A stretch of 51,289 nucleotides of DNA, from IMG/VR virus record IMGVR_UViG_3300018062_000001, positions 1-51,289 of that record. One strand, given 5' to 3'. Origin of the DNA: a virus. Position 1 is the first letter of the stretch. The number at the start of each line of letters is the position of its first letter. A program made the translations under genes and the position numbers. Positions 1 through 51,289 of this stretch are shown here, piece after piece. The notes under the pieces were generated by a model, which was not told where the DNA came from, searched no databases, and saw nothing but the letters and a program-made list of their open reading frames with translations.

Positions 1-17
1 TATCTAAAAGTTATATA

Positions 18-32
18 ATCTCAAATTGAGAT
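18..32. promoter_or_regulatory. Dyad, possible operator
   Basis: ATCTCAA, one central A, then TTGAGAT form a perfect 7+1+7 dyad about 37 bases upstream of the -35 box at 70. The size fits a binding site for a small dimeric repressor such as the ribbon-helix-helix protein at 4725. The partner is inference only. Confidence 0.35.
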
Positions 33-69
33 AGTCTCCATACTGTTGATTCTAAAGAATTTAGAAGTA

Positions 70-99
70 TTGACATTATAGACAAGACTTTGGTATTCT
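70..99 (+). promoter_or_regulatory. Sigma-70-like promoter of the left gene cluster
   Basis: A perfect TTGACA -35 box (70-75), an 18-base spacer and a TATTCT -10 box (94-99) lie 26 bases before the first ATG. An AGAGAGGA ribosome binding site follows at about 110-117. This promoter probably drives the rightward early cluster. It is duplicated in the right terminal repeat. Confidence 0.6.
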
Positions 100-125
100 A
101 ATAAAATCTAGAGAGGATTAAAAAT

Positions 126-500
126 ATGAAAGTAAAAATAATAACTCCACCAAATGCACTAAATACTAAAAACTTATTATCAGAACGTCTTTATAAACTA
201 TCAGAACTACTCGCAAAAATAAATCCAAAAAATCAGACACATGGATTATTAGGTGGGGAATTTGGATACGGACAAAAATTTGAAAATTCAATTTTTAAAA
301 TGGAACCTTATTGTTGGTGCGCACAAGAGAATTGTAATATGTGTAATGGAGATGGTTCTAATTTTATATTTAAACCAACAAAGTTCTGTCTAAATTGGTA
401 CAAATGGATTGGTCGTTCAATGGAATTTGAGCCGCAGAATATCTCAGATAAAGAAATAAATAAAATGTTCGATTTGTGTGAAAAATCTATAAGGAACTAA
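126..500 (+). CDS. Conserved phage hypothetical protein with Cys-rich metal site
   Basis: This 124-residue protein opens the rightward cluster and starts 8 bases after an AGAGAGGA ribosome binding site. Residues 59-72 read CWCAQENCNMCNGDG, with four closely spaced cysteines that could bind zinc or iron. The next segment, FKPTKFCLNWYKWIGRSMEF, resembles a motif I recall from many uncharacterised phage proteins (FWYKPTGFKLWWYKYIGR type). No enzymatic motif is visible. The next gene follows after 3 bases, so the two are co-translated. Confidence 0.75.
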   Translation: MKVKIITPPNALNTKNLLSERLYKLSELLAKINPKNQTHGLLGGEFGYGQKFENSIFKMEPYCWCAQENCNMCNGDGSNFIFKPTKFCLNWYKWIGRSMEFEPQNISDKEINKMFDLCEKSIRN

Positions 501-503
501 AAA

Positions 504-1124
504 ATGTCTAGATATTCTAGAAAATCTCATATTTATTATGACAAATATCAAAAGACCAGAGTCTCTATTCATTGGTCTAACAAAGCCTCCGCCTACGCGA
601 TTCATTTTGAAAAACTTCCCAATAGCAAATGGTTTGCTGGTGGCAAAGAAAGATTCCAAAAAATTCAAACTGCCTTTATTGGCTTCATTAATAATCTACC
701 ATATGGAGAAAAAGAAAAAGTCATTAAGATTGATATAGTAAATAACGAAGAAGTCCAAGATTGGACTTACTATATTCACGAAAAACATCTTAATAATTTT
801 AGAAATTTAGTAGAATTGATGCCAGAAGATTTTGAGATAGACTTTATCGAGAAGCCAGATGAAACAGCAAGATTTACCAGTAAATTTATTCCCATAGATG
901 TATGGCTAGATAAGTTTAAGGAGATAACAGGTGAAAGCATATCAAATCTTGATTATAATGGAAGTCGTTCTATTTACCGCCGTATGTGTAGACTTCTCCA
1001 TCCTGATTATAATCCCAACGATTTGGAAATTGCCAGTAAAATGAGTGAATTAAATGAAATTTGGACAAATTTAGAAATATATCATTTTAAAACAAAACAG
1101 ATAGAACAATTACAAGAAGTATAA
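504..1124 (+). CDS. J-domain (DnaJ-like) protein
   Basis: The C-terminal third of this 206-residue protein looks like the core of a J domain. Helix II (IYRRMCRLL, 157-165) leads into HPDYNPND, and the diagnostic His-Pro-Asp is at 166-168. Helix III (EIASKMSELNEIWTNLE) follows. J domains stimulate the ATPase of Hsp70/DnaK and recruit it to clients, using HPD as the contact. The N-terminal 125 residues are unrecognised and may bind the client. There is no Gly/Phe region or zinc finger here, but a DnaJ-type zinc finger occurs in the GroES-like gene at 16129, suggesting a scattered chaperone module. Hijacking of host DnaK is inference. The HPD context is convincing; the rest is weaker. Confidence 0.72.
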   Translation: MSRYSRKSHIYYDKYQKTRVSIHWSNKASAYAIHFEKLPNSKWFAGGKERFQKIQTAFIGFINNLPYGEKEKVIKIDIVNNEEVQDWTYYIHEKHLNNFRNLVELMPEDFEIDFIEKPDETARFTSKFIPIDVWLDKFKEITGESISNLDYNGSRSIYRRMCRLLHPDYNPNDLEIASKMSELNEIWTNLEIYHFKTKQIEQLQEV

Positions 1125-1139
1125 AATAGGATAATAAAG

Positions 1140-1364
1140 ATGAGAAGAATACAATGGAAAAGACCAATTTGGAAATTAGTAATAGATAAAAATTCAAAAT
1201 CACTAACAAATAGTATATATGAGGTATTTGATATTGTAATTCAATCTTGTGTTATATCTTGTATACATGGATCAAGAACAATATATTCAAAAGGGCCATT
1301 TACATTAAAGTGGCAATTACCGTCGGGAAAAGTTAAAGAAAAATTCGCAAAATATTATTCATAG
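1140..1364 (+). CDS. Hypothetical small basic protein
   Basis: This 74-residue, Lys/Arg-rich protein starts with MRRIQWKRPIWK and matches no family I recognise. It sits in the rightward cluster between the J-domain gene and a small acidic protein, with a weak purine-rich ribosome binding site (GGATAATAAAG). The centre (YEVFDIVIQSCVISCIHG) is hydrophobic with two cysteines but is not clearly a membrane segment. Confidence 0.55.
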   Translation: MRRIQWKRPIWKLVIDKNSKSLTNSIYEVFDIVIQSCVISCIHGSRTIYSKGPFTLKWQLPSGKVKEKFAKYYS

Positions 1365-1390
1365 AGAAAACAATTACAGGAGATATAAAA

Positions 1391-1552
1391 ATGAAATTAT
1401 TAGTATCATTTGAATTAGATGATAGTGAAGAAATGGATGAGGATGATCTAATACAAAGTCATATTAAAGCAACAGAAGATTTAATAAATGATCTTACAAA
1501 TCAATTTAATATTAAAATTACAAACATAAAAGTAAGTCCAAAAAAGGATTAA
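1391..1552 (+). CDS. Hypothetical small acidic protein
   Basis: This 53-residue gene begins MKLLVSFELDDSEEMDEDDL and ends with the TAA at 1550-1552. An AGGAGA ribosome binding site lies 7 bases upstream of the ATG. The predicted protein alternates an acidic N-terminus, a helix (QSHIKATEDLINDLTNQF) and a beta strand (IKITNIKVS). That beta-alpha-beta outline resembles many small phage proteins, but no function can be assigned. Confidence 0.6.
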   Translation: MKLLVSFELDDSEEMDEDDLIQSHIKATEDLINDLTNQFNIKITNIKVSPKKD

Positions 1553-1559
1553 AAAAAAT

Positions 1560-2288
1560 ATGACTGAAAATAACACCGGAATAGCAACAAAAGACCAACT
1601 AAAAAATCCATTCGGCAAGAGAGGTCTAGCCAAAAATATTAATGATGCAACAGAAACACTAGCAAAGCTAGACCCAAATACCCGCCAGAATCGTCTTGGT
1701 TTAGTATGCGACGATTCTGGTAGTATGTCTGGTGAGGCTATTTCAAACGCTCACACTGCTGTTTCAAATTTCTGTTCTAATTGTAAACCACAAGAAACAA
1801 GTATCTGTATTTATCCACTAAATGCATCCAAAAAAGAATTAATTTGCGATTATGATATTCTTACAATTTATTGGAATAGCATAAACGCAACAGGTGGAAC
1901 ACCATTATATACAAAATTAGATGAAATGATAGAAAATGAAAAAATTACAAGAGCAGTAGTTTTTTCTGATGGTGGGCCTACAGATGGGCGTATATGGATA
2001 GATGGAGATTTATTTGGAAATAATTCTGTTGATAATGAAAAAGTAAAAGAAATTATAAATAAATATAAATCAAAAGAAATTCCTATAGATTGTATTTTTA
2101 TCGGTTTAAAAGATTCTACAGGATATAAAGAACTAGAATTACTTGCAAAGCTAACTAATGGAATTTTTGTTCATTTTACAGATAGTAAATCCTTATCAAC
2201 AAGTCTCAAATATTTAACGCCGGGACTTAGAGGGTTACTTGCTAATTCAGAGATAAAGGAGAAAATACAACGTGGAGAAAAAATCTAA
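1560..2288 (+). CDS. vWA-domain protein with intact MIDAS
   Basis: This 242-residue protein carries a von Willebrand factor A fold. LGLVCDDSGSMSG (47-58) is the DxSxS metal-ion-dependent adhesion site, TGGTPL (111-116) supplies the MIDAS threonine, and VVFSDGGPTD (133-142) supplies the third-loop Asp. All five metal ligands appear present, so it should bind Mg2+ and a partner protein. vWA proteins often pair with AAA ATPases; here the nearest ATPase is the FtsK-like gene two positions downstream. The start is preceded only by a weak AAGGATTAAA site. Its role in infection is unknown. Confidence 0.85.
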   Translation: MTENNTGIATKDQLKNPFGKRGLAKNINDATETLAKLDPNTRQNRLGLVCDDSGSMSGEAISNAHTAVSNFCSNCKPQETSICIYPLNASKKELICDYDILTIYWNSINATGGTPLYTKLDEMIENEKITRAVVFSDGGPTDGRIWIDGDLFGNNSVDNEKVKEIINKYKSKEIPIDCIFIGLKDSTGYKELELLAKLTNGIFVHFTDSKSLSTSLKYLTPGLRGLLANSEIKEKIQRGEKI

Positions 2289-2487
2289 AATTAAAGAAAA
2301 AAAATATGACAAAGCAATGGATACTGTTATTGAAAATGCTAATTGTAAATTACTAGTAATTGATGTAGACTTTGGTACTGTATGGCATTTTAATACATTA
2401 AAGGAACTAATTAATAATTTTCATGATCAAAAAGTCTTATTAGATTATATTAATGAAAGAGAAACTTATTATAATAGCAAGGATTAA
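2272..2487 (+). CDS. Hypothetical protein, GTG start
   Basis: This 71-residue gene overlaps the end of the vWA gene by 17 bases. It starts with GTG, 9 bases after a strong AAGGAG site inside that gene, which supports the start and implies translational coupling. The sequence has a Lys-rich N-terminus followed by CKLLVIDVDFGTVWHFNTLKEL, a beta-alpha pattern. No family is recognised. Confidence 0.6.
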   Translation: MEKKSKIKEKKYDKAMDTVIENANCKLLVIDVDFGTVWHFNTLKELINNFHDQKVLLDYINERETYYNSKD

Positions 2488-2490
2488 AAT

Positions 2491-3747
2491 ATGAAAGATT
2501 TCAGAAAACAAGAGGAGCCAGAAAAAAATGGACAATATAGCAATAGTTCTAGCATTAATAGCGATAACATTTGCGATAATCAATCTAACCAGAACAATAG
2601 AAAAGAAGAAATAACCGAAGAAGAAAAAAACGTCGTAAAATTATCTTCTAAGTTTCTCGGTCTAGGAATCAGAACAAAATTCGTTTACTATCTTAAAGGT
2701 CCAGTCGTTACAAATTATACTTTTACTTTATCTAATGACGTTCCACTTTCAAAAGTCTTAGGAAAGTCAGAAGATTTAGCATTATCTGTGGGCGCAGTCT
2801 CTTGTATTATTCAAAGAATAGGTGGAGAAATAGTTATATCTATTCCAAATAATCCAGAAGATCGCCAGATTGTAGATTTCAAAGACAATTTATATTGGTA
2901 TCTTCATAATGAAAAAGTGCGCGAAGCACGAATACCAATTCCTTTAGGTATAAATATTCAAGGACAAAAATCATTTTTTGAATTAACAGACATGCCACAT
3001 GCCTTAGTTGCTGGAAGTACAGGCGCGGGAAAATCAGTATGGCTTTCTTCAATAATTGAATCTTTAGTTTATAAATTTGATTCTGATTATGTTAAAATGT
3101 ATTTAGTAGATACTAAAAGAGTAGACCTGCCTCTTTTTAAAGACCTCCCACATATTATAGGACTTGCTGATGATATTAAATCTTTTCACTCAGAAGTTTG
3201 TTATCAAGTAATGGGAGAGATACGTCATAGATTGCAATTATTTCAAACTGAATCTATTCGTAATATTGATTCATATAAAAAGAAAACCGGAAACAAAATT
3301 CCATACATTCTTGTTATTATAGATGAACTAGCAGATGTTCTAGAATTAGATAAAGAACTTGATAGAAAAAAGGATGGAGAATATGAAGGAACACCCACAG
3401 TTAAAGCATGGCTCAAACGAGTTACCGCTATTGCAAGAGCAGCCGGAATACATATTATTGCTTGTACGCAAAGAAGCAGCGTCAAAATTATTGACGGAGA
3501 TATTAAAGCCAACTTTAACTGTAGAATCGCCTTACGTTTACCAACTGGCTTTGATTCTCGCACAATACTTGGAGAAAATGGAGCGGAAAATCTTTTGGGT
3601 AAAGGAGATATGTTAGTAAAGAAACCAGATACAGATATTCTTGAAAGATTTCATGGGCCTTTTGTAAGAGATGAAGATATTAAAGAATTAGTAGAAAATT
3701 ATAATCAATTAAAAACTATACTTTCCGCTCCAATAATATCACATTAG
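2491..3747 (+). CDS. FtsK/SpoIIIE-type DNA translocase ATPase
   Basis: This is a 418-residue motor protein. A Ser/Asn-rich leader (1-40) precedes an FtsK alpha/beta-like region (GPVVTNYTFTLSNDVPLSKV, 70-89). The RecA-like domain has Walker A GSTGAGKS (175-182) and Walker B ILVIIDELAD (273-282). The C-terminal part (GIHIIACTQRSSVKIIDGDI, then FNCRIALRLPTGFDSRTILG) is typical of the FtsK motor. There are no N-terminal membrane helices and no winged-helix gamma domain, so it should be a soluble hexameric dsDNA pump without KOPS recognition. It is not the packaging ATPase, which is at 42244. Possible roles are DNA entry, concatemer handling or plasmid-like maintenance; these are inference. Confidence 0.92.
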   Translation: MKDFRKQEEPEKNGQYSNSSSINSDNICDNQSNQNNRKEEITEEEKNVVKLSSKFLGLGIRTKFVYYLKGPVVTNYTFTLSNDVPLSKVLGKSEDLALSVGAVSCIIQRIGGEIVISIPNNPEDRQIVDFKDNLYWYLHNEKVREARIPIPLGINIQGQKSFFELTDMPHALVAGSTGAGKSVWLSSIIESLVYKFDSDYVKMYLVDTKRVDLPLFKDLPHIIGLADDIKSFHSEVCYQVMGEIRHRLQLFQTESIRNIDSYKKKTGNKIPYILVIIDELADVLELDKELDRKKDGEYEGTPTVKAWLKRVTAIARAAGIHIIACTQRSSVKIIDGDIKANFNCRIALRLPTGFDSRTILGENGAENLLGKGDMLVKKPDTDILERFHGPFVRDEDIKELVENYNQLKTILSAPIISH

Positions 3748-3772
3748 GGAGCAGGAAATTGGAGAGATTAAA

Positions 3773-3991
3773 ATGCATAATGTAATAACATTAAGACATA
3801 ACTCTGGTATGTTACGAGATTGTTGGTGGGAAAAAGATCCTAAAGATAATCAACCAATATTAGTTATTCGTCAAGTAAAATTTATTGAAGATAATGCACA
3901 ACAACCTATAACTAAATTAATTAGATTAACAAATAACGAATTTGTAAAATTAGGAGAATTAATATCAAAAGGTCCAGATATAATCAGTTAA
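3773..3991 (+). CDS. Hypothetical protein
   Basis: This 72-residue protein starts 8 bases after a GGAGAG ribosome binding site. It reads as beta strands with a final helix (TRHNSGMLRDCWWEKDPKDN, later RLTNNEFVKLGELIS). No conserved motif is recognised. It lies directly downstream of the FtsK-like gene and is probably in the same operon. Confidence 0.6.
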   Translation: MHNVITLRHNSGMLRDCWWEKDPKDNQPILVIRQVKFIEDNAQQPITKLIRLTNNEFVKLGELISKGPDIIS

Positions 3992-4020
3992 AATTTATAC
4001 TTTACGGAGATTAAAAAAAT

Positions 4021-4203
4021 ATGAAAGCAGAAGAAGTTCAAACACAAATAATCAAATGGTGGCGCGAACCATCTAAACTAGATTGGACTATATTTGAGTC
4101 TTTATTAGTAGCTATACTAAGATCAAATGATTCAGATTCTAATAAAATAGAAATATGTAAAGAAGCGTTAGATGCTTTTACAAGAAGAGGATATTTTCAG
4201 TAA
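4021..4203 (+). CDS. Hypothetical small protein
   Basis: This is a 60-residue, helical, mildly acidic protein (EEVQTQIIKWWREPSKLDWT). An ACGGAGA ribosome binding site lies 10 bases upstream. Three bases separate its stop from the next ATG. No family is recognised. Confidence 0.6.
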   Translation: MKAEEVQTQIIKWWREPSKLDWTIFESLLVAILRSNDSDSNKIEICKEALDAFTRRGYFQ

Positions 4204-4205
4204 TT

Positions 4206-4310
4206 ATGAAACTAGAAGAATGCCAAGAACTCGTCAATAAATTAATGTCCATTCATGTCTTATTTACTCTAGGATGGAAATTTAAATGGGACATTCACAA
4301 TGACGTTTAA
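4206..4310 (+). pseudogene. Probable truncated SprT-like protein N-terminus
   Basis: This is a 34-residue frame. MKLEECQELVNKLMSIHVLF followed by TLGWKFKWDIHNDV resembles the start of phage SprT-like zinc-protease-family proteins, which I recall as beginning with a helix and a GWxFxFD strand before the HExxH motif. The frame stops right after that strand, inside an abrupt jump to about 50% GC occupied by the DUF2283 gene. No HExxH follows. I read it as the remnant of a gene cut by the incoming segment. A real small peptide is also possible. Confidence 0.5.
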
Positions 4311-4497
4311 CTATGATCACATAGCGGACGTGCTGTATGTAACATTTGAGCAGAGCACTACCGGTGTGTCGTATATCGAGAACCGTGAGGGCGACATCCT
4401 GCGCATTGACAAAAAATCTGGGAAAATTGTTGGTGTGACTGTTGTATTCTTCCTGCGGCGTGCCAAGCTTGGACCGATCACAGTGCCGGAGGTATAA
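4300..4497 (+). CDS. DUF2283 family protein, recently acquired
   Basis: This 65-residue protein has the DUF2283 outline: FNYDHIADVLYVTFEQ, an ENREGDILRID strand pair and GKIVGVTVV. Small DUF2283 proteins are often antitoxin-like partners of DUF4258 toxins; no such toxin is next to it here. I count about 50% GC across 4311-4494, against about 25-32% in neighbours, and G/C-ending codons (CTG, GCG, CCG) dominate. It overlaps the truncated SprT-like frame by 11 bases. Composition and position point to recent horizontal transfer. Confidence 0.8.
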   Translation: MTFNYDHIADVLYVTFEQSTTGVSYIENREGDILRIDKKSGKIVGVTVVFFLRRAKLGPITVPEV

Positions 4498-4516
4498 TAA
4501 TCAATTAATATATTTG

Positions 4517-4545
4517 TTGTCTACATCATTGTAGACAAATATAAA
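4517..4545 (+). promoter_or_regulatory. Promoter overlapped by a 9-bp inverted repeat
   Basis: TTGTCTACA (4517-4525), a TCAT loop and TGTAGACAA (4530-4538) make a perfect dyad. TTGTCT also serves as a -35 box, 17 bases from a TATAAA -10 (4540-4545). A repressor bound at the dyad would block RNA polymerase. The ribbon-helix-helix gene starts 180 bases downstream, so autoregulation is plausible. The GTAGAC/GTCTAC core recurs near 45356-45460. Confidence 0.45.
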
Positions 4546-4575
4546 ATTAAGTGACTATAAAATGATACTAGCGGG

Positions 4576-4658
4576 CTGTGGAAATCTCTGTGGAGATTGT
4601 ATACGGCTGTCTACAAACTATTGTAGGATAAGGACTTATCAGCCTATTGCATTCACAG
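4576..4658 (+). promoter_or_regulatory. Four-helix structured RNA leader
   Basis: The outer stem is CTGTG (4576-4580) with CACAG (4654-4658). It encloses the hairpin AATCTC-tgtg-GAGATT (4583-4598) and a three-way junction. The junction is closed by GGCTG/CAGCC (4605-4609/4640-4644) and holds CTACA/TGTAG and GATAA/TTATC hairpins. The order and tight joining of the arms argue for a folded 5' leader of the gene at 4725. No known riboswitch consensus was recognised. Confidence 0.5.
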
Positions 4659-4661
4659 AGG

Positions 4662-4676
4662 AAAAGCTGTAGACTA
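4662..4676. repeat. 15-base motif shared with 45384-45398
   Basis: AAAAGCTGTAGACTA here is the exact reverse complement of TAGTCTACAGCTTTT at 45384-45398, 40 kb away. Both copies lie in non-coding regulatory regions. It may be a binding site for one protein. Confidence 0.5.
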
Positions 4677-4724
4677 AAGCCTAAGCCAATTCTATACTTA
4701 TACTAAAGACGAATTTAAAAATAT

Positions 4725-4928
4725 ATGGCCCGTGATTATAGACTTAATACTAATAATTCAGCGATAGCTGAAAAGAAAAAAGAAAAAAAAGAAAACTGGC
4801 CTGTTGTTTCTGCTAGAATACCAAATAATCTTAGAAAAAAATTAGAGAAAATGTATCCAAAAAGAGGACAGCTATCAGACGCTATAAAAAATCTGCTTGA
4901 GAATCATGTGCAAGTTTTAGGATATTAA
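4725..4928 (+). CDS. Ribbon-helix-helix (Arc/CopG-like) DNA-binding protein
   Basis: This is a 67-residue protein. A Lys-rich arm (KKKEKKEN) precedes the strand PVVSARIP, then helix NLRKKLEKMYP and helix QLSDAIKNLLENHV, the ribbon-helix-helix order. Such proteins bind operators as dimers and repress transcription. The gene follows a non-coding region with a dyad-overlapped promoter and a structured leader, so it is a good candidate autoregulator. The ribosome binding site is weak (no GGAG), which may make translation dependent on leader folding. The identity of its targets is inference. Confidence 0.7.
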   Translation: MARDYRLNTNNSAIAEKKKEKKENWPVVSARIPNNLRKKLEKMYPKRGQLSDAIKNLLENHVQVLGY

Positions 4929-4941
4929 AGGTGATAAAAAT

Positions 4942-5607
4942 ATGATAGAAAATATAACAGAAGATTCTTCTGTTGATAAATCAGAAGTAATTCTTCTAGA
5001 GAATTATGATTACCAACAAGAAAATATTAACAAAATATTACACCCCGAAGAGTGGCCTGCCTCATTAATAAAATGCGTTTTTGATTGTTCCAGCGAAGAA
5101 ACAAAATCCTGCCTAAAATGTCATAGAAACTATTGTATTCTTCATTCTTCTAGAATATCCTCGAATTTTTGTCAAGACTGCTTTAAAAATCTATCTCTAA
5201 TAGTAGATAAGTTTGAACGTAGAGTAGAAGATTATGATTCTGTTACTGATACAGTAACAACAAAGAAAGAATCTTGCAAAAGACTTAAATTTGATGGTCC
5301 TGACTGGATATTCTATACAGCATGGATAGATAAATTAACAGATGATGAATTACAAACAGTCTGGGAGTTTCACTTCTTCGTTTTAAAACTTATAGAACAA
5401 CAAAATGAAATTCGCGGTGCAAAAAGAAGAGATCAATTAAAATCTAAATCTACTCAATTTATGAGTGGAGTACAGGTAACAACTACTAAAGAAACAAGGA
5501 CTAGAAAAGAAGTAAAGCCGAAAGACCCATTAATTGAACTTAAGAAAATATTTCCAAATAAAAGCGAAGATTTTTACAAACAAATGATGGCGGTGATGAA
5601 ACCATGA
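4942..5607 (+). CDS. Cys/His-rich zinc-binding protein
   Basis: This 221-residue protein starts after an AAAGGTGA site. Residues about 50-85 contain CVFDCSS, then CLKCHRNYCILH and CQDCF, a regular C/H ladder like a B-box or treble-clef zinc site with at least seven potential ligands. A charged helical middle and a Lys-rich tail follow. No catalytic motif is visible. The stop overlaps the next ATG (ATGA), indicating coupled translation. A DNA- or protein-binding role is possible but unproven. Confidence 0.7.
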   Translation: MIENITEDSSVDKSEVILLENYDYQQENINKILHPEEWPASLIKCVFDCSSEETKSCLKCHRNYCILHSSRISSNFCQDCFKNLSLIVDKFERRVEDYDSVTDTVTTKKESCKRLKFDGPDWIFYTAWIDKLTDDELQTVWEFHFFVLKLIEQQNEIRGAKRRDQLKSKSTQFMSGVQVTTTKETRTRKEVKPKDPLIELKKIFPNKSEDFYKQMMAVMKP

Positions 5608-5867
5608 AAAAAATAATATTATTATTTATATGGTTACTATGTGGATTTTTTGCTTGGGAAGTTAACTTAGCAGAGAATTCTAATGAGTATGTTCCTTTTG
5701 CAATTAGTTATAAAGATAGTTCACTTGATTGTCGCCATCAACAAGCATTTGCAATTATCTGGGGTGAAGCATTTGGACCAATTTCTTTAATTATTGCTCT
5801 TGAAAACTCTGGTTTCGCAGAACATGGACTAAAATGGACTTGTAATGTTGATGAAAATGTAAAATAA
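5604..5867 (+). CDS. Small membrane-anchored protein
   Basis: This 87-residue protein begins MKKIILLFIWLLCGFFAWEV, a signal anchor or signal peptide. A second hydrophobic stretch (FAIIWGEAFGPISLIIAL) lies near residues 49-66. Two cysteines (CRHQQ and WTCNV) lie outside these segments. It overlaps the upstream gene by 4 bases. Its function is unknown; an inner-membrane host-interaction protein is one option. Confidence 0.6.
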   Translation: MKKIILLFIWLLCGFFAWEVNLAENSNEYVPFAISYKDSSLDCRHQQAFAIIWGEAFGPISLIIALENSGFAEHGLKWTCNVDENVK

Positions 5868-5872
5868 AAAAT

Positions 5873-7210
5873 ATGACACCAGAACAAGCATCACAAAAAT
5901 ATAAATGGGTTAAATATAATTCTTCTACAAATACAGTAGAATTATATCTTGACCATCATATGTTATCTTGGGCCAGAATGTGTGAAGCTGGATTTTACTT
6001 TCAACACATTTTGAAAATAAATCCTAGTTATAAAAGAGTAGAGGCTCCAAAAATACCAATTTTAAGACCAACAAACACAGAGAAAGAAATTATAGATTCT
6101 ACATTAGAAGGATTAATAGATAATCAAAAAGAAGAAAGTGAAAGATTAGAAAATATAAGAGCCTCAATACACAAACCTTGGTTCCTAGAATTCGGTGAAT
6201 ATCTTCATTATATGTTTGAAATTTATTACAAATCTTTTATTCATCGAGAAAAATCTTATATCTTAGATTATCTATTATCTCCCACACAACAGTGTCTTAA
6301 TCTTACAGATTTCTTAAACATTGGTAAAAAAGTATGGAATTTAATGGATATAGAGTGGTTTGCAGGCATAAATGAAAAGAAACCCGGAAATGTAGATTCT
6401 GCTAGTCACAAAAGATATTATGAAGTTGGAGGATGGAAGGGAGTTAGTAGTCTACTAACACAATATTATGTATATTATCAAGATTTGAGAGTTAGAATTA
6501 TAGATACAGAAATTATATTTGGGTATAATAAAGAAGTAAAAATTGGAGAATTTAATTTAATAACTGATTATTGGAAAGAGAGGTCTCCATATGGATCGTG
6601 GGATGAGGATAAAATAGAAACAATAGAAATTAATTGTTTTCTAACAGGCCGCATTGATCTTCTAATAGACAACGGCTATAAAATTGGTCCAGTAGATCAT
6701 AAACATTCTCATAAATTTTACGGAGATGAATCAGATCATTATAATCCACAAGATGCGATTACTGGATATATATTAGCAACACGCGAAATAATGCAAAGAA
6801 ATTATCCCAAGTATTTTGAAACTGGGCGCGAGTGTCTTAGTGCTTGGGTCTATCATATCTGCGCCACAGAGCCATCAGAACCAAGAGATAAAAATAAATC
6901 AAGACAACCAAGATTTAAGACAACTCCAATAGATAAATCACCACAACAATTAGAAGATTTTAAAAAGCGTCAACTAAGTACATTTAAAAGAATAGCAGAG
7001 TTATTATTTAATGATAAAACTCCAGAATGGAATACTCTTGTATGTAACAACATATTCAATAGAGATTGCATGTATAAAGATATACATGAAAGAAGTCCCG
7101 AACAGTGGGAAAATATCATTAGAGAATATTATTTAGTTGGACAAGAATGGAATCCTAGAGAAAGAGATAGTGATAAAATTGATGAGATTTTAAAAATAGA
7201 AAGAATATGA
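5873..7210 (+). CDS. PD-(D/E)XK (RecB/Cas4-like) nuclease
   Basis: This is a 445-residue protein. LTGRIDLLIDNGYKIGPVDH (257-276) gives the PD-(D/E)XK core: Asp262, then Asp275-His-Lys277, followed by a conserved-looking HSHKFYGD. Cys37 (MCEAG) near the N-terminus and Cys391/Cys399 (VCNNIFNRDCMYKDI) near the C-terminus resemble the split ligands of an Fe-S cluster in Cas4/AddB-type nucleases. Phage members process DNA ends for recombination. The Sak4-like and SSB-like genes downstream support a recombination module. Loss of a fourth clear Cys leaves the Fe-S assignment tentative. Confidence 0.78.
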   Translation: MTPEQASQKYKWVKYNSSTNTVELYLDHHMLSWARMCEAGFYFQHILKINPSYKRVEAPKIPILRPTNTEKEIIDSTLEGLIDNQKEESERLENIRASIHKPWFLEFGEYLHYMFEIYYKSFIHREKSYILDYLLSPTQQCLNLTDFLNIGKKVWNLMDIEWFAGINEKKPGNVDSASHKRYYEVGGWKGVSSLLTQYYVYYQDLRVRIIDTEIIFGYNKEVKIGEFNLITDYWKERSPYGSWDEDKIETIEINCFLTGRIDLLIDNGYKIGPVDHKHSHKFYGDESDHYNPQDAITGYILATREIMQRNYPKYFETGRECLSAWVYHICATEPSEPRDKNKSRQPRFKTTPIDKSPQQLEDFKKRQLSTFKRIAELLFNDKTPEWNTLVCNNIFNRDCMYKDIHERSPEQWENIIREYYLVGQEWNPRERDSDKIDEILKIERI

Positions 7211-7371
7211 TATTCCTATGCGGAATTTGTGGAGAAGGATTGTTTAAACCCAAATTTAGAACTTTGTACGATCTTATAGATCATTGGGCTAATAAACATC
7301 AAAGAAGAAAATATGATATTAAATACAATTTAGCGTGGCGACTATTAAAAATATGGCCGATGAATAGGTGA
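7207..7371 (+). CDS. Single C2H2 zinc-finger protein
   Basis: This 54-residue gene overlaps the nuclease stop by 4 bases (ATGA). Cys5-x2-Cys8 (LCGICGEG) and His26-x4-His31 (LIDHWANKH) make a classical C2H2 spacing, followed by a basic helix (HQRRKYDIKY). It may bind nucleic acid or be a small adaptor. It is one of several tiny zinc proteins here (10796, 11351). Confidence 0.65.
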   Translation: MIFLCGICGEGLFKPKFRTLYDLIDHWANKHQRRKYDIKYNLAWRLLKIWPMNR

Positions 7372-7378
7372 GAAATAT

Positions 7379-8194
7379 ATGTCAGAACAAGATTTACTCG
7401 CAAATATGTTTCAATATATAGAAGGAGCTAAAAGAGCAGAAGATATTATAGCTGGAGATAGAATACATGCTGCTCTTTGTGGTCCATCTGGAACAGGTAA
7501 AACATATAATACATGTATATCAGCTAGAAAGCCTATATTTGTTGCTGATTTTGATGATAGAAGGGCATCTGTAGCACAACTACCGGAAGTAATCATAAAA
7601 ACTTATACTGACAAATATGATGATACTCCTGAAGCATGGGGGAACTTTGAACAGGATTTAGGAATTTTTGAAATGCTTAAACAAAGAACTCCTTCTGAAT
7701 TACCATTTAAATCATTAATACTTTCTAGTATAACATATTTGAGAAAATATGCAGAACATCAATCTCTTAAAGACTGTGCTTCAAAAATAAAATCTAGAGA
7801 ATTAAAAATAGGACAAGTAAAATATCTAATTCCTAAAGATTGGGATGCAGTTAATAGTGTTCAGCATATGTTAGAAACATTAATTGAAAGATTATATCGT
7901 CTTGATATAGATATATATGCTGAATTTCATATAAAACAAGAAAAAGATAAATCTAAATCAACACCAGAGAATCCAGTATATAAAGAAAGTTTTACTGTCG
8001 AACCGGAATATCTTGCTATGCTTCTTCCCAAATTTGATGAAGTTTATAGAACTTTTGTAGAGAATGGAGAATTTAAAATGCAAGTACGTCCTGATGCTTA
8101 TTTTGGAGCAAAATCGGCCTTAAGACCTAGTGAAGATATTGTAAAACAAGATATACAAGAAATGATTAAAAAATATCAAGATTCTTCCAAATAA
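7379..8194 (+). CDS. Sak4/RecA-like P-loop ATPase
   Basis: This 271-residue protein has Walker A GPSGTGKT (35-42) after IHAALC, and VADFDDRRASV (55-65) as the next strand, a pattern of phage AAA_24/Sak4 proteins. These assist annealing or strand exchange together with an SSB encoded nearby, as here. The expected Walker B Asp is replaced: FKSLILSSITYL (110-121) has Ser where the family usually has Asp (VIDS). The ATPase mechanism may therefore be altered. A GAGAAATAT site lies just before the ATG. Confidence 0.75.
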   Translation: MSEQDLLANMFQYIEGAKRAEDIIAGDRIHAALCGPSGTGKTYNTCISARKPIFVADFDDRRASVAQLPEVIIKTYTDKYDDTPEAWGNFEQDLGIFEMLKQRTPSELPFKSLILSSITYLRKYAEHQSLKDCASKIKSRELKIGQVKYLIPKDWDAVNSVQHMLETLIERLYRLDIDIYAEFHIKQEKDKSKSTPENPVYKESFTVEPEYLAMLLPKFDEVYRTFVENGEFKMQVRPDAYFGAKSALRPSEDIVKQDIQEMIKKYQDSSK

Positions 8195-8251
8195 ATTTTG
8201 GAGAATAATTGGCAGGAATAGCCTAAAAATCCATTAAAAAGGAGCTACAAT

Positions 8252-8776
8252 ATGTGTCCTGTTAGAATGGGTGTTGACCCAGAAACAACTAAAGCACCAA
8301 AACCAGTACCAGCAGGATGGTATGATTTAAAAGTAAAAGCACTTAGAGCAAAATACACCAAAGGAACAAAACCAGAGGATGGTAAAATTAACTATGAAAT
8401 CGATACGAATGTTGTATCAGCTCGCGATCCAAATCATAATGATTCCTTTGTTATGGTTAGAGCAAATAATGGTCCATTTCAAGGTTTTGCAGTAGTTGAT
8501 ATTTGTCATGGAGCTGGATTACATATAGAAAAAGATGGTAGTTGGCCCGGTGGTTTATCAGCATGGTCTTTTGATCCTAAAGACCCTGAAAATGTAGAAA
8601 AAGCTCAATACAAAGGCCCATTACTGGGAAGAGTCTTAAATGCTGAAGTAATTACAACGTCATGGGAAGGAAATGAAAGAAATTCAGTTAAACAAATAAG
8701 GTGTAAAGTACCGGATTGCGCTGTAAAATTTCCAGATATTAGACATAGACTGGATTTGCTTGGAAAGAATAAATAA
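8252..8776 (+). CDS. Putative single-stranded DNA-binding protein
   Basis: This 174-residue protein has a strong AAAAAGGAGCTACAAT ribosome binding site. The start of the fold (KPVPAGWYDLKVKALRAKYT, then KINYEIDTNVV) resembles DUF669-type phage SSB-like proteins, with a long beta-rich body (RANNGPFQGFAVVDICHGAG). Its position directly after a Sak4-like ATPase is the usual place for the partner SSB. The acidic tail typical of some SSBs is absent; the end is basic. The assignment rests mainly on the opening motif and context. Confidence 0.55.
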   Translation: MCPVRMGVDPETTKAPKPVPAGWYDLKVKALRAKYTKGTKPEDGKINYEIDTNVVSARDPNHNDSFVMVRANNGPFQGFAVVDICHGAGLHIEKDGSWPGGLSAWSFDPKDPENVEKAQYKGPLLGRVLNAEVITTSWEGNERNSVKQIRCKVPDCAVKFPDIRHRLDLLGKNK

Positions 8777-8804
8777 ATTTATTAAGTTTGTTTGCCAAGG
8801 CATT

Positions 8805-8863
8805 CTATTATTATGCTACAAGTATAGTGTTATGGGAGCATTATACTTAACCTGCAATAATAG
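8805..8863 (+). promoter_or_regulatory. Nested hairpin directly before a start codon
   Basis: CTATTATT (8805-8812) pairs with AATAATAG (8856-8863), and GC (8815-8816) with GC (8854-8855). AAGTATA (8820-8826) pairs with TATACTT (8842-8848) inside. The ATG at 8866 comes 2 bases after the outer arm, with no Shine-Dalgarno sequence in view. There is no T-run, so it is not a standard terminator. Confidence 0.4.
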
Positions 8864-8865
8864 AT

Positions 8866-9270
8866 ATGAGTCCTAGCAAACAACTGTCGCCTCTCAAGGT
8901 TACATATTACCTTATCACACACAGACATTATCGGGCATGGAGAGGAATCCCGATAATAAATTTTATGCCAATATATACAGAAAATGGATATAGAATAGAA
9001 ACATGGATTTGTCAAAGATGTTATTTTGAAAATACATGGGAATGTATATGTTGTATAGCATGTACTGGAAATAATATGCTAACAGAAGAAAGAATAAAAC
9101 AACTTGCTCATATTTCTAAAAAATTAGAACATATGATAGAAGTAGAAAAATTTTCACCCTTTACAGAAGAAGAAGAATTTCATTTAAGAACAATTTTATC
9201 ACAAGTAATTAGGAGACATACTTTATATGGCGGAACAAAAAGAAAAAATGAATCGTCAACAATATCTTGA
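8866..9270 (+). CDS. Hypothetical Cys-cluster protein
   Basis: This is a 134-residue protein. Residues 48-65 contain WICQRCYFENTWECICCIAC, six cysteines that suggest a metal site. The rest is helical and acidic (EERIKQLAHISKKLEHMIEV). The start used lies just after a hairpin and has no ribosome binding site; an internal ATG at 8966 is an alternative. It overlaps the next gene by 44 bases. Function unknown. Confidence 0.5.
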   Translation: MSPSKQLSPLKVTYYLITHRHYRAWRGIPIINFMPIYTENGYRIETWICQRCYFENTWECICCIACTGNNMLTEERIKQLAHISKKLEHMIEVEKFSPFTEEEEFHLRTILSQVIRRHTLYGGTKRKNESSTIS

Positions 9271-9550
9271 TGTTTTTAAAGATACTTGTGATGAAATGTT
9301 AAATCTTACAACTCGTAAAAATAATGATTATGGTGGTGTAACTGATCCATTTAAAAACTTTAGAGACTTTGGAGTTAAAGGTGTTTTAGTACGAATGTCA
9401 GATAAATTTGCTAGAATAAAAACAGCACTATGGGAAGAAAGAGAATTAAAAGTTGCAGATGAAGTTATTGAGGATACAATATTTGATCTTGCTGTTTATT
9501 CTGTGATTCTTAGAATTATATTAGAAGCTCAGAAAAATGGAACTTATTAA
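9227..9550 (+). CDS. Nucleotide modification associated domain 1 (DUF1599) protein
   Basis: This 107-residue protein matches the phage Nmad1/DUF1599 pattern: RKNNDYGGVTDPFKNFRDFG, GVLVRMSDKFARI and VADEVIEDTIFDLAVYSVIL. The family is linked by gene context to modified-nucleotide metabolism; its exact reaction is not established. A TAGGAGA site lies inside the upstream gene, supporting the overlapping start. The dCTP deaminase at 13750 is consistent with phage control of nucleotide pools. Confidence 0.85.
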   Translation: MAEQKEKMNRQQYLDVFKDTCDEMLNLTTRKNNDYGGVTDPFKNFRDFGVKGVLVRMSDKFARIKTALWEERELKVADEVIEDTIFDLAVYSVILRIILEAQKNGTY

Positions 9551-9728
9551 ACATCCAGATTTAGATCAAGTATTTCATGCCTGTCATTTAATACAATATT
9601 GTAATGATGCATTAAAAATATTTGAGTCTAAAATACATAAAGAGTCAAATGATAAATTATTTATTATGGTCGGTGTACTAGATTGGGTAACTGAATTACA
9701 CAGATTAATATATGTCTCTAATAAATAA
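9537..9728 (+). CDS. Hypothetical small protein
   Basis: This 63-residue helical protein overlaps the genes on both sides (14 and 17 bases), typical of a tightly coupled operon. HPDLDQVFHACHLIQYC contains two His and two Cys that could bind metal. No family is recognised. Confidence 0.5.
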   Translation: MELIKHPDLDQVFHACHLIQYCNDALKIFESKIHKESNDKLFIMVGVLDWVTELHRLIYVSNK

Positions 9729-10830
9729 CCAAGGATCCGAATCTAATCCTCTCTGGATTATTACAGGAACTCCTTATGAAAATGATGCCCCACAGAGCAC
9801 TATATTCTCTGGTGGTTTTGGATGGAATTGGAAAAAAATCTGGAGACTTTCAAATCTTCCCGAAGCTCATATTAGGTCTATATATCCTTGTCTTGGTTCT
9901 ACTTATGATCCTGCCACTATTCTTTATAAAACTCACGAGTTAATTAATCAACACAAACCAACATTTATTATATTATTAACAGATGAGTTACTTAACTATT
10001 TTGTACCAGAAACAACTCAAATAAAAGAGAAGAATTCTAGTATAAGAAAATGGGCAGGCTCTATCCTAAAGTGTGAAACACTACAATACGATCATTATAT
10101 TTTTTGTTGTCAACCACCAGACTATTTAACAAGAAATTGGGACGAACATGAAATAGCTGGATATATTGATCTAGGTCATGTAAAAGAAGAGTATGATTTT
10201 TACATCAAAAATAAATTTTTACAACCACCTCCAAGGCGCAGCCTTATAACTGCGCCTTCTTTTGGAGATTTAATTAATTTATTACAAGAGACACTTAATA
10301 AATTTTACAAAAAAGAACTTATATACATAAGTAATGATATTGAGACAATAAGACCAAAAGAAAAATCTTTTTATAGAAGAGAGATGAAACATCCCGGCTT
10401 GATTTATTGTACAGCAATAGCTTGGTCAAAAGATTTTTCTTTTAGTTTTAGTCTTTGGGATTATGAACCATTTCAATGCGTAAAAATCTGGCGTTTATTA
10501 GCAGAAATATTAGCAAATATTCCTCAAATTGGGCAAAATTATTTTGAATTCGATTCTCATTATTTAGAAAGAATGGGATTCAGAATTTGTCTTTCAAAAT
10601 GTCTTGATACACGTATAAGACACCATATTTTATGGCCCGGATTACCACATTCACTTCAATTTCAAACAAAACAGTATACAAGAGAGAAGTTTTATAAAGA
10701 TGAGGGGAAAAATTTTAGACTTGCCTTTAAAAAACAGTATATGGAATACAATGCAAAGGATAGTGCTGTTACTTTTGAGATAAAAGAGAAACAAGATGAA
10801 GAATTTTCAGAAAGAAAATGGCTCCAATAA
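9712..10830 (+). CDS. DNA polymerase A exonuclease subunit with UDG-like N-terminus
   Basis: This 372-residue protein holds the proofreading half of a split family A polymerase. Exo I is NDIET (Asp209, Glu211), Exo II is GQNYFEFDSHYL (Asn276, Asp281) and Exo III is YNAKDSAV (Tyr346-x3-Asp350), the DEDDy set for 3'-5' exonucleases. The N-terminal 150 residues (GTPYENDAPQSTIFSGG, then KPTFIILLTDELL) resemble the uracil-DNA-glycosylase-like domain seen in some phage polymerases. The polymerase domain is a separate gene at 12216, four genes downstream. The two products presumably assemble. Confidence 0.82.
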   Translation: MSLINNQGSESNPLWIITGTPYENDAPQSTIFSGGFGWNWKKIWRLSNLPEAHIRSIYPCLGSTYDPATILYKTHELINQHKPTFIILLTDELLNYFVPETTQIKEKNSSIRKWAGSILKCETLQYDHYIFCCQPPDYLTRNWDEHEIAGYIDLGHVKEEYDFYIKNKFLQPPPRRSLITAPSFGDLINLLQETLNKFYKKELIYISNDIETIRPKEKSFYRREMKHPGLIYCTAIAWSKDFSFSFSLWDYEPFQCVKIWRLLAEILANIPQIGQNYFEFDSHYLERMGFRICLSKCLDTRIRHHILWPGLPHSLQFQTKQYTREKFYKDEGKNFRLAFKKQYMEYNAKDSAVTFEIKEKQDEEFSERKWLQ

Positions 10831-11005
10831 TCATCATAGTAATAAAGTATTTATGGGACCAAATGGATTAATACATCCACCAAAACAAGAATTTAAACTA
10901 GGAAAGGGAATAAAAGTATTTTGTCATGCTTGTAATAAAGGATTTAAAAGTTTAGATGAGGGACAAATACATAATAAATCTAAGGAACATCTAAGGAACA
11001 TCTAA
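10796..11005 (+). CDS. C2H2 zinc-finger protein ending in tandem repeats
   Basis: This 69-residue protein overlaps the exonuclease gene by 35 bases. VFCHACNKGFKSLDEGQIHN (42-61) and the following KSKEH give a C-x2-C-x12-H-x5-H zinc finger of the U1 or C2H2 kind. The last codons and the stop lie inside a four-copy 11-bp repeat, so slippage would change the C-terminus. A later start at 10853 is possible, because the first one lacks a strong ribosome binding site. Confidence 0.6.
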   Translation: MKNFQKENGSNNHHSNKVFMGPNGLIHPPKQEFKLGKGIKVFCHACNKGFKSLDEGQIHNKSKEHLRNI

Positions 11006-11022
11006 GGAACATCTAAGGAACA
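10979..11022. repeat. Four tandem copies of an 11-bp unit
   Basis: TCTAAGGAACA is repeated four times without error (10979, 10990, 11001, 11012). The stop codon of the zinc-finger gene (11003-11005) falls inside copy three. Each copy holds AAGGA, a possible ribosome binding core, but the next ATG is 35 bases away. The repeat looks like replication slippage. Confidence 0.9.
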
Positions 11023-11056
11023 AAATAATATATTTAGAGAAAGGTATAAGTTTAAT

Positions 11057-11347
11057 ATGATAAAGGACATGAACGGTAATATTTTAGAAGTTGGTGATAA
11101 AATAATGGTAATGATACAAGGAGTTCAAAAGGCTACTATTACCAAAATAAATGAAGGTGGAATAGCAGTAAAAATTCCAGGTACAAATCAAGTTGTTCAA
11201 ACAGCTCCTGCTGTAACATTTGTACTTGATGAATTACAAAGTCCTATTCAACCAAATACGCCAATGATGGCATGGAAGGCTTATTTACCACCAGAGGAAA
11301 GAAATAAACCAGACAATAATGAGGGAAGTAAGAAAGATGTACAATAA
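11057..11347 (+). CDS. SH3-like small beta-barrel protein
   Basis: This is a 96-residue protein. DMNGNILEVGDKIMVMIQGV, ATITKINEGGIAVKIPG and VTFVLDEL form a five-strand KOW/SH3-like pattern, common in small phage proteins. A proline-rich linker and an acidic/basic tail (RNKPDNNEGSKKDVQ) follow. The ribosome binding site is weak (GAGAAAGG about 15 bases before). Function unknown. Confidence 0.6.
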   Translation: MIKDMNGNILEVGDKIMVMIQGVQKATITKINEGGIAVKIPGTNQVVQTAPAVTFVLDELQSPIQPNTPMMAWKAYLPPEERNKPDNNEGSKKDVQ

Positions 11348-11350
11348 ATC

Positions 11351-11536
11351 ATGAATAAAAATATGCAATTTTATTGTCTTAACTGTGAAGAAATGGTAGA
11401 TGTTACTCTTACTTTTAACGATAAGAATGAATTAGAAAATGTAACAGCTTGCCCAAAATGTAAATCACATAATTTCAGAGCTAGATTTTCTACAGATAGA
11501 AAAAATTGGTTTGGAGTTATTGGATCAAATGGATAA
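11351..11536 (+). CDS. Zinc-ribbon protein
   Basis: This is a 61-residue protein with two CxxC knuckles, CLNC (9-12) and CPKC (34-37), separated by strands VDVTLTFND and LENVTA. This is a rubredoxin-like zinc ribbon. It is translated three bases after the previous gene. Such proteins often bind nucleic acid or RNA polymerase; no target can be inferred. It is followed by the structured region 11543-11748. Confidence 0.65.
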   Translation: MNKNMQFYCLNCEEMVDVTLTFNDKNELENVTACPKCKSHNFRARFSTDRKNWFGVIGSNG

Positions 11537-11542
11537 TAACAA

Positions 11543-11748
11543 ACACCCTCGAAACTCAACCCGGTTTTGTTACGGAACGAGAAAACCACTTCAAGAGAGG
11601 GCAATATGCGCTATGCGATTATTTTAAAATCTATGCAACGCAGTTTCTACCCGGTTCTGCGACATAGGGAACGAGATAATCAACAAGAGCTAATTGATTT
11701 TGGTCTTTCTCGTTCCATAAAAAAATCGGGGATTTGTTTCGAGGGTGT
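11543..11748 (+). ncRNA. 206-nt nested structured RNA with a duplicated arm
   Basis: ACACCCTCGAAAC (11543-11555) pairs perfectly with GTTTCGAGGGTGT (11736-11748). Inside, GGAACGAGAAA (11574-11584) pairs with TTTCTCGTTCC (11706-11716). A second copy of the arm, GGAACGAGA (11668-11676), is preceded, like the first, by ACCCGGTT and can pair with the same target. So two alternative folds compete. No coding gene explains the region. It lies between the split polymerase genes and ends 15 bases before the ATG at 11763. Confidence 0.6.
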
Positions 11749-11762
11749 ATGGATATAAATAT

Positions 11763-12215
11763 ATGAATTTTATTAATGGAACTATTGGAATAGTTGGAAA
11801 TGAAGAAGCTAAATTTACTTCCTTAGGTCGTACTAGAGCTTTTGATAAGTTAGTACAATTAATTGATCGTCCAGAAATAATTAAAGTTGTTAGTGGTGGT
11901 TGTCATCTTGGTGGTATAGATAAATGGGCAATTCAAGTTGCCAGTGAATTAGGAAAGGAAATAGAAGAATTTTTACCAGAAAAATTACAGTGGGAAGGTG
12001 GATATAAACAACGTAATATTCAAATAGCAGAAGCTAGTGAAGAAGTACATTGTTTATCTGTAAACAAACTTCCAGAAAATTATTCTGGCATGAAATTTGA
12101 ATATTGTTATCATTGTCATAGAAACGATCATATTAAATCTGGTGGTTGTTGGACAATATTATATGCAAAAAGAATTGAACGAAAAGGATTTTTGTGGATT
12201 ATAGAGAATTTTTAA
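11763..12215 (+). CDS. SLOG/DUF2493-like Rossmann nucleotide-binding protein
   Basis: This 150-residue protein has GTIGIVGNEE at the start, VVSGGCHLGGIDKWAIQVAS in the middle, and KQRNIQIAEASEEVHCL. These match SLOG-superfamily (DUF2493/YspA-like) folds, which bind nucleotides or ligands. The C-terminus adds CYHCHRN and SGGCW, an extra metal site. An upstream in-frame ATG at 11745 lies within the outer RNA stem, so 11763 is preferred. Neither start has a clear ribosome binding site, which may reflect control by the preceding RNA. It ends exactly where the polymerase begins. Confidence 0.7.
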   Translation: MNFINGTIGIVGNEEAKFTSLGRTRAFDKLVQLIDRPEIIKVVSGGCHLGGIDKWAIQVASELGKEIEEFLPEKLQWEGGYKQRNIQIAEASEEVHCLSVNKLPENYSGMKFEYCYHCHRNDHIKSGGCWTILYAKRIERKGFLWIIENF

Positions 12216-13781
12216 ATGCGACAATACATTACCAGTTCTTATGAGCATGAACTAGCATATTATTTTCATCAAATAGATAATAGAGGTCTTTTATTAGACC
12301 ATAAAAAATTAGTAGAATTAAAAATAGCTTGCCAAAAAGAATTAAAAGATAATTGTGCTTATTTAAGTTCTCTTTGGTGTATTCCAGTTTATATAGGAAA
12401 AGAAAATGATCCTGATATTCCTGGTTCTTTAAATTTAAATAGTAAATCTAAACAATTATTACCAAGACTAAAAGATTTAGGTTATCAGGTTCCAAAAGTA
12501 CGACAGAGAGATCAAGAGTCTGGAGAGTATGAATTTAAAGATTCCGTAAATAAATTAGCTCTCCAAAAATTATTATCTGACCCATCTCTTTGGCCCATTA
12601 GTATTAATAATGCCGCAGGTGATGGAATAAAAAAACTTCTTGAAACTATAGAAGTTATTACATTTAGAAATAGATATATTAATGCCCGACTTTATAACAA
12701 CACATATTTCTCTAACTATGGCACAGCCTCAACAGTCACAGGTAGAAGAGGCTCTAAAAAGAATATATTTGGATTTGGCGGTAACGCACAGAATTTTCCA
12801 GCTAGAGGACGCTTATCCTCTTTATGGAAATCGTGTATCATTAGCAGACCAAGAAAAATATTCTTCTTTATTGACCAAATGCAGGCAGAAGATTGGCCTG
12901 TGCAGGCACTTTCAGCAAATTATAATGCCTTGGATGATATGCGAAGAGGAATTAATAGGCATTACAAATTCGCTTCTCTTATATTTGGCATTCCAGTTGA
13001 TGACCTTAAAAGAATTAGAGGAGATCATAATCATCCACAATATCTTGAAACAGAAATGCAATATAATCTTGGGAAACGCGGACGCCATGCGAATAATTAT
13101 GGAATGCAACCAACAAGATTATCCGAAATATTGGCAGCGGAAGGATATAGTATTCCCGCTACATCTGCAAATAAAAAGTTTAAATACATAAGTGGAATGT
13201 TGTCTCAACAACCTGAAGTGCTAACAACTAAATGGATTTTAGAAACTATTAATACTCTTGACCCCAATGTTAAAGCAATATTCCATAAATATATACAAGA
13301 TGAATTATCCAAATCCTCACATATGTTACGAACACCATTGGGACGGGAACGACAATTTTTTGGACTTCGCTCAGGTGAAAAGAATTATAATATATTTAAT
13401 GAAGCATTTGGATATATTCCACAAAGTACAGTTGGTGACAATACAGGTATTGCGATACGAGAATTGGAGTCTAGTTGTAGTTACAATGAATCTTCCACGG
13501 GAATTGTACAAGATGGACATGACTCGTTATGTCAGGAGCTATGTGATACTGAGAAAGAATTATTGCATGTTTTTAGAGAAACTAAAAAAGCATTTGACAG
13601 AGATATTGAATTTCACAATGGAATTATAATAAATATTCCAATAGAAGCAAAAATTGGATATGATTGGTGGAATACTGTAGAAATAGGTGGCGGTGTTAAT
13701 TATACAGAAGAAAATTTATTAAAGGCATATAAGGAGCTAAAAGAAAAATATGAGTGTCCTGTCAGCACAATCAATTCGTAG
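12216..13781 (+). CDS. DNA polymerase A, polymerase domain
   Basis: This 521-residue protein holds the palm, fingers and thumb of a family A DNA polymerase. TASTVTGRRGSKKNIF and GGNAQNFPARG (170-198) precede motif A, FFFIDQMQAEDW, with catalytic Asp220. Motif B is LGKRGRHANNYGM (285-297: Lys287, Tyr295-Gly296). Motif C is IVQDGHDSL (430-438), with His435-Asp436 followed by Ser instead of the usual Glu. The exonuclease domain is encoded separately at 9712. It has no gap from the SLOG gene. Split polymerases occur in some phages, and the products should interact. Confidence 0.92.
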   Translation: MRQYITSSYEHELAYYFHQIDNRGLLLDHKKLVELKIACQKELKDNCAYLSSLWCIPVYIGKENDPDIPGSLNLNSKSKQLLPRLKDLGYQVPKVRQRDQESGEYEFKDSVNKLALQKLLSDPSLWPISINNAAGDGIKKLLETIEVITFRNRYINARLYNNTYFSNYGTASTVTGRRGSKKNIFGFGGNAQNFPARGRLSSLWKSCIISRPRKIFFFIDQMQAEDWPVQALSANYNALDDMRRGINRHYKFASLIFGIPVDDLKRIRGDHNHPQYLETEMQYNLGKRGRHANNYGMQPTRLSEILAAEGYSIPATSANKKFKYISGMLSQQPEVLTTKWILETINTLDPNVKAIFHKYIQDELSKSSHMLRTPLGRERQFFGLRSGEKNYNIFNEAFGYIPQSTVGDNTGIAIRELESSCSYNESSTGIVQDGHDSLCQELCDTEKELLHVFRETKKAFDRDIEFHNGIIINIPIEAKIGYDWWNTVEIGGGVNYTEENLLKAYKELKEKYECPVSTINS

Positions 13782-14361
13782 ATTATGTAATCCACATTAT
13801 GCTTATGGTGGACCACTAACAGAAGAATGGAAAAGTAGGTTAGTATTTAAACCAATGCTTGATCCATTTTGTGAAGAAGAAAGAATAGAAATTGAAACTT
13901 TTAATGAAGAATTAAAATACGATAAAGAAAGAAAACAATATTTAAGTAATGGAGTTTTAAAAGTATCTCATGGTCTTGGTTCTGCTAGTTATTCTGTGAG
14001 ACTTGCACAAGATTTATGGTTGGGGTTACATTATATACCAAATAAATTACCACCAGAACATAAATATTTTGGACTTTTTTCTACTATGGAAAAATTTCAA
14101 ATGCCTAATAATATTTGTGCAACAGTCCATGATAAATCTACATGGGCTAGAAGAGGTCTTGCAGTACAAACTACCTTTATTGATCCGGGTTGGATAGGTT
14201 TTCTAACACTTGAAATTTCATATCATGGAGAGAATTATATACAAATTCCGAAGGGAACTGGAATAGCACAAATAGTATTTCACGAATTAGATGAAACTAC
14301 TGAGAATCCATATAAAGGGAAATATCAACACCAAGGAGAGAAGCCACAAAAAGCATTATGA
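13750..14361 (+). CDS. dCTP deaminase / dUTPase-like enzyme
   Basis: This 203-residue protein has the trimeric dCTP deaminase signature: HGLGSASYSVRLAQDLWL early, VHDKSTWARRGLAVQTTFI as the active-site segment, DPGWIGFLTLEI, and IPKGTGIAQIVFHEL. The Lys-Ser-x-x-x-Arg motif binds nucleotide. It would convert dCTP to dUTP and so help dTTP supply. It overlaps the polymerase gene by 32 bases, with AAGGAG inside that gene. It is larger at the N-terminus than many Dcd proteins. The alternative name is bifunctional Dcd/Dut; the two cannot be separated by eye. Confidence 0.85.
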   Translation: MSVLSAQSIRRLCNPHYAYGGPLTEEWKSRLVFKPMLDPFCEEERIEIETFNEELKYDKERKQYLSNGVLKVSHGLGSASYSVRLAQDLWLGLHYIPNKLPPEHKYFGLFSTMEKFQMPNNICATVHDKSTWARRGLAVQTTFIDPGWIGFLTLEISYHGENYIQIPKGTGIAQIVFHELDETTENPYKGKYQHQGEKPQKAL

Positions 14362-14510
14362 GTTTTTATAATCAAGATGAAGATGAAACTCAAATAAAAA
14401 ATTCAGTTCTTTATAATAGAGAAGAAAAAGAATATTTAAGAGAAATATTAATAGAATTGAAAATTATGAATCATAGAATAGATATGATATTATCACATTT
14501 ACCAGAATAA
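14358..14510 (+). CDS. Hypothetical small acidic helical protein
   Basis: This 50-residue gene overlaps the deaminase stop by 4 bases (ATGA). Nearly the whole product is helical (REEKEYLREILIELKIMNHR), a short coiled coil. It is followed by a good AAAGGA site for the next gene. Function unknown. Confidence 0.55.
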   Translation: MSFYNQDEDETQIKNSVLYNREEKEYLREILIELKIMNHRIDMILSHLPE

Positions 14511-14521
14511 AAAGGAAAGAA

Positions 14522-15748
14522 ATGCCACGACTTCTGAAAAAGTCTTGGTTAGATTCCTTTCTCGAATATACAGATGAAAGTACAGCCCCTCTAGAATGGT
14601 TACGTTGGGCAGGTATTAGTGCTATCTCCACTTCTTTAAAAAGGAATTCATATATATGGTGGCATAGAATTCAACTATATCCAAACCAATATATAATTCT
14701 TATCGGTCCACCCGGTATTGGAAAAGGAGATGCAGTAGGATTTGCCATTGACATTACTAGAGCAGCGGGAACTGTTAACTATCTGTCCGATTGGAATACG
14801 CCACAAGAGATGATAGACGAACTTGCAACAGGATATAATAAACCAGTTCTAAGTGTCAGCTCTACTGGCGTAACTACAGGATTAATTTCAGTAGATCGCT
14901 CCGCATGTATATTAGGAAAAGAATTAGCGGTAGTATTACAGTCTTATGATAATTTACATACAATATTATGTAGATGGTGGGATGATGGAGAATTTGATTA
15001 TAAAACTAAGAACAAAGGCAAATTTCTAATACGAGAATTATGTGTTTCAATGCTTGCTGGTTGTGTCCCAAGATATATAAAGCATCTTTTGAAAGATACT
15101 CAAGCAGTAGTAACATCTGGCTTTACTGCTCGTTGTATATTTATTCTTGAAAAAGAAAAACGAAAACAAATAGAATTTGATTTTGGTAAAGTATCTAATA
15201 CTAATCAACAATTAAGAGATGATTTAGTACATGATCTTAAAGAGATAGGAAATATAAATGGCGAATTTTGTTTTGACATCGGTGCCGAAGGATTTTGGAG
15301 ACAAAAATTCCAAGAAAGACAAAAGAGATATTCTGGAAGGGGAAATAATAGTAGTGATGTTAGTCAGGACTTTGAGTCCAGAGTCGAAGCCCACATCATT
15401 AAAACTGCCATTGCAATTTGCGCTTCAGACGCTGATACGAGAACAATCACAAGAGATCACCTTGAAAGAGCTACAGAATATGTTGAAAGAGTCGAAAATA
15501 AAATTGATACTATCTTCAGGGGTGTTGGTGAAAGTCCTTTGGCCCCAGGAGAAGGATACGTCTTAGATTTTATAGAAAGTTCTAAATATACAACACTTAA
15601 TGATGTTATAAGAGCATGTAAAAGACATGTGACTGTTTCACAAATAAATGATATAATAGCACAATTACAATATAGTGGTGATGTAATTTATGATTTAAAT
15701 GGGACTGGAAAACAAGTTATTAAATATATAGGAAAATCTCATCCATGA
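14522..15748 (+). CDS. DUF3987-type replicative ATPase/helicase
   Basis: This is a 408-residue protein. WLRWAGISAISTSLKRNSYI (27-46) and YPNQYIILIGPPGIGKGDAV (53-72) match the DUF3987-type phage ATPase, with Walker A GPPGIGKG at 62-69. TKNKGKFLIRELCVSMLAGC gives the sensor region. The last 60 residues (SKYTTLNDVIRACKRHVTVS) look like a winged helix. Family members are thought to act as replicative helicases or loaders. Its position beside the polymerase genes supports this. No primase motifs are present, so priming must come from the host or an unrecognised gene. Confidence 0.78.
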   Translation: MPRLLKKSWLDSFLEYTDESTAPLEWLRWAGISAISTSLKRNSYIWWHRIQLYPNQYIILIGPPGIGKGDAVGFAIDITRAAGTVNYLSDWNTPQEMIDELATGYNKPVLSVSSTGVTTGLISVDRSACILGKELAVVLQSYDNLHTILCRWWDDGEFDYKTKNKGKFLIRELCVSMLAGCVPRYIKHLLKDTQAVVTSGFTARCIFILEKEKRKQIEFDFGKVSNTNQQLRDDLVHDLKEIGNINGEFCFDIGAEGFWRQKFQERQKRYSGRGNNSSDVSQDFESRVEAHIIKTAIAICASDADTRTITRDHLERATEYVERVENKIDTIFRGVGESPLAPGEGYVLDFIESSKYTTLNDVIRACKRHVTVSQINDIIAQLQYSGDVIYDLNGTGKQVIKYIGKSHP

Positions 15749-16122
15749 GTGTAGCATTAGGAAAGTATAAGAATTATTCTATTGAAGAAATTTGTTATCC
15801 GCATTCTGTTAACTTAATTAAAGAAAAATTATTAACTAGACGTAATATATTAAATAATAATTATTTAACACCTTGTTGGATATACACTGGATGTTTAACT
15901 AAAAAAGGTTATGGAGTAATAACAATAGTAAGAAGAAATTTACCAGTGCATGTATTATCATTTATGATATTTAAATCAAATGAATATAATTATAAATTAT
16001 GGGTACTTCATAAATGTGATATAAGATCATGTTTTAATCCAGAACATTTATATCAGGGGACGAATAGTAATAATATGAAAGATATGTGGAAACGTGGTAG
16101 AAGAAAAATAAAAGGAGATTAA
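15745..16122 (+). CDS. HNH endonuclease (free-standing)
   Basis: This 125-residue protein contains CWIYTGCLTKKGYGVITI, VHVLSFMIF, then VLHKCDIRSCFNPEHLYQGT and NSNNMKDMWKRG, the HNH_3 pattern of phage homing-type nucleases. The His-Lys-Cys and NPEHL supply metal and catalytic residues. It overlaps the helicase gene by 4 bases and may be a selfish element that has settled in an operon. Confidence 0.9.
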   Translation: MSVALGKYKNYSIEEICYPHSVNLIKEKLLTRRNILNNNYLTPCWIYTGCLTKKGYGVITIVRRNLPVHVLSFMIFKSNEYNYKLWVLHKCDIRSCFNPEHLYQGTNSNNMKDMWKRGRRKIKGD

Positions 16123-16128
16123 TATTAA

Positions 16129-16686
16129 ATGGAGAATAATGAGAGAGAGTGGGGAATAATAGCCGAAAAACATGCAATACGTCCAATACATGATCGTGTT
16201 CTTATTCTTATTGATCCAATAAAAACACATTATGATTGTAAGGATTGCCTTGGAAAAGGGCACACAGATGAAATTTGTCCTAATTGTAATGGTACAAAAT
16301 TAGAACCAAGACACTCAAAAGATTCAGAACCGGAGGCTTGTAGAGACTGTACATTTTCTGGTGAAGTAACTAGAACATATGGATATAGAATATGTCCAGT
16401 ATGTAAAGGACGTAAAGGGATTATTGCTATTCCCGAGAATGCTCTAAAAAGACCTCTTACTGGTAAAATAATTTCTATAGGACAAAAGGTGGAATATTTT
16501 AAAGTCGGAAATCATGTTATATTCACTACATTTACTGGAACTGAATTTGAAATAGAAGGAATACCATTAAGAATTGCTGTTGAAAAAGATATTATTGGAG
16601 AATATAAAGCTCTTACTAAAGATGCTACACAAGATAAAATACAAGAAGAAAAATACGAAGAATTAAGTGATTTGGGAGTTGAATAA
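16129..16686 (+). CDS. GroES co-chaperonin with inserted DnaJ-type zinc domain
   Basis: This 185-residue protein is a chimera. Residues 17-29 (IRPIHDRVLILID) align with the start of GroES. Residues 97-159 (GIIAIPENALKRPLTGKIIS, then KVGNHVIF and EIEGIPLRIAVEKDIIGEY) align with its remainder. Between them, residues 37-92 carry four CxxC repeats (C37/40, C50/53, C71/74, C89/92), two of them in CxxCxGxx form. The spacing is close to the DnaJ zinc domain, which holds two zinc ions. The insertion sits beside the mobile loop, the arm that contacts GroEL. An acidic tail follows. It could bring unfolded phage proteins to the host chaperonin; that role is inference. The gene overlaps the next stop-start by 1 base. 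Confidence 0.88.
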   Translation: MENNEREWGIIAEKHAIRPIHDRVLILIDPIKTHYDCKDCLGKGHTDEICPNCNGTKLEPRHSKDSEPEACRDCTFSGEVTRTYGYRICPVCKGRKGIIAIPENALKRPLTGKIISIGQKVEYFKVGNHVIFTTFTGTEFEIEGIPLRIAVEKDIIGEYKALTKDATQDKIQEEKYEELSDLGVE

Positions 16687-16964
16687 TGGATATAACAGTT
16701 AATAAAACAACATTTAGATTCCATTGGGGATTTCCATTATTTTTACTATTTATTATTTTCAGTTTTTATTTGTGGCACTCTCATAGTAATTTATATTGGA
16801 ATAATCAATGGAAAAAACACCGATGGGCTTCTGATTATTGTAAAGATAGAGGATATGATATAAGAAATTGTACAATACAATTTAAATTGCCGGATCAACT
16901 ATCAAGAGAAACAGCTTATTTTGATTACTGTTTTGAACATGGAGAGTTACGCAGAATAAAATAA
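16686..16964 (+). CDS. Small membrane protein
   Basis: This 92-residue protein has one membrane segment (FPLFLLFIIFSFYLW, about 16-30). A polar domain follows with two cysteine pairs at a distance (DYCKDRGYDIRNC, then FDYCFEHG). It is coupled to the GroES-like gene (TAATGG). It ends 9 bases before the convergent fibre gene, with no visible terminator between. Confidence 0.6.
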   Translation: MDITVNKTTFRFHWGFPLFLLFIIFSFYLWHSHSNLYWNNQWKKHRWASDYCKDRGYDIRNCTIQFKLPDQLSRETAYFDYCFEHGELRRIK

Positions 16965-16973
16965 TAAAATAAA

Positions 16974-18938
16974 TTATGTGCCAATACAAAATCCATTAAG
17001 AGTATCTGTACCTGTCCCTGTAAGAGCAAAAGCACTTCCAGAGGAGGGAACAAATTTTATAGCGGCTGCACTATTATTATCAAAGCCACTACAATAATAA
17101 GTTGAAGAATTAGTATAAACAGCAGAACCAGAAAGAGTAATATTACAAGAAGTTCCTAATATACAACTCCAAACAACTATATGTGGATTAATAACTTGAG
17201 TTCCATTAATTGTATAAGCAAGCGGAGAGGTTGTTAAATTTGTAACTGGAGTGGTACTTGTAATAGAAAATGGTGTTGTACCCGTAGCAAGTGTAGATAC
17301 TATTTGAGATATTGTTGTAATAGTTCCAGAAGCATTAATATTTGCTACAGGTGTCCCACAATTTGTACTATTACCACAAAAATAAACAATACTACCAGTT
17401 CCAGCACCTACCATAAATTTTACAGAAGCAGTACCAGCAGCATTAATTTGGGTATCACCATTTCCAGATGACGGAGCTATAAGATTAATTCTATTAACTG
17501 TTCCATCACTAATAAAGAGATTATCACCAGTAGAAGTATTTCCAGTAATTTTCCATTTAATTGAGTTCTGATCCGAAAAAGCGATACTAACTGGTTTACC
17601 AGCACTACAAGACGGACATGTAGGATATAAATTATCTAAAACGAGAATATTATCATTTCCGGCGTCATCTCTATTAAGATGAAACCCATATCCGCCCGAC
17701 TGCCAACCACCTTGCATTACTGCTACTCTTTGCCAATTAGATGCACTTCTATTATTTGAAGTCCATAATGTTCCAATACCACCAGCATAATTACCAGTGG
17801 TGGATATTATTGATGCTGTAGCATTTAAATCTCCATTTTGTGCATTACTATTAAATACTGCATTTTCAGCACCTACAGACAAATCAAATTCTACTGTTCT
17901 ACAGGGGCCACGATTAGAAAGTCCAAAACATATTGCTACACCATTAATTGCCTCTATCCCACCAGAATATGATGGAGATGATAAATTTAATCCTTCTGTT
18001 CTATTTGCATTAACAAATAATAAAGCAGATTCATTTCCAGTCGCAACCCCACCTGGACAACTATAAGTAGTACCGTCCCAAAAACAACCTTGTATTAAAT
18101 AAGGAAATGTAAAATTTCCATTATTTCCAGTAATACTATAACTTTCAAAATGACTTGTATTTACAGTTCCTTGTCCAAATGCACCTACTTGTTGATTTTG
18201 CCATTGATCTGACAATGATAAAAATGTATAACTTCCTTGCGGTGGTGTTATAGTTTCATTAGTAAATAAACCAATATTAGGAGTAATATCTCCTATCGGT
18301 CCTTGTATATGTGTAAAAACTCCTGCATTGGGAGTAACAGAACCAATAGAACCGGGACTTCCCCAATTAGCGCTAGAAATTGAAGTAAATCCCGAACCAT
18401 TACAAGTAAGATTAACACATTGACGAAAAGAACTATCAGTTGTTCTTACATACATACCACCTATACCAGTATTAACTTCTGCATCAGAATAAGCATATCC
18501 TATTACTGGATTAGGATTAATTACAGGTGGAATTACTTGATTACTAAATATTGTACTTAAATTCATACTGCTACCAGTTATAACAATAGCAATCATCTGA
18601 GAACAAGCACGAACACTAGCCTGTGGACAAATAGTAAATTGCCATTTACTTCCGCTTGGTAAGATACCATTTATATTATCATCAAGAGTTACTGATAAAG
18701 TTCCAGAAGAGTTAATAGAACCTGTAATTAATCCACCACCTTGTAATGAATGGCCTTGATTTGTGAATGGACCTGGAATATTCGGGGTTGCTATAAATTG
18801 AACAGAATAAGAACCATTATTCCAAGTTTGTCCCTGAGAATCTGTTATAGTTGCAGTTACTGATGTAAGTATTTGAGCTTTAGATATATTAAGGCCCAAA
18901 AGCAATAGGCTCATCAAGATCAAGAATTGCTTGTTCAT
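16974..18938 (-). CDS. Secreted-type tail fibre/spike protein
   Basis: This is a 654-residue protein. The N-terminus MNKQFLILMSLLLLGLNISK then AQ is a Sec signal peptide. The mature part begins with a beta domain (TSVTATITDSQGQTWNNGSY). SPGSIGSVTPNAGVFTHIQG and the repeat GPIGDITPNIGLFTN are typical of phage fibre stalk-to-tip joints. The end (FALTGTGTDTLNGFCIG) resembles fibre C-termini. An in-frame ATG five codons earlier is ignored because GGCGGGA fits this start. A signal peptide on a tail fibre is unexpected. It is the last gene of the leftward cluster and overlaps the upstream gene. Confidence 0.7.
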   Translation of the reverse strand: MNKQFLILMSLLLLGLNISKAQILTSVTATITDSQGQTWNNGSYSVQFIATPNIPGPFTNQGHSLQGGGLITGSINSSGTLSVTLDDNINGILPSGSKWQFTICPQASVRACSQMIAIVITGSSMNLSTIFSNQVIPPVINPNPVIGYAYSDAEVNTGIGGMYVRTTDSSFRQCVNLTCNGSGFTSISSANWGSPGSIGSVTPNAGVFTHIQGPIGDITPNIGLFTNETITPPQGSYTFLSLSDQWQNQQVGAFGQGTVNTSHFESYSITGNNGNFTFPYLIQGCFWDGTTYSCPGGVATGNESALLFVNANRTEGLNLSSPSYSGGIEAINGVAICFGLSNRGPCRTVEFDLSVGAENAVFNSNAQNGDLNATASIISTTGNYAGGIGTLWTSNNRSASNWQRVAVMQGGWQSGGYGFHLNRDDAGNDNILVLDNLYPTCPSCSAGKPVSIAFSDQNSIKWKITGNTSTGDNLFISDGTVNRINLIAPSSGNGDTQINAAGTASVKFMVGAGTGSIVYFCGNSTNCGTPVANINASGTITTISQIVSTLATGTTPFSITSTTPVTNLTTSPLAYTINGTQVINPHIVVWSCILGTSCNITLSGSAVYTNSSTYYCSGFDNNSAAAIKFVPSSGSAFALTGTGTDTLNGFCIGT

Positions 18939-19290
18939 ATTCCCGCCAATCAATATTCATTTCTATTGCAAGTAATTTTTCTATAAAAGTTGCAAATACA
19001 TGTTCTTTATGATATGGAGCAAGAGGAGAATCTCCGGGTTCTGATATATCATATTTTAATCTTCTAGTTTCATATTCTTTATCAAATGCTGTAATAACTT
19101 CTTCTCTTATTCCTTTTCTTCTAGTAAGAAATTCTTCTATCTGTTCATGTATAGAAACAAGAAATTCATATTCTTCTTTATGCATTCTACTAATACGAAA
19201 TTGTTTTACTCCGGCGTAATCATAATAATCGCCAACAGTACAATATCTCTGTTGATTATGTGGAATAGTCTTTATTTCATTGTGAATCAT
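18889..19290 (-). CDS. Hypothetical protein
   Basis: This is a 133-residue, mostly helical, charged protein (MHKEEYEFLVSIHEQIEEFL; IREEVITAFDKEYETRRLKY). No family is recognised. Its 3' end overlaps the fibre gene by 50 bases, and the ATG follows a GGATAATATT site. It could be a fibre-assembly helper by position only. Confidence 0.6.
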   Translation of the reverse strand: MIHNEIKTIPHNQQRYCTVGDYYDYAGVKQFRISRMHKEEYEFLVSIHEQIEEFLTRRKGIREEVITAFDKEYETRRLKYDISEPGDSPLAPYHKEHVFATFIEKLLAIEMNIDWREYEQAILDLDEPIAFGP

Positions 19291-19299
19291 AATATTATC

Positions 19300-19704
19300 C
19301 TATCTAAGCCAACTTAAAACTTGATTTTGTTTAATTTTAGATAAGAATTGAAATATGGTTAATCCAATTCCTAATGCTCATGAACCATAAACAGTCCATT
19401 CATATTGATCTTTATGTTTAATATTTTGTTTATTTCTATATCTAATTCGTATTCTACCGCCAAATATTTCTTTTAATTTATCTATTGGTTCTTTATTTAC
19501 TTGTGCAAGAAATATACGAATTGCACCATTAATTTTATGTTTACTAATACATCCTTCTCCTTCGATAAATCCTGCTGCCCAACAAATATCTTTAGTAGTT
19601 ATATTTCTTATAGCTTTATTTCCACCATCTCGTCTAATTCGATGAATGAATACAGTTCCAGGTTCTATAATAATATTCTTTCTATAGTCAATCATTTCAA
19701 CCAC
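19300..19704 (-). pseudogene. LAGLIDADG endonuclease interrupted by one TGA
   Basis: The first 108 codons contain CWAAGFIEGEGCISKHKING (a LAGLIDADG motif), IFLAQVNKEPIDKLKEIFGG and YEWTVYGS, then a TGA at 19380-19378. The same frame continues for 25 codons (ALGIGLTIFQFLSKIKQNQV, then LSWLR) to a TAG at 19302-19300. That extension matches the helix expected after the YxWxV strand in single-motif LAGLIDADG enzymes. I read it as a nonsense mutation. TGA ends other genes here (for example 5607 and 7210), so genome-wide recoding is unlikely. It lies between the ATP-grasp gene and a hypothetical gene and overlaps the former by 13 bases. Confidence 0.72.
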
Positions 19705-20984
19705 CCATGTCTTGCCAAAATCTCATATCTTTTTATACATTTTTCCTCAAGATCAGTTCGATATTGCATGTCTGGTATTTGAATTTTTTTTAATTTTTCT
19801 CCCAACTTTCCAAATGCCTTTTGCGGTGTGTAGTCGGCTTGAATAGGAACGCCGATAAGACCAGACACACCAAGGCTATACAACTCACTAGATTTATCAA
19901 GATAGCAATCATATAAAAAACAATTTTTAATAATATCATCTTCTTCTATTCCTTCAATAGGTACATCACTTCTTAAAATTTTTTCATCTTTAGTTTCCGT
20001 AGGATATGGAGGAATAGATAGACGAACGCCAACAGCAAAAGTAGAATCAATATTATAATTAGGAGTATTCCCCGAAGCAATATCAAAAAGAAATTCACCA
20101 AGGTCTGAACTAATACAAGAAAAAATTGTAGCACTTGCATCATAACCAAATCTTGGTGTCCACTCTAGTCCATATAATTCTGAATCAGTTACTATAGAAT
20201 TAAGATCAAGCATTCCTCTATAATTATATTGTTGAAGAAATGATTTTAATTTTCCAAGACCTTCTCTAAATATATAAGGTCTATTTGCAGGAAGATCGTC
20301 ATAAAGCCAAACAAGATTACCAGCACAACCAGTATTAGGACCAACTCCATCATTCATTAATTTCTTTTCTTCTATAGTCCCATTTATTAAATAGAAATTT
20401 TCTCCATTAAAGTATCCCTCTGTAGAGATTTCAGTTCCTTCAACAAATTCTTGTAATATAAAAGTTGCCCCTTTAGAGAGACTTCCAAGCCTGTCAATAT
20501 ATTTAAGTAAGTCCTCTGCGCTTTTAGAGACATATGTTGTGGCTGTATCTTGTTCTTGTCCACCGAAAGGTTTAAAAACATATCGTTTATTTGTTTTTCT
20601 AATAAATTTCTTTGCAGCGTTAAGTTCCTCAAAGACTTCATATTCTGGCACCTTTATATCACATTCTTCCATTACCTCTATTCCAAATAGACGATTATCT
20701 TCAAGCTCAGAATTTAAATCCCCATCTCCAATACAAGGTATATTTTTAGCAATACAAGTCTCCGCTAATTTTGGATGACCAGTAAGATCAAATAAAACAA
20801 GATCATATTTTGTAATGTCTGGTAAAGACAACAAGGGTTGCTTTATCAACCCTTGTAAAATGTATTTAAGATTTTTATTTTCTTTTTGATCTAAATAAAT
20901 ATCGACAGAATGACCTTCAGCCTCTAATCTAATAGAGAACCAAGCACCATACATTGAATATGTACAAATAAGTATTTTTGCCAT
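19692..20984 (-). CDS. ATP-grasp ligase
   Basis: This 430-residue protein has the ATP-grasp order: a Rossmann-like N-terminus (ILICTYSMYGAWFSIRLEAE), KRYVFKPFGGQEQDTAT with the ATP-binding Lys, LQEFVEGTEISTEGYFNG, and YGLEWTPRFGYDAS with the metal-binding Glu and Arg. It resembles PurD-like carboxylate-amine ligases, but residues specific for glycinamide ribonucleotide were not recognised. Such enzymes can also join amino acids to peptides. The next gene upstream in the transcript (21004-21183) encodes a Lys-rich small protein, a conceivable substrate. It lies in the virion region, away from nucleotide genes. Confidence 0.8.
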   Translation of the reverse strand: MAKILICTYSMYGAWFSIRLEAEGHSVDIYLDQKENKNLKYILQGLIKQPLLSLPDITKYDLVLFDLTGHPKLAETCIAKNIPCIGDGDLNSELEDNRLFGIEVMEECDIKVPEYEVFEELNAAKKFIRKTNKRYVFKPFGGQEQDTATTYVSKSAEDLLKYIDRLGSLSKGATFILQEFVEGTEISTEGYFNGENFYLINGTIEEKKLMNDGVGPNTGCAGNLVWLYDDLPANRPYIFREGLGKLKSFLQQYNYRGMLDLNSIVTDSELYGLEWTPRFGYDASATIFSCISSDLGEFLFDIASGNTPNYNIDSTFAVGVRLSIPPYPTETKDEKILRSDVPIEGIEEDDIIKNCFLYDCYLDKSSELYSLGVSGLIGVPIQADYTPQKAFGKLGEKLKKIQIPDMQYRTDLEEKCIKRYEILARHGWLK

Positions 20985-21003
20985 TCATTTGATAAAAATA
21001 TTA

Positions 21004-21183
21004 TTAATATGGTGATGTCCATCCTGCAATATTTGGATTCCCACTTGCATGTTTCTTCTTCTTACTTTTTCCAGCCTTAGACATAGCAATAGCTATAGCT
21101 TGTTCTTGTGGTTTACCTGAGTGCATTTCTGTTTTTATATTTTCAGAGATAACTTTTTTACTCTTTCCTTTCTTTAAAGGCAT
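21004..21183 (-). CDS. Small basic conserved phage protein (PLKKGKSKK family)
   Basis: This is a 59-residue protein. [20 protein letters not shown], then [20 protein letters not shown], is a motif I recall from many phages of different hosts (DUF6496-like), usually near structural genes. It starts 7 bases after AGGAG; an ATG ten codons upstream is ignored. The Lys runs suggest nucleic-acid binding. It is followed 19 bases later by the ATP-grasp gene. Confidence 0.75.
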
Positions 21184-21237
21184 AGTAACTCCTGTAAAAT
21201 TATTTCTAATCATAATATAAAAAGATTAAAAATAAAA

Positions 21238-21477
21238 TTATTTTGCATGACTATGAGGAAGATTTAAATTAGTTTTCTTTTTTGATTTTCTGATATCTGC
21301 CCAATCAGCTCCTTTTTGCATTCCTGTATTAACAACTTCATCTGTACTTGTTGTTATAACACCAGAAGAACCACCACCAATTCCCACTGGTGGACCAGAA
21401 TCATGTCCACCATCATGTCCTACCTTATGAATTGCTTCCTTAACTTCTTGAGTCGTATGAAAATGCGGTGCTACCAT
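21238..21477 (-). CDS. Hypothetical His/Gly-rich protein
   Basis: This is a 79-residue protein. The N-terminus is His-rich (PHFHTTQEVKEAIHKVGHDG), followed by a Gly/Ser linker and a basic tail ending LPHSHAK. The start follows AAGGAGAAATATA. The His clusters could bind metal. No family is recognised; the context suggests a minor virion protein. Confidence 0.6.
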   Translation of the reverse strand: MVAPHFHTTQEVKEAIHKVGHDGGHDSGPPVGIGGGSSGVITTSTDEVVNTGMQKGADWADIRKSKKKTNLNLPHSHAK

Positions 21478-21494
21478 TATATTTCTCCTTTTTA

Positions 21495-21872
21495 TTAATC
21501 TACCGTACCCGACAACGATGTTGGTGTTGGTGTTGTGATATTTGGCACTGCTATTTGTACCTCAGTATCGCAGGCACTTTCACCTCCAGTCGCTGAGTTT
21601 ACTGCACTAACATTATAATTATATGTTGTGCCCAACGTCACATTTGTATCCGTATAACCAAGAGCAACTATACCTGTAGCATACGGAACTGGATTATTAA
21701 CTCCGGTACAAGCATTACCACCTACAGCACGATAAATATTATATGTACATCCTGTCGTACATGTATCATTCCATGTTAAAACAACAGTATGCTTACCGGG
21801 ATTATTTGCTAAACTTCTCACTCCAGAAAAGAAAAACAAGCTCAATACGATTAGCAGTATAAGTTTTTTCAT
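21495..21872 (-). CDS. Exported fibronectin type III-like protein
   Basis: This 125-residue protein opens with MKKLILLIVLSLFFFSGVRS, a Sec signal peptide. A single Fn3-like domain follows: HTVVLTWNDTCTTGCTYNIY, then VALGYTDTNVTLGTTYNYNV and AVNSATGGES. Two Cys pairs could form disulfides outside the cytoplasm. Fn3/Ig domains often decorate phage particles and bind cell-surface glycans. Export before assembly would be unusual. Confidence 0.7.
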   Translation of the reverse strand: MKKLILLIVLSLFFFSGVRSLANNPGKHTVVLTWNDTCTTGCTYNIYRAVGGNACTGVNNPVPYATGIVALGYTDTNVTLGTTYNYNVSAVNSATGGESACDTEVQIAVPNITTPTPTSLSGTVD

Positions 21873-22029
21873 AAATTTTACTTAGTATTTGTTTTAAATA
21901 GTCTTTTGATATATTAAGTCTAAATACTATTGCATCTAAAGACCAACCAAGAGCACTTAATTCACATATTTCATATTCCTTGCCAGAAAGTTCAGAGCAT
22001 TTTTTATATTCATCTTTATTTAATTTTAT
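21802..22029 (-). CDS. Putative helix-turn-helix protein with ATA start
   Basis: The open frame contains ELSGKEYEICELSALGWSLD then AIVFRLNISKDYLKQILSKI, a LuxR/sigma-region-4-like helix-turn-helix. It has no ATG, GTG or TTG. An ATA at 22029-22027 sits 8 bases after a strong AAGGAG and overlaps the upstream stop codon, the geometry of a genuine start. From that ATA it is 75 codons and overlaps the start of the Fn3 gene by 71 bases. ATA initiation is rare, so a remnant that lost its start is the main alternative. Confidence 0.45.
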   Translation of the reverse strand: MKLNKDEYKKCSELSGKEYEICELSALGWSLDAIVFRLNISKDYLKQILSKIYEKTYTANRIELVFLFWSEKFSK

Positions 22030-23537
22030 TATTTATTCTCCTTTTCTAATTGTTCCAATTTTTGTTTTTCTAATTCATATTCATTATTAGCTTTATCAAC
22101 TTGGATTTTAAATATATTATATGCAGCCTTTGTAGCAGCAGGAAGATTTTTACCTTGTGCTCTTATATAACTTTCATAAGCCTCAACACCTTCTGTAGAT
22201 GTTATAATACGAGCAGCGGTATTTAAAACTCCTGCTTCTAATGCAATCTTTCCCATACCACCAGCAGACATGGCACCTCTAAATGGACCAAGAACAAATA
22301 CAAGATTCATAAAACGACCAACAAAAGAACTTTGATCACCAGTAGTATGAGCAATAAGTTTCTCAAATTTTTCTATAGCCTCATATTGCTTTGAAGTAAA
22401 TATTGTTTTAAGTCTATCTTCTCCAATCTTATCAAGAGCAGCAGTAAATCTTTTTCCAAGAAATCTTTCAGATAATTCAGGTGCTCTTTTAAGTGTTGGG
22501 TCTTTGCTTCCTCTTAAAGTTTGTTCTATAACATCATATACTATTCTTGTTCTAGCAGCTTCTATAGCATGAAATTGATCTGTACCAGAAAATAATTTAA
22601 TTAAATCTCTAATTTCCTCATGTCCGAATTTGGGACTAACTAAAGCTCCAGATAATTGTTCTACATTTTTAGACTTCATTATTGTACCAAGAAGTCCTTT
22701 TGCAAATGGTTTCTCTACATATTTTTCAAGCATAGCTGCTGCATTCTGCGGAGACATTTTACTTAATTGTGGAGCTAATTTAGCAATGGCAGCTTTCTTA
22801 GCAGCTTTAGTCGCATCTTGTAATAATACTCCAAACTCTTCTGGAGTTCCTTTAAATTTTGATAAAGCATTTGCAATGGTTTCAGCACCTTTAGTAATTG
22901 CCTCTGCCTGACCAGTATAAAATTCTTTCATTTTTCCAGCAGAAGGAATTAGATTAGTCATTAACTGTTCAAAATAACGAGAAAGACCACCATTCACTTC
23001 ACTTGGTAATAAAGGAATTTTTATTTTACTAAGAACTTTTCCAGTTCCAACTGTAAATTCTTGAGCATGTGGTATTTTAGAAAGTAATTTTAAAATAGCA
23101 GAACCAACAGGTTCAGCTTCTGTAATACCAATTTTCTCAAGACCACCACCCATCGCTATTAAACCACCTTCCGTAAGCCATTTAGATTCTTTTCCAAGAT
23201 AATCTTTTTGTATTTTTTGCCAATCTTCTTTAGTTAGTTTCGCAGCATCTTCTTTAGAAATATTTAAAAATTCATGTGGCTGTCTTTGTAAAGCAGAAGA
23301 TACAATTCGTTGACGAACTTGATTTTCTGCTAGTTTAGCATTATTAGGTAGTTTAGTTTGTTTTGATTCTGTAGTAATTATAGAGTCTTGTTTTTTAATT
23401 CCTTTCTTATTAAACCAATCTTTAGCTTGTTGAACAGTTGTTCCTGATTTAAAAGTATATAATTTTCCATCTGGTCCTATACCTTTAAGTGGTTTAGTAG
23501 GGTCGGGAGCAGTTATTTGTTGTATTCCATTTGACAT
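22029..23537 (-). CDS. Putative internal virion/ejection protein
   Basis: This is a 502-residue, Ala/Lys-rich, mostly helical protein. GIGPDGKLYTFKSGTTVQQA then KDWFNKKG near the N-terminus resembles a small domain seen at the start of large podovirus internal proteins. MNLVFVLGPFRGAMSAGGMG is a hydrophobic helix and the C-terminus is coiled coil (ELEKQKLEQLEKENK). It lies with two other helical genes downstream of the tail genes, the usual place for DNA ejection proteins. No transglycosylase motif is visible. Confidence 0.55.
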   Translation of the reverse strand: MSNGIQQITAPDPTKPLKGIGPDGKLYTFKSGTTVQQAKDWFNKKGIKKQDSIITTESKQTKLPNNAKLAENQVRQRIVSSALQRQPHEFLNISKEDAAKLTKEDWQKIQKDYLGKESKWLTEGGLIAMGGGLEKIGITEAEPVGSAILKLLSKIPHAQEFTVGTGKVLSKIKIPLLPSEVNGGLSRYFEQLMTNLIPSAGKMKEFYTGQAEAITKGAETIANALSKFKGTPEEFGVLLQDATKAAKKAAIAKLAPQLSKMSPQNAAAMLEKYVEKPFAKGLLGTIMKSKNVEQLSGALVSPKFGHEEIRDLIKLFSGTDQFHAIEAARTRIVYDVIEQTLRGSKDPTLKRAPELSERFLGKRFTAALDKIGEDRLKTIFTSKQYEAIEKFEKLIAHTTGDQSSFVGRFMNLVFVLGPFRGAMSAGGMGKIALEAGVLNTAARIITSTEGVEAYESYIRAQGKNLPAATKAAYNIFKIQVDKANNEYELEKQKLEQLEKENK

Positions 23538-23549
23538 AAAAATATTAAA

Positions 23550-24896
23550 CTATTGAGGCGTAGCCTCTTCACTAAAATTAAAATTAATATCTCCACCAGT
23601 ATTTATAGGAGTGGTATCTTTTTCAGTATCTATTGGAGCAGTATCACTTCCAGTATCAGGAGTCTGAATATTTGATAAAGCACCAACAGCTCCTTTTAAC
23701 ATACCAGAAGCATCCATATATTTAATTTGACTTTGTACATTTTGCCATGCTTTACTTTGAATTTCTAAATCTTGCTGTGCTTTCATCATCTGTAATTGTA
23801 AATCTTTTATCTGAGCACTAGGCATTCCACCTTTTTTAAAATCAAACCAACCTGGATTACTTTCTATATCTTTACTTAATTTTTCAATTAAATCTTGATC
23901 TGTTTTAATTTTATTTTGAATTTCTGTAGCATTTTGATGCACAGATTTTATTAATTCAGATGCACCTTTTACATCTGTTAATTTATTAATTGCATCTACT
24001 CTTAATTTAACAGCTTGAAACATTCTATCCGCACGATATTTTATTCCCTGTAAAGTTAATTGAGCACGATCTTGCAAAGACATATCTCGTTCAATAGCGG
24101 AAGCAACTTGAGCATCAACTCCATATTTTTTAGACTCTGCGATTAATTTAGCAGCATCTGCAATAGCCGTTGTTCTTGCTTGATAATCCTTAGATTTTTG
24201 AACAGCTTCTTTAGATTTTTGAAGTGATTCTAATACTTTATTTGCTTCTGGCAAAATCTTTGCTTGTATTAACTGAGCACGCAAAGCAAGTCTTGGATCA
24301 ATTTGTTGTCTCTGTGGCATTTGTCCAAGTATTCTTTGTGCATTAGGATTTAATGGAGTTTCTCCCTTTTGTTGTTTTTGTGCGAATGTCTTATACGCAT
24401 TGAATAATGCTTGATTCTCAAGTTTATTTTTCCCACCACCGAGTAAATCAATATTGAATGCTTTAGCAATAAGTTTCGATTTCTTTGGGTCTTTTGTAAT
24501 ATCATTTATAATCTCAGCATTTTTTTGATATGCCTCTTTATTTCCTGCTGTCTGTGCTTCTTGCATTCCCTGCCATGCAGATATTAATCTTTCAATATCC
24601 ATCTCAAGAGCACGTTGTTTTTTCTGTTGAATATAACTCGTACCACTTTTTACCATTTCTGCTATACCACTAAATATTCTTTGTCTATCATATCTTTTTC
24701 TTTCACCAGTAGTTGCAAAACTACCCCGACCGGGAGGATTTTGTTGTATTAAATTTTGTATTGGTGGTGGTTGATACATTACTGGCATTTTAGGTTGTTG
24801 CATTTGTGGTGCAAAACTAATAGCACTAGATAAATCTTGTTGTAAAGCACTACTAGCACCAAGAGCAAGAGAAGTATCAGTATTTCCATTTGCCAT
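23550..24896 (-). CDS. Coiled-coil virion-associated protein
   Basis: This is a 448-residue, Gln/Lys/Ala-rich protein with long heptad-like helices (ATEIQNKIKTDQDLIEKLSK; AQIKDLQLQMMKAQQDLEIQ). A Pro/Gln-rich N-terminal part precedes them (PQMQQPKMPVMYQPPPIQNL). The tail is acidic with TDTEKD-type repeats. By composition and position it is a second internal or ejection protein. No catalytic motif was found. Confidence 0.55.
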   Translation of the reverse strand: MANGNTDTSLALGASSALQQDLSSAISFAPQMQQPKMPVMYQPPPIQNLIQQNPPGRGSFATTGERKRYDRQRIFSGIAEMVKSGTSYIQQKKQRALEMDIERLISAWQGMQEAQTAGNKEAYQKNAEIINDITKDPKKSKLIAKAFNIDLLGGGKNKLENQALFNAYKTFAQKQQKGETPLNPNAQRILGQMPQRQQIDPRLALRAQLIQAKILPEANKVLESLQKSKEAVQKSKDYQARTTAIADAAKLIAESKKYGVDAQVASAIERDMSLQDRAQLTLQGIKYRADRMFQAVKLRVDAINKLTDVKGASELIKSVHQNATEIQNKIKTDQDLIEKLSKDIESNPGWFDFKKGGMPSAQIKDLQLQMMKAQQDLEIQSKAWQNVQSQIKYMDASGMLKGAVGALSNIQTPDTGSDTAPIDTEKDTTPINTGGDINFNFSEEATPQ

Positions 24897-24909
24897 ATAA
24901 AATCCTATT

Positions 24910-25872
24910 TTATTGTGGTGCCTGTCCCGTTATCCAAGGTACTAAATTTGCATTATCTGGAACATCACCATAAATATATGGTGCTAATGAGGCAGGATCA
25001 AGTGGAGAACCACCTAAATCAGCACCAGCACTAATTGACTGAACATCTGGAAACCAAGACTCAGCAGAATAGTCTGGAGTATATCCTAAATTATTTTGTA
25101 AATTTCCATATGTTTGTGTACCAGCAGATAATCCTAAATTAGTTAATGCACCTAAAGAACTACCACCACCACCTTGCATATTTGAACCAGCTATTGTTCC
25201 TATTCCGGCACCTATTAACGGAATAGTAGCACCACCAGTAAAGGGAGCAGCAATAGCACCGCCAGCTACCTCAAGACCACCTAATATATCTCCTAAAATC
25301 CCACCACCACTAGCTTTTTCAGCATGAAGAGTTGGAAGAATACTTTGCAATAATCCTAATTGTTCTTGCTGTGAAGTTAAAAACATATTTGCAAGAGTCT
25401 GTTGTTCTTCAAGACCAAATTGACTTGCATAATTTCCTAATCCCAATGCAGCCGCACTTCCAAATCTTGAACCTTCAGCACCAAAAGCATTCTCAATACC
25501 AGCAACTCCTTGATTATATGCAGGTTGCATAGCATTAAGAAATGCAGAAGCAACAGAGGGATTAAATAAACCACCCTGTAATATATTCCAAAGAAGTCCT
25601 GCTGTTCCACTACCGAAAGCATTAGATAAACTTTTATAGAATTGATCTCCACTACCAGGACCATAACCTGCTGTAAATGGGAAACCACTTGACATTCCAG
25701 ATAAACTTGTTCCACCAAAAACAGGAGCATTAGCACTAGGAGTAGTAATACCAAATAAATTAGATTGTGGTGTCCCACCAGATGTAGAAGGTGGATTACC
25801 AACATTACCCGGTGTTGGTAAAGGCTGTGGAGCATTATTTCCACCAAATGCAAATATAGGAGAAGTTGCCAT
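24910..25872 (-). CDS. Gly/Ala-rich ejection-type protein
   Basis: This is a 320-residue protein. The N-terminus is Pro/Gly/Ser-rich. The middle has QPAYNQGVAGIENAFGAEGS and QFGLEEQQTLANMFLTSQQE, typical of small podovirus ejection proteins. GGLEVAGGAIAAPFTGGATI PLIGAGIGTIAG is a glycine-zipper hydrophobic region that could insert in the host membrane. With the next two genes downstream it would form the DNA-delivery set. Homology is inferred from pattern, not from a search. Confidence 0.6.
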   Translation of the reverse strand: MATSPIFAFGGNNAPQPLPTPGNVGNPPSTSGGTPQSNLFGITTPSANAPVFGGTSLSGMSSGFPFTAGYGPGSGDQFYKSLSNAFGSGTAGLLWNILQGGLFNPSVASAFLNAMQPAYNQGVAGIENAFGAEGSRFGSAAALGLGNYASQFGLEEQQTLANMFLTSQQEQLGLLQSILPTLHAEKASGGGILGDILGGLEVAGGAIAAPFTGGATIPLIGAGIGTIAGSNMQGGGGSSLGALTNLGLSAGTQTYGNLQNNLGYTPDYSAESWFPDVQSISAGADLGGSPLDPASLAPYIYGDVPDNANLVPWITGQAPQ

Positions 25873-25893
25873 AAAAATCCTTTTTAATCAACT

Positions 25894-26688
25894 CTAGGTA
25901 TATCTACGAACAACTGGTAATAATCTACGCTCATTATATGACATCATTCTTTCTTGTTGAGATTTTCTTGCCATTATAAGTCCCGGTATTTCATTACCAT
26001 ATTTATCTTTATATCCAAATAATTTTTGATGATATTTCATTCCTAAATCTGTCATACCTAATTGATCGCAAAGTTTTTCAGCAGTTGCATATTCTAATAT
26101 ATCTTGCCAGTCAATAGGCATAAATATTACTTGTTGTGCTAATAAATTATTATAATTACTATTTTGACTACTTAAATTAGCATCTGGAAATGGATGTTGT
26201 CTCTGATAACGCATTTGACAGGCATATGGATTATTTGGCATATTACCAACAATAATTACACCATTATTACGAGGTGTTCCATGAATACAATATACAGATG
26301 GTATTCCTTGTATTTTTGACATTGGCTCAACAACTCTAAGAGAGCGAGCCTTCATTTCCATTCCCATACTAACACCAGGAGTTACTACTCCAGATTGGTC
26401 ATAATAAACAAACCAAGATGTTATAAAAGTAAGAGCAACATCAGTATTTTCTATAAATGGATTCCCTGATATACCTAAAGGATCATATCCATTTAAGGGG
26501 TATTCTGCTATAGCATTTGGAGCAGATACAAAATTAGTTATAGCTCCAGTAATTTTTAATTCTTCAAATTCATAATTTTCTGTTAAATCAAGTATTGCAG
26601 CCTTCGCAGCAAATGGTATAGATGGAATAATATCATCTCGACCACGAAGTTTATTTACAACACCTTGATATAAATCTTGTATAATCAC
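25894..26688 (-). CDS. Head-to-tail connector/adaptor-like protein
   Basis: This 264-residue protein begins IIQDLYQGVVNKLRGRDDII then PSIPFAAKAAILDLTENYEF, like podovirus adaptor or tail-tubular proteins that open with a helical bundle. CQMRYQRQHPFPDANLSSQN and AEKLCDQLGMTDLGMKYHQK follow. The tail is basic (RKSQQERMMSYNERRLLPVV). The neighbouring stabilisation-like gene at 28090 supports a podovirus-like connector. It overlaps the upstream gene by one base. Confidence 0.6.
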   Translation of the reverse strand: MIIQDLYQGVVNKLRGRDDIIPSIPFAAKAAILDLTENYEFEELKITGAITNFVSAPNAIAEYPLNGYDPLGISGNPFIENTDVALTFITSWFVYYDQSGVVTPGVSMGMEMKARSLRVVEPMSKIQGIPSVYCIHGTPRNNGVIIVGNMPNNPYACQMRYQRQHPFPDANLSSQNSNYNNLLAQQVIFMPIDWQDILEYATAEKLCDQLGMTDLGMKYHQKLFGYKDKYGNEIPGLIMARKSQQERMMSYNERRLLPVVRRYT

Positions 26689-27095
26689 TAAATTCCACCA
26701 ATAAAAAATTCAACTAAAGCATTAGCAGCAGAAGGTGTTAATGTTAATGCTGATATACCAGGGGTATTACCAGAAGGATTTGTCCAAAATATAATTTGAT
26801 CCCCACTATTTAAAACTATAACAGTAGCAGAAGCTCCTCCATTTGGAGTCCAAGTTACAGTAACAGTTTTATTATTTGGATCAACATTTTTTATATATAC
26901 TTCCGCAGCTATTCCAGATGGAGTAGAAATAGCAATAACATTAGCACCAGCACTTAAATTGTGGTATCTTTCTAATTTTGCAATAGCACTATCAAAAGCA
27001 GGATTTCCAGTTCCAAAATTAATAGGAACATTTCCTGTTGTATCATCAGTAGCTACTATAGTTGCAATAAAAGCATTATTAGTATTTTGTCCCAT
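26688..27095 (-). CDS. Beta-rich minor virion protein
   Basis: This 135-residue protein is composed of short strands (VPINFGTGNPAFDSAIAKLE; KTVTVTWTPNGGASATVIVL; GDQIIFWTNPSG), an Ig-like or decoration-like fold. No Cys. It sits between connector-type genes. Function unknown. Confidence 0.5.
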   Translation of the reverse strand: MGQNTNNAFIATIVATDDTTGNVPINFGTGNPAFDSAIAKLERYHNLSAGANVIAISTPSGIAAEVYIKNVDPNNKTVTVTWTPNGGASATVIVLNSGDQIIFWTNPSGNTPGISALTLTPSAANALVEFFIGGI

Positions 27096-27108
27096 TTCAT
27101 TATCCTAG

Positions 27109-27486
27109 TTAATGAATATGTAAAATAAGTTTTGCATTATTTCCAGAAAATTTTATAAATATTTGTGTTTTAGTCCATGTAGTACCACTATCATACCAAA
27201 CACCAGATACATTAGAATATTTTAAATCAATTCCCATTGGTACTCTTCCTAAATTATGTATAACTATAAATTGTGTATTAGCACTTCCGCTATTAGGAAT
27301 CATTACTAATACACCATCTATATTATCACAATGTTTTGGACGAGTTTGAAAGCCTCCGGCTATTAATATAGTATCTGGAACTCCAAAACTAATTCCACCA
27401 TTTATAGCTTTCTCAACATCTTGATGAAATTTAAAACGTTCTTGTATACTTTGTATAAATGAATATGCAAGATGCCTTACTTGCAT
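27109..27486 (-). CDS. Hypothetical virion-region protein
   Basis: This is a 125-residue protein. A helical start (RHLAYSFIQSIQERFKFHQD) leads to a beta domain (FIVIHNLGRVPMGIDLKYSN; TKTQIFIKFSGNNAKLILHI). The phrase VIHNLGRVPMGI resembles the HNLGR/P motif of phage fibre-associated small proteins. Its ATG overlaps the upstream TAA by one base. Confidence 0.55.
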   Translation of the reverse strand: MQVRHLAYSFIQSIQERFKFHQDVEKAINGGISFGVPDTILIAGGFQTRPKHCDNIDGVLVMIPNSGSANTQFIVIHNLGRVPMGIDLKYSNVSGVWYDSGTTWTKTQIFIKFSGNNAKLILHIH

Positions 27487-28088
27487 TATGCACCCTTTTC
27501 TTTTTCATCAGCATTACCAATTAATAGAACACTTATTATTGATAACGGTCCCGCGTTTGCATTTACATAGAACCATACTTGAGGTCTTTCACCAGAATTT
27601 GCAATATTAAAATCTATTGTATATAATTTTTTATCAGGATTATTAGTTCCTAGTGTTAAAGTTTTTGAAACTGTTTTATATGTTCCTTGTTGTATAGTTA
27701 CCTTATTACCAGAAACTTGTGTAACTCCTCTACGAAATACAGTTAAATTAAATGTAACAGTTACTAAACCTATATTTCTATATATTACTATTAATTTATG
27801 ATTTGTAACAGCATATGTTGTTTTTATATTTTCTTGTCTAAAATAATATATTGCATTTTCTTCACAATTAAAATTTGTTGGATCACGTTTTTCAACATAA
27901 AATCTATTAGTTATAGTATTTTGTATTGGTACTATTAAAGCACCAAGAGCACCTGTTAAGCCTCCAACACTTGTATATAACCCAGGTGATATTTGTGTTG
28001 GACTACCTTTAGGTGTTTTGTTCCCTGTTGGATGTATAACAGGCGGTGTAAATATTGGACCACCACCTAAAGGTATATATTTTATCAT
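27486..28088 (-). CDS. Hypothetical beta-rich virion protein
   Basis: This is a 200-residue protein with a Pro/Gly N-terminus (GGGPIFTPPVIHPTGNKTPK) and long beta stretches (KLIVIYRNIGLVTVTFNLTV; TQVSGNKVTIQQGTYKTVSK). It is translationally linked to the gene downstream. Likely a minor tail protein; no family recognised. Confidence 0.5.
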   Translation of the reverse strand: MIKYIPLGGGPIFTPPVIHPTGNKTPKGSPTQISPGLYTSVGGLTGALGALIVPIQNTITNRFYVEKRDPTNFNCEENAIYYFRQENIKTTYAVTNHKLIVIYRNIGLVTVTFNLTVFRRGVTQVSGNKVTIQQGTYKTVSKTLTLGTNNPDKKLYTIDFNIANSGERPQVWFYVNANAGPLSIISVLLIGNADEKEKGA

Positions 28089-28089
28089 A

Positions 28090-29448
28090 TTAAGATATAG
28101 CTATAAAATTTGGTCTACCTGTTGGTATTCTGTTTGTTAAAAAATCATGTTGCCAACTTTTATCTTTTATACTATAACGCCAAATACTTGTATTATTACC
28201 AATGGGAATCATTAATTCATATACTAAATAAACATAATTTCTTTGATATATAGGATATATAGTAGCAATAGGTGTACTTGTTGCATTATTTATATCATTA
28301 AAAATTGCTGTTAAAGCATTCCCACCTATTTCTTTAAACCCACCTAATGATACTTCATATATTTCATCAATACTTATGAAAATACCTATCGGACCATATC
28401 CAGCTATACTGAATGGAAAAACATTACCAATTCCATGATCTGATGCCCATAAATGATTAAAGTTAAATGGACTAGTACCACTTGATGTATTAATACTCAT
28501 CTCAGTGATACCATTTATTCTAAATATAAAACCAGTAGCACCAATAAATAAATCACCAGTTATACTGTCTGGAGTTTCTAATAAATCTTCATAACCAGCA
28601 CCTATATTTACATTTGGGTCCCATATATTAGGAATCCCTGCTGGACTCCAACGAACTCTTTGTGAAAAATTCTGATATGAATTACTAGTACCCTCTAATG
28701 TATTAAGCATTATAAGATGAGTGCCAAGTTCACCTAAAAAATAAGCTCCACAAAATATTCCATTAGTAGCATCTACTATTGCTGTGCTTTGAAGCCCACC
28801 AGAATATATTTGTGGTTTACCATTTTCAGTCCATTGTAATGATCCACTTCCATCATTTGTAATTGCTCCTATTGTATTTCCCCAAGATGGAGCAGAATCT
28901 CCACTAATACCAGCTTGTGTTACTATTTGCCAATTTCCATTAGAATCTACTATCTGATTACCAATATAATAATTATTATCAGCTTGCCAAGGATTTAATT
29001 TATTACTTACAGTAATACCATCCCATACCCATAAATTATTATCACCGTTAGAAAAATAGAACTTATTTAAAAATGTACATACTGCTGTAGGATAGCAGCC
29101 ACCGGGAAGATTTTTATATGATCCTATAAGACTCCAAACTAAATTAGATTTATTTGAATTATTTTTCCACCCCGGATTGAGACTCCATAATCCAGTACAA
29201 GATGTTGCTACAGTATGAATAATACCATTAGAATCCATAAATGTAAAAATACCATCTATATCTTCACCATCTGGAGTTCCAGGTAAATAAAAACTTTGTT
29301 TAGGCCTTGTTCTTATTTCTCCTTCTTTTAAAATAAAATTCTGGAATGATGGTGAGGCTTCTAATGGTATATAATTCTCTGGAAGGGAAGAATCTATTCC
29401 CTTCCAAGGACCATGATACTCAACTTCAAAATATGTATCTTTAGCCAT
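28090..29448 (-). CDS. Tail/head stabilisation-like protein
   Basis: This is a 452-residue protein. Near the N-terminus, HGPWKGIDSSLPENYIPLEA and SPSFQNFILKEGEIRTRPKQ follow the opening typical of phage stabilisation or tail-hub-plug proteins (gene context of P22 gp10-like proteins). Repeated Trp/Gly beta segments (NNLWVWDGITVSNK; TIYPIYQRNYVYLVYELMIP; SIWRYSIKDKSWQHDF) suggest a beta-propeller-like body. This supports a short-tailed virion. The assignment is by pattern and position. Confidence 0.6.
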   Translation of the reverse strand: MAKDTYFEVEYHGPWKGIDSSLPENYIPLEASPSFQNFILKEGEIRTRPKQSFYLPGTPDGEDIDGIFTFMDSNGIIHTVATSCTGLWSLNPGWKNNSNKSNLVWSLIGSYKNLPGGCYPTAVCTFLNKFYFSNGDNNLWVWDGITVSNKLNPWQADNNYYIGNQIVDSNGNWQIVTQAGISGDSAPSWGNTIGAITNDGSGSLQWTENGKPQIYSGGLQSTAIVDATNGIFCGAYFLGELGTHLIMLNTLEGTSNSYQNFSQRVRWSPAGIPNIWDPNVNIGAGYEDLLETPDSITGDLFIGATGFIFRINGITEMSINTSSGTSPFNFNHLWASDHGIGNVFPFSIAGYGPIGIFISIDEIYEVSLGGFKEIGGNALTAIFNDINNATSTPIATIYPIYQRNYVYLVYELMIPIGNNTSIWRYSIKDKSWQHDFLTNRIPTGRPNFIAIS

Positions 29449-29841
29449 TTAATATTCTACTATTTTATATCTATCCGGTTTTATTCTTGAATTATTAAAA
29501 TCAATTACTACTAAAGTATTTGAATATAAAGAATATAAATGATTGTGTTTTCCTGCATATATAGCATTTGCCGGAACAATACACACACCACCACCTAGCA
29601 TTGATACCCTTTGCAAACAACCCATTATACCACTTGTATAACCACCGATAGGATCATCATCTTCTAATACTAATTTAAACTTTGGAAAATAATTTGGTTT
29701 AGCAATAATAACATTATGTTTAATATCAGTATAATAAAATGAATGTATTGGCGGTCTAAAGCACCAACTAAAATATAATATAATTAATATCAAAAAATAC
29801 TTTATTAAATTTTTTAATATTTTTACGGTGTTTGATAACAT
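29449..29841 (-). CDS. Membrane-anchored hypothetical protein
   Basis: This 130-residue protein has an N-terminal membrane segment (YFLILIILYFSWCF, about 15-28). A small mixed domain follows (GIMGCLQRVSMLGGGVCIVP). It overlaps the upstream spike gene by 19 bases. Possibly an anchored periplasm-facing protein; function unknown. Confidence 0.5.
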   Translation of the reverse strand: MLSNTVKILKNLIKYFLILIILYFSWCFRPPIHSFYYTDIKHNVIIAKPNYFPKFKLVLEDDDPIGGYTSGIMGCLQRVSMLGGGVCIVPANAIYAGKHNHLYSLYSNTLVVIDFNNSRIKPDRYKIVEY

Positions 29842-32567
29842 AACATTCCATTTCTAAGAGATGCAGTCCCACCTGTAACAGCTAAAAATTGTGGAGTAAT
29901 ATTACCAAAACTAGAACCATTAGTTATAGTTCCAGAAATTGTAAATTGATATGATGTATTAGCAGCATTTGCACCAGCACTAGAAAAACATGCCGTTGCT
30001 TGTGATGCACAAGCAGTACCTGTTGCTATTGGTGCAGTTAATTGTCCAGATGTATTAGTACCAGTATTTGTACTATATATTTGTACAGCAACACTAAATG
30101 CTGTTGGACTAGCAGGAGTTAATACACCTAAACCAATACCATCAGAAATAGTATTATTTTGCCACAGTCCAGTACATAAAAATGATAACTTCTGATTCGG
30201 ATATACAGGCCAACCACTCCAACCACTAATAAAATTAACTGTAGCAGTAGTAGACGCATTAGTAGTATTAGTCCCACTTAAAGATTGTGTATTTTGAGAT
30301 TGTATTGTTGACGGAAATTCTTCTGGTACAGTTGCATCTGTGGTAATAACAGATGATGATCCTGCACCAAATTTATATGTTACTACATAAGATGTAGGAA
30401 TTTCCTGTGGTTGATTTAATAGATCACAAATATTTTCTTGTGTATTTTGTGCCCATATATAATCAAATCCATTATGTAATGTACCACTAGAACCAGTATA
30501 ACCATTCCAAATTATCACCTCACAAGAACCTGGAATAGTATCAGGACCACCTTTAATTTGAGAAATACTAACACCTTCTGTCCCTGTTCCTAATCCAAGA
30601 ACATTACACCATAAACAGGCTTCTTCATGTAAATCCCAAAATAATATTGGAGTAGTATTATTAATTTCCACTCCTATCGCTGCTGGAGTAAATACTGAAT
30701 ATGTAACACCTGTTAATGTACTAGAAATTGATGTAGTTAATGTACATGATGTAGCAGAAGAACAAGATGATATAGAACAAGCTGTACCACCTGTACATTG
30801 TGTATTTGATCCATTAAAAACAATATTACCAAGATTACCACTAGAACCTGTTGAACTTGTCCATTGTGTTGAGAATTGAGCACCAGATACATATGTAACG
30901 GTAGTTCCACTAACATTAACAGTTCCTAACGAAGAACTTCCTGTTTGTGTAAAGCCACGAATATTATATGTACTAGCACCAAATCCATGATTACCATGAT
31001 CCGAATGATAAACATAAGATACAGGTAAAATAATTGCAGCACTATCAGGATCACCATTAGCAGTAATACTATTTGGTGGTAATATATTTAATTTTTCATA
31101 AGGACCACTATTAGCTTGTCCAGAACCACAACCACCAAATGATAATGGACGGCAAGATGTCCATAATCCGGGTCCACTATTATAACCTTGTAGAGTTAAA
31201 TCCCATGTATATGATTGTTCTTCTGCTGCCCAATTTGCCATTGGTATACAACCACTAATTCCAGAAGCAGGAGAACATGATATTGTAAAATCCGACGTTC
31301 TTGAACCTGGACTACCTAAAGCAGCAGCAGTTGCAGCCCAATTACCTATAATATATAAAGGAGTAAATGCACGGACAGTACACGTTCCTGTTGATGTATA
31401 TCCATATGTTAATAAAGCACCTTGACCATTATTTGTAGCTGTATTTGCAACTTGTCTTTGTTGAAACGTAGTTGTCGCAGTAGTTCCATTTCCACTAGAT
31501 TGTGATGGAACTCTCCATACACCTGTTAAATTAGGAATAGCTAAAGTTGCACTATTAACAGTTACATAAGTAATAGAATCTGCCGCATTTTGACAAGCTA
31601 CACTAATAGGTTCATTTTGATCTGGTAAACAGCCATTACCATTACTATAAGGTGGAGAGGAAGCATTAACAGCATTACCATTTGGCCCAAGACATGTTGT
31701 AGATGTACTTATAGTTATAGTAACTAATCCAGTTGAAGCTGTAGCAGAACGAACAACTCCACCAGCAGATACTACCCATTTTCTTAAATTTGCATTATTA
31801 TTAAATGTGGTACTTGCTTTTAAAACCGAACCTGCTGGACCTATACCATGTACATAACAACCTTGTCCAACACCATTTCCTGCATTACTCCACTGATAAT
31901 CTGTTACAAAAGTACCAGCAAAACGTAATTCTCCATTTGAACAATTAGCAAGAGGATTACCACCATTAGTTGCTAAACAATTAACAGTTGTTCCATTATA
32001 AGCATAAGCATCAACAAAAGCACCACTATTTGCAGTAAAAATTGTATTAATTTTCTGACAAGGATCAGCAGCAGATATTACAGAAGCATCTACCCACGCT
32101 GCTGTAGTTTGTGCTATACCAGAAGAACCAAGTCCAATAACAGGATTACCAAGTGTTGAAGATATTCCTGCACCTAATGGTGCATTCATAAATCCAGTTA
32201 ATAATAATATTAACGAACCACCACCAGTGAGAGTTCCAACATTTATACTAACATAATTTGAAATAACAGAAGATGAAACTACTGTTATATTTGTATTGCC
32301 ACCACAATTCTGACTAGATATAATACCACCAGATGACCAACTACTACCATTAGAACTACTGTCTACTGTAACACCACATGTTGTTACAGTTCCCAGCGTA
32401 TTAATAACTAACTGATGATATTGAGCACCATCTCCCTGAATATTTGTTATTGAATATCTTCCTGTAGTTGTTATAGTTATTGGAATTGTTTGATATGCTA
32501 TTTGTGCCCAAGAAGATAAACAAAATAGGATTATGAATAAATACAAAAATAATATAAATTTTTTCAT
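29823..32567 (-). CDS. Large exported spike-like protein
   Basis: This 914-residue protein begins MKKFILFLYLFIILFCLSSW then AQ, a Sec signal peptide. The mature protein is Ser/Thr/Gly/Asn-rich beta structure with many cysteines, for example CGVTVDSSSNGSSWSSGG and TGTCTVRAFTPLYIIGNW. The composition resembles secreted adhesins or phage spikes. An upstream in-frame TTG two codons earlier is less likely as start. It lies among virion genes. Disulfide-forming cysteines and the signal peptide both argue for folding outside the cytoplasm. Confidence 0.65.
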   Translation of the reverse strand: MKKFILFLYLFIILFCLSSWAQIAYQTIPITITTTGRYSITNIQGDGAQYHQLVINTLGTVTTCGVTVDSSSNGSSWSSGGIISSQNCGGNTNITVVSSSVISNYVSINVGTLTGGGSLILLLTGFMNAPLGAGISSTLGNPVIGLGSSGIAQTTAAWVDASVISAADPCQKINTIFTANSGAFVDAYAYNGTTVNCLATNGGNPLANCSNGELRFAGTFVTDYQWSNAGNGVGQGCYVHGIGPAGSVLKASTTFNNNANLRKWVVSAGGVVRSATASTGLVTITISTSTTCLGPNGNAVNASSPPYSNGNGCLPDQNEPISVACQNAADSITYVTVNSATLAIPNLTGVWRVPSQSSGNGTTATTTFQQRQVANTATNNGQGALLTYGYTSTGTCTVRAFTPLYIIGNWAATAAALGSPGSRTSDFTISCSPASGISGCIPMANWAAEEQSYTWDLTLQGYNSGPGLWTSCRPLSFGGCGSGQANSGPYEKLNILPPNSITANGDPDSAAIILPVSYVYHSDHGNHGFGASTYNIRGFTQTGSSSLGTVNVSGTTVTYVSGAQFSTQWTSSTGSSGNLGNIVFNGSNTQCTGGTACSISSCSSATSCTLTTSISSTLTGVTYSVFTPAAIGVEINNTTPILFWDLHEEACLWCNVLGLGTGTEGVSISQIKGGPDTIPGSCEVIIWNGYTGSSGTLHNGFDYIWAQNTQENICDLLNQPQEIPTSYVVTYKFGAGSSSVITTDATVPEEFPSTIQSQNTQSLSGTNTTNASTTATVNFISGWSGWPVYPNQKLSFLCTGLWQNNTISDGIGLGVLTPASPTAFSVAVQIYSTNTGTNTSGQLTAPIATGTACASQATACFSSAGANAANTSYQFTISGTITNGSSFGNITPQFLAVTGGTASLRNGMLCYQTP

Positions 32568-32582
32568 AATCAATCTCTAATT

Positions 32583-32879
32583 TTACCCATGAAATATTCT
32601 GACAGTTCCAGTTGCAGTTATACCACCTTGAGGTATAACTATTCCATTAAAATATCCTGTTAATATACCTGTACGAACTGTTTCAAGATCAGATGCAGCT
32701 TTTAAATATGCAAGAGATTTTCCATTTGCTTGATTTATAGTTGCATTATCAGTAGTATTTGCATATTGTGTAAATTCTATTTGCAAACGAGTTACTATTT
32801 GTCCAAGAGGCCATACCGTTACAGGACCAGAAGCAACATCGGCGGCTGTTATAACCCAAGGATTACTTGTTATATCCAT
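32583..32879 (-). CDS. Hypothetical virion-region protein
   Basis: This 98-residue protein starts after AAGGAGAATATT. WVITAADVASGPVTVWPLGQ then IVTRLQIEFTQYAN at the N-terminus and a beta C-terminus (VIPQGGITATGTVRIFHG) suggest a small beta-sandwich. No family recognised. Part of the leftward structural operon. Confidence 0.55.
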   Translation of the reverse strand: MDITSNPWVITAADVASGPVTVWPLGQIVTRLQIEFTQYANTTDNATINQANGKSLAYLKAASDLETVRTGILTGYFNGIVIPQGGITATGTVRIFHG

Positions 32880-32906
32880 AATATTCTCCTTATAAAAGTA
32901 ATCCTA

Positions 32907-33569
32907 TTACAAATAATTATAAGTTACAATAAGACCAACACTATAAAGTCTAAAAGTACAAGAACCTGGAGTTACTATTGCAAGCTCTAATGTTGGTGAA
33001 GTAGCAATAAGATTATCCCAAACTGGAGTACCAATAGCTAGTGTAGCTTGATTACAAGTAGTAGCATTTGTTGTTACTGTTAATGGAGTTACATTTACAC
33101 CATTAATTAGAGTATTAATTGAATTTGCAACACCATTACCAATAGTATTTAATCCTAAAGTTGCTGTAAACGATGTAAGTGAAGCTCCCTGCACTGACCA
33201 ATTAAGTACAAGACTTGTCATCATTGTACCTTTATTTGGTGGTGTATCTCCAGAATCATCAGCGAGAAACCCACTATTATTTATAGGCGGAACACTAGAA
33301 GAAGAAAGAAGAGATTTAACTTCTTTAAAATATTCTCCAAGTAGTAAATCTATAGCTGCTGTTTGTGAGGCAGCTATATTAATACTAACATCATTTGCCC
33401 CATTCCTTGTAAGTGTTGCATTTGTTAATGTATAACTATTATTTAATGGAACCTGTACTAATCCTATTGTAATAGCACCATCCATTTGTAAAACACCATC
33501 ACCAGCCATTCCTACCAAGGTTGAACCTGTTGGTGACGCCATTCCTTTATATCTTGTAATACTTGCCAT
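32907..33569 (-). CDS. Hypothetical beta-rich virion protein
   Basis: This is a 220-residue protein. MDGAITIGLVQVPLNNSYTL then TNATLTRNGANDVSINIAAS opens a beta domain; later MTSLVLNWSVQGASLTSFTA and TPGSCTFRLYSVGLIVTYNY. It follows the 103-residue zinc protein by 9 bases. Possibly a tail or decoration component; no match recognised. Confidence 0.5.
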   Translation of the reverse strand: MASITRYKGMASPTGSTLVGMAGDGVLQMDGAITIGLVQVPLNNSYTLTNATLTRNGANDVSINIAASQTAAIDLLLGEYFKEVKSLLSSSSVPPINNSGFLADDSGDTPPNKGTMMTSLVLNWSVQGASLTSFTATLGLNTIGNGVANSINTLINGVNVTPLTVTTNATTCNQATLAIGTPVWDNLIATSPTLELAIVTPGSCTFRLYSVGLIVTYNYL

Positions 33570-33578
33570 TAGAATCTC

Positions 33579-33890
33579 CTAATATAAAATCTCTAATTCA
33601 TTATCAGGCCCAAACAAACTTGGCTCTGTAAGTTTTTGATCCGGCATTAATTCTCTTTCATTTGGTAAATTCTCAAGAACATGAGCAATATATGCTTCAC
33701 GTTGTCCTATTAGTGGCAAACCCATACCACCATGATCTATACAATCAAAAGTTTTACAAACTAAAAGTCCAAATTGCCATTCAAGATCAGCTATAAAAAC
33801 TCTAGAACCACATCTAGCGCAATAATGATAAGCATTTTCGTGGTATGATCTTCGTCCTTGCCATATTGCGCCACCATATGATTCTGGCAT
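33579..33890 (-). CDS. Cys-rich virion-region protein under RNA pseudoknot control
   Basis: This is a 103-residue protein. YHYCARCGSRVFIADLEWQF then GLLVCKTFDCIDHG has CxxC plus two further Cys and two His, a likely zinc site, in a form common in small phage structural-operon proteins. Its AAAGGAG site (33910-33904 on the minus strand) is buried in a 13-bp stem of the upstream pseudoknot. Translation is therefore probably regulated. The spacing to ATG is long (13 bases). Confidence 0.65.
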   Translation of the reverse strand: MPESYGGAIWQGRRSYHENAYHYCARCGSRVFIADLEWQFGLLVCKTFDCIDHGGMGLPLIGQREAYIAHVLENLPNERELMPDQKLTEPSLFGPDNELEILY

Positions 33891-33898
33891 AAAAATAA

Positions 33899-33982
33899 GA
33901 TGGCTCCTTTATTTATGAAATATTATAAAACAGTGAGGGTAAAGGAGCCATCCTTGCTGCAAGCAGCCGAAACCCCTCACTG
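33899..33982 (-). promoter_or_regulatory. H-type RNA pseudoknot sequestering a ribosome binding site
   Basis: GATGGCTCCTTTA (33899-33911, plus strand) is the perfect complement of TAAAGGAGCCATC (33940-33952). CAGTGAGGG (33931-33939) is the perfect complement of CCCTCACTG (33974-33982). The pairs cross, with no unpaired base between 33939 and 33940, so the stems can stack. GCTGC/GCAGC adds a hairpin in the last loop. On the minus strand the AAAGGAG of the gene at 33890 lies in the 13-bp stem. The block is also far richer in GC than its surroundings. Confidence 0.7.
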
Positions 33983-34003
33983 CTCTCTTTCGAGAGATCG
34001 TTA

Positions 34004-34315
34004 CTAAACTCCGGGTTGCAAAGTAGATTCTTCATCTAATTTATGCTCTTTTACTAATTTCTCTTTTACTTCCCTAGAAACATTTGGATTTTCTAGAGTT
34101 GCTTTTAATTCTTGTGTATTTTTAGGCTCTGCCATTTCTTCTGGCGTTAATGGTTTAAATCCATGATATTCTTGATGCCTTTTGAATTGGTCATCAGCAG
34201 CAATTTCATTGTCTAAACGACATTGAAAACCACAGGAACATTCACGATAATGACGATATTGTGGAAAAGCAAAAGAATGAACTTCTTTTTTTACTAAATT
34301 ATGTACGCCTGCCAT
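34004..34315 (-). CDS. Hypothetical Cys/His protein
   Basis: This is a 103-residue protein. YRECSCGFQCRL (24-35) followed by FKRHQEYHGF gives Cys-x-Cys-x3-Cys and His-x4-His, a possible zinc finger. The C-terminus is an acidic, charged helix (SREVKEKLVKEHKLDEESTL). It starts after GGAATAACAAAA. It is the last gene before the pseudoknot leader. Confidence 0.55.
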   Translation of the reverse strand: MAGVHNLVKKEVHSFAFPQYRHYRECSCGFQCRLDNEIAADDQFKRHQEYHGFKPLTPEEMAEPKNTQELKATLENPNVSREVKEKLVKEHKLDEESTLQPGV

Positions 34316-34337
34316 TTTTGTTATTCCTTAAATTAAA

Positions 34338-35333
34338 TTATAGAGGTAGATACGAATAATGTACCAATAAATGAAATAGCCATACAGTTTGTGCCACAGA
34401 AGCAGATTGATTAAACTGTATAGTTGCAGTAAATATTTGTAAAGGAACTGCTGTTGGATTTGTTGTAAATGTTTGTTTAATCGTCCAAGGTTGTCCGGCA
34501 GCACCAACTGTAAAACCTGCAAATTGTGTTGATGTAGGTAATAATGTTGATCCACCACCAGTAGCATCTACTAATGTTGCACTAGGAAGTGTTTCAGATG
34601 AGGCAGCGGTTGGTGGTTGTGATGTTTTTAATGTAACTACAGTAATAGATGTTGGTTGTGTAGTTACAGTACCAACAAGCCATGTAATATCAGTAATTGT
34701 TATAGCTTTACCAGTTGTAGTTCTATCTGATGGTATAGAAAATGTACAAGTAAATAAATTACCAGCAGCACCAGAAGATGATAAAATTCCCTTCAAAGCA
34801 AGCATTGATCCACTAAGAGCGTATGTACCATCACCAGAACCAGCATTTGAAGTAGCAGCTTCACTACAATCATTTAGTGGAACCCAATATTCACCATCTT
34901 GAAGAGTTCCTACAGTATAATCAGGATTACTTGCAACATAAGAAACTGTTACAGTACAAGATGTACAAGTTGAAATAGTAATTGTAACAGCCCCAAATGC
35001 TTGTGTTACACCTTCTAATGTATATGTACCATTAGCTGCAAGAGATATAGCAGAACTTCCTGTCATAGCTGAACAAGAAGAAGTTAATGCAGTTGTACAT
35101 GTTTGTAATTGTGCAGTCCCTACAACTGTTCCAGAAATAGTCCATTTTAAATTATGTGTATTATAAAATGAACCTTCCGGTACAGTAGCAAGAATAGTAG
35201 CAGATTGTGTTGCTGTTAAAGGTCCAATAGTTTGTTCTACTGGATATAATATTGTTTGAGCAAAAGAAAAACTAGAAAAACAAAATAAAGTCAGCAATAA
35301 AATTCTTATTGAAGATGAAAGGAACTTTTTCAT
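34338..35333 (-). CDS. Exported beta-rich virion-region protein
   Basis: This 331-residue protein begins MKKFLSSSIRILLLTLFCFS then SFSFAQ, a Sec signal peptide. The mature part is Thr/Ser/Ala-rich beta structure with Cys pairs (QTCTTALTSSCSAM; TISTCTSCTVTVSY). It is encoded directly after the capsid gene. It has the same composition as the products at 16974 and 29823 and may be an exported particle- or surface-associated protein. No family recognised. Confidence 0.6.
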   Translation of the reverse strand: MKKFLSSSIRILLLTLFCFSSFSFAQTILYPVEQTIGPLTATQSATILATVPEGSFYNTHNLKWTISGTVVGTAQLQTCTTALTSSCSAMTGSSAISLAANGTYTLEGVTQAFGAVTITISTCTSCTVTVSYVASNPDYTVGTLQDGEYWVPLNDCSEAATSNAGSGDGTYALSGSMLALKGILSSSGAAGNLFTCTFSIPSDRTTTGKAITITDITWLVGTVTTQPTSITVVTLKTSQPPTAASSETLPSATLVDATGGGSTLLPTSTQFAGFTVGAAGQPWTIKQTFTTNPTAVPLQIFTATIQFNQSASVAQTVWLFHLLVHYSYLPL

Positions 35334-35386
35334 TTTTATAATCCCTTTTAGAAATAATTGGCTCCTTTACCACCAAACAATCAACA

Positions 35387-36340
35387 CTACGGACCATTAC
35401 TTCCCCAAACTCCCAGCCAATTTGCAGGAAAAGCTGCAAATCGCATAAGAGATTTTTGTTTAAGTGCATATGTGTCAAAGTCATCATCAAAATCCATAAA
35501 CGGTTTATGACGCCACAAGAATTTAAGATGATGATTTTCTTTAGCACAAAGACCGAACCATGCTGTATCACTTGTTAAGAAATGGCCTACAATATAACCA
35601 AGATTCTCTCCAAGTAATGAGTTAATTTCATTAGTAGCAGTTCCTGGTTTTCCAGGACTTCCCAATAATTCACGCGCCAAAAATCTATTCGCTGGAGCAA
35701 CAAGAATAACTTCTGGTTTATAAATTATTGGAATACCTACACCATCTACTAATCTTTCAAATTGATTAGTCATTAACTGAATAGCAGCAAAAGAAAGATC
35801 AACATCAGTAGCTGGTCTATTAGGATAGGTTCCCGCAGCACTAATTACGTTTGATAATCCCGGTCCATAATTTGTAGCAGGAGGACCACCAAGTAACAAA
35901 TGTTGATTGTTAAATAGTGATACACCATCTATAGTTTTTATGGTACTAAAACCGAGATTAATAATATTCCACGGAACCATTTCTTCCGTGAATACTTGTG
36001 AACGTGCTAGAGCTTTTGGAATTTGCTGAATAACACCAAGTTGGTCATCTTCAACAAGTTCAAATGACGCTCTAGCAGCTAATGAATATGTTAAAGGAAT
36101 AGCTCGAATTGTTCCACCTTGAATAATCTGTGTATATGCTACAGGAGTATTCTCTGCCTTTAATGGCATCGGTGGAGTTCCAGCAAATTCCAATTCATCA
36201 TGATATGCAGTCGTTATAGTTTCCACATTAAAAACAGCAGGATATTCTAATTTACGCTGTAATGTCTGTGTCCACTGATTAAAAACCTTGCGTTGACCGG
36301 GCGCAAGTAGTTGTGCATATTGTGCCCGTACCATTGTCAT
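35387..36340 (-). CDS. Major capsid protein (putative)
   Basis: This is a 317-residue protein. An N-terminal helical region (RKVFNQWTQTLQRKLEYPAV) precedes MPLKAENTPVAYTQIIQGGT then IRAIPLTYSLAARASFELVE, and PEVILVAPANRFLARELLGS in the centre. The C-terminus is FMDFDDDFDTYALKQKSLMR FAAFPANW. The sequence resembles an HK97-fold head protein. Its position after portal, scaffold-like and decoration-like genes fits. The ribosome binding site is GAGGTAA. No cleavage site was identified. Confidence 0.72.
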   Translation of the reverse strand: MTMVRAQYAQLLAPGQRKVFNQWTQTLQRKLEYPAVFNVETITTAYHDELEFAGTPPMPLKAENTPVAYTQIIQGGTIRAIPLTYSLAARASFELVEDDQLGVIQQIPKALARSQVFTEEMVPWNIINLGFSTIKTIDGVSLFNNQHLLLGGPPATNYGPGLSNVISAAGTYPNRPATDVDLSFAAIQLMTNQFERLVDGVGIPIIYKPEVILVAPANRFLARELLGSPGKPGTATNEINSLLGENLGYIVGHFLTSDTAWFGLCAKENHHLKFLWRHKPFMDFDDDFDTYALKQKSLMRFAAFPANWLGVWGSNGP

Positions 36341-36382
36341 AGTAAAATTACCTCATTGAAGATGAATTTAAAATATAAAAAA

Positions 36383-37030
36383 TTATGATACTAATTGCAT
36401 ACTAGATTTCAAAAACTGAAATAAAACTCTAGCATTTGCAATAAGACCATCAATAGTAAAACCAATTACCTGAACAACTGTATTAACACCCGGAGTATTT
36501 TTACCTAAATCAATATACCAACGACCATTTGTATCTTTAGTCATTCCAAATTGATTTGAGGCTGGAGCAATGGTTGCTTGTGTTGGAGTTACAGAAGAAC
36601 TATTAACACTATTGTCTACTTGTGCCCAGAAAATAGTGTCAAGATTAGCTTCACCTACTGTTAAATATCCCAAAGAAAATGGAGCGCCTTCTGGTATATT
36701 AACAGCACTTGATTGAAAAGGTACAGAACCAAATGTTACACCTGTACCCGGAAAACCTACTGGTGCAAATGGTGATGGTACTCCTAACCCATTACTTGCA
36801 AGATTATGAGCATCTTCATAAGCAACACCAAGAATACCAGCAGCGATTGTTACACCATCCCATGCTTGTACATAACCTGCGGCTGAGATCATTACAGGAG
36901 TACCTTTATAAAAGGTTTGTCCTGCTGCTTCTGGCAATACATGTGAACCAACTGTCATTTCTGTATTACCAGATTTTGTTTGATATTGCCAAATTTCAGC
37001 GTGATTTGCTATTGCTGGACCTACTGCCAT
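36383..37030 (-). CDS. Capsid decoration-like protein
   Basis: This is a 215-residue protein. ANHAEIWQYQTKSGNTEMTV then GSHVLPEAAGQTFYKGTPVM and AAGILGVAYEDAHN resemble the beta-tulip opening of phage head-decoration proteins (gpD-like: TFYKGTPVM, then AGILGVAYED). It ends FTIDGLIANARVLFQFLKSS. It is encoded between the scaffold and capsid genes. Confidence 0.62.
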   Translation of the reverse strand: MAVGPAIANHAEIWQYQTKSGNTEMTVGSHVLPEAAGQTFYKGTPVMISAAGYVQAWDGVTIAAGILGVAYEDAHNLASNGLGVPSPFAPVGFPGTGVTFGSVPFQSSAVNIPEGAPFSLGYLTVGEANLDTIFWAQVDNSVNSSSVTPTQATIAPASNQFGMTKDTNGRWYIDLGKNTPGVNTVVQVIGFTIDGLIANARVLFQFLKSSMQLVS

Positions 37031-37123
37031 TTTATTCTCCTATTTTATATAGCTCCATAAGATATGGCAACGCTATACCAATATACATCTAGTTAATATA
37101 ATGCACATATTTTAATTTAAAAG

Positions 37124-38167
37124 CTATGTGTGCATTCCTTCATTCATAGCTTCTAGTCCCTGTGTAAAAGCCATATCATCAGGACCAGATTCTTTTCTAA
37201 ATTGTTGATCTTTTTCCCATTCTTTATCAGACATATTATCAAGACCTGGGATATAAAATTCTACATTATGTCCAGCGGATTTCATACGTCTATATGCTGA
37301 TATAAGTTTTTCACCTTTATGAGCACCTTGTTCTACAACACCAGCATAAAGTTCATCATAAAATTGTTTTTGTGCTAATGAACGCGCTGTTTCTTGAAAA
37401 CGACCTACCATTCTAAGAGAAGCCATAATATTTCTCTTATAACGCGCCATAAGTACAAATACATTAATCTTCATTAAAATAACATCATACCATTTTATTT
37501 CAGAACCATGTAATGCAGAAGGCCATATAGGTGTCTTTTCAATATCTACATCATTAGGACCAGCATTTACAAAACCCAAAGCAGAATAATATTGATAATT
37601 ACCACCCTCATAATTTTTATAATTTACCCAATGAAAACGAATTTGAGGATCTTTTGGCTTTAAAAATAGAATACCTGGAATGATATCATCAGTTGCTTTA
37701 ATCCAAGGTATATCCATAATTTGAGACTCATTAAGACTTGCAGCAAATGAATCTAAGTCTTTTTTACTAGCAGGACGAGCGGTTTTACCAATATTTTCAA
37801 AACCACTTTGATTTACTGGTTGAGGAATAGCATATGATTCACTTGTCATTCCAGATGTTACTGTTGCTCTAGGACGAGCACCAACTTGAATATCTGGAGA
37901 AAAATCCTGAGGCTCTTCATTTTTAAGACTTGTTATAAAATCATGTACTTGTTTTTGCTCTTTAGATTCCGTTAATGTTTCTTGATTTGTTAATTTCTCA
38001 AATTGCTCTTTTGTATCTTTAGTAGAAAATGGAGCATCTTTTTTTACATGAATTTCAGAAGCAAGAGTAGAGCCACCATCTACAGCATCAGAGAGAGTTT
38101 TTTCAATATTTGATGCTGCTGCATTAATTACTTCTTTTGTAGGATTTTCATTAAATTTTTTTGCCAT
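37124..38167 (-). CDS. Hypothetical head-region protein
   Basis: This is a 347-residue protein. A long charged N-terminal half (ASNIEKTLSDAVDGGSTLAS; QFEKLTNQETLTESKEQKQV) looks disordered. The centre is globular (IPGILFLKPKDPQIRFHWVN), followed by a basic helix (RYKRNIMASLRMVGRFQETA). The order matches neither portal nor protease. It could be a scaffold partner or minor head protein. No family recognised. Confidence 0.5.
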   Translation of the reverse strand: MAKKFNENPTKEVINAAASNIEKTLSDAVDGGSTLASEIHVKKDAPFSTKDTKEQFEKLTNQETLTESKEQKQVHDFITSLKNEEPQDFSPDIQVGARPRATVTSGMTSESYAIPQPVNQSGFENIGKTARPASKKDLDSFAASLNESQIMDIPWIKATDDIIPGILFLKPKDPQIRFHWVNYKNYEGGNYQYYSALGFVNAGPNDVDIEKTPIWPSALHGSEIKWYDVILMKINVFVLMARYKRNIMASLRMVGRFQETARSLAQKQFYDELYAGVVEQGAHKGEKLISAYRRMKSAGHNVEFYIPGLDNMSDKEWEKDQQFRKESGPDDMAFTQGLEAMNEGMHT

Positions 38168-38199
38168 ATATTTACCTTATAATTATATAATTTATAAAT

Positions 38200-39027
38200 T
38201 TATATAATCATAGCCCTCCCCTCTGATACCATAGCTGTCTGTTCTTTATACCATTCTTCTGGTGTCATACCATATCTTTTTGCCATAGCTAATTCATTAG
38301 CATCAAGACCAAAATTATTAGCTGCTGTTCTTTCTCCATCATTAGTACCTCTATTAGTATTAAGATTTGTACTCTCTACTCTAGAAGTACCACCACCCTG
38401 AATAAGATTAAATTTACCTTCTTTTTTAGCAGTATCTCGTTGAATTTCTGTAAAATGAGCACCCATTATAGAATCATGGACTTTCTTAATAACTATCTCC
38501 GGATCACTTCCCATTTGTACCAATAATTGAGGAGTATATCTTTTCCACTCCTCATCAATTTCAGATTTAATAGTTTCATTCTTAAATCCATCTAAAGTTG
38601 CTGTTGCATTTCTATATGCTAATGTACGCATAAAATTCATATTTTGAATACGACCATCCATAGCAACAGCAGTTGCAACTTTTCTAAGACCAGAAGCAGG
38701 ATCAGTTGCGAATTCTATCGGATCAATATCATCAAAAACTGTTTTATTTTTATTCCCGTTATCATTATTACGTTCACCAGAATTATTACCCGAGTTATTA
38801 TTTCCCTCATTATTTCCTTCACTGCTGGACCTAGATACAGAAGTAGTTGTCATTTTCGTCTCTAAAGCAGTAATCATATCTTTAATACTATTAATTCCAC
38901 CGTCAAATTTTTGCTCTACAGCAGTTAATTCTGCTTTAGTAACCGCACCACCAAGTTTACCCATAAAATCATCAATATCAAAACCAGCTTCTTTAAAATC
39001 TTCTTTTGTCATTTTTCCGAATGCCAT
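38200..39027 (-). CDS. Scaffold-like head assembly protein
   Basis: This is a 275-residue protein. A coiled N-terminus (LTAVEQKFDGGINSIKDMIT) leads to an Asn/Gly/Ser low-complexity stretch (NNSGNNSGERNNDNGNKN). A helical domain and a C-terminal segment follow (LDANELAMAKRYGMTPEEWY), which resembles the helix-turn-helix ends of phage scaffold proteins. It is located between portal and capsid genes, as scaffolds usually are. Confidence 0.6.
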   Translation of the reverse strand: MAFGKMTKEDFKEAGFDIDDFMGKLGGAVTKAELTAVEQKFDGGINSIKDMITALETKMTTTSVSRSSSEGNNEGNNNSGNNSGERNNDNGNKNKTVFDDIDPIEFATDPASGLRKVATAVAMDGRIQNMNFMRTLAYRNATATLDGFKNETIKSEIDEEWKRYTPQLLVQMGSDPEIVIKKVHDSIMGAHFTEIQRDTAKKEGKFNLIQGGGTSRVESTNLNTNRGTNDGERTAANNFGLDANELAMAKRYGMTPEEWYKEQTAMVSEGRAMII

Positions 39028-39061
39028 ATATTATTCTACTTATTTAGTAGCTCCTTTTATA

Positions 39062-39418
39062 TTATGATGCAGTTTTTCTCATTTTCTCTTCTATATCTCT
39101 TAATTTCTTTTGATTTTCTTCATATCTTTCTATCTCTTCCATAAATCCAAATACACCTCTTACACCAATAATTTGTCCACGAAGAATATCAGATTTATCT
39201 TTTCCAGTTCTATTATCATATGGAAATAATAATAATTGTTTATTTAATTCTTCACAACCATTATTGACGTAAAACTCCTCCAACATTTTCCATTCCGGCG
39301 ATTGCAAAAGTATTTTCAGACGTTCCTTGCTCTGGACTAATCTCTGAAATGCTTTGTTCTCCTTGAGTGATTCTACTTGTTTCTTGGTTATTTCCCACTG
39401 TGCGTTGTCCATTTGCAT
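39062..39418 (-). CDS. Hypothetical coiled-coil protein overlapping portal gene
   Basis: This is a 118-residue protein. Charged helices run through it (ITKKQVESLKENKAFQRLVQ; ERYEENQKKLRDIEEKMRKT). The first 157 bases overlap the portal gene in another frame, an unusually long overlap in this compact genome. No start-codon alternative removes it without losing most of the helix. The protein looks real by composition, while the portal end there is low-complexity. Confidence 0.6.
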   Translation of the reverse strand: MQMDNAQWEITKKQVESLKENKAFQRLVQSKERLKILLQSPEWKMLEEFYVNNGCEELNKQLLLFPYDNRTGKDKSDILRGQIIGVRGVFGFMEEIERYEENQKKLRDIEEKMRKTAS

Positions 39419-41264
39419 TAGATTGGCTCCTTATTTGTTCTATAAATCTTAATTCTGGTTGCATTCTAGAAATATTATCATAACCAAACGCTCTTATAAG
39501 TTTAGTCATTATATATGCCTGAGCTTGAATACCACCAATAATTAATTCACGAAATTCAGGCATATCTTTCATCATTGGATTCATTATTGCCTGAGCCGCC
39601 TGATTAATAGATGCTATATGTCTTTCCATCACTTGAACAAAAAGCATCCCGGTTTGTTTTTCAACCTCTCTATTTATAGAAGCTGTAGCAGCTTTAATTG
39701 GAAGAGCAAGTTTTCCAAATTTAATAGATTGAAGAGCTTTTATTAATAGAGGCTTATTTGTACCGAATTTTCGTAACCTTTCATCTCCTACACCAAAATC
39801 TGCATATTGTCGTCCCATTTTATTACCAAGACCAAGATGAAGATAACGAAAATCAGTTACATTAATATTTACTCGACGAGTACCAGTTTGCATTAATGCA
39901 AATGTACCCTGGGCAGAATACTGTGGGCCTGATTTTGAAGAACCTTTTGTTGTTATTCCAGAACCAGTACCACTAGGAAGCCCTAAATCTGTACCAAATC
40001 TAGCTTTTGCAAGAGCGATTGTAAATTGTTCATCTGCTAGATTATCTACTGGCTGTGGACCTCCAAGTTGTTTTATATCAAAATCATCTGGATGAAATGG
40101 CAAACAGGCCATAGGAGTAATAGAAAATCCTGAATCTATTCTCATTCCTGCATATGATGTGCCTGTTAAGATGATAGATGTATTTTGTAGTAATTCATGG
40201 TCATTACGAGTATTATGTTGTGTTGAAACTTGTTCTTGATACATCTCTCCCATTTCAGCAAGACCATATCCAATTATACCATCGTCTGTATAACCAAGAC
40301 GACCAAACTCAAATGGTTCATCATTATCAGCATAAATATTGAAAATTGCTTTCATGCGAGTTTTAGTCGCATAGTGCATTGTATAAATAAGAGAATATTT
40401 TACATTATTTTGAGTATATTTAAACCAACACTCATAAAAATCCCATTCTGCTGTATTTTCATTAGGATTCCATCCAGTTATATTTTGATCTTGCAACTGT
40501 TCCGTTGTAGCAGTATCAAGACCTTGACGATCTGGAGTTCCTAATATCTTACGAGTAGAGTCATTATCATCAAATGCACCAGAATGAAATTTTTCTTCAA
40601 TTTGCCATTTCTTTAATTTATAAGGACCATGATATTTGAAATCTGCATCTTTAAACGTATTCGCAGTAGGAGTGGCGGCCCATTCTTGAATATTTAATTT
40701 TTCTGGTCTTGGGCCATCATATATAATCTTTTCTTCATAATTTGGTTTATTTCTATCTTCTGAGTTTATTCCTATTACTATAGCCTCCGTATTAGTAATC
40801 CAAGGTGCTTTTACAACAACCATTCCAAATTCTCCAATATCATTTGCAGCAAGACTCTCAACTCTCATAAGATCAAGTTCATCTTTAGAAAGAGCCATTA
40901 AATCCATAAAATCTTCATAAACTCTTCTTTGTTCTTCACCTTTTTCTGTTTCTAGCCAATCTCCAACTAATCCAGCTACCCAAATAGGAAGAACTTCATA
41001 AATTGAACCGATTTGTATAGCTTTAAGTATATCAATATTTTCGCCTATTAATTGTATAGCTGTATTAGATGCACCAGGCCAAGGAAATTCTTTAACTTTA
41101 TCTTTTGGTATTCCCTTTGCTAATCTACGCCACTTAGGAATTTTATTCTCATGTAAATCTTGAAAGGCAGCTTTAAGAGTTAGAATATTTTCATAGACAA
41201 ATTTGTCTAAAGAAATATTACCATCAACTCCAAAATCTACTGAGATTGGTTCTGTTAGAGGCAT
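39261..41264 (-). CDS. Portal protein
   Basis: This is a 667-residue protein. LHENKIPKWRRLAKGIPKDK, then EFPWPGASNTAIQLIGENID, is the opening of podovirus-type portals. The core includes YECWFKYTQNNVKYSLIYTM and GEMYQEQVSTQHNTRNDHEL, and RMQPELRFIEQIRSQSNANG begins the low-complexity C-terminus. Portals form the dodecameric DNA channel at one capsid vertex. Its place downstream of the terminase genes supports the call. The start follows a hairpin at 41278-41303. Confidence 0.82.
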   Translation of the reverse strand: MPLTEPISVDFGVDGNISLDKFVYENILTLKAAFQDLHENKIPKWRRLAKGIPKDKVKEFPWPGASNTAIQLIGENIDILKAIQIGSIYEVLPIWVAGLVGDWLETEKGEEQRRVYEDFMDLMALSKDELDLMRVESLAANDIGEFGMVVVKAPWITNTEAIVIGINSEDRNKPNYEEKIIYDGPRPEKLNIQEWAATPTANTFKDADFKYHGPYKLKKWQIEEKFHSGAFDDNDSTRKILGTPDRQGLDTATTEQLQDQNITGWNPNENTAEWDFYECWFKYTQNNVKYSLIYTMHYATKTRMKAIFNIYADNDEPFEFGRLGYTDDGIIGYGLAEMGEMYQEQVSTQHNTRNDHELLQNTSIILTGTSYAGMRIDSGFSITPMACLPFHPDDFDIKQLGGPQPVDNLADEQFTIALAKARFGTDLGLPSGTGSGITTKGSSKSGPQYSAQGTFALMQTGTRRVNINVTDFRYLHLGLGNKMGRQYADFGVGDERLRKFGTNKPLLIKALQSIKFGKLALPIKAATASINREVEKQTGMLFVQVMERHIASINQAAQAIMNPMMKDMPEFRELIIGGIQAQAYIMTKLIRAFGYDNISRMQPELRFIEQIRSQSNANGQRTVGNNQETSRITQGEQSISEISPEQGTSENTFAIAGMENVGGVLRQ

Positions 41265-41277
41265 TTTAATATTCTAA

Positions 41278-41303
41278 TTAGTCCATATATTTATATGGAC
41301 TAA
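41278..41303. other. 11-bp hairpin before portal gene
   Basis: TTAGTCCATAT, loop ATTT, ATATGGACTAA. It lies between the outer-membrane-like gene and the portal start, without a T-run, so it is not a simple terminator. It may be a processing or stability element in the polycistronic mRNA. Confidence 0.5.
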
Positions 41304-41311
41304 ATATAAGA

Positions 41312-41860
41312 CTAAAAATGAAAATTAGGTCCAAAAGCAAATGATGGTGTCCATCTAGAATAGCCTGGAAAATTATTTGCTTGTATTTCTAATGCTAACC
41401 CAGTAGTAGCACTAAGTTTATAATTTATAAACATTCCAACACGCTCTCCCCAACGAGAAGAACCAGAAGAACCAACTGGTTTTACAACTCCAATACTACC
41501 AGTGGCTCCAAATTGAAATTGATAACCATTAAGAGATGGACTTAAATTATTTAATAGTTTTGATAGTGGTTGTATTAAATAATCTCCACGACCACCAGCA
41601 AATACAAATGTATTACTTAATAAACTGGTTGGACCACCATCAAAATTATTCGTAAATTGAACTTTACCGTCTGTTTCTGCACCTGTTAGAGAATTAAGTC
41701 CTGGTAAGTTTACTGGAGTTAAATTAAAATTAACTGTTGTTTCTGTAAAAGCACTTGTTGGTTGTGTTGTTGTTTGACATTTAGATACTGGTACTAAAAT
41801 ACCAAACATAAATGATAAAAATGCTACAACAAGAATCAAATTTCTAGTTTCTCTACTCAT
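41312..41860 (-). CDS. Outer-membrane beta-barrel-like exported protein
   Basis: This 182-residue protein starts after AAAGGAGCTGAT; an upstream ATG 15 codons earlier is ignored. RNLILVVAFLSFMFGILVPV then SKCQ is a signal peptide, perhaps with a lipobox-like Cys. The body has alternating beta strands (YQFQFGATGSIGVVKPVGSS; RVGMFINYKLSATTGLALEI) and ends SFAFGPNFHF. A terminal Phe is the usual signal for outer-membrane barrel insertion by Bam. It lies in the lysis-like block. Superinfection exclusion or membrane damage is possible. Confidence 0.55.
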   Translation of the reverse strand: MSRETRNLILVVAFLSFMFGILVPVSKCQTTTQPTSAFTETTVNFNLTPVNLPGLNSLTGAETDGKVQFTNNFDGGPTSLLSNTFVFAGGRGDYLIQPLSKLLNNLSPSLNGYQFQFGATGSIGVVKPVGSSGSSRWGERVGMFINYKLSATTGLALEIQANNFPGYSRWTPSFAFGPNFHF

Positions 41861-41870
41861 ATCAGCTCCT

Positions 41871-42047
41871 TTATTGAGGTGGTTGTTGATTATGTGCATA
41901 TACATGCAATAATGCCTGTGCTACTGCTACTACTCCTGCTACAACAGCCTGATAATGCCCAGATACTTGTGGCATTAATAGATTACCAACTTGTACAACT
42001 CCCATTAATATCTGTAATACTAAATGCCATGTTAATTTAAATTTCAT
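41871..42047 (-). CDS. Holin-like small membrane protein
   Basis: This 58-residue protein starts after AAAGGAGCTATAATAAA. WHLVLQILMGVVQVGNLLMP then VSGHYQAVVAGVVAVAQALL gives two hydrophobic segments, followed by a His/Gln tail. Size, two membrane segments and position next to terminase and another membrane protein suggest a holin. No endolysin was recognised nearby, so the role is tentative. Confidence 0.5.
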   Translation of the reverse strand: MKFKLTWHLVLQILMGVVQVGNLLMPQVSGHYQAVVAGVVAVAQALLHVYAHNQQPPQ

Positions 42048-42051
42048 TTTA

Positions 42052-42243
42052 TTATAGCTCCTTTTTTCCATTTCCTACTGGTTTATATTGTATTCCATGT
42101 TTAATACAATAATCTTGCCACATTTGATTTATACGTTCAATTAAAATTACATGCACTTTATATTGTTTCAATACTATAATTAAAACAGTTATAGTAGAAA
42201 CAACACTTATATGTCTTAAAACAAGATCATATGTAGTTTCCAT
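42052..42243 (-). CDS. Small membrane protein, spanin- or holin-like
   Basis: This 63-residue protein has one membrane helix (HISVVSTITVLIIVL, about 11-25). A basic C-terminus follows (IERINQMWQDYCIKHGIQYK). It is translated right after the large terminase. Possibly part of the lysis set; no family recognised. Confidence 0.45.
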   Translation of the reverse strand: METTYDLVLRHISVVSTITVLIIVLKQYKVHVILIERINQMWQDYCIKHGIQYKPVGNGKKEL

Positions 42244-44187
42244 TTAATATCCAGTCATAGATGATCTAGTTGGATTTTTAAAATCGCTTGTTGATCGCAT
42301 ATACAAATTTGATAAATCATGTTCCGTTATTAAATTTTTATCAAAATTTTCACAAATATGACCTATTGTATCAAGAATATCTTTAAAACGACCATGTGGA
42401 TATTCTTCATATTCTTCCAAAAATTTATCTAAAAAATTCTTTCCATCTTTATCTCTATTTTCATCATTCTGACAGAGATAAATAAGTCCGCGACGATAAA
42501 ATGGTTCGGAATTATCTATACGCTCATCTTTTGCATTTTCATTTCTATTATCTTTAAAGGGGAGAAAATTATCAAAATACCATTTACCATCTTTACGTTT
42601 ATAATTATTTAACTCTGTTAATAAAGTGGGAATCCAACTTTGTCCTGCGCTTCCCTCTATCCAGACGTTTCTAATGCGCCATCGCTCTCCTATTATATAT
42701 AGCATCTGCGCGGCATCTTCGCGGCTTGAAATTTCGCAAAATCCTTCTAATAGATGTAGTTTAAGAGGTTCCTTACTTAAACCAGTAGCTATTATACAAT
42801 TACGGGAACGTCCTTTTTCTCCGGCGTGATTAGGGTCAAACCAGAGACATTTAATAAGGTTGTTTGTAACTACATCTCGTTCCGTAGCTCCTTGCTCTGT
42901 TGGATAATGAATTGCTTTATATTGACGATTTCTTTTATCAAAAAATTGGTCATTATCTCGACCATATACTCTAAACGGCTGGTATAATCCACCAGCCGTC
43001 ATATTTCTTAGTATTTCTTGTTCTACTTTACATGTTTCTTTATATACTTGACGATCTATTAAGGGAACAGAAACTGACATTGGAATAGTTTTAAAAACAA
43101 AATATTTTAACCATTCAAGTTTAAATTTATTTCCACCGGGAGGTATAGGTCGATTACGAAATTGACAACTATAAAAATAATCACCAAACCAATGCTTTAA
43201 TCTTGCTAACTTTTTTATTGAAAATTCCTCTGGAAATAAAGGAGTATTAGGAGGATGAAGAGAACAACAACCACCTTCCGCATCATGTGTATGAAAGCGG
43301 AAGCCCATTCTTTCTTTTTTAATACGCCAATTTAGGTCTTTATATGACCAACGATTACCATCCACAATTACATCTGGCAATTCATCTGGGTTACCTTTGA
43401 CGGAATCAAAAGCACCAGCAATTAGTCTAACATATTCCCATGTAGATTCTGCTACAAGATCAGATTTAAGAGCTTCTTTGCCAAATAAGTCGTCTAAAAA
43501 GAAACGATTTGCATGTTGACTCTGTAGGGCCGCATCTATTCCGGTAAAATTATAAGTCCCCTCACCTTGATTAGCCGAGGCTAAATTATAATCTCTTTTA
43601 TGTGTTTTTACATCCATTGACCACTGACAGGAAGAATCAGGAAGAATTTCTTTAAAAAGAGATCGGAATAGATTATTACTCTTGTATTCTCTATCTATAA
43701 TATTGCCTTTTTTCCAAGCATTTTTAATTGTTTCAGTTACGAATATTGATCTTGTATTTACATCGTGAGCACGCTCCATCCATCTAATCCATTCTTCTGA
43801 ATAACCGAGAGCGCGCATTAGATTTTTCTCTCGATCACCAAAAGGGAGCGCGTACCAAATCATCATTCCTAATGCTATTGTAGTTTTAAAATGATCTCGC
43901 GGAATTTCAAAAACCTCTAGAAGATGTTCACATTCGTAGAGAGAACAATAATAGCGATGAAAATTTGGAGAGAGTCTATGTTTTCTAAGAACTGCTTTAA
44001 TAAAAAAGAATGGAGAACCAAGAGAATTTAAACGCCAAGCTGTTCTTACTGCTTTAGAAGAAAGACCACTAGAAGAGGTACAAGGAAGAAGAGTCCATTG
44101 AGAGGCATAAGAAGTCCTATTAACTTCTATTAGTTTCTCTAATCGCTCTGATAATTCTAATGGTTGGAGTTCGTTTATTAGAGACAT
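42244..44187 (-). CDS. Terminase large subunit
   Basis: This is a 647-residue protein. The ATPase has a variant Walker A (EIPRDHFKTTIALG, 94-107) and Walker B RFFLDDLF (228-235). The nuclease half has CLWFDPNHAGEKGRSRNCII then ATGL, with VWIEGSAGQSWIPTLL and a C-terminal acidic stretch, an RNase H-like DNA cutter. It cuts and pumps phage DNA into the head. The small subunit is at 44412. The 224-base gap between them, unusual here, is filled with structured sequence (44246-44397). Confidence 0.9.
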   Translation of the reverse strand: MSLINELQPLELSERLEKLIEVNRTSYASQWTLLPCTSSSGLSSKAVRTAWRLNSLGSPFFFIKAVLRKHRLSPNFHRYYCSLYECEHLLEVFEIPRDHFKTTIALGMMIWYALPFGDREKNLMRALGYSEEWIRWMERAHDVNTRSIFVTETIKNAWKKGNIIDREYKSNNLFRSLFKEILPDSSCQWSMDVKTHKRDYNLASANQGEGTYNFTGIDAALQSQHANRFFLDDLFGKEALKSDLVAESTWEYVRLIAGAFDSVKGNPDELPDVIVDGNRWSYKDLNWRIKKERMGFRFHTHDAEGGCCSLHPPNTPLFPEEFSIKKLARLKHWFGDYFYSCQFRNRPIPPGGNKFKLEWLKYFVFKTIPMSVSVPLIDRQVYKETCKVEQEILRNMTAGGLYQPFRVYGRDNDQFFDKRNRQYKAIHYPTEQGATERDVVTNNLIKCLWFDPNHAGEKGRSRNCIIATGLSKEPLKLHLLEGFCEISSREDAAQMLYIIGERWRIRNVWIEGSAGQSWIPTLLTELNNYKRKDGKWYFDNFLPFKDNRNENAKDERIDNSEPFYRRGLIYLCQNDENRDKDGKNFLDKFLEEYEEYPHGRFKDILDTIGHICENFDKNLITEHDLSNLYMRSTSDFKNPTRSSMTGY

Positions 44188-44245
44188 ATAAAAATTTATG
44201 AGCTAAGGTGAATCTACAAACCCCCGTTAAATAATATACTCATCT

Positions 44246-44397
44246 ATAGGAACCATATCCCAGAGCAAGTTCTTCTATTCCTATCTTGTGGGCGCTGGAA
44301 ACTTCGTATATATCTAACTTATAGCTTTAGGCTATCTGTCCACATGGCTCGTTTTATATTCTGGCTTACTGCCACAACCAGTACGTTAGATTTTTTT
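44246..44397 (+). ncRNA. Structured element between terminase genes, possible 150-nt RNA
   Basis: ATAGGAA (44246-44252) pairs with TTCCTAT (44278-44284). ATCTAAC (44312-44318) pairs with GTTAGAT (44385-44391), enclosing ATAGC/GCTAT and CTGG/CCAG hairpins. On the plus strand a run of seven T (44391-44397) follows the last arm, like a terminator. A TATACT box (44235-44240) lies just before the first arm; no clear -35 box is seen. So a plus-strand RNA of about 150 nt, antisense to the terminase transcript, is plausible. A pac/cos site is the alternative. Confidence 0.5.
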
Positions 44398-44411
44398 AGC
44401 TCAAGATTAAA

Positions 44412-44951
44412 CTATTGTACAGTTTCTGTTATATTATCTTTTTCCTCTAAAGATTCATTTTGATTTTCAAGTTGTTTCTTTTTACTAAGAGCAGCAAGTA
44501 ATTCTAAAGCCATCTGTTCATCTTCTTTATTTGTTATTCCGCCCTGATCTTTAGTTGGCAGACCAATACGAGAAACAGCCGCAAAATTACCTTCTCTATT
44601 AAGAATCTCTTTAGTTGCTTCCATGCAATATTTTGGTTCATCTCTCCGACTTGCAAAATACAACAAATTTTCTATCGAAATCTTTCTACCTAATTTAAGA
44701 GCATGTAAATCTTCATCAAGATTATCCGCAAGATCAGCATCTAGAAATGAGAGAATACCTGATTGATATTGATTTTTTAGAATTTTATAGAGATTAGTCT
44801 TGCGAAGAATACTGAATGCTGAAGGACTTATACCAATAAAAGCGGCAATATCTTGAAGAGGTATTCCTAAATTTCTCATCTCTAAACGCACAGCAATTCT
44901 TGCTTTTTGAATCGTGCGTATATGAGGTTTGCCTTTATTTGCTAGTGGCAT
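44412..44951 (-). CDS. Terminase small subunit
   Basis: This is a 179-residue protein. QDIAAFIGISPSAFSILRKT (37-56) is a helix-turn-helix. The middle (LDADLADNLDEDLHALKLGR) forms a helical oligomer core and the tail is charged. Small terminases bind the pac/cos region and load the large subunit. Size and position one gene upstream of the large subunit fit. Confidence 0.78.
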   Translation of the reverse strand: MPLANKGKPHIRTIQKARIAVRLEMRNLGIPLQDIAAFIGISPSAFSILRKTNLYKILKNQYQSGILSFLDADLADNLDEDLHALKLGRKISIENLLYFASRRDEPKYCMEATKEILNREGNFAAVSRIGLPTKDQGGITNKEDEQMALELLAALSKKKQLENQNESLEEKDNITETVQ

Positions 44952-45206
44952 TTAAATATTCACCAAATCTGGTTCATATTTTTTAAAATGTAAAAAAAGA
45001 GCATCATTAAGAGGACTGGCATCCTGTTCTTTTAGATTTTTTTGCAGTCCCATTCCGCAAGAGTTCTTCTGATTTTCTGAACGATCAAGACCTTCAATAA
45101 TATCTTCTTTGTAAGAAGAAATAGGAGCCTCTAGATTAATATCTATAAAATCGGCCAAGGTTTTAGATATTTCTAAAGTCCTATTTTTTATACGAAAGTC
45201 TCGCAT
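44952..45206 (-). CDS. Hypothetical protein, first gene of the leftward cluster
   Basis: This is an 84-residue, charged protein (EISKTLADFIDINLEAPISS; SENQKNSCGMGLQKNLKEQD) with no recognised family. It is directly coupled to the small terminase (no gap). It is the first leftward gene after the 45207-45686 region and so should mark the late transcript start. Confidence 0.55.
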   Translation of the reverse strand: MRDFRIKNRTLEISKTLADFIDINLEAPISSYKEDIIEGLDRSENQKNSCGMGLQKNLKEQDASPLNDALFLHFKKYEPDLVNI

Positions 45207-45383
45207 AATGATGCTCTTAAATTGGTCACAAGCTCAAAATAAAGCACGCTCTTGGCAAAATACACTTATCGCATCTGAAATCAGCATGACATAATTTTCC
45301 TTGAAAGTCAAGTAGAAAATCATAAGTAGCTTTATAATCAACAATCTAATGAAACTAGTCTACAAATTTTTAGAAAAATTTTC

Positions 45384-45398
45384 TAGTCTACAGCTTTT
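45384..45398. repeat. 15-base motif shared with 4662-4676
   Basis: TAGTCTACAGCTTTT occurs here and, inverted, at 4662-4676. A second TAGTCTACA lies 28 bases upstream at 45356, separated by an 8-bp AT hairpin. It suggests a common regulator of both non-coding regions. Confidence 0.5.
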
Positions 45399-45541
45399 AA
45401 TTAATATTATTATTATTTTTATAGTAATATTATTTTTGTAAATTAATATTTTTGTCGTAGACAAGAGACTAAAAATTTTAAAAAATTTTATTATGACGTA
45501 TGCAATTTTCATGCCAAAGTATCTAATATAGGTGTCGCCTT

Positions 45542-45566
45542 GGTTAATAACATAATGGTTAATAAC
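45542..45566. repeat. Pair of 10-bp direct repeats
   Basis: GGTTAATAAC at 45542 and 45557. The 15-base period places the copies on different helix faces. ATAACTAC is also repeated at about 45561 and 45572. Candidate iterons. Confidence 0.55.
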
Positions 45567-45653
45567 TACATAATAACTACAATATATAGCTGTCACTAAA
45601 AATGACAATACAATATATTGAATGTCTATTAAATATATAGACTTTGTAGTATA

Positions 45654-45683
45654 TACAATTCTTTACAATTCTATACAATTCTT
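45654..45683. repeat. Three 10-bp tandem repeats
   Basis: TACAATTCT followed by T, A, T. The 10-bp period is one DNA turn, so a protein could bind side by side. It lies just upstream of the rightward accessory cluster. Confidence 0.65.
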
Positions 45684-45686
45684 TAC

Positions 45687-45884
45687 TTGACTACCGTTCT
45701 AGACAGGCGTAGTCTCAAGATGCTAGACGGAGTTAAAAAATCTCTAGCTGTGATTACGGTGTTAGTTCTCACAACGGTGCAGCGTCTATTAGCGTCTATC
45801 GCAAGTGGTAACACTTCCACGCTATACAGATATGCCTGTGACGATAGATGTAATGTCTATTGTAAGATGGCCCGCCGCGTGTAA
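45687..45884 (+). CDS. Doubtful small protein in higher-GC segment
   Basis: This is a 65-codon frame with a TTG start (ATG at 45720 is an alternative) and no ribosome binding site. SLAVITVLVLTTVQRLLASI is weakly hydrophobic. I count about 45% GC in 45691-45890, above the genome level. The repeated CGTCTAT and short dyads could equally mark a non-coding RNA. Low confidence. Confidence 0.25.
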   Translation: MTTVLDRRSLKMLDGVKKSLAVITVLVLTTVQRLLASIASGNTSTLYRYACDDRCNVYCKMARRV

Positions 45885-45897
45885 TCATACAAATTTT

Positions 45898-46015
45898 ATT
45901 CTCCTATTCTGTGCTATAGCAGATACGGGCTGTGATAGTTATGGGATTATCATACATAATCCATCATTCCCATAGTGGTAATTATCACAGTCCATACCTG
46001 CTATGGCAGGAGAAT
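45898..46015 (+). promoter_or_regulatory. Long imperfect hairpin leader covering a ribosome binding region
   Basis: ATTCTCCT (45898-45905) pairs with AGGAGAAT (46008-46015). CTATAGCAG (45914-45922) pairs with CTGCTATGG (45998-46006), GGGCTGTGATA (45927-45937) with TATCACAGTCC (45983-45993), and GGATTAT (45944-45950) with ATAATCC (45956-45962). The 3' arm contains AGGAG, 13 bases before the ATG at 46029, so folding would reduce translation. The same 5' arm also fits 46417-46440. Confidence 0.6.
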
Positions 46016-46028
46016 GAGGATAAAAAAC

Positions 46029-46409
46029 ATGGCGACTCTGAATGGTAAGACTCCTGAAACGATTGCAAAGGAAATCATTAATGATGCGGTTACTACATCA
46101 TTGATTGAAATTGATGGAGTAACTTCTCAGCATCTTGACAAGTTGGCACGAAAAGCAAATCTCAATTCCATTGAAGCCTTTGGCGAACGTCATTGGAATA
46201 AGCATCGTGACCAATTTCGTCGTGAGGTCATATGCAATTTCATTAACTCGTATTTCAAGCAAATGGTGAAACAGCTTGAAAAACGGGAACGTGAAATGGC
46301 ACAGACCTATTATGATTCTCTCATCAAGCAAGGAATGTCACCCAACGAAGCACACAAGCTGGCTTTCAATGGTGACGAGAAGAAAGAAGAAGTTGCTGAA
46401 AAGAAGTAA
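46029..46409 (+). CDS. Hypothetical helical protein in higher-GC segment
   Basis: This 126-residue protein starts at MATLNGKTPETIAKEIINDA; an ATG 18 codons earlier lies inside the leader hairpin and is rejected. The product is helical and charged, with HLDKLARKANLNSIEAFGER and EKREREMAQTYYDSLIKQGM then SPNEAHKLAFNGDE. I count about 40% GC, above the neighbours. It is enclosed by two complementary 24-base segments. No family recognised; a nucleoid- or host-interacting protein is one guess. Confidence 0.65.
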   Translation: MATLNGKTPETIAKEIINDAVTTSLIEIDGVTSQHLDKLARKANLNSIEAFGERHWNKHRDQFRREVICNFINSYFKQMVKQLEKREREMAQTYYDSLIKQGMSPNEAHKLAFNGDEKKEEVAEKK

Positions 46410-46416
46410 AAGAATT

Positions 46417-46440
46417 TGCTATAGCATGGAATAGGAGAAT
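46417..46440 (+). promoter_or_regulatory. 24-base complement of the upstream leader arm
   Basis: TGCTATAGCA, TGG, AATAGGAGAAT can pair with 45898-45921 over all 24 positions, counting two G-U pairs. It includes AGGAG, the ribosome binding site of the gene at 46446. The leader arm can therefore pair with either ribosome binding site. Confidence 0.65.
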
Positions 46441-46445
46441 AACAA

Positions 46446-46652
46446 ATGAGAATAGTAAAAAACAGTTGGTATAGTATTACTCCAACTGTTTGCAAACCAG
46501 CGCGGGCTAAAATTGCTGGCCCAAACCGAAATAAAATGCAACATAAGACAGATTTTGTCTCAAGAAATATCAAAGATGCGCAAAGCGCGCAGGATATTTT
46601 TCAAAAGCAGTTTTTAATGAGACAGATTTGCAGAGAAGTCTTGGGAAAATGA
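46446..46652 (+). CDS. Hypothetical small basic protein
   Basis: This is a 68-residue, Lys/Arg-rich protein (CKPARAKIAGPNRNKMQHKT; FQKQFLMRQICREVLGK). AGGAGAATAACAA precedes the ATG and lies in the complementary arm 46417-46440. It shares the higher GC of the preceding gene. The basic composition suggests nucleic-acid binding. No family recognised. Confidence 0.5.
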   Translation: MRIVKNSWYSITPTVCKPARAKIAGPNRNKMQHKTDFVSRNIKDAQSAQDIFQKQFLMRQICREVLGK

Positions 46653-47015
46653 ATTTCAAAGCGATTTTTCATCTTGAAAATGAAAATAATAGTGAAATCT
46701 GAGAAAACTGCTAGATTTTTATTTTTGTTTTTTCTTTGTAAATATATGAAAACTAACAGTTTTCTCATGTTTTTAAAAATGTTGTTATTCCTCCCCCTAC
46801 ACCTCCCGGGGTGTATCTTTTGGAATTTTGTTTATATTTTTTTTTTATAAACAAATTTCCATATAAGACGGGGGGAGGGTCTGGGGGAGTGCTAGAAACA
46901 ATTTCGTAACACACTCTAAGTCCCGGAAAACAAACGACTTCCCGGCCTTGACAGGGCAGAAAATTTCACACAGAATTATAGGAGATACACAATAAGACAG
47001 TAAGGAGATAAAAAT
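46653..47015. other. Gene-free region with strong dyads and G/C tracts
   Basis: No gene is seen. TGAGAAAACTG (46700-46710) pairs with CAGTTTTCTCA (46757-46767). TACACC (46798-46803) pairs with GGTGTA (46810-46815). A 15-bp stem with one mismatch joins 46822-46836 and 46846-46860 around a T-run. CTCCCCC (46791-46797) can pair with GGGGGAG at 46871 or 46883. Such G/C tracts stand out in this genome. A non-coding RNA or a packaging/replication site are both possible. Confidence 0.5.
46948..46976 (+). promoter_or_regulatory. Sigma-70-like promoter
   Basis: TTGACA (46948-46953), 17-base spacer, CAGAAT (46971-46976). The -35 box is perfect and the -10 matches at four of six positions. It would drive the accessory genes from 47016 on. 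Confidence 0.5.
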
Positions 47016-47201
47016 ATGGGTGAATTCTGGTGGATAAAAAATAAAGAAACTGTAAGTTATTCAATAGTTTTTAGAACAAAAAACGGAACTCTCTTTATTG
47101 GAGATTCTCATTGTTATAAAGACTCCGAAATTCCACATTATGAATTTATACAACGTGTTACAAATTTATATGTGGAAATGAAAATTGTATGTAATTACTA
47201 A
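47016..47201 (+). CDS. Hypothetical small protein
   Basis: This 61-residue protein has a strong AAGGAGATAAAAAT site. WIKNKETVSYSIVFRTKNGT is a beta hairpin, followed by a helix. No family recognised. First gene after the promoter at 46948. Confidence 0.6.
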   Translation: MGEFWWIKNKETVSYSIVFRTKNGTLFIGDSHCYKDSEIPHYEFIQRVTNLYVEMKIVCNY

Positions 47202-47252
47202 AACTATTAGTAATTACATATGTCACAAAAATTAATAAAAAGGAGAAAAAAT

Positions 47253-47633
47253 ATGTCAGCAGACAATGGCATCTATATTCTCAAAACTCCAAGACATGAA
47301 GATAAACATGAGCAAATACTTGACGGAAATATATTTGAATATCGTGTTGCTCATGCTCAAGCGATTGAAAATATCTATTGGGAATATGAGGATGGAAACC
47401 CAGAAGAAATAATCATATATTTTGGTGGATGTGAGATAATGAAAGAAAAAGAAGCACATGAAGAGGCATTTAGATTAGAACACAAAATTATTTCTGATCC
47501 AATTTGTCCAATTCTTGAATATGGAATTTCAACAATAGAATTACCACATTCATTCAAATATTATCAAGAAATATTTGGAAAACTTCCAAAATGCAGTAAA
47601 TGTAATCATTCATTCTCACTTTGTTATTGCTAA
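47253..47633 (+). CDS. Conserved phage protein (SADNGIYI family)
   Basis: This 126-residue protein starts at MSADNGIYILKTPRHEDKHE after AAAAGGAGAAAAAAT; an ATG 11 codons upstream is rejected. EYRVAHAQAIENIYWEYEDG and IIYFGGCEIMKEKEAHEEAF are features I recall from a widespread uncharacterised phage family. A C-terminal CSKCNHSFSLCYC adds a zinc-binding-like end. Function unknown. Confidence 0.75.
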   Translation: MSADNGIYILKTPRHEDKHEQILDGNIFEYRVAHAQAIENIYWEYEDGNPEEIIIYFGGCEIMKEKEAHEEAFRLEHKIISDPICPILEYGISTIELPHSFKYYQEIFGKLPKCSKCNHSFSLCYC

Positions 47634-47637
47634 TTTT

Positions 47638-48660
47638 ATGATTCCCAACGAAGCAACAAAAGATCAATTTTGTCGTTGTCTGCGACTAATGAATCATATT
47701 CATTGCACAGAATGTGGTTCTCCTTCCATTTATGTCTTATCCAAAAAGAAAACTTCTCATTTAATAGAAGATATAAACGGAAATAAAATCATCAAGGAAT
47801 TTATAGTTTTCAGATGCAGAACATGCAGTCATGTATTTGACAAATACGAATTTCTTTATGAATGTGAAGCTGAAGAAAAGAAAACCGCAGGACAACGACA
47901 CGCGGAAAAAGTAAAACAGCTTTTACAAAATCTAGAGGATGGAATAAAATTAAGTAAAGAAGAAAGACGATACATAAATGAACATTCTCCTCTAAAATAC
48001 GAAGAAATAAAAGCTGCATTAGACAGAAAAAAACAAAGACTTCAAGATCAAAAATTAGAGGACTTTGCAAAAAATTTTGAAACATTAACACCAGAAGAAC
48101 AAAAAATTGCTGATAAACAACAAGAAGAAAAAGAAGAACAAAAAGAAATACAAGAATCAGAAATAAGACAAGCGGAAATAGCTGCAAATTTAGCTAAATC
48201 TCCAACAGAAAGACTAAAACATATTCGTTTTGTACGTAGAAAAAGAAATGAATCAATAATTGTAGAAACTTTAGAACAACGAGAACAAAGATTGTATGAA
48301 CTTGCTTTAGAAATAATAAAAGATCATGGAAAGACAGAGCATCCCGAATATATACAAGTTCTTGAAAAAAGAGGACTAGATAGATTCGGGAATAAAATAC
48401 AACAAGAACTAAAACAACAAGAATCTCAACAAGCTCAAGAAACCCAACAAAAGGAAACCCAACAAAATGGACACGGAGATAACAGTTCTACAAGCAATAT
48501 TAGTAATATTCACAGTGATTCCACTTTGGATCCTAATAACAATAATATGGAATCTAAAGAACAAAAAAGAAAACCAGGACGACCAGTAGAATTTGAGGGA
48601 AATTTGACAGATGAAGATTTAAGAAATTTACCGGGAGTTATGGAAATATCAAACAAATAA
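47638..48660 (+). CDS. Coiled-coil protein with zinc ribbon and AT-hook
   Basis: This is a 340-residue protein from the ATG at 47638; an upstream TTG overlapping the previous gene is less likely. CTECGSPSIYVLSKKKTSHL and FRCRTCSHVF form a four-Cys zinc ribbon. A long Glu/Lys/Gln coiled coil (KQQEEKEEQKEIQESEIRQA) fills the middle. The C-terminus has KRKPGRPVEFEG, an AT-hook core (GRP) for minor-groove binding. Together it looks like a DNA-binding scaffold, fitting this AT-rich genome. Confidence 0.65.
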   Translation: MIPNEATKDQFCRCLRLMNHIHCTECGSPSIYVLSKKKTSHLIEDINGNKIIKEFIVFRCRTCSHVFDKYEFLYECEAEEKKTAGQRHAEKVKQLLQNLEDGIKLSKEERRYINEHSPLKYEEIKAALDRKKQRLQDQKLEDFAKNFETLTPEEQKIADKQQEEKEEQKEIQESEIRQAEIAANLAKSPTERLKHIRFVRRKRNESIIVETLEQREQRLYELALEIIKDHGKTEHPEYIQVLEKRGLDRFGNKIQQELKQQESQQAQETQQKETQQNGHGDNSSTSNISNIHSDSTLDPNNNNMESKEQKRKPGRPVEFEGNLTDEDLRNLPGVMEISNK

Positions 48661-48698
48661 ATATGATATTTCTAGACCCTACAAAAAGGAGAAATAAC

Positions 48699-48893
48699 AT
48701 GATTAAAAATACATTTTACAAAGTATCAAAAGAAATGGGGAACGTAAAAGATTATAACTACAACTATATAGTAACTGATACAACAACAGAAAGTATAATT
48801 GCGTTTTGTCATGATAAACAAGATGCAACATTAATTAAACGCGCTCTAAATCACTATTCACTTAAATTAGCAAAAAAAGTTCCAAAATGTTAA
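48699..48893 (+). CDS. Hypothetical small protein
   Basis: This 64-residue protein starts at MIKNTFYKVSKEMGNVKDYN after AAAAAGGAGAAATAAC; an earlier ATG at 48663 lacks a site. YIVTDTTTESIIAFCHDKQD, then ATLIKRALNHY, shows a beta-alpha fold. No family recognised. Confidence 0.6.
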   Translation: MIKNTFYKVSKEMGNVKDYNYNYIVTDTTTESIIAFCHDKQDATLIKRALNHYSLKLAKKVPKC

Positions 48894-48978
48894 AAGAATA
48901 AATAAATTATGAAATAAGATATGATTAAATACTTATACCCAAAATTCAGTTAATTTGCAAATTTTGAGGAATAAAAAT

Positions 48979-49164
48979 ATGCGCGAAGATTTACAAATCG
49001 TCTTCCATAATCCACTACCACAGTTTACAAACTTTAATTTAATATCAAAACTTCAATTAGAATATGGACTTTCTCATAAACAAGCAAAAATTTTTACAAA
49101 CTGGAAAGAACAAAAAGAAAGAATACAAAAATTAGCGAAGAAAGTAATTCCAATAACATTTTAA
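48979..49164 (+). CDS. Hypothetical small basic protein
   Basis: This 61-residue protein starts at MREDLQIVFHNPLPQFTNFN after TTGAGGAATAAAAAT; the TTG at 48955 is less likely. The C-terminal half is a basic helix (NWKEQKERIQKLAKKVI). The leader 48950-48969 has a short CAAAATT/AATTTTG dyad. Function unknown. Confidence 0.55.
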   Translation: MREDLQIVFHNPLPQFTNFNLISKLQLEYGLSHKQAKIFTNWKEQKERIQKLAKKVIPITF

Positions 49165-49180
49165 AAAGGACATAAAAGCC

Positions 49181-49354
49181 ATGAATTTTCAAGAATATAT
49201 ATCTCAACCAAAAAGAATAATTACTCCACAAATGAAATTTGAAGATTTCTTAGATAAAAATCAAATAATAGGGCAAACAGCAATGACATTAAGAGCAATA
49301 TATTTAGAAGCATTATATCAGGAGAAACATCCCAGACAGTTTTGTGGATTATAA
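49181..49354 (+). CDS. Hypothetical small protein
   Basis: This is a 57-residue protein (MNFQEYISQPKRIITPQMKF, then TLRAIYLEALYQEKHPRQFC). AAAAAGGACATAAAAGCC precedes the ATG. One base separates its stop from the next ATG. No family recognised. Confidence 0.6.
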   Translation: MNFQEYISQPKRIITPQMKFEDFLDKNQIIGQTAMTLRAIYLEALYQEKHPRQFCGL

Positions 49355-49355
49355 C

Positions 49356-49763
49356 ATGCTCCAATATCTAAAACCTCTAAAAGAATTAATGGATGTATGT
49401 TCAGAAAATCCTTTAATACATTCCACATATATGCACGAACCACAAACAAAATGGAATGTTATTAAAACAGGAATAGCTCAATTAGTATTTACACTTGATT
49501 TTAAACAGAATCCAACAACAAATGAGTCTGAAATTCAAGACCGTCAAAATAAAATATTAGATTTTATAAATTCTCACTATCAAAATTTAATCCAAGATCA
49601 AAAAGATTCTGACGTATTTGTAAAAGGAAATTTAATACCTTGGCGTCTACATGATACTCATTTTCATGTAGACTTAAAAGAGTATATTCAATGTCCTTTT
49701 ACATGTATGCCAGAAATAAGCGAGATGTTAGAAAAAATCATAAAAAAGATAGAGGAAATATGA
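49356..49763 (+). CDS. Hypothetical protein
   Basis: This is a 135-residue protein. It starts at the ATG one base after the upstream stop, implying coupling; a GTG at 49344 is an alternative. NVIKTGIAQLVFTLDFKQNP and KGNLIPWRLHDTHFHVDLKE are beta-rich, followed by a helix. The DTHFHVDLKEYIQCPFTC segment has His and Cys residues that could bind metal. Function unknown. Confidence 0.6.
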   Translation: MLQYLKPLKELMDVCSENPLIHSTYMHEPQTKWNVIKTGIAQLVFTLDFKQNPTTNESEIQDRQNKILDFINSHYQNLIQDQKDSDVFVKGNLIPWRLHDTHFHVDLKEYIQCPFTCMPEISEMLEKIIKKIEEI

Positions 49764-49888
49764 AATTTTTACTTTTAGTAAAAAATAAAAACAAACAAAT
49801 TAATAGAGTAAAAACAATATTAATTAATCATATCTGGATTAATCACGATAAAGAAAATTGTTTCGTGTGTACAATAATTAAAAATTAA
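49760..49888 (+). CDS. Hypothetical micro-protein
   Basis: This 42-residue protein begins MKFLLLVKNKNKQINRVKTI after GAGGAAAT and overlaps the previous stop by 4 bases (ATGA). It ends HDKENCFVCTIIKN with a CxxC. Function unknown. Confidence 0.55.
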   Translation: MKFLLLVKNKNKQINRVKTILINHIWINHDKENCFVCTIIKN

Positions 49889-49903
49889 AAGGAGCCAACA
49901 AAA

Positions 49904-50242
49904 ATGAAAACAGTAGTCTTAGCACTAGTAACAAAAGTAACACAAGAAAGAAGATATTTATACTCAATTGAAAGAGCAAAACATGAACAAAAATATGGAA
50001 AAGAGTCAGTAGATTCATTTGGATATGCAAACACAAAATCAACAGAATTAAAAATTCAAGAAAATAAATATGGTATTAATGGTACAATTATCGTTGATAA
50101 TATATTTCTTCCCTATGGCGCATTATTCCCTCTTACAGTAGACCTAGAAAACAAAATTTCTACTGAAAAACTTGCTTCACAAGTGCAAGAAACTACTGAA
50201 CTTGTTGATCGAGTTTTAGAAAAAAGTGAAAAATCATTCTAA
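49904..50242 (+). CDS. Hypothetical protein
   Basis: This 112-residue protein has a strong AAAAGGAGCCAACAAAA site. VVLALVTKVTQERRYLYSIE is a beta-rich start, and the C-terminus is an acidic helix (EKLASQVQETTELVDRVLEK). No family recognised. It is the last gene before the consensus promoter at 50248. Confidence 0.6.
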   Translation: MKTVVLALVTKVTQERRYLYSIERAKHEQKYGKESVDSFGYANTKSTELKIQENKYGINGTIIVDNIFLPYGALFPLTVDLENKISTEKLASQVQETTELVDRVLEKSEKSF

Positions 50243-50247
50243 ATTAC

Positions 50248-50276
50248 TTGACAAGCTCTCCCTCATCTAATATACT
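50248..50276 (+). promoter_or_regulatory. Near-consensus sigma-70 promoter
   Basis: TTGACA (50248-50253), exactly 17 bases, TATACT (50271-50276): 11 of 12 consensus positions. This is the best promoter in the window. Transcription should start near 50283, at the base of the structured leader. Confidence 0.8.
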
Positions 50277-50283
50277 GTACTTG

Positions 50284-50442
50284 CTCTTAGGATAGAGTCC
50301 CCGGCACCGGAGGGTAAAATCTGGTGCAGTTTTATTAGAGTAGTTATCTCCAAGAATGGTATAGGTTGTTTACTATACTGTGGCTTGGTTATTATTTCCC
50401 GAATCTTTGACGAAAGATAGGGTTATTATAAGATAACTACTC
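50284..50442 (+). promoter_or_regulatory. Structured 5' leader with three-way junction
   Basis: A CTCT/AGAG hairpin is followed by GCACCGGA (50304-50311) with TCTGGTGC (50320-50327). Then a perfect 12-bp stem joins GAGTAGTTATCT (50338-50349) and AGATAACTACTC (50431-50442). It closes two arms: CCAAG/CTTGG with GTATAG/CTATAC, and CCC/GGG with ATCTTT/AAAGAT. The leader begins at the predicted start of transcription and ends 50 bases before the ATG at 50493. No known riboswitch consensus was recognised. Confidence 0.65.
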
Positions 50443-50492
50443 CATTAAAATTAATTTTAATTAAAATAAAAACAAAGGAGCTACAAAATAAT

Positions 50493-51062
50493 ATGACCGA
50501 AGCAACAAAAACCGCACCACAAGCAACACAGGCTGTAGAAGATTATTCTACAGAACGTGAAACTATTATATTTGGATTTAATGTAATAAAAGAAAAGGAT
50601 GAAAAAACAGGACAAGAAAAAATAGTAAAAACTCCTGCTTTATATAGTCCTAATAAAGCAGAAGAACTTGAAAAAGAAGGAAAATTTACTTGTCCAGACG
50701 AATTAAATTGCGGTATTGTAGATGTAGTTATACGATACCCTAAAACATTAGAAGCTCTTTTAAAGATGGCAGATACACCAGAAAAACAAAAGGAGCTTGT
50801 AGATAATCATAATCGTGGTGCATCAGTAAAAGTTGGTAATAGATTACGTTCTAAAGTTCTTGTTCTTGATGACGATGGAAAATTTTCATTATCTGAAAAA
50901 GACGCTCCTAATGGAGTTATTGATCTTACTGATGAAATTCTCTCTGAGAGTAAACGTAGAGTTCTAACTCTCGAAGAGAAGTTTGATCGCTTTGTCAAGG
51001 ATAATAATTTTACGCCTGAAGTTGCTGCAAAGATGAAAGCAATTTGGATGGCTTCAAATTAA
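50493..51062 (+). CDS. Hypothetical, probably strongly expressed protein
   Basis: This is a 189-residue acidic protein. TIIFGFNVIKEKDEKTGQEK and FTCPDELNCGIVDVVIRYPK are beta-rich; NHNRGASVKVGNRLRSKVLV leads to a helical end (LEEKFDRFVKDNNFTPEVAA). AAAGGAGCTACAAAATAAT precedes the ATG. It has its own near-consensus promoter, a 210-nt structured leader and a strong terminator, so it is an independent transcription unit. No family recognised. Heavy control suggests an important early role. Confidence 0.7.
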   Translation: MTEATKTAPQATQAVEDYSTERETIIFGFNVIKEKDEKTGQEKIVKTPALYSPNKAEELEKEGKFTCPDELNCGIVDVVIRYPKTLEALLKMADTPEKQKELVDNHNRGASVKVGNRLRSKVLVLDDDGKFSLSEKDAPNGVIDLTDEILSESKRRVLTLEEKFDRFVKDNNFTPEVAAKMKAIWMASN

Positions 51063-51128
51063 TAAATCTTCATCATTAGATAATTTGTAACTTATCAATG
51101 GTGAGGTAGTGCTTAATCAATACGATAC

Positions 51129-51167
51129 ATAGGCTAGAGTAGAAATATTCTAGCCTATATTTTTTTT
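51129..51167 (+). terminator. Rho-independent terminator
   Basis: ATAGGCTAGA (51129-51138) pairs perfectly with TCTAGCCTAT (51149-51158), followed by seven T (51161-51167). It ends the transcription unit of the 189-residue gene and isolates it from the next genome copy's first promoter. Confidence 0.85.
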
Positions 51168-51289
51168 ATCTAAAAGTTATATAATCTCAAATTGAGATAG
51201 TCTCCATACTGTTGATTCTAAAGAATTTAGAAGTATTGACATTATAGACAAGACTTTGGTATTCTAATAAAATCTAGAGAGGATTAAAA
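51167..51289. repeat. Direct terminal repeat, right copy
   Basis: Identical to bases 1-123. It contains the same dyad and promoter (TTGACA at 51236-51241). The unique genome is 51,166 bp. Confidence 0.95.

Follow-up and report, generated by a model that had tools for sequence, protein, structure and literature searches.

The window analysed here, i.e. the whole 51,289-nt stretch of the virus record IMGVR_UViG_3300018062_000001, encodes a phage co-chaperonin of the GroES/Cpn10 type that carries a zinc module of the DnaJ type in its mobile loop, an architecture that we regard as nearly certain. GroES, a lid of 10 kDa, is among the most uniform proteins known. GroES proteins encoded by phages, DnaJ-type zinc proteins devoid of a J-domain and a DnaJ-type insert in a phage DNA polymerase are all known; for GroES combined with a DnaJ-type zinc module, the literature covered contained no earlier account.

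Organization of the gene and its GroES barrel

The ORF 16129-16686 (+), whose product is designated P0001, and its four CxxC motifs at residues 37/40, 50/53, 71/74 and 89/92 were found exactly where the sequence-only reading had placed them. All eight cysteines of P0001 lie within these motifs, and the opposite strand contains many stops across the same interval. The gene and its product are organized as follows:

16129..16686 (+), whole gene, GroES/Cpn10-type co-chaperonin with an inserted DnaJ-type zinc module (185 aa; coordinates with the stop included)
16171..16221 (+), N-terminal barrel strand HAIRPIHDRVLILIDPI, residues 15-31, corresponding to GroES beta-1 (AlphaFold2 pLDDT ~90; family alignment)
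16237..16404 (+), zinc module, residues 37-92 (56 residues), with four CxxC motifs, kept in relatives
16237..16248 (+), motif 1, CKDC (C37, C40), half of the predicted outer zinc site 1+4, family-invariant cysteines
16276..16287 (+), motif 2, CPNC (C50, C53), half of the predicted inner zinc site 2+3, absent together with motif 3 in five relatives
16339..16350 (+), motif 3, CRDC (C71, C74), half of the predicted inner zinc site 2+3
16393..16404 (+), motif 4, CPVC (C89, C92), half of the predicted outer zinc site 1+4, family-invariant cysteines
16423..16434 (+), I99-A100-I101-P102, equivalent of the GroEL-contact triad (I25-V26-L27 of E. coli GroES), in 23/23 members
16447..16602 (+), C-terminal part of the GroES barrel, residues 107-158 (Cpn10 39.8 bits; pLDDT ~90; Foldseek matches to Cpn10 structures)
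16483..16497 (+), site of the GroES roof hairpin, down to ~5 residues (QKVEY) in alignments
16603..16683 (+), charged, probably disordered C-terminal tail, residues 159-185 (pLDDT 40-46)

The GroES identity of P0001 is supported by both sequence profiles and predicted structure. The Pfam profile Cpn10 (PF00166) matched residues 96-157 over profile positions 21-91 (39.8 bits; cut-off 21.1). This cut-off is exceeded by 14 of the 27 records of the family described below. Residues 1-40 alone gave no match in Pfam, the N-terminal strand being too short for one, whereas in the AlphaFold2 model of P0001 this flank forms part of a GroES barrel predicted with a pLDDT of ~90. The two GroES-like flanks recognized in the sequence-only reading thus differ in their support: the C-terminal one is confirmed by the profile, while the N-terminal one escapes Pfam and is recovered in the model. 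When this model was compared with the PDB using Foldseek, the best 34 matches were all of the Cpn10 family, with T4 gp31 (1g31) among them, as anticipated for a GroES beta-barrel. The GroES models of NCBIfam (PRK00364 series) aligned with residues ~93-160 at no more than 38.6 bits, below their curated cut-off of 109, and the NCBIfam DnaJ models, aligning with residues 34-102, likewise scored far under their whole-protein cut-offs. The GroEL-contact triad, in which positions 1 and 3 are hydrophobic and which precedes a proline, was present in all 23 members scored.

One hallmark of GroES, the roof hairpin, is reduced in P0001 to ~5 residues according to the alignment. By analogy, the short roof would not be decisive against membership of the Cpn10 family, since gp31 is an accepted co-chaperonin without roof loops (PMC6318259). 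In some relatives the roof site is occupied instead by a long insert (L033, ORF 5947-6561; also L014, L042 and L016), which in the model of L033 forms a helical hairpin (residues 110-123 and 133-148) and constitutes a second, separate modification of the lid.

P0001 therefore shares with GroES/Cpn10 proteins the barrel, the order of its strands, the hydrophobic triad before a proline and a C-terminal half scoring above the Pfam cut-off, and differs from them in its mobile-loop zinc module (25-70 residues in the phage proteins), its disordered tail and its short roof. Similarity to gp31 extends further, i.e. to a phage-encoded co-chaperonin with a short roof, an altered mobile loop and a matching structure; however, the loop of gp31 is lengthened by only ~6 residues and contains no domain.

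The stop codon of the gene shares one base with the start codon of a further ORF (16686-16964, +). Its small product contains a hydrophobic stretch of the membrane type, and no homolog of it was found in the related loci.

The zinc module

In alignments with GroES, Cpn20 and Thermus Cpn10, the segment that follows the last CxxC motif, KGIIAIPENALKRPLTGKIISIG, lines up with the second arm of the mobile loop and with the strand after it. Therefore, the zinc module sits in the first (upper) arm of the loop, directly before the GroEL-contact triad. Its assignment to the mobile-loop region from sequence was correct and can now be made more precise: the module precedes the triad and lengthens the loop, and the GroEL contact is not replaced.

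The four CxxC motifs of P0001 are arranged in order across the whole DnaJ zinc-domain profile PF00684 (residues 37-96, profile positions 1-65), with a score of 19.3 bits that lies under the cut-off of 32.7. All the family members scored were below this cut-off (best score 24.4 bits). PHROG 37414 matched the zinc part alone.

The cysteines follow a pattern among the relatives. Across the alignment of 23 members, those of motifs 1 and 4 never vary, and the module contains either eight cysteines or exactly four, but never six; L040, with nine, is the one exception. In the four-cysteine members (L014, L039, L042 and L032, plus L103 by sequence) motifs 2 and 3 are both missing; in some members the inner motif pair has the form CxC or Cx5C. 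The module varies in length from 25 to 70 residues. Four changes between the eight- and four-cysteine states were counted on the PolA tree as well as on a tree of the GroES barrel with the module columns removed, and at least three of the four are forced by well-supported branches in both trees, which by themselves do not distinguish gain from loss. In the DnaJ zinc domain the sites are nested, with motif 1 paired with motif 4 and motif 2 with motif 3. The repeated change of motifs 2 and 3 as a unit is what this topology predicts. The four motifs and their paired behaviour agree with the assignment of the insert to the DnaJ type, originally based on motif spacing.

In the AlphaFold2 model of P0001 the zinc region was predicted with a pLDDT of 50-72. 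A model of the relative L033, built with 23 sequences, reached a pLDDT of 84.9, with 87-91 for most of the zinc module, and a single search of the PDB with it retrieved Cpn10 structures, gp31 and the DnaJ-type chaperone BSD2 on one chain. Structurally, the module came closest to BSD2 (6ekb; probability 1.00, rmsd 2.8, 33% identity in 58 aligned columns). The two-zinc fold expected of such an insert is therefore predicted in this relative. Conservation of the motifs in 27 non-redundant members rules out that they are chance CxxC sequences or a frame artefact.

Among seven close relatives (21 pairs), dN of the module exceeded dN of the barrel in nearly all pairs, a comparison limited by saturated dS; the module retained its eight cysteines and the barrel showed few amino acid changes. 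An additional N-terminal CxxC pair (CIQC...CILC), probably a further zinc ribbon, was noticed ahead of the GroES part in L003 (12112-12822).

The phage module resembles the central zinc domain of DnaJ (PF00684) in its four CxxCxGxG-like motifs and in the nested pairing suggested by their paired absence. It differs from that domain in its sub-cut-off score, the dispensable inner site, the location inside a GroES loop and the lack of both a J-domain and the DnaJ C-terminal domains. A zinc module without a J-domain is also found in the chloroplast proteins BSD2 and ZnJ2, which are free-standing zinc chaperones of the DnaJ type. Of the two, BSD2 takes part in the biogenesis of Rubisco together with the Cpn60/Cpn20 chaperonin (PMC5818400); BSD2, however, is a separate protein, whereas the phage module is part of the co-chaperonin itself. 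Insertion of a DnaJ-type zinc module into a phage protein has a precedent in the DNA polymerase of HMO-2011-type phages, although there the carrier is a polymerase and the insert has two motifs only (PMC9038755).

Relatives, gene neighbourhood and partner chaperones

Searched as a single query against the viral contigs of IMG/VR, P0001 retrieved nothing. With the neighbouring DNA polymerase as the query, 17 related contigs were found, 16 of which contain a homolog of the GroES gene; the seventeenth locus (L009) stops shortly past the polymerase. Further members were added by profile searches, giving a family of 27 non-redundant members of uncultured phages, including that of the window, from IMG/VR and one MAG contig. 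Of the 23 loci examined, 22 share the gene order PolA - DUF3987 - GroES, and the ORFs often touch or overlap; the order was also observed in L092, L108 and L110. The flanks of L037 and L103-L106 contain no PolA homolog, and these members probably represent a second lineage. The 47.7 kb contig L110 belongs to a Sulfuriferula MAG, which is a weak pointer to the host. The corresponding genes of the window are:

12216..13781 (+), DNA polymerase A, polymerase part, the syntenic marker of the lineage
14522..15748 (+), DUF3987 gene, primase/helicase-like, located 5' of the GroES gene in 22/23 loci

The family A DNA polymerase of the window appears to be split into two ORFs, an exonuclease-type one (9712-10830, +) and the polymerase ORF (12216-13781, +), with ~1.4 kb containing other ORFs between them. 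An HNH homing-endonuclease-like ORF (15745-16122, +) separates the DUF3987 gene from the GroES-zinc gene; a similar one occupies the same place in L008 and is absent there in most relatives. Elsewhere in the window, a short ORF (19378-19704, -) with a LAGLIDADG-like stretch, WAAGFIEGEGCIS, touches the end of an ATP-grasp-like gene (19692-20984), and an FtsK/SpoIIIE-type DNA translocase (2491-3747, +; PF01580, 107.6 bits) is encoded on this 51 kb phage contig.

Neither GroEL nor DnaK is encoded in the 27 phage records, many of which are fragments, and the chaperonin partner of the protein is therefore probably that of the host. A second, conventional GroES was not found in the same phages, except for one sub-threshold, stop-containing fragment in G019. 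An ORF with a J-domain was detected in 19 of the 27 records (E <= 0.1), with three above the Pfam cut-off, and the HPD motif is present in all 18 J-domain loci that were fetched as well as in the copy of the window:

504..1124 (+), separate J-domain protein with a C-terminal J-domain and intact HPD (PF00226 just under the cut-off)

The N-terminal part of this protein matched no family, and Pfam revealed no J-domain within P0001 itself. The J-protein is a possible co-chaperone partner of P0001; a precedent for a phage J-protein working through host DnaK is Rki of RB43 (PMC3486835).

The same architecture was sought in other genomes. In tblastn searches with two GroES probes (approximate sequences), 162 and 234 cultured-phage records were matched, and among the matches listed that cross the mobile loop there is no room for an insertion. 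The survey of phage GroES genes proposed in the sequence-only reading thus revealed no such insertion among the cultured-phage matches listed. Using family members as queries, tblastn detected no homolog of the architecture either in cultured phages or in plasmids. Of 369 genomes of the class around L110, the module is present in that MAG only, on a phage-like contig, and absent from the other 368; the chromosomal match in the same MAG aligns to the GroES half alone. A scan of a genome collection with the family also yielded none, this being a weak scan that used one short pattern and missed L110. Among the best 50 predicted viral structures, headed by plain GroES proteins, none showed the whole architecture (query TM-score <= 0.36), though the orientation of the domains could hide one, and PADLOC gave no match. 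Weak matches in L063, L064 and L066-L068 were rejected as members, being CxxCxGxG-rich or DnaJ-like sequences without GroES. Three of them, L066, L067 and L068, from uncultured phages of ~635-642 kb, are long proteins whose C-terminal parts consist of numerous CxxCxGxG repeats in a row and show no relation to GroES. The literature covered (mainly open-access journal articles) contained no description of a zinc or DnaJ insert within GroES, in line with the sequence-only reading, for which no described example was known.

A proposed lid with client-holding modules and its alternatives

The most likely reading, which we put at even odds, is that the phage protein replaces host GroES on host GroEL and that its zinc modules bind phage clients at the lid; assembly into a heptamer, GroEL binding, zinc occupancy and client binding are all predicted properties. 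The phage co-chaperonin would take the place of host GroES on host GroEL, in the manner of T4 gp31. Each subunit would combine a GroES barrel and a triad docking on GroEL with a zinc module directly ahead of this triad, and a heptameric lid would consequently bear seven zinc modules round its skirt, beside the docking sites. The modules may bind non-native phage proteins via the outer zinc site (motifs 1 and 4), and the bound clients might be passed into the chamber or held on release. A holding function would thereby be joined in cis to closure of the lid.

Motifs 1 and 4 are taken by us to correspond to zinc centre I of the known DnaJ structure. According to Linke 2003, as cited in PMC4428491, zinc centre I of DnaJ serves in substrate binding and centre II in contact with DnaK. 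If these roles are as that citation gives them, a site I that is always kept and a site II that is repeatedly missing would fit client binding without DnaK. ZnJ2, a DnaJ-type zinc protein without a J-domain, functions as a holding chaperone, without cooperating with DnaK (PMC5818400); together with the zinc-centre roles as cited, this favours the holding of clients at the lid. The faster divergence of the module, with its eight cysteines kept, is also what a client-facing surface might show, allowing for the saturated dS. Against client holding stand the location of the gene among replication genes rather than head genes, the sub-cut-off PF00684 scores of the members scored and the pLDDT of 50-72 in the zinc region of P0001. 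Moreover, in the complex with GroEL the module might point away from any client.

The exact location of the insert within the loop that contacts GroEL, which leaves the triad intact, would also suit a structural brace, i.e. a module that stiffens and lengthens the loop and thereby makes the chamber larger or adjusts how tightly host GroEL is bound, leaving clients untouched. The loop of gp31 is likewise longer (22 vs 16 residues) and its roof loop absent (PMC6318259), the roof being short here too, and a one-zinc module is enough in five members, as it would be for a clip. We nevertheless consider such a brace somewhat unlikely: a length of 25 to 70 residues is odd for a spacer of set length, and a DnaJ-type fold with a fast-diverging surface exceeds what a brace needs. 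It is improbable that the GroES fold has been recruited as a subunit of the replication complex or as a folding factor that is no lid of GroEL, with the module binding DNA or a replication protein, since retention of the triad (23/23) and the few amino acid changes of the barrel would be unexpected if GroEL binding had been lost; the fixed place of the gene after PolA and DUF3987 and the partial DnaJ zinc domain contained in the HMO-2011-type phage DNA polymerase (PMC9038755) agree with such a role.

Weak thiol-reductase activity is known from the DnaJ zinc domain (PMC4428491), and the CxC or Cx5C form of the inner pair in some members could likewise be read in terms of a thiol-redox lid, whose CxxC motifs would act as an oxidoreductase for clients at the mouth of the chamber. 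The chance of this is slight, given that the cysteines occur in sets of four, as in zinc sites, and that holding by ZnJ2 persists without its cysteines (PMC5818400), so that thiol chemistry is not needed for holding. Finally, two observations, the presence of J-domain ORFs with HPD in 19 of the 27 records and the lack of a phage DnaK, are consistent with a bridge between Hsp70 and Hsp60, in which the GroES-zinc protein and the phage J-protein, i.e. a DnaJ split over two proteins, would couple host DnaK to host GroEL. This we hold to be highly improbable, as the inner zinc, which in DnaJ is the DnaK-linked one, is the very site that is repeatedly missing, even in L014, L039, L042 and L032, which keep the J-protein; moreover, nothing points to the two phage proteins meeting.

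With regard to a lid that holds phage clients through its zinc modules, it is conceivable, and suggested here tentatively, that capture of a client, its delivery to the chaperonin and closure of the chamber are united in one lid protein, perhaps with a DnaK-recruiting phage J-protein, which would replace the relay from DnaJ to GroEL of the host. If this is true, the phage protein would be a natural case of one protein linking the folding step of Hsp40 to that of Hsp60, and it would permit a direct test of whether a holding module tethered to the lid improves encapsulation. Members of the family with two zinc sites and those with one form a natural series in which the role of each DnaJ zinc site may be studied.
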